Assembly: GCF_000372745.1 (NCBI RefSeq)
Contig: NZ_KB889675.1
Location: 204,388-268,387 of the forward strand
DNA from: Embleya scabrispora DSM 41855
GTDB lineage: Bacteria; Actinomycetota; Actinomycetes; Streptomycetales; Streptomycetaceae
DNA length: 64,000 nt
Direction: 5' to 3'
Both the position numbers and the translations under genes were made by a program. Position 1 is the first letter of the stretch, and every line of letters starts with the position of its first letter. Shown one piece after another: positions 1 to 64,000 of this stretch. The notes beneath the pieces were generated by a model. The model searched no databases. It saw nothing but the letters and a program-made list of their open reading frames with translations, and was not told the origin of the DNA.

Positions 1-527
1 AGCTTCCAGGCGCCCTCGGGCAGTTCCTCCAGCGCGATCACGTCCGCGTTCGCGCCCAGCAGCGAGCGGGCGGTGCGGGCCGGGTCCGGGTTGCCCGCGT
101 TCACGTTGTGGCTGACCACCCGCAGGTCGTGCGGGCCCCCGCCGCGACCGGGCATGAAGAAGCCGCCGAACATGGTCACCCACACCAGGATCGGCAGCAT
201 GGTCGCGGCGACCGCGGTCCACGAGCGACGGATCGCCGCGCAGACCAGCAGCACCGGGACGACCAAACCCGCCCAGGGCAGGAAGGTCTCCACGAAGCTG
301 CCCCAGTTGCCCGGCGTGTTGGGCACCAGTCGATGGAACGCGAGCGGGAGGGCGGCCAGCACCGCGAACACCGCGATGATCCGGCCGCGACGCCACGGCG
401 GGGTGCGCCAGATGCGGACGGCGTCCTCCCGGATCCGCTGCCACGACCATCGTGACCCGCGCCGCGGACTCCCGTCGCCGGCCGGTTGCGGCTCGGCTCC
501 GGTGTCCGTCGTGGTGGGCCACGTCAT
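1..527 (-). CDS. Endonuclease/exonuclease/phosphatase family membrane protein (N-terminal part, runs off the left edge)
   Basis: Only the first 175 residues are present; the reading frame is open to base 1. After a basic, Arg/Trp-rich N-terminus come about three hydrophobic segments (roughly residues 45-110), then SHNVNAGN and, near the edge, GANADVIALEELPEG. These are the Asn and Glu metal-binding elements that open the endonuclease/exonuclease/phosphatase fold. Membrane-anchored members of this family are common in Streptomyces and are probably extracellular hydrolases of phosphodiesters or phosphoesters; the substrate cannot be inferred. The ATG at 525-527 is the first start in frame. The catalytic Asp/His residues lie outside the window, so activity cannot be judged. 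Confidence 0.8.
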   Translation of the reverse strand, partial: MTWPTTTDTGAEPQPAGDGSPRRGSRWSWQRIREDAVRIWRTPPWRRGRIIAVFAVLAALPLAFHRLVPNTPGNWGSFVETFLPWAGLVVPVLLVCAAIRRSWTAVAATMLPILVWVTMFGGFFMPGRGGGPHDLRVVSHNVNAGNPDPARTARSLLGANADVIALEELPEGAWK

Positions 528-642
528 GCTGCCTCCTGAAGTCCCAGGTTCGAGTCCCGACTGTGTCCGCGTCAACGTACGAACAAAACGTCGCCTACGT
601 CGAAACGGACGCCGGAAAGCGGCCGATAGGTTCCCTATGGGC

Positions 643-1335
643 TCAGGAGCGAGCGCGAATCCCGCCGAGCAGCGCGTCCGCGATCTGCCCCGGCAGCTCC
701 GGCTCCAGGCTTGCGTTCTCCCGTACGAGCTTGCGCACCAGTATGGGCCCCGTGACCAGGTCCATCAGGACCTCCATCGGCAGGTCGGCCCGCAGCTCGC
801 CGGAATCCACCCCGCGCTGCAACAGGCCGCGCAGGATCGCCCGACGCTTCTCCACCACCACCTCGTGATAACGCCGGTACAGCTCGGGATGGCTGCGCAT
901 CTCGCCCGTGAGCATCCCCATCAGTCCGTCGCCGCGCTTGTCGACGGCCTGCAGGCGCATGTGCTCCAGGACCAGCACCAGGTCCTCGCGCAACGACCGG
1001 CCCTTGAGCACCGCCGGTATCGCCTCGGCGGCCTCCACCGCCGCGACGATCAACGCCTCCTTGCCGGGCCAGCGGCGATAGATGGTGGCCTTGCCCACCC
1101 CCGCCTCCTGGGCCACCGCCTCGACGGAGATGGCGGCGATGCTGCGGTGCTCGTCGAGCAGGCGCAGCGTCGCGTGCAGGATCGCCCGTTCGGCTTCCTC
1201 GCTGCGCGGCCGGCCCCGGCGCGGCTTGTCCGCCGCGCCGGGGTCGGCCTTCGGGTCGACCGAGGATTCGGCCGGGGTGGTGATCAGGGGATCGACCGGG
1301 GATTCGGCCGCTGATGCGGATGTCGCTGGCTGCAT
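643..1335 (-). CDS. TetR/AcrR family transcriptional regulator of the adjacent exporter
   Basis: 230 residues. A 45-residue disordered Ala/Pro/Asp-rich leader precedes a TetR helix-turn-helix (ISVEAVAQEAGVGKATIYRRW, about residues 65-85); the rest is an all-helical ligand-binding domain with a TetR_C-type end. The start used is the ATG one base after the stop of the exporter gene (TGA-C-ATG), so the two are translationally coupled; a longer frame would run into the exporter gene. It is the second gene of a leftward exporter-regulator operon. By analogy with such pairs it should repress from the palindrome at 3016-3030 and be relieved by an exported drug. The ligand is unknown. Confidence 0.88.
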   Translation of the reverse strand: MQPATSASAAESPVDPLITTPAESSVDPKADPGAADKPRRGRPRSEEAERAILHATLRLLDEHRSIAAISVEAVAQEAGVGKATIYRRWPGKEALIVAAVEAAEAIPAVLKGRSLREDLVLVLEHMRLQAVDKRGDGLMGMLTGEMRSHPELYRRYHEVVVEKRRAILRGLLQRGVDSGELRADLPMEVLMDLVTGPILVRKLVRENASLEPELPGQIADALLGGIRARS

Positions 1336-1336
1336 G

Positions 1337-2962
1337 TCAGACCTTCGCGGAGCGCTGTTCCTCTGCGGACGTTTCGACTCGATCCGCTTCGGGGGCAGTC
1401 TGCCCGGCCTCGCGGCGCGGCATCCACAGGAACACCACGACCGCACCGATCAGACCCACGACGGCGGATCCGATGGAGGCCGCGTGCATGGCCTCGATGA
1501 AACCGTCCTTGGCCGGGTCCACGAGCGCCGCGCCCTTGTCGCCGAGTCGACCGGCCACCGCGAGCGTGGCCTCGACCGAGTCGCCGGCCGGGCCCTTGGG
1601 CACGTTCGGCGGGAGCTTGTCCAGGTCGTCGGAGATCCGGTCCCGGTAGACCGAGGACAACACCGAGCCCAGGATCGCCACGCCGAGCGCGCCGCCGACC
1701 TGACGCACCGTGTTGCTGACCGCGGAGCCGGCGCCGGCCTTCTCGCGCGGCAGCGAGGACATGATCGAGTTGGTGGCCGGTGGCATCACGTGGGCCATGC
1801 CCGCGCCCTGGAAGAAGAACACCACGCACAGGATCCAGATCGGCGAGGTGCGATCCATCCACAGGAAGGACAGGAAGCTCAGGCCGACCACGAGCATGCC
1901 GCCGGTGGTGACCGCGCGCACGCCGAACCGCTTGACCATCACCGAGCTGCGCGCCGAGAACATCAGCTGCGCGATCGCCAGCGGGAGCAGCAGCAGACCG
2001 GTCTGCAGCGGGGTGTAGCCGCGCACGCTCTGCAGGTAGAAGGCCATGAAGAAGGTCACGCCCATGAGAGCGAAGAACACCAGGCCGATCGCGCCGGCCG
2101 CGGCGGAGAAGGCCGGGTCGCGGAAGAACTTGACGTCCAGGGCCGGGTGATCGCTGCGCTTTTCGAACCACACGAAGAAGCCGAGGATCAGCAGGCCGAG
2201 CACGATGGTGCCGAGCACCTCGACGCTGCCCCAGCCGGCGTCGCCGCCGCGGATGATGCCGTAGACCAGCGAGACCAGACCCGCGATGGACAACGCCACC
2301 CCGATCGGGTCGAGCCGGCCGGGCTTGGGATCGCGCGAGTCCGGCACCAGGAGCAGCATCGCGACGATGCCGACCAGCACGATCGGGACGTTGATCAGGA
2401 AGACCGAGCCCCACCAGAAGTGGTCGAGCAGCACGCCACCGGTGATCGGGCCGATCGCGATCGCCAGACCGACCGCGCCGGACCAGATGCCGATCGCCTT
2501 GGGCCGCTCCTGCGGCTCGAACACATTGCTGATGATGGACAGCGTGGCCGGCATCACGAACGCGCCGCCGAAGCCCATCACCGCGCGGGCGGCGATCAGT
2601 TGCCCGGGGTTTTGCGAGTAGGCGGAGAGCAGCGACGCGAGGCCGAAGATCACCATGCCGAACAGCAGGGTGCGCTTGCGGCCGAAGCGGTCACCCAGGA
2701 TGCCGGCGGTGAACAGCAGGCCGGCGAACACCAGGGTGTAGGAGTTGATCGCCCACTGGAGTTCGCTCTGGGTGGCGCCCAGGCCCTTCTCCGGGTCGGC
2801 GATCGTCTTGATCGCGACGTTGAGGATCGAGTTGTCGAGGACGACGACCAACAGGCTGATCACCAGGACGCCGAGGATGGCCCAGCGACGGCGATGTATG
2901 TGCTCGTCGACCGTGCGCGCGGGGGGAAGGTTCGCTGAAGTCACGGGTGTGGCTCGATTCAT
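1337..2962 (-). CDS. DHA2 family (EmrB/QacA type) MFS drug exporter
   Basis: 541 residues, about 14 membrane segments, the usual size of the DHA2 proton-antiport family. Visible are the first-helix acidic motif ([12 protein letters not shown]), motif A after TM2 (GDRFGRKR) and antiporter motif C in TM5 ([12 protein letters not shown]). It probably exports hydrophobic or cationic toxic compounds, possibly an antibiotic. The ATG at 2960-2962 starts MNRATPVTS; a much longer upstream frame (to 4054) is only antisense to panB. The ribosome site is weak. The upstream gap holds a perfect palindromic operator, and the regulator gene follows one base after its stop. Confidence 0.9.
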
Positions 2963-3015
2963 CGGACACGTGGGACTTGTATGGGTTGCCTCACAGGCTA
3001 GGGCCACTTTACGAA

Positions 3016-3030
3016 ACGAGACCGTCTCGT
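3016..3030. promoter_or_regulatory. Palindromic operator for the TetR/exporter operon
   Basis: ACGAGAC-C-GTCTCGT is a perfect 7+1+7 inverted repeat about 55-70 bases upstream of the exporter start. TTGCAA next to it could serve as a -35 element on the minus strand. Site length and placement fit a TetR dimer. Binding by the product of 643-1335 is inference. Confidence 0.65.
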
Positions 3031-3169
3031 ATTGCAAAGCCTCGGCAAATGCCGGCCCTGGTGATCGCTCGGAATCCGGCGCTCGGCTCCCCTGTTGTCC
3101 TGTTACGGCGCGTGTCACCATGGCGTTGTCCGGGGACGCCGTCCGAGCGCCTCGAGTCGGGAGAACACC

Positions 3170-4057
3170 ATGACCAGCAACAACTCCGCGCCGTCCACTG
3201 CCGCTTCCGCTTCCGCCGAGGGTCCGGGGCTGACCCTGTACGGCGGCGAGGGCACCGGGCGCCGGGTCACCGTGCGCGACCTGGCCCGCGCGAAGCGAGC
3301 GGGCGAGCGCTGGCCGATGCTCACCGCGTACGACGCGATGATCGCCTCCGTGTTCGACGACGCGGGCATCCCGGTGCTCCTGGTCGGCGACTCGGCCGGC
3401 AACAACCATCTCGGCTACGAGAACACCGTGCCGGTCACCCTGGACCAGTTGGTGATGCTCACCGGCGCGGTCGTGCGCGGCACCAAGCGTGCGCTGGTCG
3501 TGGCCGACCTTCCGTTCGGCTCGTATCAGGAATCTCCCGAGCAGGCCCTGCGCAGCGGTGTGCGGCTGCTCAAGGAGGCCGGCGCCGGCGCGGTCAAGCT
3601 GGAGGGCGGACAACGCTCCGCGCGTCAGGTCGAGGCGCTGGTCGCCGCGGGTGTGCCGGTGATGGCCCACCTCGGCCTCACCCCGCAGTCGGTGCACGCC
3701 TTCGGTGGCTACCGGGTGCAGGGCCGGGACGCGGAGAGCGCCGAGCAGTTGATCGCGGACGCCAAGACGATGCAGGCCGCGGGCGCGTTCGCGGTGGTCC
3801 TGGAGTGTGTGCCCGAGGAGTTGGCCGCACGGGTGACCGACCTGCTGGAGATACCCACCGTCGGCATCGGCGCGGGCGTGCGGTGTGACGCCCAGGTGCT
3901 GGTGTGGACCGACATGGCGGGCATGACCACCGGCCACACGGCCAAGTTCGTCAAGCAGTACGTCGACCTGCGTGCCGCCCTCGGCGACGCGGCGAAGGCG
4001 TTCGCGGGCGAAGTGGTCGGCGGGGTCTACCCGGGTCCGGAGCACACGTTCCACTGA
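3170..4057 (+). CDS. panB: 3-methyl-2-oxobutanoate hydroxymethyltransferase (ketopantoate hydroxymethyltransferase)
   Basis: 295 residues. Transfers a hydroxymethyl group from 5,10-methylene-tetrahydrofolate to 2-oxoisovalerate, the first step of pantothenate and coenzyme A synthesis, in the cytosol. Family signatures are present: [17 protein letters not shown], the Mg-binding [22 protein letters not shown], and the catalytic Glu region [11 protein letters not shown] with GIGAG. The ATG at 3170 follows GGGAG by seven bases; the Ser/Ala-rich first 20 residues are a normal actinobacterial extension. No panC or panD lies next to it. A strong hairpin follows nine bases after the stop, so it is probably monocistronic. 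Confidence 0.96.
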
Positions 4058-4065
4058 GTGCCCCG

Positions 4066-4099
4066 AAGGGCCGTACGATCGAACGGCCGTACGGCCCTT
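4066..4099 (+). terminator. Intrinsic terminator after panB
   Basis: AAGGGCCGTACG pairs perfectly with CGTACGGCCCTT (12 bp) around a 10-base loop, beginning nine bases after the panB stop. The downstream arm runs into TTTCCC rather than a long T tract, usual in high-GC actinobacteria. Confidence 0.8.
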
Positions 4100-4119
4100 T
4101 CCCGCACCTGGAGCAGTTC

Positions 4120-4926
4120 GTGTCGCACCCCTACGGAGACTACGGTCGCCGCCCCGCGGCCGGCTCGCTGCGCCACGTGCGGCCGAGTCCGATCTTCCTC
4201 GCGATCGTCGCGGTCTGCGCCGCCTCGACCTGGTACACGTGGCACGACGACGGCACCTCGGAGTCGGCCACCCGTACCGGGGTCTTCCTGCTGGTGATGT
4301 CGGGCTGGTTGGTGTCGCTGTGCCTGCACGAGTTCGCGCACGCGTTCGCCGCGCTGCGCTCGGGTGACGAGAGCGTGGTGGGCAAGGGCTACCTGACCCT
4401 GGATCCGCTCAAGTACAGCGATCCGCTGCTGTCCTTCATCCTGCCGACCATCTTCGTGCTGCTCGGCGGCATCCCGCTCAGCGGCGGCGCGGTCTATCTG
4501 GACCGCTCGGCGATCCGCGGCCGGGTCCGCAACAGCCTGGTCTCGGCGGTCGGACCGCTGACCAACGCGGTGCTGGCGATCGCCCTCGCGCTGCTGCTGT
4601 CCTCCGGGGCGGTGGACGGCGCGAGTCCGACCTTCACCGCCGCGTTCTCGTTCCTGATCCAGCTCCAGGTGATCGCGGCGGTGCTCAACCTGCTGCCGGT
4701 GCCCGGCCTGGACGGCTACGGGGTGATCGAGCCCTGGCTGCCCTACGACTTCCGCCGGGCGATCGCGCCGTACGCGCCCTACGCGATCCTGTTCCTGTTC
4801 GCGCTGCTGTGGTCGCCTTCGGTCAACGGCTGGTTCTACGACGTGATCGACCACATCACCGACGCGCTGGACGTGTCGCCGTTCCTGGCGAGCGACGGCT
4901 ACCGGCTGTTCCGCTTCTGGTCCTGA
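4120..4926 (+). CDS. M50 family site-2-type metalloprotease (membrane)
   Basis: 268 residues. Several membrane segments carry the zinc site HEFAH in the second one ([13 protein letters not shown], about residue 75) and the third ligand in [13 protein letters not shown] (about residue 195), both hallmarks of site-2 proteases. Such enzymes cut substrates inside the membrane; the substrate here is unknown. The GTG at 4120 lies behind a GGAG; the longer frame reaching back into panB is not coding. Its last 28 bases overlap the 3' end of the convergent AI-2E permease gene. Confidence 0.85.
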
Positions 4927-6104
4927 GGATCCGCGCGGCGCCGCCCGTCCCGGGCGCGTCGCCACATCCGGGTGAGCGGACCCGGGCCGCGCGCGGCCCG
5001 GGTCTCGTCCGGCGTCAGGCGGTGCTCCGGGATCTCGTAGCGGTGCAGATAGCTGCCCACGAATGCCTGCCCGGTGGCCGCGATCGGGATCGCGATCAGC
5101 GCGCCCACCGCGCCCAGCAGCGCGGCGCCGGCGATCACCGCGCCGAACGCGACCGCCGGATGGATCTCCACCGTGCGCGCGGTGATCCGCGGATGCAGCA
5201 GGTAGTTCTCGAACTGCTGGTAGGCGGTGGCGAACAGCACCACCCACACCGCGGTCAACGGGTTCACCGTCAGCGCGATCAGCGCGGGCAGCACGATCGC
5301 GATGTAGGTGCCCACGGTCGGCACGAACTGCGAGATCAGCCCGACCCACAGCGCGAGCGGGACCGCGTACGGCAGGTCGAGCACCAGGAAGGCGACGTAG
5401 TGCGCGAAGGCCGAGATCAGCGCCAGCGCGGCGCGCGAGTACAGATAGCCGCCGGTCTTGTCGATCGCGATCTCCCACCCGCGCAGCACCTCGGCCTGCC
5501 GCTCCGGCGGCAGCAGCGAGCACACCGCGCGGCGCATCCGCGGGCCCTCGGCGGTGAAGTAGAAGGTGAACAGCGCGATGGTGAACAACTCGAACAGACC
5601 CGCCACGATCGTGGCGGACAGGCCCAGCGCGTTGTTCGCGACCCGCTCGGCGTAGCCCTGGACGGTGCCGGAGTCCTTGAAGACGTTGCCCTGGATCTTT
5701 TCCACGGTCAGATCGGTACCGAACGTGCGATTGATCCACGCGACCAGGTTGTCGAGGTAGTCGGGCAGGTGGTGTGCGAACGCGACCACCTGGTCCACCA
5801 GCAGCGAGCCCACCACGGCCAGGAAGCCCGCGCAGGCCAGGAAGACCACCAGGAACGCGAGGCCGGTGGCCGCCCCGCGCCGCATCCCGCGCCTGGCCAA
5901 CCGGTCCACGGCCGGTTCGAAGGCCAGCGCGAGGAAGAACGCCAGCAGCAGGTCGATCAGCAGCGAGCGCAGGTGGGCCAGCGTCCAGCCGAGCAGGCGA
6001 AAGCCCGCGATCATCGCCAGGATCGTGAACACGGCCCGCGGCAACCACGACGGCATGCGATCGCGCGAGGCCACCCGCGCGGCGGGCGTGTCCGGTGTGG
6101 TCAC
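4899..6104 (-). CDS. AI-2E family transporter (PerM/YdiK-type permease)
   Basis: 401 residues, about eight membrane helices in the 2+6 arrangement of the AI-2E exporter family. Diagnostic stretches are LLAFFLALAFEPAVDRLARRG near the N-terminus, the central hydrophilic loop with WINRTFGTDL, and the C-terminal FVPTVGTYIAIVLPALIAL and YQQFENYLLHPRI segments. The C-terminus is a charged Arg-rich tail. Despite the family name, substrates in actinobacteria are mostly unknown. The gene is convergent with, and overlaps by 28 bases, the M50 protease gene. In related genomes recA/recX and DUF3046 lie near here; only the DUF3046 gene is found. Confidence 0.88.
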   Translation of the reverse strand: MTTPDTPAARVASRDRMPSWLPRAVFTILAMIAGFRLLGWTLAHLRSLLIDLLLAFFLALAFEPAVDRLARRGMRRGAATGLAFLVVFLACAGFLAVVGSLLVDQVVAFAHHLPDYLDNLVAWINRTFGTDLTVEKIQGNVFKDSGTVQGYAERVANNALGLSATIVAGLFELFTIALFTFYFTAEGPRMRRAVCSLLPPERQAEVLRGWEIAIDKTGGYLYSRAALALISAFAHYVAFLVLDLPYAVPLALWVGLISQFVPTVGTYIAIVLPALIALTVNPLTAVWVVLFATAYQQFENYLLHPRITARTVEIHPAVAFGAVIAGAALLGAVGALIAIPIAATGQAFVGSYLHRYEIPEHRLTPDETRAARGPGPLTRMWRRARDGRRRADPQDQKRNSR

Positions 6105-6170
6105 ATGGGCTCCCTGTGCTCTCCCGCACCACGGTGTCGCGATGCATGTCGAATGACAGGAAGAGACTAG

Positions 6171-6181
6171 AGCGTCACGCT
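6171..6181. promoter_or_regulatory. Short palindrome upstream of the AI-2E permease gene
   Basis: AGCGT-C-ACGCT, a perfect 5+1+5 inverted repeat about 67 bases upstream of the permease start. It could be an operator half-site pair. No clear -10/-35 pair was found around it, and a match this short can arise by chance. Confidence 0.25.
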
Positions 6182-6227
6182 ATGTCCATTTGGGCACGTC
6201 GGCGCCGTGCCCGGGTGCCGGCCCGGT

Positions 6228-6261
6228 CGCGGGGTCGGTCGGGTCGCGGGGTCGGTCGGGT
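6228..6261. repeat. Two-copy 17-bp tandem repeat at the end of the DUF3046 gene
   Basis: Two exact copies of CGCGGGGTCGGTCGGGT lie head to tail. The second copy ends on the first base of the minus-strand stop codon (6261-6263) of the DUF3046 gene. It is probably a replication-slippage product with no evident function. Confidence 0.8.
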
Positions 6262-6458
6262 CAGGCCCGCTTGGTCGCCGGCACGTCCATCGAGGCGCAC
6301 ACGCCGCGCCAGACGTCCTTGGCCTCGATGCCCGCGGCCAACGCCTCGTGCACGGTGCGCCCGCCCAGCTCGGACATCACGTGGTCGCGGGCGAAGGACT
6401 CGGCGTACGAGTCGCCGAAGTGGGCGCGCATGCGTCGCCAGAAGTCGGTGAGTCCCAT
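6261..6458 (-). CDS. DUF3046 family small protein
   Basis: 65 residues with the whole family signature: MGLTDFWRRMRAHFG, then SFARDHVMSELGGRTVHEAL, then KDVWRGVCA. The function of DUF3046 is unknown. In mycobacteria and most actinobacteria the gene lies directly upstream of recA-recX, but no recA follows here. The start is the ATG giving MGLTDFW; the frame is open further upstream, but that part (rich in Arg and Gly) does not belong to the family. Confidence 0.88.
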   Translation of the reverse strand: MGLTDFWRRMRAHFGDSYAESFARDHVMSELGGRTVHEALAAGIEAKDVWRGVCASMDVPATKRA

Positions 6459-6547
6459 GCGACCAGTATCCCGGTAGCGCCGGCTCCCCCGGTCGCCCGC
6501 TCGTCGCCCGACCCGAATGTCGGAGCCACGCGGCACCATGGGGAGTT

Positions 6548-9500
6548 ATGCCACACGACGACCCCGCTTCGGTTCTGGCCGGCTTCTCCCTCGCCACCCG
6601 GGAGTGGTTCACCGGCGCCTTCCACGCGCCGACCCGGGCCCAGGAGGGCGCCTGGCGGGCCATCGCCGAGGGCAAGGACGCGCTGGTGGTCGCGCCCACG
6701 GGGTCCGGCAAGACGCTCGCCGCGTTTTTGTCCGCGCTGGACCGGCTCGCCGCCGAACCGGTGCCGGCCGATCCGCGCCGGCGCTGTCGGGTGTTGTACA
6801 TCTCACCGCTCAAGGCGCTCGCGGTCGACGTCGAGCGCAACCTGCGCAGCCCGCTCACCGGCATCCGGCAGGCGTCCGTGCGCCTGGGCCTGCCCGAGCC
6901 GGAGGTCACCGTGGGCGTGCGCTCCGGCGACACCCCGGCGGCCGATCGACGCCGCTTCGCCACGAAGCCGCCGGACATCCTGATCACCACGCCCGAGTCG
7001 CTGTTCCTGATCCTCACCTCGCAGGCCCGCGAGGCGCTGCGCGGGGTGGACACGGTGATCGTGGACGAGGTGCACGCGGTCGCCGGCACCAAGCGCGGCG
7101 CGCACCTGGCCCTGAGCCTGGAGCGGCTGGACGAGCTCCTGGAGCGCCCCGCCCGCCGGATCGGCCTGTCCGCGACCGTGCGCCCGGTCGAGGAGGTGGC
7201 CCGCTGGATGCGCTCGACCGGCGACGTGCACGTGGTCCAGCCGCCGGCCACCAAGACGTTCGAGCTCTCGGTCGTGGTCCCGGTCGAGGACATGGGCGAA
7301 CTCGGCTCCGGCAGCGGCGACTTCGACGAGGCCGGCAACGAGCGCAAGACCTCGGTGTGGCCGCACGTCGAGGAACGCATCGTCGACCTGATCCAGGCCC
7401 ACCGCTCGACCATCGTGTTCGCCAACTCGCGGCGCCTGGCCGAGCGGCTGTGCGGCCGGTTGAACGAGATCGCCTACGAGCGGGCCACCGGCGAGGAACT
7501 GCCCAAGGACTCGTCACCGGCCGAGATGATGGCCCAGGCGGGCAGCAACCGGGGCGCGCCCGCGCTGCTCGCGCGCGCCCACCACGGCTCGGTGTCCAAG
7601 GAGCAGCGGGCCCAGGTGGAGGAGGACCTCAAGGCGGGTCGCCTGCCCGCCGTGGTGGCCACCTCCAGCCTGGAGCTGGGCATCGACATGGGCGCGGTGG
7701 ATCTGGTCGTGCAGGTCGAGTCGCCACCCTCGGTGGCCTCCGGCCTGCAGCGGGTGGGCCGGGCCGGGCACCAGGTGGGCGCGATCTCGCGAGGCGTGAT
7801 CTTCCCCAAGTTCCGCGGTGACCTGGTGCAGACCGCGGTGGTCACCGAGCGCATGCGCGAGGGCGCGATCGAGTCGGTGCGCGGGCCGCGCAACCCGCTG
7901 GACGTGCTCGCCCAGCAGATCGTCTCGATGGTGTCGATCGAGGACCGCGACGTGGACGCGCTGCTCGCGCTGATCCGCCGGGCCGCGCCGTTCACCGCCC
8001 TGCCCGCGTCGGCCTACGAGGCGACCCTGGACATGCTCGCCGGCCGCTACCCCTCGGACGCGTTCGCCGAGCTGCGTCCGCGAATCGTGTGGGACCGGGT
8101 CGCCGGCGTGCTCTCCGCCCGCCCGGGCGCCCAGCGGCTCGCGGTCACCTCCGGCGGCACCATCCCCGACCGCGGCCTGTTCGGCGTGTTCCTGGTCGCC
8201 GGCGACGCGAAGTCGCGGGTCGGTGAGCTGGACGAGGAGATGGTCTACGAATCGCGCGTGGGCGACGTGTTCACGCTGGGCACCTCGTCGTGGCGGATCG
8301 AGGACATCACCCACGACAAGGTGCTCGTCTCGCCCGCCCCCGGGGTGCCCGGCAAGCTGCCGTTCTGGCACGGCGACGCGCTGGGGCGGCCGGTGGAACT
8401 GGGCCGGGCGCTCGGCGCGTTCGTCCGCGAGGTGGGCGCGCTGCCGGCGGAGCGGGCACGGGAGCGGGTGTCCGCCGCGGGTCTGGATCCGTGGGCGGTG
8501 GACAACCTGCTGGGCTACCTGGGCGAGCAGCGTGAGGCGTGCGGCCACATCCCGGACGACCGCACCATCGTGGTCGAGCGATTCCGCGACGAACTGGGCG
8601 ACTGGCGGGTGGTGGTGCACTCGCCGTTCGGCGCGCAGGTGCACGCGCCGTGGGCACTGGCCATCTCGGCCCGACTGCGCGAGCGCACCGGTCTGGATGT
8701 GCAGACCATGCACGGCGACGACGGGATCGTGTTGCGGTTGCCGGACTCGGGCCTGCCTTTCGGTGACCAGCCGTTCGGTGAGGCACCCGACGACCTCGCG
8801 GCCGGTGCGCTGCCGCCGGACTTCGCGGTGTTCGAGGAAGCCGAGGTGGAACCGCTGGTGACCGCCGAGGTGGGCGGCTCGGCGCTGTTCGCGTCCCGCT
8901 TCCGCGAGTGCGCGGCCCGGGCGCTGCTGTTGCCGCGCCGGATGCCGGGCCGCCGCACCCCGCTGTGGCAGCAGCGCCAACGCTCGGCCCAACTGCTCGC
9001 GGTGGCCAGTGAGTACGGCTCGTTCCCGATCGTCCTGGAGACGATGCGCGAGTGCCTGCAGGACGTGTTCGACGTGCCCGGGTTGACCGGCCTGATGCGC
9101 GACATCGCCACCCGCGCGGTGCGCATCGTCGAGGTCACCACGACCGAGCCGTCGCCGTTCGCCCGCTCGCTGCTGTTCGGCTATGTCGCGCAGTTCATGT
9201 ACGAGGGCGACTCGCCGCTCGCGGAACGGCGTGCGGCGGCGCTCGCGCTGGACTCGCGGCTGTTGGCCGAGCTGCTCGGCCAGGCCGAATTGCGCGAACT
9301 GCTCGACCCGGAGGTACTGGCGCGCACCGAGGCGGAGTTGCAGCGGCTCGCCGAGGACCGCCGGGTGCGCGACGCCGAGGGGGTCGCGGACCTGTTGCGG
9401 CTGCTCGGGCCGCTGACCACGGCCGAGGTCGCGGCACGCGCCACGGAGGCGTTCGAGACCGGTTGGCTGACCGGCCTGGAGAACTCCCGCCGGGTGATCC

Positions 9501-11167
9501 GGGTGCGGATCGCGGGCGAGGAGCGCTGGGCGGGCATCGAGGACGCGGGCCGGCTGCGCGACGCGCTGGGCACTCCCCTGCCGGTCGGCGTGCCCGAGGC
9601 GTTCACCGAGCCGGTCAAGGACCCGCTCGGCGATCTGCTGGCCCGACACGCGCGCACGCACGGGCCGTTCCGGGCGGGCGAGGCCGCCGCGCGCTTCGGC
9701 CTGGGCGTCGCGGTGACCACGGGCACGCTGGAGCGGCTGGCCGCGGGCGGACAGGTGGTCTCCGGCGAGTTCCGCCCGGGCGGCTCCGGGCTGGAGTGGT
9801 GCGGCGCGGAGGTGCTGCGGATGTTGCGCCGGCGCTCGCTGGCGGCGCTGCGGCACGAGGTGGAACCGGTCCCGCCGGTCGCGCTGGCCCGGTTCCTGAC
9901 CGTGTGGCAGGGCGTGGGCGCGAGCGGGGTGCGCGGTCCGGACGGCCTGATCCGGGTGATCGAGCAGCTCCAGGGCGCGAGCGTGCCGGCTTCCGCGTTG
10001 GAGAAGCTGGTACTGCCCTCGCGGGTGGTCGACTACCACCCCGCGATGCTGGACGAGCTGTGTGCGGCCGGCGAGGTGGTGTGGACCGGACACGGCGCGC
10101 TGCCCGGCAAGGACGGTTGGCTCTCGCTCTTCCTCGCGGACGCCGCGCCCTACCTGCTCCCGCCGCCGGTGCCGCTGGAGACGACGACGCTGCACACCGC
10201 GATCCTGACCGCGCTGACGGGCGGCTACGCGTTGTTCTTCCGGCAGCTGATCGAGCGGCTGGAGCTGCCCGCGCCGGCGTCCGAGGCGGCGATCGCCGAG
10301 GCGCTGTGGGACCTGGTGTGGTCCGGGCGGGTCACCGGCGACACACTCACCCCGCTGCGCGCGCTGCTCGGCTCGGGGCGCACGTCCGGCTCGACGGCAC
10401 ACCGGGCCCGCCGGGCGACCCCGCGCGGGCGGTACGCGGGACTGAGCCGGGGGCGGCCGCCGGCGCCCGGCCGCGGCGGGCCGCCGACGGTGGCCGGTCG
10501 CTGGTCGCTCGCCCCCGCGCCCGAGCCCGATCCGACCCGGCGGGCACACGCGCTGGCCGAGACGCTCCTGGACCGGCACGGCGTGGTCACCCGCGGCGCG
10601 GTGGTCGCCGAGGGCAGCCCCGGCGGCTTCGCCGCGGCCTACAAGGTGCTGAGCGTGTTCGAGGACGGCGGCCGGGTCCGCCGGGGCTACTTCGTCGAGG
10701 GCCTGGGTGCCGCCCAGTTCGCCGCCGACGGGGCGGTGGATCGGTTGCGTGCGTTGCAGGGTGCGAGCGAGCGCCGGGAGCCGCACGAGGTGCCCGGCGC
10801 GGTGGTGCTGGCCGCCGCCGACCCGGCCAACCCGTACGGCGCCGCGCTGGCCTGGCCGGACCGGCCCGGGGAGAGCGCGGGCGGTCATCGGCCGGGCCGC
10901 AAGGCCGGTGCGCTGGTGATCCTGCTCGACGGCGAGCCGATCCTGTACATCGAACGCGGCGGACGCACACTGTTGTCCTGGACCGACGACCCGGACCGGG
11001 TCGGCCCGGCGGCCGAGGCGCTGGCCGCCGCGGTGCGCGCCGGTGCCCTGGGCAAGTTGACCGTGGAGAAGGCCGACGGCGCCGAGGTGCTGACCTCCTC
11101 GCTGGGCAAAGCCCTGGAGGCGGCCGGGTTCCACGCCACCCCCAGGGGGCTGCGCCTGCGAGGATGA
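6548..11167 (+). CDS. lhr: Lhr-type ATP-dependent DNA helicase
   Basis: 1539 residues, full length for the long (Lhr) superfamily 2 helicases. The ATPase core carries APTGSGKT (about 49-56), DEVH (173-176), the SAT motif IGLSATVRP, then in the second RecA lobe TSSLELGIDMG and QRVGRAGHQ. The Lhr-specific winged-helix and C-terminal domains follow. The enzyme translocates 3'-5' on single-stranded DNA and unwinds RNA-DNA hybrids; the mycobacterial gene belongs to the DNA-damage regulon. A nei-type glycosylase gene follows on the same strand after 342 bases. Around residues 1280-1320 a Gly/Arg-rich linker precedes the last domain. A large antisense frame covering it is a shadow. Confidence 0.95.
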   Translation: MPHDDPASVLAGFSLATREWFTGAFHAPTRAQEGAWRAIAEGKDALVVAPTGSGKTLAAFLSALDRLAAEPVPADPRRRCRVLYISPLKALAVDVERNLRSPLTGIRQASVRLGLPEPEVTVGVRSGDTPAADRRRFATKPPDILITTPESLFLILTSQAREALRGVDTVIVDEVHAVAGTKRGAHLALSLERLDELLERPARRIGLSATVRPVEEVARWMRSTGDVHVVQPPATKTFELSVVVPVEDMGELGSGSGDFDEAGNERKTSVWPHVEERIVDLIQAHRSTIVFANSRRLAERLCGRLNEIAYERATGEELPKDSSPAEMMAQAGSNRGAPALLARAHHGSVSKEQRAQVEEDLKAGRLPAVVATSSLELGIDMGAVDLVVQVESPPSVASGLQRVGRAGHQVGAISRGVIFPKFRGDLVQTAVVTERMREGAIESVRGPRNPLDVLAQQIVSMVSIEDRDVDALLALIRRAAPFTALPASAYEATLDMLAGRYPSDAFAELRPRIVWDRVAGVLSARPGAQRLAVTSGGTIPDRGLFGVFLVAGDAKSRVGELDEEMVYESRVGDVFTLGTSSWRIEDITHDKVLVSPAPGVPGKLPFWHGDALGRPVELGRALGAFVREVGALPAERARERVSAAGLDPWAVDNLLGYLGEQREACGHIPDDRTIVVERFRDELGDWRVVVHSPFGAQVHAPWALAISARLRERTGLDVQTMHGDDGIVLRLPDSGLPFGDQPFGEAPDDLAAGALPPDFAVFEEAEVEPLVTAEVGGSALFASRFRECAARALLLPRRMPGRRTPLWQQRQRSAQLLAVASEYGSFPIVLETMRECLQDVFDVPGLTGLMRDIATRAVRIVEVTTTEPSPFARSLLFGYVAQFMYEGDSPLAERRAAALALDSRLLAELLGQAELRELLDPEVLARTEAELQRLAEDRRVRDAEGVADLLRLLGPLTTAEVAARATEAFETGWLTGLENSRRVIRVRIAGEERWAGIEDAGRLRDALGTPLPVGVPEAFTEPVKDPLGDLLARHARTHGPFRAGEAAARFGLGVAVTTGTLERLAAGGQVVSGEFRPGGSGLEWCGAEVLRMLRRRSLAALRHEVEPVPPVALARFLTVWQGVGASGVRGPDGLIRVIEQLQGASVPASALEKLVLPSRVVDYHPAMLDELCAAGEVVWTGHGALPGKDGWLSLFLADAAPYLLPPPVPLETTTLHTAILTALTGGYALFFRQLIERLELPAPASEAAIAEALWDLVWSGRVTGDTLTPLRALLGSGRTSGSTAHRARRATPRGRYAGLSRGRPPAPGRGGPPTVAGRWSLAPAPEPDPTRRAHALAETLLDRHGVVTRGAVVAEGSPGGFAAAYKVLSVFEDGGRVRRGYFVEGLGAAQFAADGAVDRLRALQGASERREPHEVPGAVVLAAADPANPYGAALAWPDRPGESAGGHRPGRKAGALVILLDGEPILYIERGGRTLLSWTDDPDRVGPAAEALAAAVRAGALGKLTVEKADGAEVLTSSLGKALEAAGFHATPRGLRLRG

Positions 11168-11509
11168 CACCGTTTCGTTACACCAGCGCCCGATCCGCGA
11201 AACACCCCGGTCATGTACGTCGCGCAGGATCGTGGTCACGGAAGGCGACGCCGGGAGTGATCCCGGCGGAGTCGACCGGCACCATCCGCCCGTGGCGACC
11301 CTGCACGCGTCACGGTCGGACGTACACGGATCCGGCGTCGCGAACGTGTTCCTGGCCGCGCGCTCGCGACGTCGGTCCCTGTGCCGCTGTGGCTGTGGCG
11401 CCGCGACCCCCGGGGTTCGGCCGCACCGACGGGTCCGGGGGGACTCGGCGGGCCGGCCCCGGGCTCGCTCCCCGCCACCGGGACGACGGGCACCCGGGAC
11501 AATGGTGGG
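11168..11509. other. 342-bp intergenic region between lhr and nei
   Basis: No frame here resembles a protein, and I see no strong inverted repeat or clear promoter. It presumably carries the leader and promoter of the nei-lipoprotein pair. Confidence 0.5.
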
Positions 11510-12343
11510 ATGCCCGAAGGTGACAGCGTGTATCAGGCGGCGCGGCGGCTGCGTGCGGCCCTGGTGGACCGCCCGCTGACCGTGACCGACTTTCGCGTGC
11601 CCAGGCTGGCGACCGTGGATCTGACCGGGCGCTCGGTACTGGCGGTGGTGCCGCGCGGCAAACATCTGCTGACCCGGTTCGAGGGCGACCTCACCCTGCA
11701 CACCCATCTGCGGATGGACGGCACGTGGGAGATCCACCGCACCGGCGCGCGCCCGCTCCCCCGCCCCTGGCACGCGATCCGACTGGTGCTGGCCAACGCG
11801 ACGCAGACCGCCGTCGGGATGCGGATGCCGGTGGTCGAACTGCTGCGCACCGCCGACGAGTCGACCGTGGTCGGCCACCTGGGGCCGGATCTGCTCGGCC
11901 CGGACTGGGATCCTGTCGAGGCCGCCCGCCGTCTGTCCGACCGCCCGGACCGGCCGATCGGCGAGGCGCTCCTGGACCAGCGCAACCTGGCCGGGATCGG
12001 CAACGTGTATCGGGCGGAATTGTGCTTCCTGCGCGGCGTCGCCCCCTGGACCCCGGTCGCCGCGGCCGGCGATCCGCACGCGTGGGCGACCCTGGCGCAC
12101 CGCCTCCTGTACGCCAACCGCGACCGGGTCGGTCACATCACCACGGGCGACACCCGGCCGGGTCGGCGGCACTGGGTATACGGGCGCGCCGGTCGCCCGT
12201 GCGCGCGCTGCGGCAGCTTGATCCGGCGCGCCGACCTGGGCGATCCGCCGCGTGTGACGTTCTGGTGCCCGCGCTGCCAGCCGTCACTCGATGGGAGTAC
12301 ACCCGGTGACCGACGCCCGGGCGGTTCGTCGTACAGGGCATGA
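11510..12343 (+). CDS. nei: Fpg/Nei family DNA glycosylase / AP lyase (endonuclease VIII type)
   Basis: 277 residues. The mature N-terminus PEGDSV supplies the catalytic proline and glutamate after Met removal; MPEGD fixes the start at 11510. Further elements are the conserved K in VPRGKHLLTRF, the helix-two-turn-helix region LLDQRNLAGIGNVYRAELCF, and a C-terminal zinc finger (CARCGS...WCPRC). It excises oxidised pyrimidines and nicks the strand, a base-excision repair role. It resembles the Nei2 branch found in actinobacteria. Its stop overlaps the next start by four bases (ATGA). Confidence 0.93.
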   Translation: MPEGDSVYQAARRLRAALVDRPLTVTDFRVPRLATVDLTGRSVLAVVPRGKHLLTRFEGDLTLHTHLRMDGTWEIHRTGARPLPRPWHAIRLVLANATQTAVGMRMPVVELLRTADESTVVGHLGPDLLGPDWDPVEAARRLSDRPDRPIGEALLDQRNLAGIGNVYRAELCFLRGVAPWTPVAAAGDPHAWATLAHRLLYANRDRVGHITTGDTRPGRRHWVYGRAGRPCARCGSLIRRADLGDPPRVTFWCPRCQPSLDGSTPGDRRPGGSSYRA

Positions 12344-12840
12344 CCCCCTTCCGGATCGTGCCCGCCCTGGTGTTGCCCGTCCTGCTGTTGGCCTCGGCCG
12401 GCTGCACCAGGGTGGCCGCGCCCGACCCGACGCCACGACCGGCGCTGTCGCCGGCGGCGGCCCCCGTCGCACCGGTGGTGCCCGCGCCCGAGCCCGCCCC
12501 CGCCCCCGTCGCCGCCACGTCGGCGGCACAGCCCGCGCCGGCGATCACCGCGATGGCGGGCGGCTCGGCCGACTCCGAAACCGAGACCGAGACCGCGGAC
12601 GAGGCCCGGACGTCCGCGACCGACCCTGACGCGGACTCGGATCCGCCGCGGACCACCCGCCCGCGCCCGCGGGCCGAGACCGGCCCGGCGCGCCCGCCTC
12701 GGCCGGCTCGCGCGACCGGGTCGGCCCGGCGTCCGGGTCGGGTCGGGACCGACCCGTGCGACGCGCTCGCGGCGGCCGGGGTCTTCCCCGTCGGCGGCTC
12801 CACCCACCGCTGGTGCCACCGGCAGGAGGGCCTGCGGTGA
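12340..12840 (+). CDS. Putative secreted lipoprotein, Pro/Ala-rich
   Basis: 166 residues. A signal peptide ends in the lipobox LLLASAGC (Cys about residue 22), so it should be lipidated and anchored outside the membrane. Residues 25-140 are low-complexity Pro/Ala then Glu/Thr/Asp and Arg/Pro-rich, a likely cell-wall spanning linker. The short C-terminal part has two cysteines (TDPCDALAAAGVF...RWCH) that could form a disulfide; I recognise no domain. Translation is coupled to nei by the ATGA overlap. Two long antisense frames over the region are shadows. Confidence 0.7.
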   Translation: MTPFRIVPALVLPVLLLASAGCTRVAAPDPTPRPALSPAAAPVAPVVPAPEPAPAPVAATSAAQPAPAITAMAGGSADSETETETADEARTSATDPDADSDPPRTTRPRPRAETGPARPPRPARATGSARRPGRVGTDPCDALAAAGVFPVGGSTHRWCHRQEGLR

Positions 12841-12867
12841 CCCCGATCTCCTTGCCGCGCACCTTTA

Positions 12868-12896
12868 TTGACTGTTCGTCAGATGGCTCGTACGGT
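12868..12896 (+). promoter_or_regulatory. Promoter with embedded inverted repeat upstream of the SDR gene
   Basis: TTGACT (12868-12873) and TACGGT (12891-12896) are separated by 17 bases, a good vegetative -35/-10 pair for Streptomyces. The -35 element is part of the inverted repeat TGAC-TGTTC-GTCA (12869-12881), a plausible operator for a TetR-type repressor. No regulator gene is adjacent. Confidence 0.5.
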
Positions 12897-12933
12897 CGGC
12901 GCGCTGTGCACGCCTAGCGCCGGGAGGCCAACC

Positions 12934-13731
12934 GTGTTTCGTGAAGCCCTCGATCTGACCGGCCGGGTCGCCGTCGTCACCGGCGCGGCCTCGGGCATCG
13001 GCCGCTCCAGCGCCGAGGTGCTGGCCGATCTGGGTGCGACCGTGATCTGCGCGGACATCCACGAAGCGGGCGCCCAGGAGACCGTGAAGGCGATCGTGGC
13101 CGCGGGCGGCGCCGCGACCGCCGTCGCCGTGGACACCTCCGAGGCGGCTCAGGTGGACGCGCTGATCAACGACGCGGTCACCGCGCACGGCCGGCTCGAC
13201 GTTCTCGCCAACATCGCCGGGGTGATGCATTCGAGCACGGTGATCGAGACCGAGGAGGCCGACCTCGACCGGGTGCTCGCGATCAACTTCAAGGGCGTCT
13301 TCTTCGGCTGCCGGGCCGCCGCGCGCGTGATGTCCGCGCAGGGCTTCGGCAGCATCGTCAACATGGCCTCCGGCGCCGTGGACACCGCGACCTCGGGCCT
13401 GCTGTGCTACGGCGCGGCCAAGGCCGCCGTGGTGCAGTTGACCAAGACCCTGGCCACCGAGGTCGGCCCCAGCGGCGTGCGGGTCAACGCGGTCGCGCCG
13501 GGCTGGATCGTCACCGGGATGACCGGCCGGCACTGGACCGACGCGGAGGGCAACGAGGACTTGGAGCGCAAGGCCGCCGTGGCCGCGCCGATGGCGCGGA
13601 TGGCCCCGTTGCGCACCGTCGGCGAGCCCACCGACATCTCCTACGCGGTCGCCTACCTCGCCTCGGACGCCGCCAGGTTCGTCACCGGCCAGATCCTGCG
13701 TCCCAACGGCGGCATCGCGATGCCCTGGTAG
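12934..13731 (+). CDS. Short-chain dehydrogenase/reductase (SDR family oxidoreductase)
   Basis: 265 residues, classical SDR. The cofactor motif is TGAASGIG (about residues 16-23), with a conserved acidic residue in ICADIH, which favours NAD(H). NIAG, the catalytic Ser in VNMASGA, YGAAK (active-site Tyr and Lys) and the C-terminal GQILRPNGG complete the family pattern. The GTG at 12934 is preceded by GGGAGG at good spacing; an earlier in-frame ATG starts inside the promoter. The substrate is unknown. It looks like a single-gene unit with its own promoter and terminator. Confidence 0.9.
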   Translation: MFREALDLTGRVAVVTGAASGIGRSSAEVLADLGATVICADIHEAGAQETVKAIVAAGGAATAVAVDTSEAAQVDALINDAVTAHGRLDVLANIAGVMHSSTVIETEEADLDRVLAINFKGVFFGCRAAARVMSAQGFGSIVNMASGAVDTATSGLLCYGAAKAAVVQLTKTLATEVGPSGVRVNAVAPGWIVTGMTGRHWTDAEGNEDLERKAAVAAPMARMAPLRTVGEPTDISYAVAYLASDAARFVTGQILRPNGGIAMPW

Positions 13732-13745
13732 CCCACCCACGCCGA

Positions 13746-13776
13746 AGCCCCGCCTCCCGGGACGGGAGACGGGGCT
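13746..13776. terminator. Bidirectional terminator between the SDR and dps genes
   Basis: AGCCCCG-C-CTCCCG pairs with CGGGAG-A-CGGGGCT: a 13-bp stem with one mismatch and a three-base loop. It lies between the convergent SDR and dps stops and can serve both strands. Confidence 0.8.
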
Positions 13777-13838
13777 CGAACGACAGGGCCGGGACGGCCG
13801 CGTCGGGACGGCCGGGCCGAAACGGCCTCGCGGATCGC

Positions 13839-14312
13839 TCAGGTCTGGTTCTCGGCCTGGAACATCCAGCTCATCTTCTCCAGGTCCGCGGCGATCGTGA
13901 TGAACAGGTCCTGGCTGACCGGGTCCGGCTCCTCGGTGGCCGCGATGCGCTCGCGCATGCGCTCGATGACCGCGCCGTAGACACCGACGAAGTAACCGAC
14001 CACATCGGAGTCCTTGACCCAGCCGGAATCCGGCTGCGGGACTCCGCTGCCTGCGGTGATGCTCGCGGCCCGGCCGTCGGGGTTGTATCCGATCGCCGAG
14101 GCGCGCTCGGCGACGGTGTCCGCGAAGGTGCGCGCCGAGGTCACCACCTCGTCCAGCTGGAGGTGGATCGAACGAAAGCGCGGGCCGACCACGTTCCAGT
14201 GGGTCTGCTTGGCGACCAACGAGAGGTCTATCAGGTCGACGAGCGCGCCCTGGAGCGCCTCGCCGGTGATCTTGCGCGCCTCGTCGGACAGGGGGCTCTT
14301 GACGACGACCAT
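13839..14312 (-). CDS. dps: Dps family DNA-binding ferritin-like protein
   Basis: 157 residues, the usual Dps size. The ferroxidase signature is visible in the first helices: LIDLSLVAKQTHWNVVGPRFRSIH (His and Trp of the inter-subunit site) followed by LDEVVTSARTFADTVAERASAIG (Asp/Glu ligands). It should form a 12-mer that oxidises and stores iron and may protect DNA under oxidative stress or starvation. The ATG at 14312 is preceded by GAGGAG eleven bases upstream. It lies downstream of clgR on the same strand, separated by 132 bases. Confidence 0.93.
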   Translation of the reverse strand: MVVVKSPLSDEARKITGEALQGALVDLIDLSLVAKQTHWNVVGPRFRSIHLQLDEVVTSARTFADTVAERASAIGYNPDGRAASITAGSGVPQPDSGWVKDSDVVGYFVGVYGAVIERMRERIAATEEPDPVSQDLFITIAADLEKMSWMFQAENQT

Positions 14313-14444
14313 GGTGCTACGACTCCTCGGGGTTGGTGTCGATCGAACCACCGGATCGGGGAACCCGGTGTACTTGGCACCGGATGCCCCGAATCGATGG
14401 ATCGATGCTCCCGAGTGGGAAAAACCACACCTCGGTCGTCGTCC

Positions 14445-14837
14445 TCAGGCCGCCACCACCACACTCACCGCGTTGTCGGCGGAGATCGGGCCCGGGCCCG
14501 ACGACCGATCGTTGTTCTGACGTTCCGCGGCGGCTCGCTCGTTCGGCGTGAAGCCGGCACCGACCGGCTCCAGGACCGGTCGCATCGCCTCGGCCGAGGC
14601 CAGCTCGGCGAGAGCCAGCTCGTCGCTGACCTCCCGCATGAGCACGGACATGCGCACGTCCAGCGCGTCGCAGATGGCGGCGAGCAGTTCGGACGAGGCT
14701 TCCTTCTGGCCGCGCTCGACCTCGGACAGGTAGCCAAGGGATACCCGGGCTGAGGACGAAACCTCGCGCAGGGTGCGACCCTGACGCTGGCGCTGGCGCC
14801 GCAGCACGTCACCCAGCAGGCGACGGAGCAGGATCAT
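14445..14837 (-). CDS. clgR: ClgR, XRE-family activator of clp protease and stress genes
   Basis: 130 residues. The N-terminus MILLRRLLGDVLRRQRQRQG and the HTH (TLREVSSSARVSLGYLSEVERGQKEASS) are the highly conserved ClgR domain. ClgR activates clpP1P2, clpC, lon and related genes in actinobacteria. The C-terminus ends in VVVAA; in Streptomyces lividans the last two alanines are what make ClgR a ClpP substrate, so the feedback degradation signal is kept. A strong GGAGGGAG ribosome site precedes the ATG. The locus context next to cinA and pgsA is the usual one. Confidence 0.95.
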   Translation of the reverse strand: MILLRRLLGDVLRRQRQRQGRTLREVSSSARVSLGYLSEVERGQKEASSELLAAICDALDVRMSVLMREVSDELALAELASAEAMRPVLEPVGAGFTPNERAAAERQNNDRSSGPGPISADNAVSVVVAA

Positions 14838-14878
14838 CGGTCGCTCCCTCCTAGGGCGGCTCGGGGGGTCACAGCCCC

Positions 14879-14884
14879 ACCGTA
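14879..14884 (-). promoter_or_regulatory. -10 element of the clgR promoter
   Basis: TACGGT on the minus strand, 42-47 bases upstream of the clgR ATG. No good -35 is seen, as expected for an activator-dependent promoter. The ClgR box is centred about 60 bases upstream of the presumed start point. Confidence 0.4.
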
Positions 14885-14922
14885 CCTGCCGGACCGCGCG
14901 GGTGTGCCCGCCTTGCGGTCCT

Positions 14923-14942
14923 GTTCACTCAGGGCGTGGAAC
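14923..14942. promoter_or_regulatory. Putative ClgR box upstream of clgR
   Basis: GTTCACTCAGGGCGTGGAAC contains CACTCAGGGCG (14926-14936), which fits the corynebacterial ClgR motif CGCYNANRGCG at ten of eleven positions and the Streptomyces form GTTCGC-N5-GCG with one mismatch. Position and activator-type -10 suggest autoregulation. The consensus is from memory of the published motif; binding is not shown by sequence. Confidence 0.55.
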
Positions 14943-15081
14943 CTTGACGGCAGGGGTGTCCAGGGTCCATGGGGTTTGCGGGGCGCTCCCGCCTCGCTTC
15001 GCAGCACCTCGTTGCCCACCCTTCCGCGTGTCCCCCGCGTCCTCGACCGAAGCGGTCTCCCCGGCCGGCCGGCGCGCCCGG

Positions 15082-16359
15082 TCACCCCGTACACGCCGGG
15101 TCCTGTTCGGCCGGCAGCCCCGCCACGACGCACCGGAGCAGATCCAGCACGCGGACCGTGGTCATCTCCCGAATCCTGCTTCGACTGCCCGAGAACAGCA
15201 GCGACAGCACGGTTGTTCCCTCGGGGCCGGCCACCGCGATGTATACCGTGCCCACGGGCTTGCCGTCCTGGGGGTCCGGACCGGCGACCCCCGTCGTGGC
15301 CACCCCGTACGTACCCGACATGATCCGCCGCACACCCTCGGCCATCCGCGCCGCCACGTCCGGGTGAACCGCGCCCTCGGCGGCGAGCAGGTCCGCGTCC
15401 ACGCCGAGCACCGAGCCCTTGAGTTCGGTGGCGTACGCGGTGACCGAGCCGCGCACGCTCGCGGACGCACCGGGCACCGCGGTCAGTTCGGCGGCGACCA
15501 GGCCGCCGGTCAGCGACTCGGCCACCGCGACGGTGGCGTCCCGCTCGCGCAGCAGGGCCAGTACGACGCCGGCCAGCGTGTCGCCCGCCTCGCCGTAGAC
15601 GCAGCCGCCGAGCAGTTCACGGGCCCGCAGCGCCGCGTCGTCGACCGCCTCGGCGCCGCCGGGGGCGGTCGCGGTGAGCTTGACCCGCGTCCGGCCCGCC
15701 GTGGCGAGGTAGGCCACCTCGACCGCCCCCGCGACCGCGAGTTCCTTCTCCAGCGGTTCCAGCATCGCGGCGATCACACCCTCGCCGATCGAGGCGGTGA
15801 GCAATTGGCGCTGGGCCCGGATCGGCGGGTCGCCGGCGCGCCGCAGCAGGTCGGGCAACACCTGCGCCTCGGTCATCGCGATCATCTCGTGCGGCGGGCC
15901 GGGAACCGCGTACACCCCGACGTCGCCGATCGAGATCGCCACGCCCGGGGCACTGCCGTTCGGGTTGGGCAACGAGCGACCGCCCTCGGGCACGTCGGCC
16001 TGCTGCAGACCGAGCGCGGTCAGCGTGCGGTTCAGGCCCTGATAGCGGCGGCGCAGCCAGTCCTCGATCGCCGGGTCCCGGCGCAGCGCCACCCCGGCGA
16101 CGGCCGCGATCGCCTCGCGGGTGCGGTCGTCCGAGGTGGGACCGAGGCCGCCGGAGACGAGCACCGCGTCGGCGCGCCGCACGGCCTGGGTGAGCACGTC
16201 GATCATCTCGCCGAGGCCGTCGCCCACGGTGGACACGCCGGTGACGCGCAGCCCGGCCGCGGTGAGCCGTCGGCCGAGGGTGGCCGCATTCGTGTTCACC
16301 ACGTCGCCGACGAGCAACTCGTCCCCCACCGCGACCAGTTCGACCTTCAATTCGCGCAT
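15082..16359 (-). CDS. cinA: CinA family protein (nicotinamide-nucleotide amidohydrolase / ADP-ribose pyrophosphatase)
   Basis: 425 residues, the usual two-domain length. The N-terminal MoaB-like COG1058 domain carries VAVGDELLVGDVVNTNAATLGRRL and SGGLGPTSDD. The C-terminal PncC amidase domain carries AESLTGGLVAAELT, ATTGVAGPDPQDGKPVGTVYIA and FSGSR. The protein recycles NMN to NaMN in pyridine nucleotide salvage. A GGGAGAGGG site precedes the ATG. It sits 36 bases after pgsA, in the order rimO-pgsA-cinA-clgR, conserved in actinobacteria. Confidence 0.94.
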   Translation of the reverse strand: MRELKVELVAVGDELLVGDVVNTNAATLGRRLTAAGLRVTGVSTVGDGLGEMIDVLTQAVRRADAVLVSGGLGPTSDDRTREAIAAVAGVALRRDPAIEDWLRRRYQGLNRTLTALGLQQADVPEGGRSLPNPNGSAPGVAISIGDVGVYAVPGPPHEMIAMTEAQVLPDLLRRAGDPPIRAQRQLLTASIGEGVIAAMLEPLEKELAVAGAVEVAYLATAGRTRVKLTATAPGGAEAVDDAALRARELLGGCVYGEAGDTLAGVVLALLRERDATVAVAESLTGGLVAAELTAVPGASASVRGSVTAYATELKGSVLGVDADLLAAEGAVHPDVAARMAEGVRRIMSGTYGVATTGVAGPDPQDGKPVGTVYIAVAGPEGTTVLSLLFSGSRSRIREMTTVRVLDLLRCVVAGLPAEQDPACTG

Positions 16360-16395
16360 GGTCCCTCTCCCCCGTAGTCGGAATCCGTCCCGACG

Positions 16396-17070
16396 TCAGA
16401 CCTGTCCGGCGGGCACCGGCGTGCCGCGTCGCAGTCGTACGGCCTTGACGATGTAGTCCAGGCCGGTCACCACGGTGATGATCACCGCGGCCGCCATGAC
16501 CCAGGCCCGCGTGCTGGCCAGCGGGCCGGTCATGACCAGTGTGTACATGCCGATCGCGACGCCCTGGAGCATGGTCTTCGCCTTGCCGCCCCGGCTGGCC
16601 GGGATCACGCCGTGGCGGATCACCCAAAAGCGCAGCAGGGTGATGCCGATCTCCCGGGCGAGCACCACGAGGGTGACCCACCACGGCAGGTCGCCGAGCG
16701 CGGACAGGCTGATCAGCGCGGCGCCCATCAGCGCCTTGTCGGCGATCGGATCGACGAGCTTGCCGAAGTCGGTGACCAGGTTGTGCATCCGGGCCAGCTT
16801 GCCGTCGAAGAGGTCGCTGATGCTGGCGACGGTGAACGCGGCCCAGGCCCAGGCCCGCCAGGCGGGGTCGTGGCCACCGTCCTGGAGCAGCAGGACGACG
16901 AAGACCGGCACCAGGGCCACCCGCATCATGGTCAGCGCGTTGGCCGCGTTCCATGCGCTCACCGAGTTGGTGGGGTCGCCGAGGCGGTCCGGCTTCGGCG
17001 GATGGTTGGCCGCGGCGGCGCGGACGGCCTCGGCCGGACGCCGGCGCTGCGGTGCCGGTTCGGCCGTCAC
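16396..17070 (-). CDS. pgsA: CDP-diacylglycerol-glycerol-3-phosphate 3-phosphatidyltransferase
   Basis: 224 residues, integral membrane. The CDP-alcohol phosphotransferase motif D-x2-DG-x2-AR-x8-G-x3-D-x3-D is visible as [20 protein letters not shown] followed by LVDPIAD (about residues 86-112). It makes phosphatidylglycerophosphate for phosphatidylglycerol and cardiolipin. An N-terminal extension of about 40 residues is Pro/Arg/Ala-rich. Its start overlaps the rimO stop by four bases, so the two are translationally coupled. Actinobacteria carry several paralogues; this one is the copy linked to cinA and clgR. Confidence 0.92.
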
Positions 17071-18566
17071 CGATCGCCCCCGGGCACGATCACGTCGACC
17101 GCCTCTCCGTGCAGGTCGGCGCCCTCGCTGTCGGTGACCCGGACCCGGACCAGATCGCCCACCCGCAGGCCCTCGCCGAGCACCGTGGTCGATCCGTCGG
17201 TCTCGGGGGCCTGGTGGTGTGCGTGGCCCTCGGCGGTGCCGTCCTCGCCGACTTCCTCGATCAGCACGACCACCTCGGTGCCGATCCGCTCCTCGGCGCG
17301 CTGCGCGACCAGTTCCTCGGCCAGCCGGGAGATGCGCTCCACACGCGCTGCGACCACGTCCGGCTCGACCTTGTCGGCGTAGCCGGCCGCCTCGGTGCCG
17401 TCCTCGTCCGAGTAGCCGAACACGCCGATGGCGTCCAGCCGGGCGGCGACCAGGAAGCGCTCCAGCTCGTCGACGTCCTCCTCGGTCTCGCCGGGGAAGC
17501 CGACGATGAAGTTCGAGCGGGCGCCGGCCTCGGGGGCCTTGGCCCGGGCCTGGTCGAGGAGGGCGGTGAACGCCTCGCGCGAGCCGAAGCGGCGCATCCT
17601 GCGCAGCACCGGCTCGGAGGCGTGCTGGAAGGACAGGTCGAAGTAGGGCGCGACGCCGGGCGTGCCGGTGAGCACGTCGATCAGGGTCGGCCGCATCTCG
17701 GCGGGCTGGAGGTAGTTGACCCGGACCCGCTCGATGCCCTCGACGGCGACCAGCTCCGGCAGCAGCGTCTCCAGCAGCCGCAGGTCGCCCAGGTCCTTGC
17801 CGTAGGAGGTGGAGTTCTCGCTGACCAGGACGATCTCGCGGACGCCCTGCTCGGCCAGCCAGCGGACCTCGGCGATCACGTCCGAGGGGCGGCGGGAGAG
17901 GAACGAGCCGCGGAAGGAGGGGATCGCGCAGAACGAGCAGCGGCGGTCGCAGCCGGAGGCGAGCTTGACCGAGGCGACCGGCCCCGAGCCGAGCCGGCGG
18001 CGCAGCGTGCGCGGCCCCGAGGCGGGGGCGACGCCCTCCGGCAGGTCCTCGGGGGCGCCGTGGCCGGGCACCGCGACATCGGCGGCCTGGCGCTCGACCG
18101 GGGTGATCGGCAACAGCGCGCGGCGATCGCGCGGGACGTGCGAGGTGTGCGCGTCGCCCGCGAGGATCGAGCGCAGCCGGGCGGAGATGTCGCTGTAGTC
18201 GTCGAAGCCGAGCACCGCGTCCGCCTCGGGCAGGGCGCCCGCGAGCTGGTCACCGTAACGCTCGGCCAGACAACCGACCGCGACGACGGCCCGGGTGCGA
18301 CCGTCGCCCTTGAGGTCGGCGGCCTCCAGGACGGTGTCGATCGAGTCCTTCTTGGCGGACTCGACGAAACCGCACGTGTTGACCATGACGACGGAGGCGT
18401 CCGCGGCGTCCTCGACGAGGGACCAGCCGTCCGCCTCGAGCCGGCCGGCGAGTTCCTCGGAGTCCACCTCGTTGCGGGCGCAGCCGAGGGTGACCAGGGC
18501 GACGGTGCGCAGGGCGGAGGGGCTCTCGGCCGGGGCGGCGGGGCTGGTGGTATCGCGGGCGGACAT
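17067..18566 (-). CDS. rimO: Ribosomal protein S12 methylthiotransferase RimO
   Basis: 499 residues. The N-terminal UPF0004 domain has cysteines in [29 protein letters not shown] and [10 protein letters not shown] for the auxiliary cluster. The radical SAM CxxxCxxC is [13 protein letters not shown], followed by [10 protein letters not shown], characteristic of RimO rather than MiaB. A C-terminal TRAM domain ends the protein. It methylthiolates an aspartate of S12. The insert between the first two domains (about residues 130-165, including the run of charged residues near APEDLPEG) is an actinobacterial feature. Confidence 0.95.
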
Positions 18567-18647
18567 GCCGGAAAGCCTACGTCAGACACGGGCGTGGACC
18601 GGACGCAGGGAAGCCTCCGACGGTTCCGGGGAGGTCACGATGGTCGG

Positions 18648-19463
18648 TCAGCGGGTGGAAGGCGTGGCCGACGCGGTCGGCCGCATCTGCGGGACGGGGT
18701 CGCCGGGCACGAAAGTGAGCTTGACGACGGCGCCCTCCTCACCCGCCGGGCCCATGTCCTTGCCGTTGACGTTCAGCTGTGCGGCGCCCGAGTTGCCGAT
18801 CTGGATCATGAGCTGCTCGGGGTCGGTGAACGTCTTGGCCTCGCCCTTGTCCAGGATCGTCTCGAAGATCTCCGTGTCCTTGGAGTCGAACGCGCGCACC
18901 CAGCTGCGGCCGTCGACCGCGGTGATCGTGACCACCACCTCGGCCGGGAACTCGGGGGTCTTGGCCACCGGCGCGACCGGAGGCGGCGGGGGCGGCGTCG
19001 GGGCCGCGGGGGCGGCCGAGGTCGGTGTGATCCTCGACGCGGTCTCCTTCTCGTCGTCGTCATCGTCGGCGCGCCCGCCGGCGAGCTGCACGAACGCGAA
19101 GATCAGCACGATGACCACGGCGACGCCCATGGCCAGGGCCCAGTTCGGCCGGCGGTACTCGATCGACTTGCGCGGGGAGTCGAAGATCTCGGTCGGGCGC
19201 GGGGTGCTGGTGCCGCCGACCGTGTGGTCGTACTCGGCGAGCAGCGGCTCCGGATCCAGGCCCGTCGCGCGAGCCATGGTGCGGATGTGACCGCGGGCGT
19301 AGAAGTCGCCGCCGCACGGTTGGAAGTCGTCGTGTTCGACCCCCTCGATGATGACCTGCCGGATGCGGGTGACCTCACTGAGTCGTTCCACAGTGAGACC
19401 GGCCCGCATTCGTGCCTCGGCGAGGCTCTGACCGATCGACACGATTCGCCCCTTATGAGTCAT
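18648..19463 (-). CDS. RodZ-like protein: N-terminal HTH, one membrane helix, extracytoplasmic domain
   Basis: 271 residues. An HTH_25 domain (IGQSLAEARMRAGLTVERLSEVT, about residues 10-32, then FYARGHIRTMARATGLDP) precedes a membrane helix at about 110-130. An acidic patch (DDDDDE) and a Pro-rich linker then lead to a DUF4115/RodZ-type beta domain. In rods RodZ links MreB to the cell wall machinery. It lies 37 bases after ftsK on the same strand, and 81 bases separate it from rimO. A start at the GTG giving VSIGQSL is possible. Confidence 0.88.
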   Translation of the reverse strand: MTHKGRIVSIGQSLAEARMRAGLTVERLSEVTRIRQVIIEGVEHDDFQPCGGDFYARGHIRTMARATGLDPEPLLAEYDHTVGGTSTPRPTEIFDSPRKSIEYRRPNWALAMGVAVVIVLIFAFVQLAGGRADDDDDEKETASRITPTSAAPAAPTPPPPPPVAPVAKTPEFPAEVVVTITAVDGRSWVRAFDSKDTEIFETILDKGEAKTFTDPEQLMIQIGNSGAAQLNVNGKDMGPAGEEGAVVKLTFVPGDPVPQMRPTASATPSTR

Positions 19464-19500
19464 TCATCACAACTGACACCCAATCATTACGTAAGTCAGA

Positions 19501-22011
19501 TCATTCACCGCGCAACGTGGCCATAATCTGCTCGATTTCATCCGGTTTGATCAATACTTCGCGTGCCTTGGAGCCCTCGCTCGGCCCCACGATGTCCCGA
19601 CTCTCCATCAGGTCCATCAATCGGCCCGCCTTGGCGAAGCCGACCCGCAGCTTGCGCTGGAGCATCGAGGTCGAGCCGAACTGGGTGGACACCACCAGCT
19701 CGACCGCCTGGCACAGCAGGTCGAGATCGTCGCCGACATCCTCGTCCGCCTGCTTCTTGCGATCCGGCGCGGCGGTGACCTCCTCGCGGTACTCCGGCTG
19801 GAGCTGCTCCTTGCAGTGCCGGGCGACCGCCTCGATCTCGTCCTCGGTGACGTAGGCGCCCTGCATGCGGATCGGCTTGCTCGCGCCCATCGGCAGGAAC
19901 AGCGCGTCACCCTTGCCGATCAGCTTCTCCGCGCCGGGCTGGTCCAGGATGACCCGGCTGTCCGCGAGCGAGGAGGTGGCGAACGCGAGCCGGGAGGGCA
20001 CGTTGGCCTTGATCAGCCCGGTCACCACGTCGACGCTGGGCCGCTGGGTGGCCAGCACCAGGTGGATGCCCGCCGCGCGGGCGAGCTGGGTGATCCGCAC
20101 GATCGAGTCCTCGACGTCGCGCGGGGCGACCATCATCAGGTCGGCCAACTCGTCGACGATCACCAGCAGATAGGGATACGGCTGCGCCTCGCGCTCGCTG
20201 CCCGGCGGCATCCTGAGCTTGCCCGCACGCACCGCGACGTTGAAGTCGTCCACGTGCCGGAAGCCGAAGTTGGCCAGGTCGTCGTAGCGCATGTCCATCT
20301 CGCGCACGACCCACTGGAGCGCCTCGGCGGCCTTCTTCGGGCTGGTGATGATCGGCGTGATCAGGTGCGGGATGCCCTCGTAGGTGGTCAGCTCGACCCG
20401 CTTGGGGTCGACCAGCACCATCCGCACCTCCTCGGGCGTGGCCCGCATCATGATCGAGGTGATCAGGCCGTTGATGCAGCTCGACTTGCCCGCGCCGGTG
20501 GCGCCCGCGACCAGCAGGTGCGGCATCTTGGCCAGATTTGCCACCACGTCGTTGCCCTCGACGTCCTTGCCGAGCGCGGCGATCATCGGGTGCGCGTCGC
20601 CGGCCGCGGTCTCCGAGGCCAGGATGTCGCCCAGGCTGACCATCTCGCGGTCGGTGTTGGGGATTTCGATGCCGACCGCGGACTTGCCCGGGATGGGGCT
20701 GATGATCCGCACGTCCGGACTGGCCACCGCGTACGCGATGTTCTTGGCGAGCGCGGTGATCCGCTCGACCTTGACCGCCGGACCCAGCTCGATCACGTAG
20801 CGGGTCACCGTCGGGCCCCGGGAGAAGCCGGTGACCTGCGCGTCCACGTTGAACTGTTCGAACACCTTGGACAGCGCGGCGACCACGTCGTCGTTGGCCT
20901 TGCTGCGGGCCTTGGCCGGCGGTCCCTTCTTGAGCAGCGAGGGGCCGGGCAGGTGGTAGGTGATGTCACCGGACAGCTTCAACTGCTCGCTGCGCGGCGG
21001 CGCGGGGGTGTGCACGGGCGCATCGGCGGCGCGGGCCCGCAGGTCGGTCACCACCCGGGCGGCGGCGGCCTTGCGTGAGCGCGCCGGCGGTACGACCAGG
21101 CCCGCGTCGTTCGCGTCCAGCGCGGCGGCGGCGGCCGCGGCCACGTCGACGGCGTCCGGATGGCCGCTCGCGACCGCACTCGGCCGGCGGCGCGGCCGGG
21201 CCTTGCGGGCCGGCGCCGGCGCGGGCGGCTCCTCGTCCTCGTCGAACCCGGCGAAGCCGCTCGGGTGGTCGTCCTCGTCCACGAAGGCCGGCTCCGGGCC
21301 CTCGACGAAGCCGAGGAAGACCGCGAGCCGCTCGGGCGCCGCGTTGATCGGCGTAGCGGTCACCACGAGCAGGCCGAACACGAGCACCAGCACCAGCAGC
21401 GGCACCGCGACCCATCGGGTGACCAGGTGCACGGGCGGGGTCGCGAAGGCCCAGCCGACCAGACCACCGGCGTCGCGCATCGCATCCGCGCCGTCGCCGG
21501 GCTGCGGAGTCCCACAGCCGACGTGGATCAGGCCGAGCACGCCGCACACCAACGCCGTGTAGCCGATCATGATGCGTCCGGTGGCGTCCTTCTGGTCCGG
21601 ATGGCGCATCACCCGCACGCCGAGCGCGCCGACCAGGAACGGCACCAGCAGGTCGAGCCGGCCGACCAGGCCCGCGACCACCGCGTTGACCGCTTCACCG
21701 ACCGCGCCGTCGATGGTGCCCCAGGCACCCGCGGCGATCACGATGGCGAGGCCGAGCAGGGCCAGGCCCACACCGTCCCGGCGATGTGCGGGATCGAGTC
21801 CGCGGGCACCGGAGCCGATGCCTCGCGCGGCCGAGCCGAACGCGTGGGCCAGCCCCAGCCACAATCGCTTGAGCCCCCTCCCGAGCAGCGCGGGCAGGCC
21901 CCCGAGCAGCTTCGGCGGGGGCGGCGGAGGCGGAGCGGGCTTCTTGGCGGCAGCCTTCTTCTTCGCGGCCGTGCGCGGTTGCGCTCCGCCGCCGGACGCA
22001 CGTGTGGCCAT
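19501..22011 (-). CDS. ftsK: DNA translocase FtsK/SpoIIIE
   Basis: 836 residues. A Lys/Ala/Pro-rich N-terminus precedes four membrane helices (about 65-250), then a Pro/Ala/Arg-rich linker. The motor domain carries DVRIISPIPGKSAVGIEIPN, Walker A GATGAGKSSC, the Walker B region LLVIVDELADLMM and the LATQRPSVDVVTGLIKANVPSR segment typical of FtsK. The C-terminal gamma winged helix (STSMLQRKLRVGFAKAGRLMDLME) reads chromosome orientation sequences. It moves DNA through division septa, important in sporulation septation. First gene of a leftward series; its start has the sequence MATRASGGG. Confidence 0.96.
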   Translation of the reverse strand: MATRASGGGAQPRTAAKKKAAAKKPAPPPPPPPKLLGGLPALLGRGLKRLWLGLAHAFGSAARGIGSGARGLDPAHRRDGVGLALLGLAIVIAAGAWGTIDGAVGEAVNAVVAGLVGRLDLLVPFLVGALGVRVMRHPDQKDATGRIMIGYTALVCGVLGLIHVGCGTPQPGDGADAMRDAGGLVGWAFATPPVHLVTRWVAVPLLVLVLVFGLLVVTATPINAAPERLAVFLGFVEGPEPAFVDEDDHPSGFAGFDEDEEPPAPAPARKARPRRRPSAVASGHPDAVDVAAAAAAALDANDAGLVVPPARSRKAAAARVVTDLRARAADAPVHTPAPPRSEQLKLSGDITYHLPGPSLLKKGPPAKARSKANDDVVAALSKVFEQFNVDAQVTGFSRGPTVTRYVIELGPAVKVERITALAKNIAYAVASPDVRIISPIPGKSAVGIEIPNTDREMVSLGDILASETAAGDAHPMIAALGKDVEGNDVVANLAKMPHLLVAGATGAGKSSCINGLITSIMMRATPEEVRMVLVDPKRVELTTYEGIPHLITPIITSPKKAAEALQWVVREMDMRYDDLANFGFRHVDDFNVAVRAGKLRMPPGSEREAQPYPYLLVIVDELADLMMVAPRDVEDSIVRITQLARAAGIHLVLATQRPSVDVVTGLIKANVPSRLAFATSSLADSRVILDQPGAEKLIGKGDALFLPMGASKPIRMQGAYVTEDEIEAVARHCKEQLQPEYREEVTAAPDRKKQADEDVGDDLDLLCQAVELVVSTQFGSTSMLQRKLRVGFAKAGRLMDLMESRDIVGPSEGSKAREVLIKPDEIEQIMATLRGE

Positions 22012-22174
22012 GTTCCGAGGTTACCGGTGGACCCTTCCCACCTCGTGTGTCCCAGGCTCCGGGGCGCGCGTGTCGGACCCGCGGTGACCCCTCCGGGCGG
22101 TTCGGCCGGCCACCGCGGTGATCGGCGCACGCGGGCCGGGCTCGGGGCGAGCCCGGCCCGCGTGCGCCGAAGGG

Positions 22175-22867
22175 TCAGTCGTCGACCGCGCCGGTGTCCG
22201 GGGCCGGCACCAGCGGCGGGCCGCCGTGGCCGGCCGCGGCCGGGGCGAGGGCGTCCAGGGCGGCGCGCATCCGGGCCACCCGGCGGCGCAGTTGGTTCGC
22301 CGAGGCGGCCAGGACCGGATCGTCGGCCGACTCGACCTGTTTGGCCATGCCGTCGGCCTGCTCCTCGACCGAGGCCAATCGCGAGGACAGCTCCGCGATC
22401 ACATCCGCCCCGGCCCGGTCCCCGCCGGCGACCCCTTCGAGTCGCCCACGCAACAGCGTGGCCTGTTCGCGCAGTTGGCAGTTCTTCTTGTACAGGTCCA
22501 CGAACACGGAGACCTTGGCCCGCAACACCCACGGGTCGAACGGCTTGGAGATGTAGTCGACGGCACCGGCCGCGTAGCCGCGGAAGGTGTGGTGCGGACC
22601 GTGGTTGATCGCGGTCAGGAAGATGATCGGGATGTCCCGGGTCTTCTCCCGGCGCTTGATGTGCGCGGCAGTCTCGAAACCGTCCATGCCGGGCATCTGG
22701 ACGTCGAGCAGGATCACCGCGAACTCGTCCGTGAGCAGCGCCTTGAGGGCTTCCTCGCCCGAGTGCGCCCGAACCAGGGTCTGGTCCAGCGCGGACAGGA
22801 TCGCCTCCAGGGCGAGCAGATTCTCCTGACGGTCATCGACCAGGAGGATCTTGGCCTTCTCCGTCAT
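22175..22867 (-). CDS. osaB: Response regulator OsaB (receiver domain with C-terminal coiled coil)
   Basis: 230 residues. A complete receiver domain has the acidic pair in ILLVDDRQEN, the phosphoacceptor in VILLDVQMPGMDG (about residue 53), LTA and SKPFDPW. There is no DNA-binding domain; residues 130-200 form a coiled coil. In S. coelicolor OsaB is the partner of OsaA and is needed for osmoadaptation and for aerial growth at high osmolarity. The ATG giving MTEKAK is used; an earlier in-frame start at 22891 is possible. It lies 374 bases downstream of osaA, so it may also have its own promoter. Confidence 0.88.
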   Translation of the reverse strand: MTEKAKILLVDDRQENLLALEAILSALDQTLVRAHSGEEALKALLTDEFAVILLDVQMPGMDGFETAAHIKRREKTRDIPIIFLTAINHGPHHTFRGYAAGAVDYISKPFDPWVLRAKVSVFVDLYKKNCQLREQATLLRGRLEGVAGGDRAGADVIAELSSRLASVEEQADGMAKQVESADDPVLAASANQLRRRVARMRAALDALAPAAAGHGGPPLVPAPDTGAVDD

Positions 22868-23241
22868 GGCCCACCCTCTTCGATCCGACACGGTGGGTGA
22901 CCCCGCGTATCGGTCGGCTCCACTCGTCCTTGTGCATGTTTTCGGTATACGCGGCCCTGAATGACACAGCCTCGATCGACACGGTTGCGCTCGACACAGC
23001 CTCGGCCGAGATCGCCCCGGCGCACACCACGCCGGTCGAGCACACGTTCCGGGTGGTGCTCGTCCCGGTCATGGTAGTGGTCAGGCGATCGGCTCGGCAG
23101 GTATTCCGAAACAGACGACCGCATGGTGTCACCACGCCTCGACCCACGGTCGCGACAACACCGCATCGACCCCTCCGCCCCTTCAACGTCGCTCGGTCCG
23201 TTCGGGTTCCATCATGGGCCGCCCGCCGCCCCGGAAGCGAA
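22868..23241. other. 374-bp gap between osaA and osaB
   Basis: No convincing gene; short frames on both strands look random. GACACAGCCTCG occurs twice within about 40 bases near 22965-23005. The length suggests a separate osaB promoter, but I could not identify a good -35/-10 pair. Confidence 0.45.
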
Positions 23242-26200
23242 CTAGTGGTCGAGCCAGGTCCGGATGAGTCCCAACAAGTGCCGCGTATCGACCGGCTTGG
23301 CGACGTAGTCGGACGCCCCGGAGTCGATGCTCTTCTCCTGATCCCCCTTCATCGCCTTCGCGGTCAGCGCGATGATCGGCAGCCCCGCGTACTGCGGCAT
23401 CCGACGAATCGCCGAGGTCGTGGCGTAACCGTCCATCTCGGGCATCATCACGTCCATCAGCACGATGGCGATGTCGTCGTGCCCCTGGAGCACCTCGATG
23501 CCCTCGCGGCCGTTCTCCGCGTACAACACGCTCAGCCCGTACTGCTCCAGCACGCTGGTCAGGGCGAACACGTTGCGCACGTCGTCGTCGACGATCAGCA
23601 CCCGCTCGCCGTCGAACGTGCCCTCGAACGGCTCGACCACCGGCTTGACCGGGACCGCGTGCTCCCCGCGGCCCGGGCCGGTGGCCCCCGCCACCGCCCG
23701 GGTCAGCGCGTCCGGGGTGGAGACCCGCTGGAGCAGCACGATCCGGCGCCGGTAGCCGCGCAACCGGCCCGACTCGGAGCGGGTCGGCCGGTGCGGCACG
23801 TGCACCACGACCGACAGGTTTTGCAGTTCCTCCCGGGAGGCGACCGCGTCCAGCACCTGCCAGGCCCCCTCGTCGGCCAGCCGCAGGTCCACCACCAGGC
23901 ACGCGGGTGGCGCCTCGGCGAGCAGCCGGACCGCCTCGCCCTCGTCCGTGGCCGTGGTCAACTCGATCGCCCCGTTCATCGCGGCCAGCGCGGTGGCCAG
24001 CGGGGCGCCGTCGGACTGCGGGGTCTCCACCACCAACACCCGGCGCGGCACCCGCTCGCCCGTGTCGTCGGCCGCCGGCTCGCCGTCCGAGAGCAGGTCG
24101 GGGGCGTCGCTGAGCAGCGGAGTGGACGGCGCCGCGGCGGGCAGCGCGTTTCGGTACGGCGTCGCGGCGAGTTCGTTCTGCCGGTCGTGGCCGGCCTCGT
24201 CGCCCGGGACCAGGACGCTGTCCAGCGGGAGGTAGAGGGTGAACGTGCTGCCGCGGCCCGGCACGCTCTCGGCGTGGATCTCGCCGCCGAGCAGCCAGGC
24301 GATCTCCCGGCTGATCGACAACCCCAGCCCGGTGCCGCCGTAGCGGCGGCTGGTGGTGCCGTCGGCCTGCTGGAACGCCTCGAAGATCACCTTGAGCTTG
24401 TCCACCGCGATGCCGATGCCGGTGTCGATCACCGAGAACGCCACCGCGTGTTCGGCGTTGTCCAACTCGGTGTTGGTGAGCGGAATGTCGTCGGTGAGCG
24501 TGATCAACACCTCGACCGAGCCGGAGTCGGTGAACTTGACCGCGTTCGAGAGCAGGTTGCGCAACACCTGCTGCAGGCGCTGCTCGTCGGTGAACAGGAT
24601 GCCCGGCACCGCGGGCGAGACGTGCACCGTGAAGTCGAGGTTCTTCTCCGAGGTCAGCGGCCGGATGGTCGCCTCGACGTAGTCCATCAGCTGGGCCAGT
24701 GCGATCCGCGCGGGCCGCACGTCCATCTTTCCGGCCTGCACCTTGGACAGGTCCAGGATGTCGTTGATCAGTTGCAGCAGGTCGGACCCGGCGCCGTGGA
24801 TGGTCTCGGCGAACTCGACCTGCTTGCGGGTCAGGTTGCCCTCGACGTTGTCCGCGAGCAGCTTGGCCAGGATCAGCAGGCTGTTCAGCGGTGTGCGCAG
24901 TTCGTGCGACATGTTGGCGAGGAACTCGGACTTGTACTTGGAGGACAGCGCGAGTTGTTCGGCGCGCTCCTCGAGCGCCTGGCGGGCCTGTTCGATCTCC
25001 CGGTTCTTGATCTCGATGTCCCGGTTCTGCCGGGCGAGCAGCGCCGCCTTGTCCTCCAACTCGGCGTTGGAGTGCCGCAGTTCGCCCTGCTGGCGTTGCA
25101 GCTCCTCGGAGCGTTCCTGGAGTTCCTCGGTCAGCCGCTGCGATTCGGCCAGCAACATCTCGGTGCGCGAGTTCGCCATGATCGTGTTGACCGTGACGCC
25201 GATCTGCTCGTTGAGCTGCTCCAGGAAGTTGCGGTGCACCTTGGTGAACGGGCGGAACGAGGCGAGTTCGAGCACGCCGAGCAACTGGTCCTCGAACAGC
25301 ACCGGTAGCACGATCACATTCGCCGGGGCGGCCTCGCCCAGTCCGGAGGCGATCTTGATGTAGCCGGGCGGCGCGTCCAGGATCAGGATCGAACGCTTCT
25401 CCAGCGCGGCCTGGCCGACCAGCGACTGACCGAGCCGGAAGCGGGTGGGTACGCCGCCGCCGTCCTGGTAGCCGTAGGAGGCGATCAGCCGCAGCTCGAC
25501 CACGTCCTCCTGGGTCAGCTCGGCCAGGAAGAACGCGCCGTGCTGGGCGTCCACCACCGGGGTGAGCTCGCTCATGATCAGTGCGGCGACCGCCATCAGG
25601 TCGCGGCGGCCCTGCATGAGACCGGAGATCCGGGCCAGGTTGGTCTTGAGCCAGTCCTGTTCGCGGTTGGCCCGGGTGGTCTCGCGCAGGTTGTAGATCA
25701 TCTGGTTGATGTTGTCCTTGAGCTCGTCGAGCTCTCCGGACGCGTCGACCGCGATCTGCAGGGACAGGTCGCCGCGGGTCACCGCAGTCGCCACCTCGGC
25801 GATGGCCCGCACCTGGCGGGTCAGGTTGCCGGCCAACTCGTTGACGTTCTCGGTGAGTTGCTTCCAGGTGCCGGAGACGCCCTCGACCTCGGCCTGGCCG
25901 CCGAGCATGCCCTCGGTGCCCACCTCGCGGGCCACCCGGGTGACCTCGCCGGCGAACGCGGACAACTGGTCGACCATCGTGTTGATCGTGGTCTTGAGTT
26001 CGAGCATCTCGCCGCGGGCGTCCACGTCGATCTTCTGCGACAGGTCGCCGCCCGCGATCGCGGTGGTCACCTTGGCGATGTTGCGGACCTGGCCGGTGAG
26101 GTTGTCCGCCATCGAGTTGACGTTGTCGGTCAGGTCCTTCCAGGTGCCCGAGACGCCGGGGACGTGTGCCTGGCCGCCCAGGATGCCCTCGGTGCCCACC

Positions 26201-28932
26201 TCGCGCGCGACGCGGGTGACCTCGTCGGCGAACGCGCGGAGCGTGTCCACCATCGTGTTGATCGTGCCCGCGAGACCGGCCATCTCGCCCTTGGCCTCGA
26301 CCGTGCTCTTCTGCGACAGGTCGCCGTCGGCCACCGCGGTGGCCACCTGGGCGATGTTGCGCACCTGGGACGTCAGGTTGTTGGCCATGACGTTGACGTT
26401 GTCGGTCAGGTCCTTCCAGATGCCGGACACCCCGCGCACCCGCGCCTGACCGCCGAGTCGGCCCTCGGTGCCCACCTCACGGGCCACCCGGGTCACCTCG
26501 TCGGCGAACGCGGAGAGCTGGTCGACCATCGTGTTGACGGTCTCCTTCAGCTCCAGGATCTCGCCCCGGGCATCCACGGTGATCTTCTTGGACAGGTCGC
26601 CGGTGGCCACCGCCGTGGTCACGTCGGCGATGCTGCGCACCTGGCCGGTCAGGTTGCCGGCCATCACGTTGACCGACTCGGTCAGGTCCTTCCAGGTGCC
26701 CGAGACGCCCTTGACGTCCGCTTGGCCGCCGAGTCGGCCCTCGGTGCCCACCTCACGGGCCACCCGGGTCACCTCGTCGGCGAAGCCGGAGAGCTGGTCG
26801 ACCATCGTGTTCACGGTGTTCTTGAGTTCGAGGATCTCGCCGCGCGCGTCGACGGTGATCTTCTGCGACAGGTCGCCGCGGGCCACCGCCGTGGTCACCT
26901 GGCCCAGGCTGCGCACCTGTTCGGTGAGGTTTCCGGCCATCGAGTTCACCGAGTAGGTGAGGTCGCGCCAGACGCCGGCCACGCCGAGCACCTGGGCCTG
27001 ACCGCCGAGTCGGCCCTCGGTGCCCACCTCGCGGGCCACCCGGGTCACCTCGTCGGCGAACGCGGAGAGCTGGTCGACCATCGTGTTGACGGTGTTCTTG
27101 ACCTCGAGGATCTCGCCGCGCGCATCGACGTCGATCTTCTTGGACAGGTCGCCGCGCGCGACCGCCGTGGTCACCTCGGCGATGTTGCGGACCTGGGCGG
27201 TCAGGTTGCCCGCCATGAAGTTCACCGAGTCGGTCAGGTCGAGCCAGACGCCGGCGACGCCCGGGACGACCCGGGCCTGACCGCCCAGGCGCCCCTCACC
27301 GCCGACCTCGCGGGCGACGCGGGTGACCTCCGAGGCGAACGCGGACAGCTGGTCCACCATCGTGTTGACGGTGTTCTTGAGCTCCAGCATCTCGCCGGAG
27401 ACGTCCACGGTGATCTTCTGCGACAGGTCGCCCCGGGCGACCGCGGTGGAGACCTGGGCGATGTTGCGCACCTGGCCGGTCAGGTTGCCGGCCATCACGT
27501 TGACCGAGTCGGTCAGGTCCTTCCAGGTGCCGGCCACACCCGATACCTGCGCCTGGCCGCCGAGGATGCCCTCGCTGCCCACCTCACGGGCCACCCGGGT
27601 CACCTCCGAGGCGAACGCGCTCAGCTGGCCGACCATGGTGTTGACGGTGTTCTTGAGCTCCAGCATCTCGCCGGAGACGTCCACGGTGATCTTCTGCGAC
27701 AGGTCGCCCTGGGCCACCGCGGTGGTCACCCCGGCGATGTCGCGCACCTGCGCGGTGAGGTTGAAGAAGGCGGTGTTGACCGAGTCGGTCAGGTCCTTCC
27801 AGATGCCCGCGCCGCCGGGTACCTGGGCCTGACCGCCGAGCCGGCCCTCGAAGCCGACCTCGCGGGCGACCCGGGTCACCTCGGAGGCGAACGTGCGCAG
27901 CGTGCCGGTCATCGCGTTGATCGTCTCGGCGAGCTGGGCCATCTCGCCGCGCGCGGACACGGTGATGGTCTGCGACAGGTCGCCGTAGGCGACCGCCTTG
28001 GTCACCTGCGCGATGTCGCGCACCTGGGCGGTCAGGTTGCCCGCCATGATGTTGACCGAGTCGGTGAGGTCCTTCCAGGTGCCCGAGACGCCCTCGACCC
28101 GGGCCTGCCCGCCGAGGCGGCCCTCGGTGCCCACCTCCCGGGCCACCCTGGTGACCTCCTGGGCGAAGCCGGAGAGCTGGTCGACCATCGTGTTGACGGT
28201 CTCCTTCAGCTCCAGCATCTCGCCGGCCACCTCGACGGTGACCGTGCGGGACAGGTCGCCCTTGGCCACCGCGGTGGTCACCAGCGCGATGTCGCGCACC
28301 TGGAGGGTCAACCGGCTGGCCATCGTGTTGACCGAGTCGGTGAGGTCCTTCCAACTGCCGGACACCCCGCGCACCCGGGCCTGACCGCCCAGCTTGCCCT
28401 CGGTGCCCACCTCCCGGGCCACCCGGGTGACCTCGTCGGCGAAGGCGCTGAGCTGGTCCACCAGACCGTTGGCGGTACGCCCCATCCGCAGGAACTCACC
28501 GCGCAGCGGCTGCTCGGCGATCCGCAGGTCCATCCGCTGGGACAGATCGCCCTCGGCGACCGCGGCCAGCACCCGGCCGACTTCCACGGTCGGCCGGACC
28601 AGGTCCTCCACGAGCGCGTTGGCCGCGTCGATGCTGGTCGCCCAAGCGCCCTCGCCCGGTCCGGGATCCAGCCGCTCGGTGAGTTTGCCCTCACGCCCGA
28701 CGACCCGGCGGACTCGGGCCAACTCGCCGGAGAGGTGCTGGTTGCGCTCGACCATGTCGTTGAACACAACGGCGATCTCGGACATGATCCCGTCGCCGGA
28801 GACCGTAAGGCGCTTGCGGAAGTTGCCGTCACGGACGCCGGTCAGCGCGGCCAGCAGCCGACGCAGATCCTGCTCGTCGTGCCGGCTCCGGGCGGCCGTC
28901 GTCCGTGCCTGCCCTGGGGAAGCCTTCGCCAT
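23242..28932 (-). CDS. osaA: Poly-HAMP hybrid sensor histidine kinase OsaA
   Basis: 1896 residues and no membrane segment. Residues 30-1060 hold about twelve HAMP-like modules; ten are near copies with [10 protein letters not shown] recurring every 92 residues (residues 167-996). A GAF domain (about 1090-1240) and a coiled coil follow. The HisKA box [10 protein letters not shown] has His1343, and the ATPase domain has NAVKFTD, DTGIGI and [10 protein letters not shown]. Two receivers end the protein: the first (about 1625-1765) is degenerate, the second is complete with IVDDD, Asp1827 and AKPVD. In S. coelicolor OsaA works with OsaB in osmoadaptation. The start used gives MAKASPGQ; a longer in-frame start at 29007 is less likely. 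Confidence 0.92.
25690..28440 (-). repeat. Ten tandem ~276-bp repeats inside osaA
   Basis: The encoded unit is 92 residues: [10 protein letters not shown], then [52 protein letters not shown]. From the first copy (28405-28434) to the tenth (ending 25947) nine intervals cover 829 codons: eight of 92 and one of 93, the extra residue lying in RVVPGVAG. Copies are also close at the DNA level, so the array is prone to recombination and to short-read assembly collapse. Confidence 0.9.
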
Positions 28933-29232
28933 CTCGCATTTCCTCCGCCGGACCGATTCGCCGCGACCGCTCGTGCACCCGGCCGCTTGCCGTCGACAGT
29001 CTTTCACTCACAGGGTTGAGAGCAGAGGCGGTCCGGGAGGATGGTGCTTGTCATTCGGAAAGTGTGGGCTCGAAAGGCCCACTCGGTCGGATCTTCTGTC
29101 GGAATCGTGACGGATCCGTCACTGTTTGGAAGGGGTCCGCCCGAACGTCCGAAACCGATAGGGTGCGAATCTGCCGGACTGTGGAGCCGGATTCGTCACC
29201 GCAGCCGCCGTTCGTCGCAGATGCGGGAGTGT
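28933..29232. promoter_or_regulatory. Divergent osaA/osaC control region
   Basis: Exactly 300 bases separate the two starts. It contains a hairpin GTGGGC/GCCCAC (29064-29082), a perfect 16-bp palindrome (29107-29122) and a TAGGGT (29159-29164) that could be the osaC -10. I did not find a convincing SigB-type GTTT/GGGTA pair. Confidence 0.45.
29107..29122. promoter_or_regulatory. Perfect 16-bp palindrome between osaA and osaC
   Basis: GTGACGGATCCGTCAC is fully self-complementary, 111-126 bases upstream of osaC and 175-190 upstream of osaA. Its placement in a divergent promoter suggests an operator for a dimeric regulator. Confidence 0.5.
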
Positions 29233-31773
29233 ATGGATCAGGGAACGAGCATGCTCATCACTGCCCGGATGAGTGCTGCCTTCGCACCCGAGGGCAGATC
29301 GGTGGCGGCCGCGCGCTCGTTCGTCCGCAAGACGCTCAGCGACTGGGACGCCGGCGACATCGTGGACGACGCCGTGCTGCTGACCAGTGAGTTGGTCACC
29401 AATGCGATCGTGCACGCGGGCACCTCGGCCGAGGTCTCCTGCGTGCGCTACGACGGCGGCGTGCAGATCGAGGTCACCGACCACTACCCCAGCCGCGAGC
29501 TGCCCGAGCCCGTGACCGGGTTCGACGACGGCGACGAGAGCGGGCGTGGCCTGTTCCTGTCCGCGTCGCTGGCCTGCGCGTGGGGTGTGGAGTACGCCAA
29601 GAACGTCAAGCGCGTGTGGTTCCGGCTGGAGCTGCCCGACCCGGTCTCGGCGACCAGTTCGGCGGGACCGCTGCTGCCCGCCAACGCGCTGCCCGACGCC
29701 TCGGTGCCGATCGGCGTCGCCGTGCTGCATGCGGACGCCTCGCGCAAGGTGACGCACTGGAGCCCCGAGGCGGCCCGGCTGTTCGGCCTGAGCGACCACG
29801 AGGCGGTCGGCATGTCGCTGAACGACCTGGTCGCGTGGCCGCACACGCCGGGCACCGAGCTGACCCTCGACGAGATGCTGGAGCTGTCCCGCTGGCAGGG
29901 CGGCTACGACATCCGCGCCGCCGACGGCATCGCCTCCCGGGTCTTCGCCTCGCACGTGCGGCTGCGCGATGCCGGCGGTGATCCGGCCCTGGTCGCGCTG
30001 CTGGTGCCCGCGCAGGCCCGCGCCGTGCTGGAGAACCGGGACGCGCCCCGCGCCAGGGCGGGCACCGCGGTGCCCGCGGACAGCGAATGGGACGGCATCG
30101 ACGGGCTGAGCCGGCTGGGCCTGGAGGACCTGTTGCAGCGCGCGGTCGAACGTGCCCGCGACCTGCTCGACGCGGACGCCGCGTTCGTCCTGCTGGCCAC
30201 CGACGACGAGAGCGAGATGGAGGTGCGCGCCACCACCGGTCTGGCCGGCGCCGCGCACCGCCTATCCCGAGTGCCGGTGGAGAACTCGGTGGGCCGTTAC
30301 GGCTCGGCCCGGATGCCCGCGGTACACGAGGACCTGGAGGCCGGCCCCGCGGCGGTGCCGATCCTGCGGGACACCCGGATGCGCTCGGCGGTGACCGTCC
30401 CGCTGAAGGTCGAGGGGCGGCTGACCGGCACGCTCGGCGTCGCCTCCGAATCCGCCGCGCGCTTCGACAACGACGACGCGGCCCGGCTCCAGCGCGCCGC
30501 CGACCGGGTCTCGTTGACCGTGGAGAGCGCGCGCCTGTCCGAGTTGGAACGGGTCCGTCGGGGCTCACTGTCCTTCCTCGCCGAGGCGTCCGACCTGCTC
30601 GCGGGCACCCTCGACCCGGAAATGACGCTGGCGATGATCGCCCAGATCGTGGTGCCCCGGCTCGGCACCTGGTGCGCGGTGCACACCGGGGAGTCGCACG
30701 CGCCGGTGCTGAGCGTGGTGTGGCACGCCGACGAGATGCGAATCGACGACCTGCGCGCGTTGCTGGACCGGGCCGAGCCGCCGCGTGCCCAGCCCACCCC
30801 CGGCGCGCGTCGCTGGCTGGGCCTGCGCCACCTGGACCCGGAGGTCGTCCGCGAACACGCCGACCTGGTCACCGGCGAGGCGGTCACGCTGCCGCTGGTC
30901 GCCCGGGGCCGCGGCATCGGCATGCTGACCTTCGGCATCCTGGCCGGCGACCGCTTCCGCCGGGACACCCTGGAACTGGCCGAGGACCTGTCCCGCCGCG
31001 CCGCGCTGGCGATGGACAACGCCCGGCTGTACTCCGAGCGCAACTCGACCAGCCAGGCCCTCCAGCGCAGCCTGCTGCCGCCCGAGTTGCCCAAGGTTCC
31101 GGGCGTCGACGTCGAGGTGGTCTACCAGGCGTCCGGCGAGGGCAACGAGGTCGGCGGCGACTTCTACGACCTGTTCACCATCGGCGACGACAAGTGGGGC
31201 TTCGCGATCGGTGACGTGTGCGGCACCGGCCCCGAGGCCGCCGCGGTCACCGGACTGGCCCGGCAGGCCCTGCGGCTGTTGACCCGCGAGGGACTGTCGG
31301 TGCCTGCCGTCCTGCAACGGCTGAACACCGCCATCCTGGAGGAGGGGCCGCGCAGCCGGTTCCTCACCCTGTTGCACGGCCACATCACCCATCGCGAAGG
31401 CGGCGGCGTACGACTCAGCCTGGTCTCCGCCGGGCACCCGCTCCCGCTGCGGCTGCGTCCCGACGGCACGGTCACCTCGGTGGCCACACCGCAGCCGCTG
31501 CTGGGCGTACTGGACGAGGTCGACCTGGTCTTGGAGACGGTGGACCTGGACCCGGGCGACGTCCTGGTCTGCGTCACCGACGGGGTCACCGAACGCCGCG
31601 AGGGCACCCGCATGCTCGGCGACGACGGACTGGCCGAGGTGCTCTCCGGCTGCACGGGACTGACCGCAGGCGCCGTCGCGACCCGGATCCACCGCGCGGT
31701 CGAACAGTTCGCCGAGGAGCAGGCCCGAGACGACATGGCAATCCTGGTCATGCGCGTCTCCAACGAGGACTGA
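29233..31773 (+). CDS. osaC: OsaC: RsbW-like kinase, PAS, GAF and PP2C phosphatase multidomain regulator
   Basis: 846 residues. The N-terminal HATPase/RsbW-type anti-sigma kinase has LLTSELVTNAIVHAG and DESGRGLFLSASLA (about 10-135). A PAS domain (about 155-270), one or two GAF domains (about 300-620) and a C-terminal SpoIIE/PP2C phosphatase follow, with EVGGDFYDLF, GDVCGTGPEAA, VTDGVTERREG and DDMAILVMRV. In S. coelicolor OsaC binds SigB and returns its activity to basal level after osmotic stress. ATG 29233 gives MDQGTSML; ATG 29251 has better ribosome-site spacing (AGGGA). Divergent from osaA; a terminator follows the stop. Confidence 0.9.
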   Translation: MDQGTSMLITARMSAAFAPEGRSVAAARSFVRKTLSDWDAGDIVDDAVLLTSELVTNAIVHAGTSAEVSCVRYDGGVQIEVTDHYPSRELPEPVTGFDDGDESGRGLFLSASLACAWGVEYAKNVKRVWFRLELPDPVSATSSAGPLLPANALPDASVPIGVAVLHADASRKVTHWSPEAARLFGLSDHEAVGMSLNDLVAWPHTPGTELTLDEMLELSRWQGGYDIRAADGIASRVFASHVRLRDAGGDPALVALLVPAQARAVLENRDAPRARAGTAVPADSEWDGIDGLSRLGLEDLLQRAVERARDLLDADAAFVLLATDDESEMEVRATTGLAGAAHRLSRVPVENSVGRYGSARMPAVHEDLEAGPAAVPILRDTRMRSAVTVPLKVEGRLTGTLGVASESAARFDNDDAARLQRAADRVSLTVESARLSELERVRRGSLSFLAEASDLLAGTLDPEMTLAMIAQIVVPRLGTWCAVHTGESHAPVLSVVWHADEMRIDDLRALLDRAEPPRAQPTPGARRWLGLRHLDPEVVREHADLVTGEAVTLPLVARGRGIGMLTFGILAGDRFRRDTLELAEDLSRRAALAMDNARLYSERNSTSQALQRSLLPPELPKVPGVDVEVVYQASGEGNEVGGDFYDLFTIGDDKWGFAIGDVCGTGPEAAAVTGLARQALRLLTREGLSVPAVLQRLNTAILEEGPRSRFLTLLHGHITHREGGGVRLSLVSAGHPLPLRLRPDGTVTSVATPQPLLGVLDEVDLVLETVDLDPGDVLVCVTDGVTERREGTRMLGDDGLAEVLSGCTGLTAGAVATRIHRAVEQFAEEQARDDMAILVMRVSNED

Positions 31774-31789
31774 CCGGAAGCAATCCAAC

Positions 31790-31818
31790 GAGCCGGCCGC
31801 TTCGAAACCGGGCGGCTC
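31790..31818 (+). terminator. Likely terminator after osaC
   Basis: GAGCCG (31790-31795) pairs with CGGCTC (31813-31818), with further inner CCG/CGG pairing, 16 bases after the osaC stop. The stretch up to 32010 holds more GC-rich imperfect repeats (GCTCGGGACCGAGC) and no gene. Confidence 0.5.
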
Positions 31819-32010
31819 GGGACCGAGCGGGTCGGGCACAGACGACCCGAGACCGAGCAGCTCGGGAGCCGCGTGGCTCCGGCTCCGGAAATCCGCGAGG
31901 CGGCGGCCCACCGGCCCGAGTCCTCGGCGGCAGGAGGGCCGGTTCATCCGGCCTCGGGCGCCGGTGCCACCCGGCTCGTCCCGGGCCGGTGCGTCGTCGG
32001 TGCCTCGGGC

Positions 32011-32532
32011 TCAGCCGGCGGGCGCCTTCGGGCCCACCGTCGACCAGCGCCGTTCGTCCTCCTGCCAGACCTCGGTCGGGCGCAGGCCCGCGGCCTTCGC
32101 GACGCCTGCGGAGGCGAGGTTGTCCGGGTGGATGTGCGCACGGACCTCCTCGACGCCGTGCGCGCGCAGCCACGCCACCCATGCGATCGCCGCTTCCTTG
32201 GCGATCCCCAGGCCCTGCCACGCACGGCCGACGACCCAGGCCACCTCGGCGACCGAGCCGGGACCGACCGTGGCCTGCACCGTGCCCACCAACCGCTCCT
32301 GCGCGCGCAGTCGGATCACCCGGTTCAACCAGGTCACCTTCGGATCCGGCGACCCCTTCGCCCAGCGCGTGTAGCGGGCCCGCAGCGCCGCCAGGTCCTC
32401 CGGCTCACCGCCGATGAAGGCGTGCAGCGCCCGATCACCCAGCACCTCGACCATCTCCTCGGCGTGGTCGATTCCGACCGGGATCAATTCGAGGCGATCG
32501 GTGCGCACCCATGCCGTCTCATTCACGTTCAT
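32011..32532 (-). CDS. GNAT family N-acetyltransferase (RimJ/RimL type)
   Basis: 173 residues. The pattern TDRLELIPV at the N-terminus, LVGTVQATVGPGS-AEVAWVVG in the central strands, the acetyl-CoA loop GRAWQGLGIAKEAA, and VRAHIHPDNLASAGVAKAAGL match the RimJ/RimL subgroup that acetylates protein N-termini or small amines. The substrate is unknown. There is no strong ribosome site; the ATG giving MNVNETAW lies 18 bases after the stop of the upstream AbiEi-like gene, so the two are probably cotranscribed. Confidence 0.85.
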   Translation of the reverse strand: MNVNETAWVRTDRLELIPVGIDHAEEMVEVLGDRALHAFIGGEPEDLAALRARYTRWAKGSPDPKVTWLNRVIRLRAQERLVGTVQATVGPGSVAEVAWVVGRAWQGLGIAKEAAIAWVAWLRAHGVEEVRAHIHPDNLASAGVAKAAGLRPTEVWQEDERRWSTVGPKAPAG

Positions 32533-32550
32533 CGCGGCAGCATGCCGGCG

Positions 32551-33471
32551 TCACGCGGCGATGTCGCCGACATACCGCCGCTCGCGCAGCCGCAGCTCGG
32601 ACCCGATCCGGGCGACCGTGGCCGGTGCGTCCTCGCGCACCTGGGCCGCCGGGCAGTCCAGCACCCACCAGCCCTGCCCGCCGATGCTCCGCGACCGCGA
32701 CCGAACCCATTGCCGGTCCGCCGTCAGCTCCACCCCGACCCGCAACCGCGGCCAGGCCAACGCGAAGCGTTGCAGGATCCGGCCGAACGCCGAGCGAATC
32801 TCCCACCCGACGTCGGCCGCCGGCAGCCCGGCGTCGAGCAGCGCCAGCCGCAGTCGGGTCTCGTCCTCGTTCGCACTGCGCCCGTCGGCGAGCCGCACCG
32901 CCTCGGCGAGTCGGTGCCGACCCGGATGACCGGCATAGCGCTGCGCCAACCCGGCCCACTCCCCGGCCGGAACCAGGCCGGCCCGCAGGAAGCCGTCCAG
33001 CACCACCACACCGGTGTCCCGGTCCGAGGTCCGCACCAGGTCGGCCGCCGTCCGGATCGGCGAGGTGACCGGGATCCCGCCCGGCCACACCACCTCCCCG
33101 GCCGCGAGCGCCATGACCCGGGCCCGGCAGTCGTGCCGGCGGGGCAACACCGCCCCCACCGGCACGACCACCTCGACCGGTGCCGTGCGCCGAGCCCCGT
33201 CCCGGGGATCCGCCGGCACGCGCACGCCGTGCAACCTCGCCGCGGTGCGCCCACAGACCACGGCCCCGCGGGGCAGCACCATGACCGCGGCCCGGGCCCG
33301 CACCGCCGGCGTGTCCACGATGTGCGCGCCGACATAGACCCCGTGTATGACCCGACGCACGTCGCCGTCCCGCACCAGGCGTCGGACGACCGACCGGCCG
33401 ACCCCGTGACGGGCGGCGACGGCGAGGGTGAAGGGTCGGGACAGCAGAGCGGAAAGGTCGGTCGGCGTCAT
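32551..33471 (-). CDS. AbiEi-antitoxin-like wHTH protein with degenerate nuclease-like C-terminus
   Basis: 306 residues. The N-terminal 50 residues (FTLAVAARHGVGRSVVRRLVRDGDVRRVIHGVYV) form the winged helix of the AbiEi family of type IV antitoxins. The middle resembles the proteins annotated in actinobacteria as AbiEi-domain, with VPADP and RTAADLVR. The C-terminus (RVGVELTADRQW...GGQGWWVLDC...APATVARIG) follows the layout of a DUF559/Vsr-type restriction-endonuclease fold but lacks most of its acidic metal ligands. No toxin gene is adjacent. Such solitary genes are common in Streptomyces, and their role is unknown. Confidence 0.6.
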   Translation of the reverse strand: MTPTDLSALLSRPFTLAVAARHGVGRSVVRRLVRDGDVRRVIHGVYVGAHIVDTPAVRARAAVMVLPRGAVVCGRTAARLHGVRVPADPRDGARRTAPVEVVVPVGAVLPRRHDCRARVMALAAGEVVWPGGIPVTSPIRTAADLVRTSDRDTGVVVLDGFLRAGLVPAGEWAGLAQRYAGHPGRHRLAEAVRLADGRSANEDETRLRLALLDAGLPAADVGWEIRSAFGRILQRFALAWPRLRVGVELTADRQWVRSRSRSIGGQGWWVLDCPAAQVREDAPATVARIGSELRLRERRYVGDIAA

Positions 33472-33649
33472 GCGGGTCAGTGTGCGCGCGTCCCCTCCGC
33501 GCGTGCCGCCCGTCGTCCACAGCCCCCGGGATGGGTGTGACCATCACACCCGGCCTGTGTACACCGCGTGGCCCGAACCGCCCCCTCGGTCCGGTCCCCG
33601 GCCGACCCGCCGACGCCCTTCGCCCCACCGCCCGACCCCACCGCTGTGC

Positions 33650-34210
33650 TCAGCCGGGGTCGACCGCCTGCTCCGCCTTCTTCGCACATCCCTTCTTCGC
33701 GCGGTAGAGCACCTTCCAGGTGGCCGCGTCCGTGACCCCCGACGGTTCCAGGCCGTTGCACTTTTGCACCCACCGGACCCCGTCCGCGGTGGCCGCGTCG
33801 AACACGCCGTTCTCCGCCGGCTTCCCGGGGGCACCGGACCTCGTGCCGACCAGGCACTGCACCTGGGCGACCGCGTCGTCCCGATCCCCCTCACGCAGCT
33901 CCGGCCGGTTGTCCTTGGCCACGTGATCGCAGCGCGAGGCGGCCGCCGCCGGCGACCCGGGGGCCATCATCCCCGTGCCCAGACCCAGCGCCGCACACGA
34001 GGTCAGCGCGATCGCCGCGACCCGCCCCCGGCGCCGCTGCCGCTGCCCGGGCCGGGCCGCAGGCGGCCGAGGCGCCGGAGTCGGCGGGGCCGGCGGCGGC
34101 GCCCCCCGCCGCGGGCCACCACAGCTCCGGTCCCGCCGTACCGCATCCGATCCCGCATCCGATCCCGCGTTCGAGCCCACCTTCGAGCCCGCGTTCGTTT
34201 CCGCGTGCAT
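33650..34210 (-). CDS. Secreted or membrane-anchored peptidoglycan-binding domain protein
   Basis: 186 residues. The N-terminal 75 residues are cytoplasmic-looking (Gly/Ser/Asp repeats, then Pro/Arg), a hydrophobic segment VAAIALTSCAALGLGTGMMA and an APGSPAAAAS stretch suggest a signal peptide or anchor, and the remainder is a PG_binding_1 fold: LREGDRDDAVAQVQCLVG, NGVFDAATADGVRWVQKCNGL, GVTDAATWKVLY. It should bind cell-wall peptidoglycan. Three cysteines lie in the exported part. AGGAG precedes the ATG by five bases. Confidence 0.72.
   Translation of the reverse strand: MHAETNAGSKVGSNAGSDAGSDAVRRDRSCGGPRRGAPPPAPPTPAPRPPAARPGQRQRRRGRVAAIALTSCAALGLGTGMMAPGSPAAAASRCDHVAKDNRPELREGDRDDAVAQVQCLVGTRSGAPGKPAENGVFDAATADGVRWVQKCNGLEPSGVTDAATWKVLYRAKKGCAKKAEQAVDPG
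34141..34196. repeat. 12-bp imperfect tandem repeat in the 5' end of the peptidoglycan-binding gene
   Basis: Four to five degenerate units of the type CCGATCCCGCAT / TCGAGCCCGCGT, encoding the GSNAG-SDAG-SDA series near the N-terminus. The period is a multiple of three, so the frame is kept. It looks like expanded linker DNA. Confidence 0.7.
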
Positions 34211-34537
34211 CTCTGCTCCTGACTGCCGATCCTGTCGACCGTGTCGACCTGTCCAGCGCCCGAAGGGCCGAGCGCCCTCCGAACAGGACCGACGTTAGGA
34301 GCCGGCGACCGAGCCACCGAGAGGTACGAAAACCTGACTTGCACACCATGAAATCGCCCGGAATCTCCCCGATTTCCGGTCTCCGCTCACCCGTCCCGCA
34401 CTCGAATCGCGGCCCGATACCCGACCATTACGCACCGATTCGGGCGCTCTCCACCGAAGTTCGCGCTCCACACCCATTCGCGCCACCTCGCACATTCGGT
34501 CGAGAACACGCCGCCGCCCCCGACCACAAACGCCACA

Positions 34538-34568
34538 GGGCCCGCTACGCAGAATGCGTAGCGGGCCC
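34538..34568 (-). terminator. Strong intrinsic terminator after rnj
   Basis: GGGCCCGCTACGCA and TGCGTAGCGGGCCC pair perfectly (14 bp) around GAA, 23 bases after the rnj stop on the minus strand. The rest of the gap from 34211 to 34537 has no gene that I can see; it is less GC-rich than average and must carry the promoter of the peptidoglycan-binding gene. Confidence 0.85.
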
Positions 34569-34590
34569 CGAGCATGTCGTCGACGAGGTA

Positions 34591-36279
34591 TCAGACCTCC
34601 ACGACCACCGGCAGAATCATCGGCCGGCGCCGATAGGTGTCCGACACCCACTTGCCCACGATCCGGCGTACCTGCTGTTGCAGCTGATACGGCTCCGCCA
34701 CACCGTCGGCGGCCGCCTTCTGCAACATCTCCTCGATCTTGGGGACCACCGCGTCGAACCGGGCGTCGTCGATGCCCGATCCGCGTGCCGTGATCGTCGG
34801 CCCGCCGACCACCTTGCCGGAGGAGGAGTCCACGGCGAGGAATACCGACACGAAGCCCTCCTCGCCCAGAATCCGGCGATCCTTGAGCGAGGACTCGGTC
34901 ACGTCGCCCACGGACAAACCGTCCACGTAGACGTATCCGGCCTGCACCTTGCCGGTGATCTTGGCCACCCCGTTGACCAGGTCGACGGTGAGGCCGTCCT
35001 CGGCGAGCACGACCCGGTCCTTGCGCACCCCGGTCTTGATGCCCAGGTCGGCGGCGGCGCGCAGATGGCGCCATTCGCCGTGCACCGGCATCAGGTTGCG
35101 CGGCCGGGTGAGGTTGAAGAAGTACAACAGTTCACCGGCCGAGGCGTGGCCGGAGACGTGCACCTTGGCGTTGCCCTTGTGCACGACCTTGGCGCCCCAA
35201 CGGGTCAGCCCGTTGATCACCCGGTAGACCGAGGTCTCGTTGCCCGGGATCAGCGAGGAGGCGAGCACCACGGTGTCGCCCTCGACGATCCGGATCTGCT
35301 GGTGCGAGCGGTTGGCCATCCGCGACAGCGCCGCCATCGGCTCGCCCTGCGAGCCGGTGCACACGAGCACGACCTCGTCCGGCGGCAGGTCGTCCAGCGT
35401 CTTGACGTCCACGACCAGCCCGGCCGGAATCTTCAGATAGCCGAGGTCTCCGGCGATCTTCATGTTGCGCACCATCGAGCGGCCGACGAAGGCGACCTTG
35501 CGCTCGTAGGCGTACGCGGTGTCCAGCACCTGCTGGATGCGATGCACATGGCTGGCGAAGCTGGCCACGATGATCCGCTGGTCGGCGTCCGCGAAGACCC
35601 GGTCCAGCACGCCGGCGATGTCCCGCTCGGCCGGGATGAAGCCGGGCACCTCCGCGTTCGTGGAGTCCACGAGCAGCAGGTCGATGCCCTCGGTGCCCAG
35701 GCGCGCGAACGCCGGCAGGTCGGTCAGCCGGTTGTCCAGCGGCAACTGGTCCATCTTGAAGTCGCCGGTGTGCACGACGGTGCCGGCCTCGGTGCGGATG
35801 GCCAGCGCGAGCGCGTCCGGGATCGAGTGGTTCACCGAGATGAACTCGCACTCGAACGGACCCAGCCGCTCGATGTCGCCTTCCTTGACCTCCAGCGTGT
35901 ACGGCCGGATGCGGTGCTCGGTGAGCTTGGCCTCGATGAACGCGAGGGTCAGCTTCGACCCGATCAGCGGGATGTCGGCCTTCTCGCGGAGCAGATACGG
36001 GACCGCACCGATGTGGTCCTCGTGCCCGTGCGTCAGGATGATCGCCTCGATGTCGCCGAGGCGATCCCGAATCGAGCTGAAGTCCGGCAGGATGAGGTCG
36101 ACTCCGGGCTGCTCCTCCTCGGGGAACAGCACCCCGCAGTCGACGATCAACAGCCGGCCGTCGAACTCGAAGACGGTCATGTTCCGGCCGATCTCGCCGA
36201 GACCACCCAGTGGGGTGATCCGAAGGCCGCCCTTGGGCAGCGCCGGCGGCGGGCCGAATTCGGGATGGGGATGGCTCAA
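34591..36279 (-). CDS. rnj: Ribonuclease J
   Basis: 562 residues. A beta-CASP metallo-beta-lactamase: LGGLGEIGRNM, VDCGVLFPEEEQPGVDLILPD, the zinc motif THGHEDHIGAVPYLL, VNHSIPDALALAI, HTGDFKMDQ, and in the C-terminal half ASFASHVHRIQQV, CTGSQGEPMAALSRM and VSGHASAGEL. It combines 5'-3' exonuclease and endonuclease activity in mRNA decay and rRNA processing. The start codon is TTG (36277-36279) behind GAGGAGAG. dapA lies 125 bases upstream on the same strand, separated by a strong hairpin. Confidence 0.96.
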   Translation of the reverse strand: MSHPHPEFGPPPALPKGGLRITPLGGLGEIGRNMTVFEFDGRLLIVDCGVLFPEEEQPGVDLILPDFSSIRDRLGDIEAIILTHGHEDHIGAVPYLLREKADIPLIGSKLTLAFIEAKLTEHRIRPYTLEVKEGDIERLGPFECEFISVNHSIPDALALAIRTEAGTVVHTGDFKMDQLPLDNRLTDLPAFARLGTEGIDLLLVDSTNAEVPGFIPAERDIAGVLDRVFADADQRIIVASFASHVHRIQQVLDTAYAYERKVAFVGRSMVRNMKIAGDLGYLKIPAGLVVDVKTLDDLPPDEVVLVCTGSQGEPMAALSRMANRSHQQIRIVEGDTVVLASSLIPGNETSVYRVINGLTRWGAKVVHKGNAKVHVSGHASAGELLYFFNLTRPRNLMPVHGEWRHLRAAADLGIKTGVRKDRVVLAEDGLTVDLVNGVAKITGKVQAGYVYVDGLSVGDVTESSLKDRRILGEEGFVSVFLAVDSSSGKVVGGPTITARGSGIDDARFDAVVPKIEEMLQKAAADGVAEPYQLQQQVRRIVGKWVSDTYRRRPMILPVVVEV

Positions 36280-36301
36280 GTTCTCTCCTCGCCACGTGCC
36301 G

Positions 36302-36330
36302 CCGTGCGACCGTCCTGGACGGTCGCACGG
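36302..36330 (-). terminator. Hairpin between dapA and rnj
   Basis: CCGTGCGACCGTCC pairs with GGACGGTCGCACGG, a 14-bp perfect arm pair with a very small loop, 75 bases after the dapA stop and 23 before rnj. It may terminate dapA transcripts or act as an rnj leader element. Confidence 0.65.
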
Positions 36331-36404
36331 GGACGCGCAAAAGCTGGTGTTCGGCCCGGGCGGGTGTGGTACCCGCCCGGGGCACTACTTACGGATATTC
36401 CTGT

Positions 36405-37304
36405 TTACAGCTCTACCCCACCCGCCGAGAGATCCTGCCTCAGCTGCGCGATCTGGGCCTTCGTGGCCTCGATCAGCGGCAGCCGCAGCGGCCCGGCGGG
36501 CAGGCCCTGCAATCCCAGAGCGGCCTTGGTGAGGATCACGCCCTGGGTACGAAAAATGCCGGTGTACACCGGAAGAAGACGCTGGTGGATCTCGCGTGCC
36601 TTGGCGACGTCGCCGCCCACGTAGGCGTCGATCATCGCGCGGAGTTCCGCCGACACGAGGTGCCCGACCACGCTCACCACACCGACCGCGCCGATGGACA
36701 GGAGCGGCAGGTTCAGCATGTCCTCACCGCTGTAGTACACCATGTCGGTGCGCGCCATGACCCAGCTCGCGGACGTGAGGTCGCCCTTGGCGTCCTTGTT
36801 CGCGACGATCCTGGGGTGCTCGGCGAGCCGGACCAGGGTCTCGGTCTCGACCGGTACGGCGCTGCGACCGGGGATGTCGTACAGCATCACCGGCAGTTCG
36901 GCGGCGTCGGCGACGGTGGTGAAGTGCCGGTACAGGCCCTCCTGCGGGGGCTTGCTGTAGTACGGGGTGACCACGAGCAGACCGTGTGCGCCGGCGGCCT
37001 GTGCCTGCCGGGCCAGCTCGACCGAGTGCCGGGTGTCGTTGGTGCCGACCCCGGCGACCACGAACGCGCGATCGCCCACGGCCTCCAGCACCGCCCGGAC
37101 CAGTTGCTCTTTCTCCGCGTCGCTCGTGGTCGGCGACTCGCCGGTGGTGCCGTTGACGACGAGTCCGTCGTTGCCGGCGTCGACAAGATGGGAGGCCAGG
37201 CGCTGGGCGCCGGGAAGGTCGAGCGCACCGTCGGCCGTGAAGGGGGTCACCATCGCGGTGAGGACCCGGCCGAAGGGGGTCTGGGGGGTAGACGTCGGAG
37301 CCAT
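36405..37304 (-). CDS. dapA: 4-hydroxy-tetrahydrodipicolinate synthase
   Basis: 299 residues. Condenses pyruvate with aspartate semialdehyde, the committed step to diaminopimelate and lysine. Schiff-base Lys170 lies in IVANKDAKGD, the triad Thr in VNGTTGESPT (53-54), Tyr142 in YDIPGRS, and VVTPYYSKPPQEGLYRHF is also present. The ATG has no clear Shine-Dalgarno; a TACCGT about ten bases upstream raises the possibility of a leaderless transcript. Upstream are a small hairpin (37337-37351), then the promoter-terminator pair described separately. Confidence 0.95.
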   Translation of the reverse strand: MAPTSTPQTPFGRVLTAMVTPFTADGALDLPGAQRLASHLVDAGNDGLVVNGTTGESPTTSDAEKEQLVRAVLEAVGDRAFVVAGVGTNDTRHSVELARQAQAAGAHGLLVVTPYYSKPPQEGLYRHFTTVADAAELPVMLYDIPGRSAVPVETETLVRLAEHPRIVANKDAKGDLTSASWVMARTDMVYYSGEDMLNLPLLSIGAVGVVSVVGHLVSAELRAMIDAYVGGDVAKAREIHQRLLPVYTGIFRTQGVILTKAALGLQGLPAGPLRLPLIEATKAQIAQLRQDLSAGGVEL

Positions 37305-37336
37305 GGCCCAAACGGTACCGGGCGCACACCTGACCT

Positions 37337-37351
37337 GCGGGTAGCACCCGC
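37337..37351. promoter_or_regulatory. Small inverted repeat upstream of dapA
   Basis: GCGGGT-AGC-ACCCGC, 33-47 bases before the dapA ATG. It may be an operator or leader hairpin; nothing further supports it. Confidence 0.3.
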
Positions 37352-37479
37352 CCTAAGAGGCTTGGGCCGCGATCGCCACCGTGGCTGGGCGCTGGATTCG
37401 CCGAGACTTCGCCGGCCCGCGCACGGCGGTCCGGGTGCCGGCCGCACGGCCGCGCGGTGGTGCGCGAGAGCCGGTGCAA

Positions 37480-37528
37480 AAGAAAGGACCAGACGCTGCC
37501 CGCTCGGGGGTTCGAGCAGCGTCTGATC
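37480..37528 (-). terminator. Rho-independent terminator between thyX and dapA
   Basis: On the minus strand CAGACGCTGC (37516-37525) pairs perfectly with GCAGCGTCTG (37490-37499) and is followed by GTCCTTTCTTTT. This is the most classical terminator tail in the window. It ends thyX mRNA and any transcript started at the promoter at 37557-37586. Confidence 0.85.
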
Positions 37529-37556
37529 TCTTTCAGTATCGACCATCGAGGGCGAA

Positions 37557-37586
37557 ACCTTAGGGATTCAGGCGAAAAATTTCCAA
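37557..37586 (-). promoter_or_regulatory. Candidate promoter pointing to dapA, upstream of the terminator
   Basis: On the minus strand TTGGAA (37586-37581) and TAAGGT (37562-37557) are 18 bases apart, in an AT-rich patch just after the thyX stop. A transcript from it would meet the terminator after about 70 nucleotides. Confidence 0.45.
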
Positions 37587-37629
37587 TGTCACCCTATGTG
37601 CCGATTTGACCACCCGGACGGCGCAACAC

Positions 37630-38373
37630 CTAGGGCGCGACCCGTCCGTTCGTGTTGAACGCCGCGTATGTGAGCGGCATGAGTTCGGCCCACGCGGCCT
37701 CCATCCGCTCCGCGACCATCTCGATCTCGCGCTGCGGGAAGGACGGGAAGGTCGCGTCCTCACGCTTGGTGCGCAGCCCGAGGAAGTGCATCAGCGAACG
37801 CGCGTTGCAGGTCGCGTACATCGACGAGTACAGGCCCACCGGCAGCGTGGTGCGCGCCACCTCGCGCGCGACGCCCGCCTCCAGCATGCGCTGGTAGCCC
37901 GCGTAGGCGGCCTCGTAGGACTCGCGCGTCGCGCTGTCCACCGTCTTGTACTGATCGGGGGTGCCGTCGACGAAGACATAGGCACCGGGCTTGCCCTGCT
38001 GGACCAGCTTGCGGTCCTCGGCGGGCACGTAGAACACCGGCTGCAGCTCGCGGTAGCGGCCGCTTTCCTCGTTGTACGACCAGCCGACGCGGTGCCGGTG
38101 GAACTCGCGGAAGACGAAGATCGGCGCGCTCACGAAGAACGTCATCGAGTTGTGCTCGAAGGGGCTGCCGTGCTTGTCCCGCATCAGGAAGTTGATCAGA
38201 CCCTTGGACCGCGAGGCGTCCTTTTCGAGCTCGTCGAGGGACTTCTCCCCCGCCGTGGAGACCCGAGCCGCCCACAACACGTCCTGGTCGGCGGCGCTGT
38301 GCTTGATCAGCTCGACCGTGACGTCGCTGCGGAAGCGGATGGCGGACGGATTCTCCTGGGGTGTTTCGGTCAC
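37630..38373 (-). CDS. thyX: FAD-dependent thymidylate synthase
   Basis: 247 residues. Makes dTMP from dUMP with methylene-tetrahydrofolate and NADPH through FAD. The ThyX motif RHR...S is seen as RHRVGWSYNEES (residues 93-104), followed by SGRYRELQP; HGSPFEHNSMTFFV, LPVGLYSSMYATCNARSLMHFLGLR and REIEMVAERM are also family elements. The GTG at 38373 (VTETPQ) sits nine bases after GAGGAG; the upstream in-frame extension is not conserved sequence. It precedes dapA as in many actinobacteria. Confidence 0.95.
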   Translation of the reverse strand: MTETPQENPSAIRFRSDVTVELIKHSAADQDVLWAARVSTAGEKSLDELEKDASRSKGLINFLMRDKHGSPFEHNSMTFFVSAPIFVFREFHRHRVGWSYNEESGRYRELQPVFYVPAEDRKLVQQGKPGAYVFVDGTPDQYKTVDSATRESYEAAYAGYQRMLEAGVAREVARTTLPVGLYSSMYATCNARSLMHFLGLRTKREDATFPSFPQREIEMVAERMEAAWAELMPLTYAAFNTNGRVAP

Positions 38374-38422
38374 GCGGAGTTGCTCCTCGTCGATGAGGTT
38401 CGGGTGAGACGGGCGCTCAAGC

Positions 38423-39154
38423 CTAACCACGCCCACCGACATCGCTCGACGCCGTGGCCGAGCCGCCGGCCGTCGGCGTGGACCGCGGCACCACCACCGT
38501 GCCGGGCTGCGTCGCCGGCCCCTCGGCGGGTCGGGTCGCGGCGCTCGCGGGCAGTGCCACGGACGTCTCGAAGGACGCCTTGTCCAGACGGGACATGAAC
38601 GGCTGCACCTGGATCACCAGCTTGCCGACCAGCTCGCGGGGCACCGCGAAGTTGTAGGTGAGCACCGTGTCGGCGTTGCGCGCCACCTGATCCGAGCCGC
38701 CGCGCAGGGGCCCGGCCTTCGCGGGTCCGCACGGCAGTCCCTCGGGCCCGGCGTACAGCGTCACGCCGAACAGGTCGGCCACCAGGGTGGAGCCGGTCCG
38801 GTTGGTGTATCGGATCGGGACGGCCACGTCGACCGTCTCGCGCTTCTCGTTCGGCACGCTCGCCGTACGAATCACCACGAGCGGCAGCGTGGCCACCGTC
38901 AGCCCGTTCGAGTACGTGTGTGATCCCTGTTTCTGCGGGACCTGCCCGGGTGGGACGGCCGCGCCGGAGGGCGGCGCGCCCGGCGCCGAACCGCCCGTCG
39001 GGTTCTTGTCCGGCAGATCCGGCGGGTTGCCGGTGGCACCCGCGGCAGCCGCCTTCGGCTTCTCGTCGTCGATCGTCGGACCGACCATGCAGCCGCTCGC
39101 GAGCAGCACGACCACCGCACACGCCGGGGCGATTCGTCGGATCCGGACCCCCAT
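38423..39154 (-). CDS. Putative lipoprotein with Pro/Gly-rich linker and Ig-like domain
   Basis: 243 residues. The signal peptide ends in a lipobox (VVVLLASGC, Cys about residue 22). Residues 30-75 are Pro/Gly/Ala-rich, followed by a beta-rich domain (VDVAVPIRYTNRTGSTLVADLFGVTLYAG ... VLTYNFAVPRELVGKLVIQVQP) that looks like a DUF4352/Ig-type fold, and a Thr/Pro-rich tail. The function is not known. GGAGG six bases before the ATG of MGVRIRR decides the start. It lies 49 bases upstream of thyX on the same strand. Confidence 0.72.
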   Translation of the reverse strand: MGVRIRRIAPACAVVVLLASGCMVGPTIDDEKPKAAAAGATGNPPDLPDKNPTGGSAPGAPPSGAAVPPGQVPQKQGSHTYSNGLTVATLPLVVIRTASVPNEKRETVDVAVPIRYTNRTGSTLVADLFGVTLYAGPEGLPCGPAKAGPLRGGSDQVARNADTVLTYNFAVPRELVGKLVIQVQPFMSRLDKASFETSVALPASAATRPAEGPATQPGTVVVPRSTPTAGGSATASSDVGGRG

Positions 39155-39328
39155 GACCATCCTCCGCTGCCGCGCCCACCAACCCTTGGCGGACAGCGTC
39201 GCACGCCACGCGCGAGCTCGGGAGCGCCTGTTCCGCGTGTCGCCCACGCGTGTGGGCGTTCGGCGAGCGGCGGACACGAACCGCCCCGGCGCGCGAGAAT
39301 CGGCCGAACTCGACGATGGGGGCGCCAC

Positions 39329-39874
39329 ATGACCGATCCGTACGTACGCCCGGCCCACGCCGGCGACGGTGCCGCGTTGGGCGCCACGCATGCCCGGGCC
39401 TGGCACGACGCCTACACCGGTGTGCTGCCGGCCGCCGCGCTGGAGGCGGCCACGCCGCAGGCGCTGGCCGCCGAGTGGGAGGACGCGGCGCTCGCGCCAC
39501 CGTCGCCCCGCCACCGCCTGCTGGTGGCCTGTGCGGGCCCGACCGTGGCCGGCTTCGCGGCCCTGGTACCCGGCTCGGACGAGGATCTCGACCCGGCCGG
39601 CACCGGCGAGTTGGCGATTTTGGTGATCGACCCACCACGGCAGCGCGAGGGGCACGCGTCGCGGCTGCTGACGGCGGTCGTCGCGGACGCCGCGACGGAC
39701 GGCGTGCAAACGCTGGTGACCTGGGTTCTGGAGAGCGACAAGCCGCTGTACGACTTCCTGGTCGGCGCCGGCTGGGCGCCCGACGGCGCGACGCGCGAAC
39801 TGTGGGTGGACGAGGCGGGCGGTTCGGTGATCCGACAGGTCCGACTGCACACGGCGGTGACCACCGGGGAGTGA
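39329..39874 (+). CDS. GNAT family N-acetyltransferase
   Basis: 181 residues. YVRPAHAGDGAALGATHARAWHDAYTGVLP is the typical beginning of a GNAT acetyltransferase, LAILVIDPPRQREGHASRLLTAVV gives the acetyl-CoA loop, and LVTWVLESDKPLYDFLVGAGWAPDGATREL the end. The substrate cannot be predicted. Divergent from the lipoprotein gene and 103 bases before a TetR gene on the same strand. Confidence 0.85.
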   Translation: MTDPYVRPAHAGDGAALGATHARAWHDAYTGVLPAAALEAATPQALAAEWEDAALAPPSPRHRLLVACAGPTVAGFAALVPGSDEDLDPAGTGELAILVIDPPRQREGHASRLLTAVVADAATDGVQTLVTWVLESDKPLYDFLVGAGWAPDGATRELWVDEAGGSVIRQVRLHTAVTTGE

Positions 39875-39959
39875 GCACGGATCGGCGGCTCCTCTCCGTC
39901 CTGTGTCGAGACGGCGGACAAACACGGTGAACGCCACACCGTTGTGCCATTGAACAAGG

Positions 39960-39975
39960 TAAGTCAGCCGTCTTA
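39960..39975. promoter_or_regulatory. Imperfect palindrome at the start of the TetR gene
   Basis: TAAGTCAGCCGTCTTA pairs at six of eight positions (TAAG/CTTA outer arms) and ends two bases before the GTG start. It may be an autoregulatory operator. Confidence 0.4.
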
Positions 39976-39977
39976 AC

Positions 39978-40664
39978 GTGGGCGCCGTGAGCCGAACTCC
40001 GACCCGCGAGCGCCTTCTGCTCACCGCCGAGCGGCTCTTCGCCGTGCACGGAATCGACGCGGTCTCGCTGCGACAGATCAGTGTCGCGGCGAGTCAGCGC
40101 AACAATTCCGCCGCGCAATACCACTTCGGCAACAAAGAGGAGTTGATCCGGGCGATCTTCGGATTCCGGCTCGTCGCGATCAACGCGCGCCGCGAGGATC
40201 TGGTCCGCGAGTCGGTCCGGACCGGAGTGGATCAGGAGCCGAGGGCGCTGGCCGAGGCCATGGTGCGGCCGCTGGCCGAACAGATCGACGTCGGCGGTAG
40301 TTTCTACCTGCGCTTTCTGGCCCGCGTGCACCAGCACATGGGCGCGAGCACGTACGCGCTGCCCGCGATGGGCCTGGAGGGCAGCTCGCCGGAGTTCGGC
40401 CGGTTGATCGACCTCGCGCTGGGCCATCTGCCGACCGCCGTGCGGCGCAACCGGCTGCGGCTGGGCGGGAGTCTGGCGGTGCACGCCACGGCCGACCGCG
40501 AACAGCGGGTGCACGAGGGGCAGGCGCACGACGTGCTGCCGCCGGCGGCCTTCGTGGCGGACCTGGTGGACGCCGTGGTCGGCATCCTGGCCGCGCCGGT
40601 GTCGGCCCAGGTGCTGGCCGCGTTGGAGCCGCCGACGGGCAGCAGGCCGGCCCGGGCGGGTTAG
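39978..40664 (+). CDS. TetR/AcrR family transcriptional regulator
   Basis: 228 residues. The N-terminal HTH is RERLLLTAERLFAVHGIDAVSLRQISVAASQRNNSAAQYHFGNKEELI, where NNSAAQYHFG is the variant of the recognition helix seen in a subgroup of TetR proteins. The C-terminal domain is helical, with a possible TetR_C extension ending in Ala/Pro/Arg. The target and ligand are unknown; the palindrome just before the gene suggests autoregulation. GTG 39978 or GTG 39987 could be the start. Its stop overlaps that of the convergent membrane-protein gene by four bases. Confidence 0.82.
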   Translation: MGAVSRTPTRERLLLTAERLFAVHGIDAVSLRQISVAASQRNNSAAQYHFGNKEELIRAIFGFRLVAINARREDLVRESVRTGVDQEPRALAEAMVRPLAEQIDVGGSFYLRFLARVHQHMGASTYALPAMGLEGSSPEFGRLIDLALGHLPTAVRRNRLRLGGSLAVHATADREQRVHEGQAHDVLPPAAFVADLVDAVVGILAAPVSAQVLAALEPPTGSRPARAG

Positions 40665-41119
40665 GCCGAGGTCGCGGACGTCCTGCCCGCGTGCAGGCGG
40701 ATCGCGGTGAGCATGGCCCGGCGCCCGCGCGCGTTGTCGCGCGCGTCGCCGTACGCGATGGCCAGCCGGTACCAGACCCGCCAGTCCTCGGGGGCGGCCT
40801 CGGCCTCCGCCTTGCGGCGTTCGAACACCGCGTCCGCGCTGTCCCGGTCGACCCGGCCGCTCGGCGTGCGCTGCAACTCGTCCGCCGGCAGGCCGTCCTC
40901 GGCCGCCAACTCGCGGGCCAGGCGCTGCATCGCGAAGCCGAAGCGCACCTCGCGCCAGATGTACCAGGCGCCGACGACGGGCACGAGCAGGATCGCCAGG
41001 CCCAGCACGATGGTGACCGGCTTCCCGTCGCGAATCGCGATCATGCCGCGACTGCCGACGAGGAAGACGTAGAACACCAGGACCGCGATCAGCACGAGCG
41101 CGGTGACACGTTGCTTCAC
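40661..41119 (-). CDS. Small membrane protein with TPR-like C-terminus, next to dapB
   Basis: 152 residues. Two membrane helices (about 5-25 and 35-55), then a soluble part with RDSADAVFERRKAEAEAAPEDWRVWYRLAIAYGDARDNARGRRAML, which has the spacing of one tetratricopeptide unit. Homologous proteins are found after dapB in Streptomyces; function unknown. The GTG at 41119 lies five bases after the dapB stop, so it is probably translated from the dapB mRNA. The longer frame into dapB is not coding. Confidence 0.72.
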   Translation of the reverse strand: MKQRVTALVLIAVLVFYVFLVGSRGMIAIRDGKPVTIVLGLAILLVPVVGAWYIWREVRFGFAMQRLARELAAEDGLPADELQRTPSGRVDRDSADAVFERRKAEAEAAPEDWRVWYRLAIAYGDARDNARGRRAMLTAIRLHAGRTSATSA

Positions 41120-41124
41120 GATGC

Positions 41125-41928
<804 letters not shown>

Positions 41929-43290
41929 TCAGGCCGACGCGGCGACGAAGTCCTCGTCGTCGGCGAACGGTCCGACCACGGCCAGGGTGGGCCGCGCGGC
42001 GAGCAGGTGCTTGGCCACGTCGTGGATCTCGGCGGCCGTGACCGCGGCGATCCGGGCGAGCACCTCGTCGACGGACAGGTGTTCGCCGTACACGAGTTCG
42101 CTCTTGCCGATCCGGCTCATCCGGGACCCGGTGTCCTCCAGGCCCAGCACGGTCGAGCCGCGCAATTGCCCGATGGCCCGATCGATCTCGTCCTGCGGCA
42201 GGCCCTCGCGGACCACCCGGTCCAACTCGGTCCGGCAGATCTCGATCACCTGGCGGGCCTTCTTGGGCTGGCAGCCGGCATAGATGCCGAACACACCCAG
42301 GTCGGCGTAGCCGGAGTGGAAGGAGTAGACCGAGTAGGCCAGGCCGCGCTTCTCCCGGATCTCCTGGAAGAGGCGCGAACTCATCCCGCCGCCGAGCGCG
42401 GTGTTGAGCACGCTGAGCGCGAATCGCCGGTCGTCGTCCCGGGCCAACCCCGGCATGCCCAGCACCAGATGGGCCTGCTCGGTCGGCCGGTTCAGCACCC
42501 GTACGCTGCCCGCCGCACGGACACCGCGGCCGCCGGCGCGCGGCGCGGCGGGCACCGCCGCCTCGTCCACGCGCACGTGCGCGAACGCCTTCTTGACGAG
42601 GCGGACCACCTTGGCGTGGTCGACGTTGCCGGCCGCGGTCACCACCATGTTCGGCGCCTTGTAGCGACGCTTGTAGTAGCCGCTGATCTGGGTCCGGGTG
42701 AGCGCGTTGATCGACTCGACCGTGCCCAGCACCGGGCGACCGAGCGGGGCGTCGCCGAGCATCGCGTCGTAGAAGAGCTCGTGGACGAGGTCGCCGGGCT
42801 CGTCCTCGTTCATCGCGATCTCCTCGAGGATCACGCCACGTTCGGCGTCCACGTCCTCGGCGTCGATCAGCGAGCCGGTCACCATGTCGCAGATCACGTC
42901 TATCGCGAGCGGGAGATCGGTGTCGAGCACGCGTGCGTAGTAGCACGTGTACTCCTTGGTGGTGAACGCGTTCATCTCACCACCGACCGCGTCCAACTCG
43001 GCCGAGATCTCCAGCGCGTCGCGCTTGTCGGTGCCCTTGAACAGCAGGTGTTCGAGGTAGTGCGAGCTGCCGGCCAGGGCGGGGGTCTCGTCTCGCGAGC
43101 CGACCCCGACCCAGATCCCGAACGTGGCGGAGCGCACGGACGGCATGTTCTCGGTGATCACCCGAAGGCCGCCCGGCAGGACGGTGCGGCGGACGGCACT
43201 GGTGCCGTCCGCGTCACGCAGCAGGGTCTTCGTGGAACCAGGCCGCTGCGCGGACGCAGCGACCTGGTTCTTCGACGAGGAGGACGTCAC
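41929..43290 (-). CDS. pepR: M16 family zinc metallopeptidase (PepR/MPP-beta type)
   Basis: 453 residues. The inverted zinc motif HxxEH is seen as [12 protein letters not shown] (His77, Glu80, His81), with the second Glu ligand region [11 protein letters not shown] about 75 residues later. A second, inactive M16 half follows ([23 protein letters not shown]). The start is a GTG overlapping the pnp stop by four bases (GTGA), so translation is coupled to pnp. Mycobacterial PepR has the same position after gpsI/pnp. Substrates in Streptomyces are not established. Confidence 0.92.
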
Positions 43291-45509
43291 TTGGCGGCAG
43301 CGTCCTCGGAGGTCTCGGCGTTGTCTTCGCCCTCGATGACCGGGACGAGCGACAGCTTGCCGCGCTGGTCGATCTCGGCGATCTCGACCTGCACCTTGTC
43401 GCCGACCTTGATCACGTCGTCGACGTTCTCGACCCGCTTGCCGCCGGCGATCTTGCGCAGCTGCGAGATGTGCAGCAGGCCGTCCTTGCCGGGCATCAGC
43501 GACACGAACGCGCCGAACGTGGTGGTCTTGACAACCGTACCCAGGTACCGCTCGCCGACCTCGGGCATCGTCGGGTTGGCGATCGCGTTGATCGTCGCCC
43601 GCGCGGCCTCGGCCGAGGTGCCGTCCGAGGCACCGATGTAGATCGTGCCATCGTCCTCGATGGTGATCTCGGCACCGGTGTCGTCCTGGATCTGGTTGAT
43701 CATCTTGCCCTTCGGGCCGATGACCTCGCCGATCTTGTCCACCGGGATCTTGACGGTGATGATGCGCGGCGCGAACTGCGACATCTCGTCCGGCGTGTCG
43801 ATGGCTTCCATCATCACGTCGAGGATGTGCAGGCGGGCGTCCTTGGCCTGCTTGAGCGCACCGGCGAGCACCGACGCCGGAATGCCGTCGAGCTTGGTGT
43901 CGAGCTGGAGCGCGGTGACGAACTCCTTGGTGCCGGCGACCTTGAAGTCCATGTCGCCGTACGCGTCCTCGGCACCGAGGATGTCGGTCAGGCACACGTA
44001 CTCGGTCTTGCCGTCGACCTCGTCCGAGATCAGACCCATCGCGATGCCCGCGACCGGCGCCCGGAGCGGCACACCGGCGTTGAGCAGCGACATCGTGGAC
44101 GCGCAGACCGAGCCCATCGAGGTCGAGCCGTTGGAGCCGAGCGCCTCGGACACCTGACGGATCGCGTACGGGAAGTCCTCGCGGGCCGGCAGGACCGGGA
44201 GGATGGCGCGCTCGGCGAGCGCGCCGTGGCCGATCTCGCGGCGCTTGGGCGAGCCCACGCGGCCGGTCTCGCCGACCGAGTACGGCGGGAAGTTGTAGTT
44301 GTGCATGTAGCGCTTGCGCGTCTCGGGCGAGAGCGTGTCGAGCATCTGCTCCATGCGCAGCATGTTCAGCGTGGTGATGCCCAGGATCTGGGTCTCGCCG
44401 CGCTCGAACAGGGCCGAGCCGTGCACACGCGGGATGACCTCGACCTCGGCCGACAGGGTACGGATGTCGGTCAGGCCACGACCATCGATGCGCACCTTGT
44501 CGCGCAGCACGCGCTGACGCACGAGCTTCTTGGTGAGCGCGCGGAACGCGCCGCCGATCTCCTTCTCGCGACCCTCGAACGCCGGGAGCAGCTTCTCCGC
44601 GGCCAGGTCCTTGACGCGGTCGAGCTCGTTCTCGCGGGCCTGCTTGCCGGCGATGGTCAGCGCGGCCGACAGCTCGTCGGTCACCGCGGCGGCCAGCGCC
44701 TCGAAGACGTCGTCCTGGTAGTCCAGGTAGACCGGGAACTCGCCGGTCTCCTTGGCGGCCTTCTCGGCGACCTGGACCTGCGCGGCGCACAGCGCCTTGA
44801 TGAACTTCTTGGACGCCTCGAGGCCGTCCGCGACGACCTCCTCGGTCGGCGCGTCCGCGCCACCCTTGACCAGCTCGATCGTGCCGGTCGTGGCCTCGGC
44901 CTCGACCATCATGATCGCCACGTCGCCGTCCTCGAGCACACGGCCCGCGACGACCATGTCGAACACGGCGCGCTCGAGCTCGGTGTGCGTGGGGAAGCCG
45001 ACCCAGGTGCCGTCGATGAGCGCCACCCGGACGCCACCGATCGGGCCGGAGAACGGCAGGCCCGCGAGCTGGGTGGACATCGAGGCCGCGTTGATCGCGA
45101 CGACGTCGTACAGGTGGTCCGGGTTGAGCGCCATGATCGTCTCGACGATCTGGATCTCGTTGCGCAGGCCCTTCTTGAAGGACGGGCGCAGCGGACGGTC
45201 GATCAGGCGGCAGGTGAGGACGGCGTCCTCGGACGGGCGGCCCTCACGGCGGAAGAACGAGCCGGGGATCTTGCCCGCGGCGTACATGCGCTCCTCGACG
45301 TCCACCGTCAGGGGGAAGAAGTCGAGCTGGTCCTTCGGGCGCTTCGAGGCGGTCGTGGCCGAGAGCACCATGGTGTCGTCGTCCAGGTAGACCACGGCGG
45401 AGCCGGCGGCCTGCCGGGCCAACCGGCCGGTCTCGAAGCGGATGGTGCGGTTGCCGAACGTGCCGTTCTCGATGACTGCTTCGGCGAAGCTGATGTCGGG
45501 ACCCTCCAC
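43287..45509 (-). CDS. pnp: Polyribonucleotide nucleotidyltransferase (PNPase)
   Basis: 740 residues. Two RNase PH domains ([23 protein letters not shown], then [34 protein letters not shown] and the Asp pair in the [13 protein letters not shown]), then KH ([23 protein letters not shown]) and S1 ([26 protein letters not shown]) domains with an acidic tail. It degrades RNA 3'-5' by phosphorolysis and adds 3' tails; in Streptomyces it is also the source of RNA polyadenylation and can synthesise (p)ppGpp-like products only by paralogues. GTG 45509 behind AGGAGG decides the start. Confidence 0.96.
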
Positions 45510-45830
45510 GGGTACCCTCCTCGTTCGTTTCGAGGGAGGTCCGCGGCGCATGACGCCTGAAGGGCCGGCCGAGCCGGTCTTCGATCGAAGCACCCGGGTG
45601 CGTTACCCGGGGGCCACTACCGAGGACCGGCGCTGTAGGTCGGCGCCTTGGTCGCGACGCGGCGCTCCCATGTCTTTGTTCGTCTTCGCTCGCGCTTGCG
45701 CGCGAGCGATTTCGTGTTGTCTTGTTCTATCTCAGCGCGGGATACCCGCGCCCCGAATACAGCCTACAAAGACCGTGTCCGGATACGGCGAAGGAGCGGC
45801 TCGCGAAAGCCGCTCCCCCGTCGTGCGTTA
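45510..45830 (-). promoter_or_regulatory. 321-bp rpsO-pnp intergenic region with leader hairpins
   Basis: On the minus strand the pnp leader contains CCCGGGT/ACCCGGG (45593-45611) and the palindrome CTTCGATCGAAG (45579-45590). In Streptomyces and E. coli pnp mRNA is cut in its leader by RNase III, and these hairpins are candidates. The terminator after rpsO lies at the other end. I see no gene in it. Confidence 0.5.
45793..45816 (-). terminator. Terminator (partial) between rpsO and pnp
   Basis: GGAGCGGCT (45793-45801) pairs perfectly with AGCCGCTCC (45808-45816) over a six-base loop, 15 bases after the rpsO stop. In other bacteria a leaky terminator at this place lets part of the rpsO transcripts run into pnp. 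Confidence 0.75.
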
Positions 45831-46118
45831 CTAGCGGATGCCGACGCCGCTGCGGCGGATGCTCAGGCGGTCCGTCAGCGTGCGGTAGCGCTCGATGTCC
45901 TTCTTGGCCAGGTAGCCGAGCAGGCGACGACGCTGGCCGACCAGGAGCAGCAGGCCCCGGCGGCTGTGGTGGTCGTGCTTGTGCTCCTTGAGGTGGGCGG
46001 TGAGCTCGTTGATGCGGTAGCTCAGGATCGCGACCTGCACCTCGGGGGAGCCGGTGTCGCCTTCCTTGGTGGCGTAGTCGGCCATGATCTGCTTCTTCGT
46101 TGCGGTGTCGAGCGACAC
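45831..46118 (-). CDS. rpsO: 30S ribosomal protein S15
   Basis: 95 residues, usual length. [66 protein letters not shown] and [12 protein letters not shown] are the S15 signature. It binds 16S rRNA early in assembly of the small subunit. The start is GTG (VSLDTATKK) behind GAGGGAG. It is upstream of pnp as in most bacteria. eccD lies upstream on the same strand. Confidence 0.97.
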
Positions 46119-46214
46119 GTGTTCTCCCTCTGCAAGGTGGTGAGCGCCCCCGGTCTGACTCACGGAGGCAACTGGGCTCACATGGTGCGGGCGCGCGGCC
46201 CGTGGGCAGCGCGC

Positions 46215-46251
46215 ATCCCGGGCACGCGGCTCCGGGATACGGACAACCCTA
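46215..46251 (-). promoter_or_regulatory. Candidate rpsO promoter element and leader hairpin
   Basis: On the minus strand TAGGGT (46251-46246) fits a Streptomyces -10 element directly after the eccD stop. Just downstream, ATCCCGG (46215-46221) and CCGGGAT (46232-46238) can form a leader hairpin. No clear -35 was found. The hairpin might instead terminate eccD. Confidence 0.35.
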
Positions 46252-46262
46252 GCAGGAGCGCA

Positions 46263-47663
46263 TCAGGCTGTGATGTTCCGCAGCTTGTCGTACAGATCCA
46301 GCACCGCCAGGCACAGCGGAACGACGGACACCATCAGCATGCCTTCGAGCACGTCCATCATCCGCCCCCAGAACGGGGACAGCCCGCGGGTGGGCACGGT
46401 GGTCGCGACGATCGCGAGCAGCGCGCCGACCGCGCACACCAGCGCGAAGATCCAGCCCTGGCGCTCCTTGTCCAGGAATCCGGTGTCCAGGGTCAGCCCG
46501 ATGAAGAGCATCGCCAGGCCGAGCAGGCCGGCCGTGTACAGCACGGTGACCTGCGTGGTGTGCCGGAACAGGCGAGCGCGACCGAGGGTGACCAGGGCCA
46601 GTACGGCGGTCAGGATCCGGGTCCACATGGTGTCGACGTTGCCCAGCACGACGCACGAGGCGACGATCACGGCGGCGCACGCCCCGGTGAGGCCGCTGAG
46701 CACCTCGTGCCCGTTGCGGGCGCGCGCGGCGACATCGGCGTGGTCCAGGGTGTCGCTCTGCCGGGCGGTGGGCGCGTCCGAGGGCAGGAAGCCGATCGGC
46801 AGGCGGGCGAGGCGGGCCGCCCAGGAGGGCAGGAAGGCGATCATCGCGATCGCGACGGTGCCGGCCACGGCCGCCGCCTCGCGCGGGCCGCTCTCGAAGG
46901 TGATCAGGCCGAAGGTGGCCAGCGTGCCGAGCGCGCCCGCGCCGGCGCCGGCGATGTAGACGGCACCGCGTTCCGGCAGCAGCGCGGCGATCAGCGTGGA
47001 GACCACCAGGACCGCGACGCAGGCGGTCAGGAACTGGACCCGTCCGGGACCCTCGCGCACCGGCGGCTCGATCGCACCCAGGCCGGCCAGGAAGGCGTTC
47101 GGCAGCGCGCCCAGGCCGAGCACGGCGCCGCCCACGTGGTCCCCGTACACCCGGGAGCGCACACCGGCGACCACGGTGAGCACCAGGGCCAGCGAGCCGC
47201 CGACGATGGCGGGCAGGCCGTGCGGCAGGGGGGTCATCCGCCAGAGCGCGATGGCGCCGAGGGTGAAGAAGGCAGCCGCACCGGACAGGCCGGCGATCCG
47301 CAACATCTCCGGCGTCCACAACCGGTTGTCGCCGGCGACCGAGGTGGCCACCGAGTCGGCCACGTCGTCGTAGACCGGCGGCGGCGGTGCGTCCGCGAGC
47401 GCGGTGAAGCGCAGCAACTCGCCGTCGCGCACGTTCTGCCCGGCCAGGGTGAGCGCACTGTCCAGGGGCTCGCCGTCGAACCGGGTGAGCTGGAAGCCGG
47501 TCACCGCGCCGTTGCGCTGGGTCTGTCCGGACAGCCGGAGTATCTCCGGGTACAGCTCCGCGAGCGGGACCTCTTCCGGCAGCGCGAGATCGACTCGGCA
47601 GTCCGGCGCGATGACGGTGATCCGGGCGAACCCGGTGGTGACCGTCGTGGTCGTGGAGTTCAC
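46263..47663 (-). CDS. eccD: EccD, type VII secretion integral membrane protein
   Basis: 466 residues. A ubiquitin-like N-terminal domain (ARITVIAPDCRVDLALPEEVPLAELYPEIL, about residues 12-90) and then eleven hydrophobic helices: the layout of EccD, which forms the membrane vestibule of the ESX core complex. The GTG at 47663 (VNSTTTTV) follows AGGGGGAT; a longer frame upstream is not conserved in type. It is divergent from eccC; a promoter is proposed at 47783-47810. It borders rpsO, as in Streptomyces coelicolor. Confidence 0.92.
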   Translation of the reverse strand: MNSTTTTVTTGFARITVIAPDCRVDLALPEEVPLAELYPEILRLSGQTQRNGAVTGFQLTRFDGEPLDSALTLAGQNVRDGELLRFTALADAPPPPVYDDVADSVATSVAGDNRLWTPEMLRIAGLSGAAAFFTLGAIALWRMTPLPHGLPAIVGGSLALVLTVVAGVRSRVYGDHVGGAVLGLGALPNAFLAGLGAIEPPVREGPGRVQFLTACVAVLVVSTLIAALLPERGAVYIAGAGAGALGTLATFGLITFESGPREAAAVAGTVAIAMIAFLPSWAARLARLPIGFLPSDAPTARQSDTLDHADVAARARNGHEVLSGLTGACAAVIVASCVVLGNVDTMWTRILTAVLALVTLGRARLFRHTTQVTVLYTAGLLGLAMLFIGLTLDTGFLDKERQGWIFALVCAVGALLAIVATTVPTRGLSPFWGRMMDVLEGMLMVSVVPLCLAVLDLYDKLRNITA

Positions 47664-47782
47664 CTGTGCAGATCCCCCTGCTTGTAGCTGCCCCGTGTCC
47701 CGCGGCCCCGAGGGGCCGGGATGACGACGCACTCTATACGCCGCGACACGGCTCACCACTGGCGTCGACGGGGTCGGCCAGT

Positions 47783-47810
47783 AGTATCGGCGCACACACG
47801 AACGGCTCAA
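47783..47810 (-). promoter_or_regulatory. Candidate eccD promoter
   Basis: On the minus strand TTGAGC (47810-47805) and GATACT (47788-47783), spacer 16, about 120 bases upstream of the eccD start. The rest of the 276-base divergent eccD/eccC region has a direct repeat CGGCTCAAC/CGGCTCACG and an AT-richer patch near 47850-47865, but no clear eccC promoter. Confidence 0.4.
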
Positions 47811-47939
47811 CCGGCTCACGTGTGCATGGAGACGACCCTGACGGGGTGGGTTGACTCACATAACCTGCTCCTTTTCCGTGCTCTGCGGCGGGCTCGATCC
47901 ATGTCCCAGGATCCTCGCGACGGATGAGGCTGATTCACC

Positions 47940-50900
47940 TTGACCGTGGTCATCGTCAAGCGCCCACCCAGGGTGCTGCCCTCTCCTGTGCCGGCGGAGG
48001 AGATCCAGCTCCAGGCGCCGCCCGAACTGGAGCGCCCCACCGACCAGAACTGGATCATGAGCGTGCTCCCGATGATGGGCATGCTCGGCTCGGCCGGCTT
48101 CTTCTTCATGCCCGGTGCGCCGAAGATGATGATGGTCATGGGCGGCATGATGATGGTCTCGTCGCTGGTCATGGTGGTCGCCAACATCATCAAGTCGCGT
48201 GGTGGCAACCGGGTTCAGATGCTCGATGCCCGACGCGACTACCTGAAGTACCTCGCCCAGCAGCGCAAGGAGGTCCGCCGGACCGCCCGCAAACAGCGCG
48301 ACGCGCAGTTGTGGACGCACCCGGACCCGGCGCAGCTGTGGTCGGTGGCGGCGGGCGAGCGGCGGATCTGGGAACGCCGAGCCGGTGACGCCGACTTCGC
48401 ACAGGTCCGGGTCGGCGTGGGCCAGCAGCAGTTGTCCACCCCGCTGGTGGCGCCGAGCACCGCGCCGCTGGAGGAACTGGAACCGCTGTGCGCGGACGCC
48501 ATGCGGCGCTTCCTGCGCACCCAGGCGACGCTGGACGATTTGCCGATGGCGGTGTCGCTGCGCTCCTTCTATCACCTGACCGTCTCCGGCGAGCCGGAGC
48601 GGGTGTACGGGCTGACCCGGGCGATGCTGGGCCAACTCGCGGTGCTGCACTCGCCGGACGACGTGCGCATCGTGGTGGCCACGGACGCCAACTCGCTGCC
48701 GCGCTGGGACTGGCTCAAGTGGCTGCCGCATGTGCAGCACCCGTCCCTGTCGGACGGCGCCGGTTCGGTCCGGATGATCGCGGGCGACCTCGGCGAGATC
48801 GAGGAGTGGCTGGCCGAGGACCTGGCCGGGCGCTCGCGCTTCGCGGCCGGCGCGCAGCCCGTGTTGGACCAGCCGCACCTGGTGGTGGTCCTGGACGGCG
48901 GCGGCGTGCCCGCCAACTCGCTGCTCGCGGGGGCGGACGGGTTGCAGGGCGTGACCATCGTCGAGGTGGTGCCCGGGCCGCTGGACGAACTGCGCGGCGG
49001 GCTGGCGATCATCGCCGAGGAGGACCGGCTGACGCTGGAGTCGACGGCGGGCGCGTACGAGGGGATGCCCGACTTCCTGTCGGCGGGCGATGCGGAGGCG
49101 CTCGCCCGGAAGTTGGCCCCGCTGCGGCTGTCGGCCAACGACGACGACGAGCCGCTGCTGGCCAACCTGGACTTCACCGACCTGATGGGCATCGGGGACG
49201 CGGCGCAGGTGGACGTGTCGCAGACCTGGCGGCCCAGGCCGCCGAACGACCGGCTGCGGGTGCCGATCGGGATCGGCCAGAACGGCGAGCCGATCATGCT
49301 GGACATCAAGGAAGCGGCGATGGAGGGCATGGGTCCGCACGGCCTGTGCGTCGGCGCCACCGGATCCGGCAAGTCCGAGCTGCTGCGCACCCTGGTGCTG
49401 GGCCTGGCCACCACGCACAGCTCGGAGATCCTCAACTTCGTGCTCGCCGACTTCAAGGGCGGCGCGACCTTCTCCGGGATGTCGGACATGCCGCACGTCG
49501 CGGCGGTGATCACGAACCTGTCCGACGACCTGACCCTGGTCGACCGCATGCGCGACTCGATCACGGGCGAGCTGAACCGGCGGCAGGAGCTGCTGCGGTC
49601 GGCGGGCAACTACGCCAACATGCACGACTACGAGCGGGCCCGGGTCGCGGGCGCCGCGCTGGAGCCGCTGCCCTCGCTGGTGATCATCATCGACGAGTTC
49701 AGTGAACTGCTCACCGCCAAGCCGGACTTCATCGACATGTTCATCCAGATCGGCCGCATCGGTCGATCGCTGGGCGTACACCTGCTGCTCGCGTCGCAGC
49801 GTCTGGAGGAGGGCCGGCTGCGCGGTCTGGACACGTATTTGTCCTACCGGATCGGTCTGCGCACCTTCTCCGCCGCCGAGTCGCGCGCGGCGATCGGCGT
49901 ACCGGACGCGTACCACCTGCCTTCCGTGCCCGGCGCGGGCTACCTCAAGTTCGACACCGAGTCGATGGTGCAGTTCAAGGCCGCGTACGTCTCCGGCACC
50001 TACCGGGCCTCCGACCGGGTGCGGCGCAACCAGTCGGGCGCACCCATGCCGGTGCTGTTCGGCAGTCGGTGGACGGCCGCGAACATGTGGAACCGGCAGC
50101 CCGATCTGCCGCCGGAGCCCGAGCCCGAGCCGGACATCGACAGCGCGCTCGCGGACACCGTGCTGGACGTGATCGTGCGCCGGATGGTCAACCAGGGTCC
50201 GCCCGCGCACCAGGTGTGGCTGCCGCCGCTGGCCGAGTCGAACTCGGTCGACCAGATGTTGCCGCCGCTGCAGGTCACTGCGGATCGTGGGCTCAGCTCG
50301 CCCGACTGGGGCGCGAACGGCCGTCTGGTGGTGCCGCTGGGCCTGGTGGACAAGCCGTTCGAGCAGCGCCGCGACGTGATGTACGCGGACCTGTCCGGCG
50401 CGGCCGGCCACGCGCTCGTCGTGGGTGGCCCGCGCAGCGGCAAGAGCACCCTGCTGCGCACCATGATCACCTCCTTCGCACTGACCCACACGCCGGCCGA
50501 AGTCCAGTTCTACGTACTGGACTTCGGCGGCGGTGGCATGGTCGCGTTGAGCGATCTGCCGCACGTGGGCGGGGTGGCGGGCCGGCTCGACGCCGAGCGG
50601 GTGCGCCGGATCGTCAGCGAGGTCAAGGGCATCCTGGACCGGCGCGAGGAGATGTTCCGGGTCAACAACATCGACTCGATCGACACGTTCCGCAGGCGCC
50701 GCGCCGCCGGGACGCTGCCGGACGAGGCGTGGGGCGACGTCTTCCTGCTCGTCGACGGCTGGTTGACGCTCAAGAACGACTTCGACGCACTCGAGGCCGA
50801 GGTCACCGACATCGCCACGCGGGGTCTGGGCTTCGGCGTGCACGTGGTGCTCACCGCGTCCCGGCACCCGGAGATCCGGCCCGCGCTCAAGGACCAGATC

Positions 50901-51890
50901 CAGACCCGGCTGGAGCTGCGGCTCGGCGAGACGATGGAGTCCGAGGTCGACCGGCGGCTCGCGGCGAACGTGCCCACGGGCGCGCCGGGTCGCGGCCTGT
51001 CCCCGGACAAGCTGCACTTCCTGGCCGCGCTGCCGCGGATCGACGGGTCCTCCTCGGCGGAGGACCTGGGCGAGGGCATGGCGGCCATGGTCGGCGCGAT
51101 CAAGGCCGCGTGGGCGGGGCCGCCCGCTCCCCCGGTGCGGGTGCTGCCGATGCTGCTGCCCTACGAGCAGTTGCCGACGCCCGCGCAGGTGCCCGGTCGG
51201 GCCATCCCGATCGGGGTGGACGAGGCGACGCTCAGCCCGGTGTACCTGGACTTCAACGTCGACACGAACTTCGTGCTGTTCGGCGAGAGCGAGTCCGGCA
51301 AGACCAACTTCCTGCGGCTGCTGGCACGCGGCATCTCCGAGCGGTACACGCCGGCCGAGGCCCGGATCATCGTGTCCGACTACCGGCGCACGCTCTTGGA
51401 CGTGGTCCCCGAGTCGCACCTGCTGGAGTACGCGGCGGCGGCTCCGGCCCTGACCTCGTTCATGAACGAGATCCGAGGCGGCATCGAACGCCGCCTGCCC
51501 GGACCGGAGGTGACCCAGGACCAGCTGCGCAACCGGAGCTGGTGGAGCGGCCCCGAGCTGTTCCTGCTGGTCGACGACTACGACCTGGTGGCCTCCTCGA
51601 GCGGCAACCCGGTCGGCACCATCGCCGAGTTCCTGCCGCTGGCCCGCGACGTCGGCCTGCACCTGATCATCGCCCGCAGCAGCGGCGGCGCGGGCCGCGC
51701 GCTGTACGAGCCGGTCCTGCAAAAGCTCCTCGACCTGGGCACGTCCGGCCTGATCCTGTCCGGCAACCGCGACGAGGGCGCCCTGATGGCCAACGTCAAG
51801 CCGGCCCAACTCCCTCCCGGACGCGGCCAGTTCATCACCCGCCGCCGAGGCGTCGAACTGATCCAGACGGCCTGGCTCGCGGAAACCTGA
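47940..51890 (+). CDS. eccC: EccC, type VII secretion FtsK/SpoIIIE-type ATPase (EccCa+EccCb fused)
   Basis: 1316 residues. Starts VIVKRPPR, typical of EccC; two Met-rich membrane helices at about 38-85; then three FtsK-type ATPase domains with Walker A GATGSGKS (472-479), GGPRSGKST (829-837) and GESESGKT (1115-1122). Walker B is complete in the first (VIIIDEF) but VDGW and VDDY in the second and third, matching the rule that the first domain hydrolyses ATP and the others bind substrate. It drives export of WXG100 proteins. The start is TTG; a GTG two codons later is also possible. A 16-bp terminator follows. Confidence 0.96.
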   Translation: MTVVIVKRPPRVLPSPVPAEEIQLQAPPELERPTDQNWIMSVLPMMGMLGSAGFFFMPGAPKMMMVMGGMMMVSSLVMVVANIIKSRGGNRVQMLDARRDYLKYLAQQRKEVRRTARKQRDAQLWTHPDPAQLWSVAAGERRIWERRAGDADFAQVRVGVGQQQLSTPLVAPSTAPLEELEPLCADAMRRFLRTQATLDDLPMAVSLRSFYHLTVSGEPERVYGLTRAMLGQLAVLHSPDDVRIVVATDANSLPRWDWLKWLPHVQHPSLSDGAGSVRMIAGDLGEIEEWLAEDLAGRSRFAAGAQPVLDQPHLVVVLDGGGVPANSLLAGADGLQGVTIVEVVPGPLDELRGGLAIIAEEDRLTLESTAGAYEGMPDFLSAGDAEALARKLAPLRLSANDDDEPLLANLDFTDLMGIGDAAQVDVSQTWRPRPPNDRLRVPIGIGQNGEPIMLDIKEAAMEGMGPHGLCVGATGSGKSELLRTLVLGLATTHSSEILNFVLADFKGGATFSGMSDMPHVAAVITNLSDDLTLVDRMRDSITGELNRRQELLRSAGNYANMHDYERARVAGAALEPLPSLVIIIDEFSELLTAKPDFIDMFIQIGRIGRSLGVHLLLASQRLEEGRLRGLDTYLSYRIGLRTFSAAESRAAIGVPDAYHLPSVPGAGYLKFDTESMVQFKAAYVSGTYRASDRVRRNQSGAPMPVLFGSRWTAANMWNRQPDLPPEPEPEPDIDSALADTVLDVIVRRMVNQGPPAHQVWLPPLAESNSVDQMLPPLQVTADRGLSSPDWGANGRLVVPLGLVDKPFEQRRDVMYADLSGAAGHALVVGGPRSGKSTLLRTMITSFALTHTPAEVQFYVLDFGGGGMVALSDLPHVGGVAGRLDAERVRRIVSEVKGILDRREEMFRVNNIDSIDTFRRRRAAGTLPDEAWGDVFLLVDGWLTLKNDFDALEAEVTDIATRGLGFGVHVVLTASRHPEIRPALKDQIQTRLELRLGETMESEVDRRLAANVPTGAPGRGLSPDKLHFLAALPRIDGSSSAEDLGEGMAAMVGAIKAAWAGPPAPPVRVLPMLLPYEQLPTPAQVPGRAIPIGVDEATLSPVYLDFNVDTNFVLFGESESGKTNFLRLLARGISERYTPAEARIIVSDYRRTLLDVVPESHLLEYAAAAPALTSFMNEIRGGIERRLPGPEVTQDQLRNRSWWSGPELFLLVDDYDLVASSSGNPVGTIAEFLPLARDVGLHLIIARSSGGAGRALYEPVLQKLLDLGTSGLILSGNRDEGALMANVKPAQLPPGRGQFITRRRGVELIQTAWLAET

Positions 51891-51904
51891 CGACGCCCGC
51901 AGCC

Positions 51905-51942
51905 AAAGCGGGGCTCGACCGACATCGGTCGAGCCCCGCTTT
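51905..51942 (+). terminator. Strong terminator after eccC
   Basis: AAAGCGGGGCTCGACC pairs perfectly with GGTCGAGCCCCGCTTT (16 bp) over a six-base loop, 14 bases after the eccC stop. It isolates eccC from the following ESX genes; 51943-52114 has an AT-rich patch (TTATAACGG near 51976) that may hold their promoter. Confidence 0.9.
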
Positions 51943-52114
51943 GCATCGGTATGCCTGACCCGTCCATCCGAATAGTTATAACGGAACGTCAGCCTCCTCT
52001 TGCGATCCGCTGATGATTCATGGATCAATGGGCGACACTGTGGCACGCAGGCGTGTTCGACGTGCGCCGGGGAGGGTCGCGAATCGCGGCGACAAGCTCG
52101 GGGGAAGTGTGGTC

Positions 52115-52561
52115 ATGGCAGGACAGGATTCCGCGCCGGGGGGCGGCGGAGCGGGTTTCCGATTGAGCGTGGAGGCATTGGAGGCGTTCCAGGGCGCATT
52201 GCAGGCCGTACTGGCCGATCTCGTGGACAGTGCGGACTCGCCGGCGAACGCGACGAAGTACACGATCGGCGAGGGTGACTTGGGAGTGTCCTTCGCCGAG
52301 GCACCGTTGATCGGCGGGGTCCTCAAGGAGACGGCCGACCGACTGCAGACCTTGATCAACACGCTGCACGGCCAGATCGCGAAGATGAAGCAGAACATCA
52401 AGGCGACCGGCGACAACGTGGTGGCGACGGACGACGAACAGCGCCGCGCCGCACTGCAGATCCAGCAGGTGCTCAACGGCGGCTCGCAACCTCCGGTCGT
52501 CGATTCACCTCCTCGGGTACCGCAGGCACCACCGGCGAACCGGAAGGTCGATCTCGGATGA
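52115..52561 (+). CDS. ESX-associated small helical protein
   Basis: 148 residues. After a Gly-rich N-terminus the protein is helical (LSVEALEAFQGALQAVLADLVDSA and LKETADRLQTLINTLHGQIAKMKQNI), resembling WXG100/EspC-like helical hairpins, but it has no W-x-G turn. A Pro-rich tail follows. The location between eccC and a WXG100 gene, 37 bases before the latter, suggests a secreted heterodimer partner or chaperone. The ATG at 52115 is eight bases after GGGGAA; a GTG two codons earlier is possible. Confidence 0.65.
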   Translation: MAGQDSAPGGGGAGFRLSVEALEAFQGALQAVLADLVDSADSPANATKYTIGEGDLGVSFAEAPLIGGVLKETADRLQTLINTLHGQIAKMKQNIKATGDNVVATDDEQRRAALQIQQVLNGGSQPPVVDSPPRVPQAPPANRKVDLG

Positions 52562-52598
52562 CGCGGGGGCGAAGCACGAGAGCCAGGGGGAGATTCTG

Positions 52599-54173
52599 AT
52601 GGCGGAAACCGACTTCGAGGGCTTCACCCTCGAACAGTTGCAGGCCATGGTCGCCACGGCGAACCCTTCGGCGCTCGCCGGGTACGGACAAAAGCTCACC
52701 GGCGCGGCCGGGAAGATCACGACCGCCGCGGAGAACCTCGCGAGAATCGCCCGAGGCATGAGCGACGGTTGGCAGGGCGAGAGCGCGGACGCCTTCCAAC
52801 TGCTCGCCGGGCAACTGGTCGCGGCCACCAACGGCCTCGGCGACTACGCCAACGCTGCCGGCGGCCACATCAACCACGTCGGCGAGCAGATCTTCGTAGC
52901 CAAGCTGGGCATGCCCCGCGTCGACCCCACGACCCTGGCCAAGGCGAACGGGCCCGCCCCCGTCGTGCCCCCGGGCACACCACCGCCCGCCGACGGCGTG
53001 GACCCGGTCAAGGCCCACGCGGACGCCCAGGGCCAGGTGGAGGCAGCACGCCGCGAGGCGATCACGCGAATGCGCACCCTGGCGTCGACCTACCGCGTGG
53101 CGGCAACGGACCTCCAGGCAATCCCGGTGCCGGTGTTTCCGGGAGGGGATGAACGTGACGGTCGACATGGAGCCGTATCCATCGTTGGTCCCGGCTCCGG
53201 TAGCCCGGGCTCGGGTGGTTCAGGGTCGGGCGGAACTCCGGGTCCCCCGGCTTTCCGTGCCGGGGGTGGGGGCTCAAGCCCCGGAATCTACACAGCCCCT
53301 CCAGGTCACCTGCCGTCCGGCGGGACGACGAGCCCCGCCCCTATAAATGCACCTACTCCCTATGCGCCCCAAGTAACCAATCTCCAAGGAACTGGTTCGC
53401 TGACCGCGCCCGACTCGTCGATCGACAATCCATGGGCTCCCCAGCCTCCCGCCGGTGGGTCTGGCCCAGGCTCAACTACGGGAGGAAGTCCTCCCAGTGG
53501 AAATCTCCCAGGTGTTCCTCCGCTGTCGGGATCCGGTCCTGCTACCTCACCAGCCGGAAGTGGGCGCTACCCAGGCGGCCCTGGATTGCCTGTTATCGGA
53601 GGAGGCGGAAGGGGAGGAACTTCCGGCGGGAGTTCCGGAAGTGTGACTCCACGCAGCGGAGGCCCGTATGGGGGTCCTGTAGTCCCGCCCGGATCAACAC
53701 CGCGTAGTGGTGGCCCTCAAGTCGGTGGCGGACGAGGAGCCTTCAACACCCAGCCTGAGGCGCGTGGCCCCGGCGCGAGCAGCCCCAGCGGAGCCGGGGG
53801 AACAGGGTCGCCTGGCCGCACACCTGGCATGCCGGGAGCCCCGGGGGTTGGCGGTTCCGCTGGATCACCAATCAGCAGGGCTTCCGGAAGCAGGCTGGCA
53901 CACTCGCAGGGCGGTTCTGTCGGTAACGCTTCCGGAGCCGCCTCACGCCGAAACTCCCCTCGGTTGCAGGCACTACCCGCCGATGGATCCGCGCCTGAGC
54001 CAGCCGGTGCGGGAACACAGCAGCGCATGGCATCTTCCGGGCAACGCACCCCCTTCACTGGCGGCTCACGCTCCGAGCAGGTTCTGCGGCGTGCACCACG
54101 GCCGGAGGAGGACGACGACAATGTCTGGGACGGTCCCCGACGGCCGGGCGTCGTTCCACCTGTGATCGACTGA
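52599..54173 (+). CDS. Large WXG100-type protein with Gly/Pro/Ser-rich tail (putative ESX substrate)
   Basis: 524 residues. The first 190 residues are helical with the W-x-G turn in MSDGWQGESADAFQLL (about 55-70) and a second helical pair (ARREAITRMRTLASTYRVAA). Residues 195-490 are low-complexity Gly/Pro/Ser/Ala with repeated SGG, PGG and GPG; the C-terminus is acidic then VWDGPRRPGVVPPVID, an ending I associate with large Streptomyces ESX proteins. It is probably exported and surface located. Codon use shifts in the tail to ATA, AAT, CCT and TAT, rare in the rest of the window. Confidence 0.75.
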   Translation: MAETDFEGFTLEQLQAMVATANPSALAGYGQKLTGAAGKITTAAENLARIARGMSDGWQGESADAFQLLAGQLVAATNGLGDYANAAGGHINHVGEQIFVAKLGMPRVDPTTLAKANGPAPVVPPGTPPPADGVDPVKAHADAQGQVEAARREAITRMRTLASTYRVAATDLQAIPVPVFPGGDERDGRHGAVSIVGPGSGSPGSGGSGSGGTPGPPAFRAGGGGSSPGIYTAPPGHLPSGGTTSPAPINAPTPYAPQVTNLQGTGSLTAPDSSIDNPWAPQPPAGGSGPGSTTGGSPPSGNLPGVPPLSGSGPATSPAGSGRYPGGPGLPVIGGGGRGGTSGGSSGSVTPRSGGPYGGPVVPPGSTPRSGGPQVGGGRGAFNTQPEARGPGASSPSGAGGTGSPGRTPGMPGAPGVGGSAGSPISRASGSRLAHSQGGSVGNASGAASRRNSPRLQALPADGSAPEPAGAGTQQRMASSGQRTPFTGGSRSEQVLRRAPRPEEDDDNVWDGPRRPGVVPPVID

Positions 54174-54212
54174 TCGTCTGCCATCGCTGTCCCGAAAGGA
54201 CATCGCCGTCGC

Positions 54213-55511
54213 ATGAGTGAACCCCCCTCCCGATCCGCCCGTTTGCCCTGCGTTCTCGGCATGCTCTTGGCTCTCCTCGTTCTCATCGGAAATCTGGCAC
54301 CTCCTGCCCAAGCGGAGTCCGTGCGCGCTCAACAGTGGTATCTGGATGTGTGGAAAATCGATGAGGTCTGGAAACTTGCCCGGGGGGCAGGGGTAACCGT
54401 CGCAGTGATCGACGGTGGAGTCGACGCCACGCATCCGGACCTGGTCGGCCAGGTTCAGTCCAGTTTGAATTCGCCGGGGGACTCGGACGGCCATGGCACC
54501 GGTATGGCCAGTCTCATCGCAGGGCAGGGACAAGCGGGCGGTGGCCAGGGCGTCTACGGCGTGGCGCCCGAGGCAAAGATCCTTCCCTTCAGGTCCGCAC
54601 GCACTCCCTCTGGCAAAATGGATCCGATCTCGACCGCAAAGGGAATTCGCCTTGCTGCCGATTCCTCGGCCCGCATCATAAATCTTTCCATTGGCGGCTC
54701 GGCTGGCAATCCAGTCGAACGCGAAGCTATTTCTTACGCTCTGAGCAAGGGGAAGCTGGTAGTTGCTGCCGGCGGCAACTCACCGGAAGACGTGAACGAT
54801 CAGCCGGTCTACCCTGCGTCCTATCCCGGAGTCTTGGCTATCAGCGCTTTGAGCCGTGAGGGGAAACCTGCCAGCAACAGCATCCGAGGACCATGGATCT
54901 CATTGTCGGCCCCCGGCGAAGAAATCCCTCACGCTTGCACGACAAGCACCCGCTACTGCAAAGGTGTTGGCTCCAGCGATGCCACCGCCCTCACCTCCGG
55001 CGTTGCCGCGCTCGTGTGGTCCGTGCATCCCGACTGGACTGCCAATCAGGTCATCCGGCGCCTTATCGACACCGCGAATCGGCCCAATGAGCCCGTGCCT
55101 TCGGACACCTTCGGGTACGGCGCCGTCAGCCCCCGCAAGGCCCTCGCCGCCACCGACACGCCCGGCCCCGCCGACGTCAACCCGCTGATCGGCGTGCGCG
55201 GCGACAAGCCCGCCCCCGCGACCACCGCGCCGAGCACATCGCCCTCGGCCGCCGCGTCGGCGCCGGCCGCACCCGCCGGCACCGCTCCTCCCGCAGCCAC
55301 CGCCGACAAGTCCGGCGACGACGACAATCTCCTCGTCCCGATCCTGGTCGGCACCATCGCCGCGGCCGCCCTCGTCGCCGGCGCCACCGTCATCACCATG
55401 CGCCGCCGCAGAGCCCGCGAACTCGCCCGCCGGCAAGCCGCCGCCGCACCCCCCTGGCCCACCGCACCGCCGACCTACCACCCCGGCGGCGGCCCGTACG
55501 ATCGGCGTTGA
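54213..55511 (+). CDS. mycP: Mycosin (subtilisin-like S8 protease of type VII secretion), first copy
   Basis: 432 residues. A signal peptide (about 1-34) leads to an S8 domain with Asp67 in VAVIDGGVD, His94 in DGHGTGMAS, the oxyanion Asn189 in AAGGNS and Ser255 in VGSSDATALTSG. A Thr/Pro/Ala linker and a C-terminal membrane helix (about 370-390) are typical of MycP, which cuts ESX substrates and stabilises the secretion complex. The serine site reads GSSDAT rather than the usual GTSFAT. Gene body up to about 55130 has lower GC and unusual codons. Follows the WXG100-type gene by 39 bases. Confidence 0.9.
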   Translation: MSEPPSRSARLPCVLGMLLALLVLIGNLAPPAQAESVRAQQWYLDVWKIDEVWKLARGAGVTVAVIDGGVDATHPDLVGQVQSSLNSPGDSDGHGTGMASLIAGQGQAGGGQGVYGVAPEAKILPFRSARTPSGKMDPISTAKGIRLAADSSARIINLSIGGSAGNPVEREAISYALSKGKLVVAAGGNSPEDVNDQPVYPASYPGVLAISALSREGKPASNSIRGPWISLSAPGEEIPHACTTSTRYCKGVGSSDATALTSGVAALVWSVHPDWTANQVIRRLIDTANRPNEPVPSDTFGYGAVSPRKALAATDTPGPADVNPLIGVRGDKPAPATTAPSTSPSAAASAPAAPAGTAPPAATADKSGDDDNLLVPILVGTIAAAALVAGATVITMRRRRARELARRQAAAAPPWPTAPPTYHPGGGPYDRR

Positions 55512-56210
55512 CGAAGAACAGTTCGAACCAGACACCATGGCCGCCACGCGGCGGTCGGAACAGCGGTGCCCGGGTGCCGTAAGTGCGGCCTCGCAGAGTG
55601 TGCGCGGAATCGGGCAATCCTCGCGGTCCTCACCGCACCAACCACCCTTGCGGTCGCAGATGGCCGCGGGGGCCGGAGTCGCGTCGCCCCGCACGGATCG
55701 CCGAACGTCTCCCGCAGCGCCGCGCCCGCTTCGCACCCTTGTCCACGTGGTAGGGGGCGACAGCCGACGGTGAACGGATCCCGGGACGAGTGAGTGGCAC
55801 CCGCGTTCGAAGCGTGCGGGCCAAGTCGTGGATCGGCACGATCGGATCGGCGCGCCGCGCGAGCTCGAGCGCGACTCCGAGACAGGTCCGGCAGCAGGAA
55901 CCGGCCCGTGGGCGGCGGAAGTTGTTCGTCCAAGACTTTCGCCGCCCGAAACGACGCGGGGACCGGCGAGCCGGCGGGCCGCGCGGGAGCAGCTCATCCG
56001 GCTGGGCCGCCGAGGTCGCATTGTGAACGGTTGAGCCGTCGGTCGACGGCCGGTCCGGATGCGCCGATGAGGGGACGAGCAGGGTGTCCTCGCTGGGCGC
56101 GAGGAGCTGCCGTAGCCGTGACCGAGTCGATGGCCTTGTGCACCTGAAGCAGAAGTCGCAACGAACGGAACCGACGGCGGACGAGAACCGCCCCGGACCC
56201 GGCTCCGAGA
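55512..56210. other. 699-bp region without a recognised gene
   Basis: It lies between the convergent mycosin genes. Several frames of 60-150 codons exist on both strands but none resembles a known family or has the third-position GC pattern of the neighbours. It may hold a decayed gene or a terminator region; I saw no strong hairpin. Confidence 0.5.
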
Positions 56211-57443
56211 TCAACCCCTTCCGGGGCCTGCCTTCCCGCGCCGGCGGGCGTCGCGGATGACGATCGCGGTGCAGATGACGACGATGGTCAGGCCGATGGC
56301 CATGAACAGGACCACCGACGCCTGGCGGCGGTCGCGGTCGGCTCGGGTGGGGCCGTGGGCCAGGGGGGCGACGTTGACGAGTTCGGTGCTGCGGTCGACC
56401 TTGGGGTCGGGGACCGGGGCGGACGCGGGGACCACCGTGGAGCTGAGGGCGCGCAGCGGGTCGACCACGCCCCAGCCGACGCCGTCCACGTGACCCGGGG
56501 CGCCGCGCTGCGCGGTCTGTTCGATCAGCGTGATCACCTGGGCCGCGGTGTAGGTCGGGTGCGCCGAGCGGATCAGCGCCGCGACGGCGGCCACGTACGG
56601 GGTCGCGAAGGAGGTGCCGTTGCCGCTGCAGTGGCCGCCCTTGGGCACCGTCGACCACATGTCCACGCCCGGGGCCAGCACGCCCACGTAGGGCTTGTTC
56701 TGCGAGAACGGCGCCCGCTCGTTGTTGCGGTCGGAGGCGCCGACGCCCAGGACGCCGGGATACTTCGCCGGCCACGAGTCGAGGTTGTCCTTGTCGCCGG
56801 AGTTGCCCGCGGCGGCGACCACGACCACCTGCTTGGCGATCGCCCGCTGCACCGCGTCGCGCAGCTTGACGCCCGGCTCCTGGCCGCCCACCGTGTCCTG
56901 CGAGATGTTGATCACCGTGGCGCCCCCCGCCACCGCGAAGTCGATCGCCGCGGCCAGGCTGTCCTCGTTGCCCTTCGTCGCGTCGTCGCCGCCGTTCTGC
57001 CGGATCGGCAACAACTTCGCGTCGGGCGCCAGACCCACGAAGCCCGTGTCGAGCACGGGGGTCAGCCGACTGCCGGGTCGGGCCGCGATGATGCCCGCGG
57101 CCATCGTGCCGTGGCCGTGGGTGTCGTCGGTACCGTCGGCCTTGTCGTTGAAGAAGTCCTTGCCGGGCACGATCGCCGGACCCAACTGCGGGTTGTCGTT
57201 GTCGATTCCGCTGTCGATCACCGCGACCGTGACGCCGTCGCCGGTGGACTTCTGCCAGAGCTCGTCGAGCAGTACACGCTGCAGCGACCATGGCTTGCCG
57301 GGCATCGGCTTGGAGGGGTACACACATTCGCCCGCGAGCAGCTCGGTGTCCACCGGCCCGCCATCGACCGCCCCCGACCCGGCCGGCAGCAGCAGGCCAA
57401 GCGCGAGAAGAGGTGCCGTCCACCGTCGCCGCACGGGTCGCAT
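56211..57443 (-). CDS. mycP: Mycosin (S8 protease of type VII secretion), second copy
   Basis: 410 residues. A signal peptide ends near GSGAVDG; the S8 domain has VAVIDSGID, THGHGTMAAG, VVVAAAGNSG and a canonical serine site GNGTSFATPYVAA. A linker and one C-terminal membrane helix (VVLFMAIGLTIVVICTAIVI) with a basic tail close it, as in MycP. It differs from the first copy in sequence and has normal GC-rich codon use. ATG 57443 is chosen; a GTG nine codons earlier is possible. It lies after the WXG100 genes and a strong terminator, so it has its own promoter. Confidence 0.9.
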   Translation of the reverse strand: MRPVRRRWTAPLLALGLLLPAGSGAVDGGPVDTELLAGECVYPSKPMPGKPWSLQRVLLDELWQKSTGDGVTVAVIDSGIDNDNPQLGPAIVPGKDFFNDKADGTDDTHGHGTMAAGIIAARPGSRLTPVLDTGFVGLAPDAKLLPIRQNGGDDATKGNEDSLAAAIDFAVAGGATVINISQDTVGGQEPGVKLRDAVQRAIAKQVVVVAAAGNSGDKDNLDSWPAKYPGVLGVGASDRNNERAPFSQNKPYVGVLAPGVDMWSTVPKGGHCSGNGTSFATPYVAAVAALIRSAHPTYTAAQVITLIEQTAQRGAPGHVDGVGWGVVDPLRALSSTVVPASAPVPDPKVDRSTELVNVAPLAHGPTRADRDRRQASVVLFMAIGLTIVVICTAIVIRDARRRGKAGPGRG

Positions 57444-57550
57444 CGGTTCGTTCGCCTTCCGGATCACCACCGACCGGCCCCGGACTCCCGGGCCGGCCTG
57501 GCCTGTCGTGTGGATGTCCCCGGCCCCCGTGAGACCGATGACGGACGCGG

Positions 57551-57578
57551 GAGGAGGCGGGCACGAGCCCGCCTCCTC
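57551..57578 (-). terminator. Terminator between the WXG100 operon and the second mycosin gene
   Basis: GAGGAGGCGGGC pairs perfectly with GCCCGCCTCCTC (12 bp, four-base loop), 160 bases after the WXG100 stop on the minus strand. Confidence 0.8.
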
Positions 57579-57665
57579 TACACCGCGTCACAACGATGGC
57601 ACCGGCCGGCGACCCGGCGACCGCCCCCGGACCGATACCGCTGTCGCGCCGATACCGGTACCACG

Positions 57666-57681
57666 TCGACAGCGCTGTCGA
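57666..57681. promoter_or_regulatory. Perfect 16-bp palindrome after the WXG100 operon
   Basis: TCGACAGCGCTGTCGA is self-complementary, between the WXG100 operon and the second mycosin gene; CCGATACC occurs twice just to the left. It could be an operator for the mycosin gene or a structural element; the terminator between it and that gene argues for the former only if the promoter is downstream. Confidence 0.3.
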
Positions 57682-57735
57682 ACCGCGAGCGCCCCCACGC
57701 CGGTACGAACCGCCGGTGCCTCGGAATTCCCGGTG

Positions 57736-58023
57736 TCAGTGCCACATCTTGGCGTTGGACGCCTCGGTCTGGCGGTACGCGTCGGCCGCACGCATCAGGC
57801 CGTCGGCGATGCCGTTGAGCGCGTCCTGCAGACCCTGCGCGTTCTGGTCCCAGCTCGCCTGCTGGACGAGGTAACCCTCGCGCGCGTCACCGGACCACGA
57901 CTCGGTGACCGGCGAGATGTCCCGCTTCAGACCCGACTGCATGTCGGCGAGACGGGCGTTGAGGGCGCGAATATCGGCTGCGGCCTGTTCGAGCGCAGCA
58001 AAAGTGACAACTACCTGCGACAT
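57736..58023 (-). CDS. WXG100 family protein (EsxA/EsxB-like), second gene of the pair
   Basis: 95 residues, exact family size. Two helices are joined by the W-x-G turn in VTESWSGDAREGY (about residue 43). It is the second of a two-gene unit; WXG100 pairs form a helical heterodimer exported by EccC. In S. coelicolor the EsxA-EsxB dimer is secreted and involved in sporulation. I cannot say from sequence which of the two corresponds to EsxA. It ends in NAKMWH. Confidence 0.92.
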   Translation of the reverse strand: MSQVVVTFAALEQAAADIRALNARLADMQSGLKRDISPVTESWSGDAREGYLVQQASWDQNAQGLQDALNGIADGLMRAADAYRQTEASNAKMWH

Positions 58024-58123
58024 GCTTTCTCCCCAGTGTCGGGTGACCGGCTTGCGACCGGGGCATCGCCCCGAGCAGTACGAGAGCGAGTACGACCTGC
58101 TGCGACCGCGAGGCGAACCTCGG

Positions 58124-58429
58124 TCAGAACATCAACTTCGAGATGTTGCCGGACACGGTCGTCTCGGTCTGGTCGTACGAGTTGGCGTTGTGGCCCATGG
58201 CCCCGGAAATGGCGTCCAGAGCGCGCTTGACACCGAGCGCCTTCTGTACGGCCTGTTCCTGCAGCGGGTCGAACTGGTTCCTGGCAGCGCCCTGCCACTG
58301 ACCCTCGATCGCATCGACCTTGCGGTTCATCTCCTGGATGGCCGCTTCGAGGTCGGTCGCCACGCCCTGAACCTTCTTCGACAACTCCGCCAACATCTGC
58401 GGAGTGATCTTGAACGCTTCACCTGCCAT
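58124..58429 (-). CDS. WXG100 family protein (EsxA/EsxB-like), first gene of the pair
   Basis: 101 residues. ITPQMLAELSKKVQGVATDLEAAIQEMNRKVDAIEGQWQGAARNQF has helix one and the W-Q-G turn (about residue 45); helix two ends in SYDQTETTVSGNISKLMF. The motif YxxxT/E near the C-terminus (YDQTE) fits the YxxxD/E secretion signal of one partner in each ESX pair. A promoter and inverted repeat lie upstream. 100 bases separate it from the second WXG100 gene. Confidence 0.93.
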   Translation of the reverse strand: MAGEAFKITPQMLAELSKKVQGVATDLEAAIQEMNRKVDAIEGQWQGAARNQFDPLQEQAVQKALGVKRALDAISGAMGHNANSYDQTETTVSGNISKLMF

Positions 58430-58503
58430 GTTTCACCATCCCCCATGAGACAGACGTGCGCGAGGGAAGGCTCGTGTCACCCGTGTCGGGTGCCCCCGCA
58501 CCA

Positions 58504-58521
58504 ACGTCACCGTTGTGACGT
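58504..58521. promoter_or_regulatory. Inverted repeat at the WXG100 operon promoter
   Basis: ACGTCAC-CGTT-GTGACGT, a perfect 7+4+7 inverted repeat that begins about eight bases downstream of the -10, over the likely transcription start. This is an operator position for a repressor. The half sites resemble BldD sites but the spacing does not fit the BldD consensus as I know it. Confidence 0.5.
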
Positions 58522-58528
58522 CCTGGGA

Positions 58529-58558
58529 ACTCTAACCGCAACCCGGGACGCCACCCAA
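58529..58558 (-). promoter_or_regulatory. Candidate promoter of the WXG100 operon
   Basis: On the minus strand TTGGGT (58558-58553) and TAGAGT (58534-58529), spacer 18, about 100 bases upstream of the first WXG100 start. The -10 fits the Streptomyces TAGRRT form. The whole gap 58430-58715 is otherwise empty. Confidence 0.5.
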
Positions 58559-58715
58559 GCGACGCCCTACTCATGGTTACGGAACCTTGACTCCGGCGAT
58601 ACCACCGCGGCCTTGTGCAATGCGCCGGTCTTCGGTCGTGCCTTCCGGTGCCTCGGGTCGAAAGTCGTCACCACTCACGACCCTTGCGACGCTACCCCAA
58701 CTCGCGCACCCAGGC

Positions 58716-60194
58716 TCAGGAACCCTGTGGCTTCTTGGCATCGGCCGTGCTCAATTGCGGCCCTCTCGAGACCAGTTCGGACCACGCCCGGGGCAACGGC
58801 TTGACCTCCACGCCCTTGTAGCCCAGCCGCTGCTTCGCCTCGCTGTCCTGGTTCGGTCCGGCCGGCGCGCCGCCGGCCTGCGCCTCCTCCGGCACGCTGT
58901 AGCGCAGTCCCGAGTCGGCCACCAGGTACGTCGGACCACCCTCGTCGGGCGTCCCGGTCACCTCGCGATACAGCGCTCCCGCACCGGGCTTGACCCACAC
59001 ACCGCCCATACCGTCGACGAGTTGCTCCGGCGGCCGGGTACCGGCGGACTGCGTGGTCACCGGCTGGATGCCGCGCCACTCGCCGGAGAAGGTGTTGCAC
59101 ACCACGTTGCGCGGCAACTCCAGGTCGTTGCGCGTCATCCGGTTCATCGGCGTCGGCGGGATCTCCGGCCAGCCCTTGTCCGCGGCGAACGTACGGTCCT
59201 GCACCACGGCGCCGCCGAGCGTGCCGATGTTGACCGGGAAGGCGGTGGGCGTGGTGTTCCCGTACGCCTCCCTCGCCCTGGGGTTCGTGGTCAGCAGCAC
59301 GGCGGTCAGCTCGCTGACCGGCATCACGCCCTCCTTGGTGACCACGTAGTTCTGCCGCTGGGCACTGCCCTCCGCGCGCAGCACGATGCCGACCTTGTTG
59401 TACTCCCCGGCCAGTGGCAGTTGGGTCGGCTTGCCGTAGTCGGCCGGCATCGGGTGGTCGATGGTGCCGCCGTCGATCAGCGTCGCCAGCCACGCGTCGC
59501 TGACCGGTTGCGCGGGTGCGCCGCCCAGGTTCAGCGCACCGATCACCGTGGGCGTCTCGGTCACGAAGCGCTTGCCCTGGTAGACGAGGTACTTGTGCTG
59601 GGCCCGGTCCTGCACGAACAGCGCCTCGCCCGGCCGCAGCGCACCGTCCGCGGGAGCCGCGCCGATGAACACGCTGCGCTGCGGCTCGCCGGCCGGGTCG
59701 GGCTTGCCGTCCTTGCCCAGGGCCGGCCGCTCGCACACGGTCCAGGACTTGCGCTCCTTGACCTCCTTGGCCGTCGGCAGCCGGTCCGGTGCGTTCGGGA
59801 TGCCCAGCGGCGCGCCGTGGCTGACGCTGTTGAGCTGCTTCTCCGGGACCATGTTGACCTTGAACTTGCCCGGGTCCAACAGCAGTCGGCCGGAGGCGAT
59901 GTTGAGCACCGGGTGCAGCTTGCCATCGAGGAAGACGTACCGGCTCGCCGAGTCGCGGCCCACGATCAGGCTGCTCTTGTCCTTCCAACCGGGCGGCGTC
60001 CCGGGCTTGATCAGCCCGACCACCCCGAACCCGACCAGCACCAGCATCGCGACCACGATGCTCGGCGTGACCATGCGCATCGGCTTGGGCGCGTTCTCCT
60101 CGCTGCCACCGCCCGGAGCCGGTTGCAGGAACGCGGCCACCATGCGGCGCCGCGCGAAGATGTACGCCTCAAGTTGCTCGCGGCGCGATGCCAT
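58716..60194 (-). CDS. eccB: EccB, type VII secretion membrane-anchored protein
   Basis: 492 residues. The conserved N-terminal MASRREQLEAYIFARRRMVAAFLQP precedes a single membrane helix (about 48-68) and a large periplasmic-side repeat domain with LVGRDSASRYVFLDGKLHPVLNIASGRLLL, the EccB hallmark; a pair of cysteines (VCERP, VCNTF) matches the disulfide known in EccB. It forms the outer part of the ESX core complex. ATG 60194 follows GGGGAGAACG. The stop is 287 bases before the WXG100 pair, on the same strand; divergent from eccE. Confidence 0.95.
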   Translation of the reverse strand: MASRREQLEAYIFARRRMVAAFLQPAPGGGSEENAPKPMRMVTPSIVVAMLVLVGFGVVGLIKPGTPPGWKDKSSLIVGRDSASRYVFLDGKLHPVLNIASGRLLLDPGKFKVNMVPEKQLNSVSHGAPLGIPNAPDRLPTAKEVKERKSWTVCERPALGKDGKPDPAGEPQRSVFIGAAPADGALRPGEALFVQDRAQHKYLVYQGKRFVTETPTVIGALNLGGAPAQPVSDAWLATLIDGGTIDHPMPADYGKPTQLPLAGEYNKVGIVLRAEGSAQRQNYVVTKEGVMPVSELTAVLLTTNPRAREAYGNTTPTAFPVNIGTLGGAVVQDRTFAADKGWPEIPPTPMNRMTRNDLELPRNVVCNTFSGEWRGIQPVTTQSAGTRPPEQLVDGMGGVWVKPGAGALYREVTGTPDEGGPTYLVADSGLRYSVPEEAQAGGAPAGPNQDSEAKQRLGYKGVEVKPLPRAWSELVSRGPQLSTADAKKPQGS

Positions 60195-60362
60195 CGTTCT
60201 CCCCGTGATCGACCGTGCGCTCCGGCTGAAGGTTCTACCACCGACGCGGCCACAGGGTCGCGGGCAAACCCCCGGCCCCGTACCGTACGGTGTGCCGCAC
60301 CCGCCGTGACAGTCGGGCGACGGCATACGGGGACAAGTCGTGAGCATGGGGGATCTACAAAC

Positions 60363-61643
60363 GTGGCCGCACCCACGCCGGTAGGGACGCATCGGCAGAC
60401 CCGCCCACCCACACCCGACGGGACGTCACCACCGGCCCCGCAGCGCGCCGTCATGCGGGTGCACCCGCGCGCCGGCCGCATCGGCGGCGTCCTGGTGCAG
60501 CAGATCGTGCTGATCCAACTCGGGGTACTGCTGGTCGCGATCGGACTGGCCACGAATGTGGCGGCGTTGATCGGTCTCGGCGCCCTCGCGGTGCTGCTCG
60601 TGGGGCCCGCCCTGGTGCGGCTGCGCGGACGCTGGCTCGTGCAGTGGTTGCCGATCCTGTTCGACTTCCGCCGCCGGCACCGGATGCCGGCCGTCCCGGA
60701 CGACGCGGATCCGGTCCTGGTCCCGGTTCTGGAGTGTGCGCCGCATTTGGTGACGAGTTCGGTCACCGACCGCGAGCGCCGCTCCATCGGACTGATCGGC
60801 GACGGCACCTTCCTCACCGCCGTGCTGTTGGTCACCTCGCGCGACGAGCCGCTGCGCCCCTCGCGCGCGCAACGACCGTTGCCGCTGCCCACGATCGTGA
60901 GCACGCTGGAGGTCGACGACGTGACGTTGGCCTCGGTCCAGGTGGTCCAGCACACCCAGCCGGCGCCGGCCACCCATCTGCCCGAGGAGGCGCTGGCCAC
61001 CCGGTCGTATCGCCAACTCGTCGAGCAGGGACTGCACGACGTGCCGGCGCTGCGCCTGACCTGGATCGCGCTGCGCTTCGAGCCCGAACTGTGCGCGGGA
61101 GCGGTCGCCGCCCGCGGTGGCGGCGAGGAGGGGGCCCAGCGTGCCCTGCTGCGCGCGGTCAACCAACTGGCCGGCAACCTGACCGGCGCCGGTTTCGAGG
61201 CCCGCGCGCTGGAGGAGGCCGAGCTGATCCAGGCGCTCGCCACCTCGTGCAGCGTGAACCGCACCACCCGCCAGTACGGACGCGGCGGCCGGCGAACCAC
61301 CGAGTCCAAGCGGGCATGGCGCTGCGACGACCGGTGGCACACCACCTACTGGGCCAACCGCTGGCCGCAGCTGACCCAGGGCCGCACCTCCGACCTGGTG
61401 GGCGCGCTGACCGCGACACCGGCGATCGCCACCACCTTCGCGCTGACCGCGACGCACGGCGTGGGCGGCACCACCGCGCTCACCACACACGTCCGGATCG
61501 CCGCCCGTTCCGGCAGCGAACTCGCGGACGTGACAAAGCAGTTGGAACGCCGAGCCCGAGCCGAGAAGATCGGCCTGACCCGGCTCGACTGGGAGCAGCA
61601 ACCGGCCCTGCTGGCCACCCTGCCGCTCGGCGGCCTGTCGTGA
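60363..61643 (+). CDS. eccE: EccE, type VII secretion membrane protein
   Basis: 426 residues. Two membrane helices near residues 35-80 (VLVQQIVLIQLGVLLVAIGLA and the next segment) precede a soluble domain with WLPILFDFRRRHRM, the typical EccE arrangement; EccE lies at the edge of the core complex. The GTG at 60363 (VAAPTPVG) has GGGGGA upstream; an ATG 31 codons later (MRVHPRAG) is an alternative. Divergent from eccB with 168 bases between. The longer frame to its left is only antisense to eccB. Confidence 0.88.
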   Translation: MAAPTPVGTHRQTRPPTPDGTSPPAPQRAVMRVHPRAGRIGGVLVQQIVLIQLGVLLVAIGLATNVAALIGLGALAVLLVGPALVRLRGRWLVQWLPILFDFRRRHRMPAVPDDADPVLVPVLECAPHLVTSSVTDRERRSIGLIGDGTFLTAVLLVTSRDEPLRPSRAQRPLPLPTIVSTLEVDDVTLASVQVVQHTQPAPATHLPEEALATRSYRQLVEQGLHDVPALRLTWIALRFEPELCAGAVAARGGGEEGAQRALLRAVNQLAGNLTGAGFEARALEEAELIQALATSCSVNRTTRQYGRGGRRTTESKRAWRCDDRWHTTYWANRWPQLTQGRTSDLVGALTATPAIATTFALTATHGVGGTTALTTHVRIAARSGSELADVTKQLERRARAEKIGLTRLDWEQQPALLATLPLGGLS

Positions 61644-61683
61644 CGAACCGTCACAGGTGCACACGTACGGGGAGGATCGACCA

Positions 61684-62526
61684 GTGAGCACGACCAACGC
61701 CGGCCGGGGCCGACGCCGGGCCCCGAACGTGCGGAGCAACAACCGCAATCCGAACCCGCCGCCCGCCCCCACACCGAACCCCACGCCCGGCGCGGGTACT
61801 CCGGTGCCGCGGCCCTCGCGGCGCAAGGGCCTGGCCCGCCTGGTCGGACCCAGACACGAGCGGCACGTGCTGACCACCGCCCAATTGCCCGCCCTCGGCC
61901 TGCCGGTGGGCGACGACGGCGTGGTGATCGGCGTCGATCCCGAGCGCAACCCGGCGGTGCTCGGCCTGTTCCGGCCCGAGCCGTTGGACGTCGCGTTCGT
62001 CGGCGGCGCCTACGTGGTGCAGATCATCGCGCTGCGGGCCGCGGCGATCGGCGCGCGAGTCGCGATCGAGTCCGGTCGTCCGCAGTTGTGGTCCGCGATG
62101 GCCCAGGCCGCGGGCGGCGCCCAGCCGTGCGTGACGGTGCATCAGGTGGGCCGGCTCGGCCCGCAGGGCCCCACTGCCGGCAGTCCGGTCCTGGTCATCC
62201 GCGACTGCGGCGCACGTCCGCCGCGCAATCGGCTCGCGCCGGCCGCGTGGCAGACCACGCTGACCCTGCTGCCGTTCCTGGACCCGGCGCAGGCGCGGCA
62301 GCGGATCGGTGTGGGCGCGGGTCTGGTCGGCATCCAGCGGGTCTCCCCGATCGAGGCCCAGGCCGCCGCGTCGGTACTGTCCCTGCCCGGCGAGGACGAG
62401 GCCGCGTTGCCCACGCTCGCCGACGAACTGACCCTGTGGAGCACCAGGAAGTCGCGCAAGTACGTGCTGCTGACGCCCACTCGGGCCGAGGCCGACCTGC
62501 TCGGGTCGCCGCGGCGGATGGACTGA
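61684..62526 (+). CDS. ESX-associated protein resembling a Walker-A-less EccC domain
   Basis: 280 residues. After a Pro/Asn-rich first 55 residues comes VVIGVDPERNPAVLGLF...LDVAFVGGAYVVQIIALRAAAIGARVAI. This aligns by eye with the third EccC domain, PIGVDEATLSPVYLDF...NFVLFGESESGKTNFLRLLAR, but the P-loop lysine/threonine are replaced (GGAYVVQI). The rest (TLTLLPFLDPAQARQRIGVGAG, TRKSRKYVLLTPTRAEADLL) could be later strands of the fold. Homologues sit beside eccE in Streptomyces ESX loci; role unknown. GTG 61684 is seven bases after GGGGAGG, 40 bases from eccE. Confidence 0.6.
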   Translation: MSTTNAGRGRRRAPNVRSNNRNPNPPPAPTPNPTPGAGTPVPRPSRRKGLARLVGPRHERHVLTTAQLPALGLPVGDDGVVIGVDPERNPAVLGLFRPEPLDVAFVGGAYVVQIIALRAAAIGARVAIESGRPQLWSAMAQAAGGAQPCVTVHQVGRLGPQGPTAGSPVLVIRDCGARPPRNRLAPAAWQTTLTLLPFLDPAQARQRIGVGAGLVGIQRVSPIEAQAAASVLSLPGEDEAALPTLADELTLWSTRKSRKYVLLTPTRAEADLLGSPRRMD

Positions 62527-62622
62527 CCGTGGTCGCCACACCGGCTCTGCGCGAACAGGTGGACGGACCGGCGACGGTCGCCGGCACCGCTGACTACGCT
62601 GTGAGGCTCGTGTAGGGGGCAG

Positions 62623-62640
62623 CCTCGACCCTGGTCGAGG
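62623..62640 (+). terminator. Hairpin before the last gene
   Basis: CCTCGACC and GGTCGAGG pair around two bases, 97 bases after the preceding stop and 69 before the next start. It may be a weak terminator or leader hairpin. Confidence 0.35.
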
Positions 62641-62708
62641 TACGGCGGACGGCGCGGCGCCGTGTGATCCGAGCCGAGCCGCCTCCGGACGATCGGAAGG
62701 ACCACACC

Positions 62709-64000
62709 GTGAGCAGCGAGCAGGACGGCGCGCACATCGAGCCGGGGGCCGACGAGGAAGAGGAGTGGTCGGGACCCGACTTCACCATGCCCTCGTGGTA
62801 CACGCACCAGGACGGCGGCGCGCCCGCGCCACCACCGTCCGGGGTCGGCGCGCCCGCACCCCCTCGGCAGGGTGGGCAGGTGCCGGCGACGCCCCGGTAC
62901 GGCAGTGAAGACGCGACGCTGGTGCCACCCGCGCGGACGCCCGACCCGCACGCACCGCTGCCGTACGGGGCCGACCCCGGCTCGGGTGGGCCCGCCGGTG
63001 CCGCCCCGGGCCCGTACGGATCCGGCGCGGGCACGCCCGGACCGGCATCGATGCCGCCGGCCCGCCCGGCGGACGCCCCGCCCGGCTACGGCGCCCCGGC
63101 GACCGAGCCACCCGCCGGCCCGCCTGCCGCGCACCAGCCTCCGCCCGAGCCCTACGGCGTCGATCACGCCGCATCGCATCCGGCCGACCCGCGACCTCCG
63201 TACGACACCGGCGCCCCCGCGCAGCCGAGCGCCCCGCCCGTCGGCGAACCGCACGGGTTCGGCGTGCCCTCGGGCGACGCGGGCGGTGTCGTGCCGCCTC
63301 GGTACACCTCACCCGAGCCCTCGGCACCGCTCCCGTACGGCACGCCCTCGGCCGAACAGCCCCCCACCGAACCGCCGGCCGGCCCGAACCCGGCCTTCAC
63401 CCCGGGCGAGCAGACCATGGTCGTACCACCGTCCGTCGACCAGGGCCGTCCCACCGAGGACCCGGCCGGTCCGCCGCCCTTCACCCCCGGCGAGCCGACC
63501 GTGGTCGTGCCACCGGCGGTCGACCATGGCCGACCCGCCGCCGACCCGCGCGAGAGCGGGGCCGCCGGCGAACCCACCGCGCCGACCGCCGAGTCGGACC
63601 CCCGGGGCCCGGACCGAGCCGAGCAGGCCCCGCCCGCCACCCGGCCGGAGGACGCCGCTTCCGCCGAGCAGCCGCCGGCGGCTCCCGCTCCGCCGAACGA
63701 CGCCGGCCCGGGGCTCGACGCCGAGCCGGCCGCACCCACCGATCCCGTCGGGGACGCCCGGCCCGCCGAGCAGCCGTCCGATGCGGCGCCCGCACCCGAC
63801 GCGGTCGACCACGCGCCCCCGAACACGCCGTTCGATCCGAGCGACGTGCCCACCACACCCGCCGGCGGCACGCCGATCCCCGGCCTGTCCACCACCGGAG
63901 GGGCCCCCGAGGCACCCCACGCGGAGCCCGCCGAGGCGCCCGCCGACCCCGCGCCGCCACACGCGCCCGAGCCGCCGAGGTACGACACCCACCCGCCGTA
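62709..64000 (+). CDS. Proline-rich N-terminal region of a large ESX-locus protein (possibly MinD/ParA-like), runs off the right edge
   Basis: 430 residues are visible, frame open to the end. The first 30 residues are acidic then WSGPDFTMPSWYTHQDGG; everything after is Pro/Ala/Gly/Asp low complexity with PPRY, PYG and GEP patterns. In Streptomyces ESX loci and in mycobacterial EspI a MinD/ParA-like ATPase with a long Pro-rich N-terminus occurs at this place, so this gene is probably of that type; the ATPase domain would be outside the window. GTG 62709 follows GGAAGG at eight bases. Confidence 0.65.
   Translation, partial: MSSEQDGAHIEPGADEEEEWSGPDFTMPSWYTHQDGGAPAPPPSGVGAPAPPRQGGQVPATPRYGSEDATLVPPARTPDPHAPLPYGADPGSGGPAGAAPGPYGSGAGTPGPASMPPARPADAPPGYGAPATEPPAGPPAAHQPPPEPYGVDHAASHPADPRPPYDTGAPAQPSAPPVGEPHGFGVPSGDAGGVVPPRYTSPEPSAPLPYGTPSAEQPPTEPPAGPNPAFTPGEQTMVVPPSVDQGRPTEDPAGPPPFTPGEPTVVVPPAVDHGRPAADPRESGAAGEPTAPTAESDPRGPDRAEQAPPATRPEDAASAEQPPAAPAPPNDAGPGLDAEPAAPTDPVGDARPAEQPSDAAPAPDAVDHAPPNTPFDPSDVPTTPAGGTPIPGLSTTGGAPEAPHAEPAEAPADPAPPHAPEPPRYDTHPP
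63375..63548 (+). repeat. Duplicated 28-residue unit in the proline-rich protein
   Basis: PAGPNPAFTPGEQTMVVPPS followed by VDQGRPTED is repeated as PAGPPPFTPGEPTVVVPPA followed by VDHGRPAAD; the two FTPGE begin at 63396 and 63480, 84 bases apart. A simple tandem duplication. Confidence 0.85.

Follow-up and report, generated by a model that had tools for sequence, protein, structure and literature searches.

The protein encoded next to eccE in the ESX locus of the window, the whole 64,000-nucleotide stretch of DNA analyzed here, is very probably the C-terminal half of EccE, and EccE and this protein together would make up one split VirB4-type ATPase whose motor is dead. EccE is a core subunit of the type VII secretion system (T7SS). 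Three lines of evidence carry this reading: occurrence of the gene with eccE, fusion of the domain to EccE in related bacteria, and the likeness of both parts to VirB4 in structure models and sequence profiles.

The gene and its locus

The window gene lies at 61684–62526 (+). It encodes 280 amino acids from a GTG start to a TGA stop, with GGAGG upstream of the start, and eccE ends 40 nt upstream of it. Its homologs, their alignment (A1), and the core of the AF2 model support annotation as a putative detached EccE C-terminal domain, a degenerate VirB4-type ATPase domain. Searches of Pfam and NCBIfam with the window protein matched zero models, and a search of PDB sequences gave no match. The A1 profile scored at chance level only against the PDB, where its hits were UDP-GlcNAc 2-epimerases, an electron-transfer flavoprotein, and adenosylhomocysteinase at E 0.16 or worse. 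A description of the gene was not found in the available portions of the literature on S. coelicolor ESX locus tags. The genome that contains the window is 11.4 Mb in size. Among the named relatives scanned the closest is Embleya hyalina, whose version of the window protein is 89% identical.

The N-terminal 64 residues (61684–61875, +) are Pro-rich, variable in length, and unconserved in A1. Their pLDDT block means of 37–54 suggest that this segment is probably disordered. The fused EccE chains described below have a short linker at this place.

The neighboring genes form a T7SS locus. eccE (60363–61643, +; TIGR03923 E 2.1e-55, PF11203 E 2.6e-28) encodes 426 amino acids with two hydrophobic segments and a cytosolic domain like the VirB4 N-terminal domain. 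eccC (47940–51890, +; TIGR03924, TIGR03925) encodes 1316 amino acids with the domains DUF, D1, D2, and D3. On the opposite strand are eccD (46263–47819, −; PF19053 E 6.9e-89, with PF08817 and TIGR03920 over cut-off) and eccB (58719–60194, −; TIGR03919 E 5.4e-63), the start of which is provisional, the frame continuing to 60392. Two WXG100 proteins are encoded at 58124–58429 (−; PF06013 E 6.8e-17) and 57736–58023 (−; PF06013 E 9.7e-20), and a mycosin, a MycP-type protease, at 56211–57470 (−; TIGR03921 over cut-off). A second mycosin-like protease is encoded on the other strand of the same locus at 54213–55511 (+), just below the TIGR03921 cut-off (277.3 versus 278.75 bits). A 524-residue frame at 52599–54170 (+), between eccC and this mycosin-like gene, has a weak N-terminal WXG100 match under cut-off (E 0.0011), a sequence feature by which it could be a T7SS substrate. 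The gene downstream of the window gene (62709–64000, continuing past the window; L224:204–4172) begins with a long Pro-rich stretch, after which comes a MinD/ParA-type ATPase domain at residues 988–1226 of its open frame.

Occurrence with eccE and fusion to EccE

Homologs of the window gene are present in 4/4 genomes of the genus, its own genome counted. Across the Streptomycetaceae the gene was found in 82 of 101 genomes (best 24 candidates scored per genome), and EccE scored over its cut-off in the same 82 (best 18 candidates scored per genome). At E 0.001, EccE matched in 84 of the 101 genomes. The two matches below cut-off are one inside a SCO6880-family gene (G023) and a short one with an internal stop (G074). 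The best pairs of gene and eccE lie on one contig and the same strand in 82/82 genomes, with match ends −118 to 176 nt apart; these distances come from the best match per genome, where G034 and G073 had extra pieces, and the count of 82 includes the G073 copy, which contains stops. Overlaps of 1 or 4 nt, which are typical of coupled genes, were seen in 51 of the 63 distinct eccE–gene pairs. Homolog starts were chosen by a script rule, and one gap of −304 is a start error. An EccC relative was found in 41/41 genomes searched, and the window gene in 34 of those 41. Presence of the gene matches that of EccE and not that of EccC, which indicates that it goes with EccE, although genomes of one family are non-independent trials.

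Alignment A1 contains 41 homologs and shows a Pro-rich, variable start and a strongly conserved core. dN/dS was 0.10–0.19 in six ortholog pairs with the first 60 codons excluded. These values and the presence of the gene in 82 of 101 genomes indicate that it is real and working. One relative, H1, lies at NZ_CP081497.1:1454496–1455200, on a 2.8 Mb replicon of Streptomyces sp. BHT-5-2 that is listed as a plasmid, with no annotated feature beneath the match.

The A1 profile also found the domain outside the Streptomycetaceae (best 6 candidates scored per genome). Several lineages carry it at the C-terminal end of a longer chain (∼470–640 residues, starts being provisional) whose first part is EccE by TIGR03923. 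This model scored over cut-off in four of the five fused chains scanned and under it in L119 (71.9 bits). Neither TIGR03923 nor PF11203 covers the domain, and in the scanned fused chains too the models end before it. In alignment A2 the window EccE ends with LATLPLGGLS, where the fused chains continue into the domain.

Profile A3, built from the fused and split alignment, located the domain at 81 places in 67 of 394 Actinomycetia genomes (best 7 candidates scored per genome). An EccE match lies upstream within 600 nt in 79 of the 81, and the widest gap among the non-Streptomycetaceae matches listed is 578 nt (G314). The two domains with no adjoining EccE match are in G211 and G393:C53. This count used all 81 domain matches and 136 of the 150 EccE matches listed (best 5 candidates scored per genome); the 14 left out are probable SCO6880-family genes, ∼500-residue frames that score 42–47 bits, under cut-off. 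An automatic rule assigned 31 of the 79 adjoining domains to one chain with EccE, alignment added two more (L113 and L114), and the rest are separate genes. The rule scored G281 and G190 as split, and they are actually one chain. In a tree of 42 domains, a starred branch separates 23 fused rows of one family (f4) from the 17 split rows, and two fused f37 rows fall with the split ones; the label "fused" of L125 (G211) comes from reading its sequence, which has no EccE model match. Second, divergent EccE and domain pairs, under the EccE cut-off, were seen at G043:C1:4489635–4491349 and G097:C16:826108–827780. These may belong to another kind of ESX system.

The domain is absent at 57 of the 136 EccE matches used, among those listed. 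Genus g20 accounts for 56 of these and G281 for the remaining one; g20 genomes have up to five EccE matches each, five being the number scored. Of the domain-less EccE genes, two match proteins of known structure, namely EccE5 from ESX-5 (395 bits) and EccE3 from ESX-3 (261 bits). The EccE chains in the solved ESX-3 and ESX-5 structures are thus paralogues that lack the domain. ESX-3 and ESX-5 EccE correspond to the same N-terminal protein, but their chains in the PDB, 285–400 residues long, stop about where the C-terminal domain would start. The domain is therefore dispensable in some T7SS.

Predicted fold, nucleotide site, and relationship to VirB4

The AF2 model of the window protein has a core of about residues 80–275 with block mean pLDDT of 77–97, and 146 residues have pLDDT of at least 90. 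When the 280-residue model was searched by itself with Foldseek, no structure reached E 0.001; VirB4 came closest, at 2.3e-3. VIA-align, which compared only chains ranked high by Foldseek, superimposed the model on VirB4 (4ag6) with Z 18.3 and 2.9 Å over 197 residues. HerA, FtsK, and EccC domains gave Z 13–15, among them EccC ATPase 3 (4n1a, residues 1085–1315) with Z 13.8 and 3.1 Å over 178 residues. The window protein is thus predicted to have an FtsK/HerA-superfamily ATPase fold without a P-loop. The sequence-only reading of this DNA had anticipated a RecA/FtsK-type fold, and structure prediction returned that fold, not an unrelated one.

The nucleotide site is degenerate. The dead Walker A site is assigned to GGAYVVQ, residues 107–113 (62002–62022, +), from A1 columns and a weak profile-alignment register. 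G107 and Q113 are invariant in 41/41 A1 rows, and the Walker A Lys and Ser/Thr are absent. The window protein contains no [AG]-x4-GK[ST], and G-x4-GK[ST] occurs in none of 121 domain sequences, duplicates included, compared with 46 of 48 VirB4-like sequences. The loss of the P-loop Lys and Thr had been read from the sequence at the outset and extends to all of these homologs. A Walker-B-like strand, VLVIRD, is placed at residues 169–174 (62188–62205, +) by A1 invariants, an AF2 strand, and a global profile alignment, in which it is aligned to FLVEEAW of the VirB4-like ATPases. D174 is invariant in A1, and the second VirB4 acid is missing. With the Walker A loop lost, the domain should neither bind nor hydrolyze ATP, and we infer from the sequence that the window protein works without ATP hydrolysis. 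The invariance of G107, Q113, R118, R173, and D174 around the old site would also suit a remodeled pocket that still binds nucleotide or another ligand and acts as a sensor. We regard this as unlikely: the Walker A Lys and Ser/Thr are missing in 121/121 sequences, about five loop residues are lost, and the invariant residues may just hold the fold or the EccE interface.

A natural fusion, L113 (621 residues), was modeled as well. Its AF2 model, for which the input combined rows of fused chains with rows holding EccE or the domain separately, had a pTM of 0.80. Its top 14 Foldseek matches were all R388 VirB4/TrwK (E 2.3e-12 to 6.9e-8), followed by EccE3 (1.5e-5), with no further match reaching E 0.001. 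Whole-chain TM-scores against VirB4 were low, 0.33–0.40 on the query and 0.37–0.40 in the best rows, because the angle between the two domains differs. By VIA-align, residues 111–616 of the fusion superimposed on whole TrwK with Z 20.6 over 439 residues at 9.7 Å, and the fusion superimposed on TrwK 15–416 with Z 20.0 at 3.6 Å over 271 residues. The rule of the tool counts VirB4 (Z 20.6) and EccE3 (Z 19.9) as a tie. In these models EccE and the window domain both appear VirB4-like. VirB4 (R388 TrwK; Thermoanaerobacter 4ag5/4ag6) has the same two-part plan of an N-terminal domain and a RecA-like motor domain. It differs in that the parts here are two genes in a T7SS locus with no Walker A, and the window domain is smaller, aligning over 194–197 residues with a VirB4 C-terminal construct of about 375. 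EccC ATPase 3 itself resembles VirB4, according to the available part of one report (PMC6954902), so the ancestor cannot be named from the fold alone.

Sequence profiles link EccE to the SCO6880 family, whose genes adjoin VirB4-like ATPase genes. In NCBIfam the window EccE scores weakly, below the cut-offs, against the SCO6880 family (E 1.8e-8) and against a family of VirB4-like ATPases (E 5e-4). In profile–profile comparisons, EccE aligned with a first SCO6880-family group at probability 98.7 and E 2.7e-16 over 310 columns, and with a second group (L170:2619–4040, 15 rows) at probability 99.1 and E 1.2e-18 over 335 columns. Thirty shuffles of EccE gave probabilities of no more than 0.4 against the first group. 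SCO6880-family genes scored over cut-off in 41/41 Streptomycetaceae genomes searched. At L168 in the same genome as the window, a SCO6880-family gene is directly followed by an ATPase gene with the P-loop GESGNGKS; this ATPase passes Pfam AAA_10 and P-loop_TraG and matches the TraC and VirB4 models under cut-offs. Outside the window, at L168:2635–5446 and L170:2619–5714, SCO6880-family genes are paired with genes for VirB4-like ATPases that have an intact P-loop. This genome has three SCO6880-family matches over cut-off plus the weak one in eccE itself. One Streptomycetaceae genome (G020) has 18 such matches, some of them pieces of one frame, and the other 40 have 1–6, sub-cut-off matches included.

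The window domain has its own, partial link to these ATPases. Weak A1 hits (E 0.001–0.007) point to the ATPase gene downstream of the SCO6880-family gene in this genome and in the two others checked. Aligned by hhalign with one group of SCO6880-adjacent VirB4-like ATPases, A1 gave probability 92.5 and E 4.7e-7 over 77 C-terminal columns only, corresponding to the C-terminal segment at residues 203–280 (62290–62523, +). Forty column shuffles gave probabilities of no more than 1.5 and E of at least 0.035, and the reversed profile gave 0.2. A second VirB4-like group matched the same region at probability 3.5 and E 0.012. The first half of the domain matched the VirB4-like ATPases weakly (probability 9.6, E 0.0034) in the expected register, which places the two Gly residues of GGAYVVQ at the P-loop and implies a loss of about five residues there; the same register is obtained with A3 against both ATPase groups.

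A different account accepts the window protein as the C-terminal domain of EccE and treats it as a generic FtsK/HerA-superfamily domain that was fused independently and is not a VirB4 relic. It gains from the Z scores of 13–15 to HerA, FtsK, and EccC domains and from the description of ESX-3 EccE3, in the accessible text of PMC6986878, as weakly glycosyltransferase-like with no obvious ligand or catalytic site. This is distinctly unlikely, since the EccE-matching SCO6880-family genes adjoin VirB4-like ATPase genes in the same order and VirB4 is the best Foldseek match of the fused model.

Descent from the EccC DUF domain, which is ATPase-like with a shortened P-loop, is very unlikely. The EccC5 DUF is similar in having an ATPase fold that has lost Walker A within a T7SS; the available sections of PMC11154593 describe it as a degenerate ATPase domain whose Walker A lacks one residue. 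A3 matched the EccC DUF (E 0.0063) as well as it did the VirB4-like ATPases (E 0.0064, range 0.006–0.007), so that A3 did not sharpen the link. The DUF is part of EccC, however, and A1 does not match it: the probability is 0.4, against 92.5 for one VirB4-like group. EccE itself is like the VirB4 N-terminal domain, and a VirB4 origin therefore accounts for both halves together.

The sequence-only reading had proposed that the protein derives from the third ATPase domain of EccC and acts as a free adaptor for WXG100 proteins, on motifs that are largely in place: IGVD at residue 82 (nt 61927), NPAVLGLF, and LDVAFVGGAYVVQIIALRAA at residue 101 (nt 61984), with a spacer after IGVD, PER, of three residues and not two. 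The free-standing, degenerate ATPase-like domain beside eccE stands, but the derivation was rejected on sequence and is highly improbable, because the short motif likeness at IGVD and the P-loop site and the common superfamily fold (Z 13.8 to EccC ATPase 3) are set against a resemblance to D3 at chance level (BLASTP best E 2.3, to the EccC of the window; hhalign probability 0.6, E 0.1), an occurrence that tracks EccE (34/41 genomes for the gene, 41/41 for an EccC relative), and fusion of the domain to EccE in relatives. Against DUF, D1, D2, and D3 alike, A1 stayed at chance level (probability no more than 0.6). The window protein comes from a separate gene and not from an EccC chain after D1 and D2, and the eccC of the window is complete. 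None of these results specifically supports a direct role with WXG100 substrates, although one may exist.

Proposed role and related systems

In the preferred reading, a split VirB4-type ATPase, EccE would be the membrane-anchored N-terminal domain and the window protein the RecA-like motor domain stripped of its Walker A loop. According to the available text of PMC8131196, the ESX-5 hexamer carries six copies of EccE, which sit on EccD at its cytosolic periphery, and in one state the EccC motor domains line up beside EccE. If EccE bore a dead motor domain, that domain would adjoin the EccC motors. By this analogy each EccE would bind one copy of the window protein at the cytosolic rim of the complex, which on the ESX-5 count makes six copies per machine. 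There the protein would offer the EccC motor domains a non-hydrolyzing surface for docking and regulation. We infer a docking or regulatory role near EccC, and most likely the domain would dock EccC or steady the rim, comparable to the structural role that the available part of PMC11154593 suggests for the degenerate DUF domain of EccC5.

Pairs of an EccE-like and a VirB4-like part exist elsewhere. S. coelicolor CmdB/CmdC and SCO6878/SCO6880 likewise combine, in one operon, a SCO6880-type (EccE-like) protein with a VirB4-like ATPase. The accessible text of PMC2782261 calls CmdB VirB4-like and needed for sporulation, describes SCO6878 and SCO6880 as similar to cmdB and cmdC, and reports that a cmdB mutant was not complemented by CmdB carrying changes at K90 or at K404. 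The loss of complementation marks CmdB as a working ATPase-type protein, and it differs from the window protein in this and in lying outside a T7SS locus. L168 is likely the cmd cluster. In the EccE3-HerA proteins of CoCoNuT systems, according to the available part of PMC11090510, an EccE3-like domain is fused to a VirB4-like ATPase domain. These proteins differ in that they are an ATPase addition to Type III-A CoCoNuTs, in defense-type loci with no WXG100 genes nearby. As far as the available text goes, they are an independent sighting of the EccE-like/VirB4-like domain pair, and this paper is the closest published statement. In the open-access literature, as far as its text was available and with most subscription papers and preprints outside this scope, T7SS EccE was nowhere described as VirB4-like or as having a second domain. 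What is most likely new is a split, catalytically dead VirB4-type ATPase as a T7SS subunit. In Streptomyces the second half of EccE is its own gene, so it can be deleted separately and tested directly. This relationship may mean that the type VII secretion machine evolved in part from a VirB4-type DNA-transfer motor.
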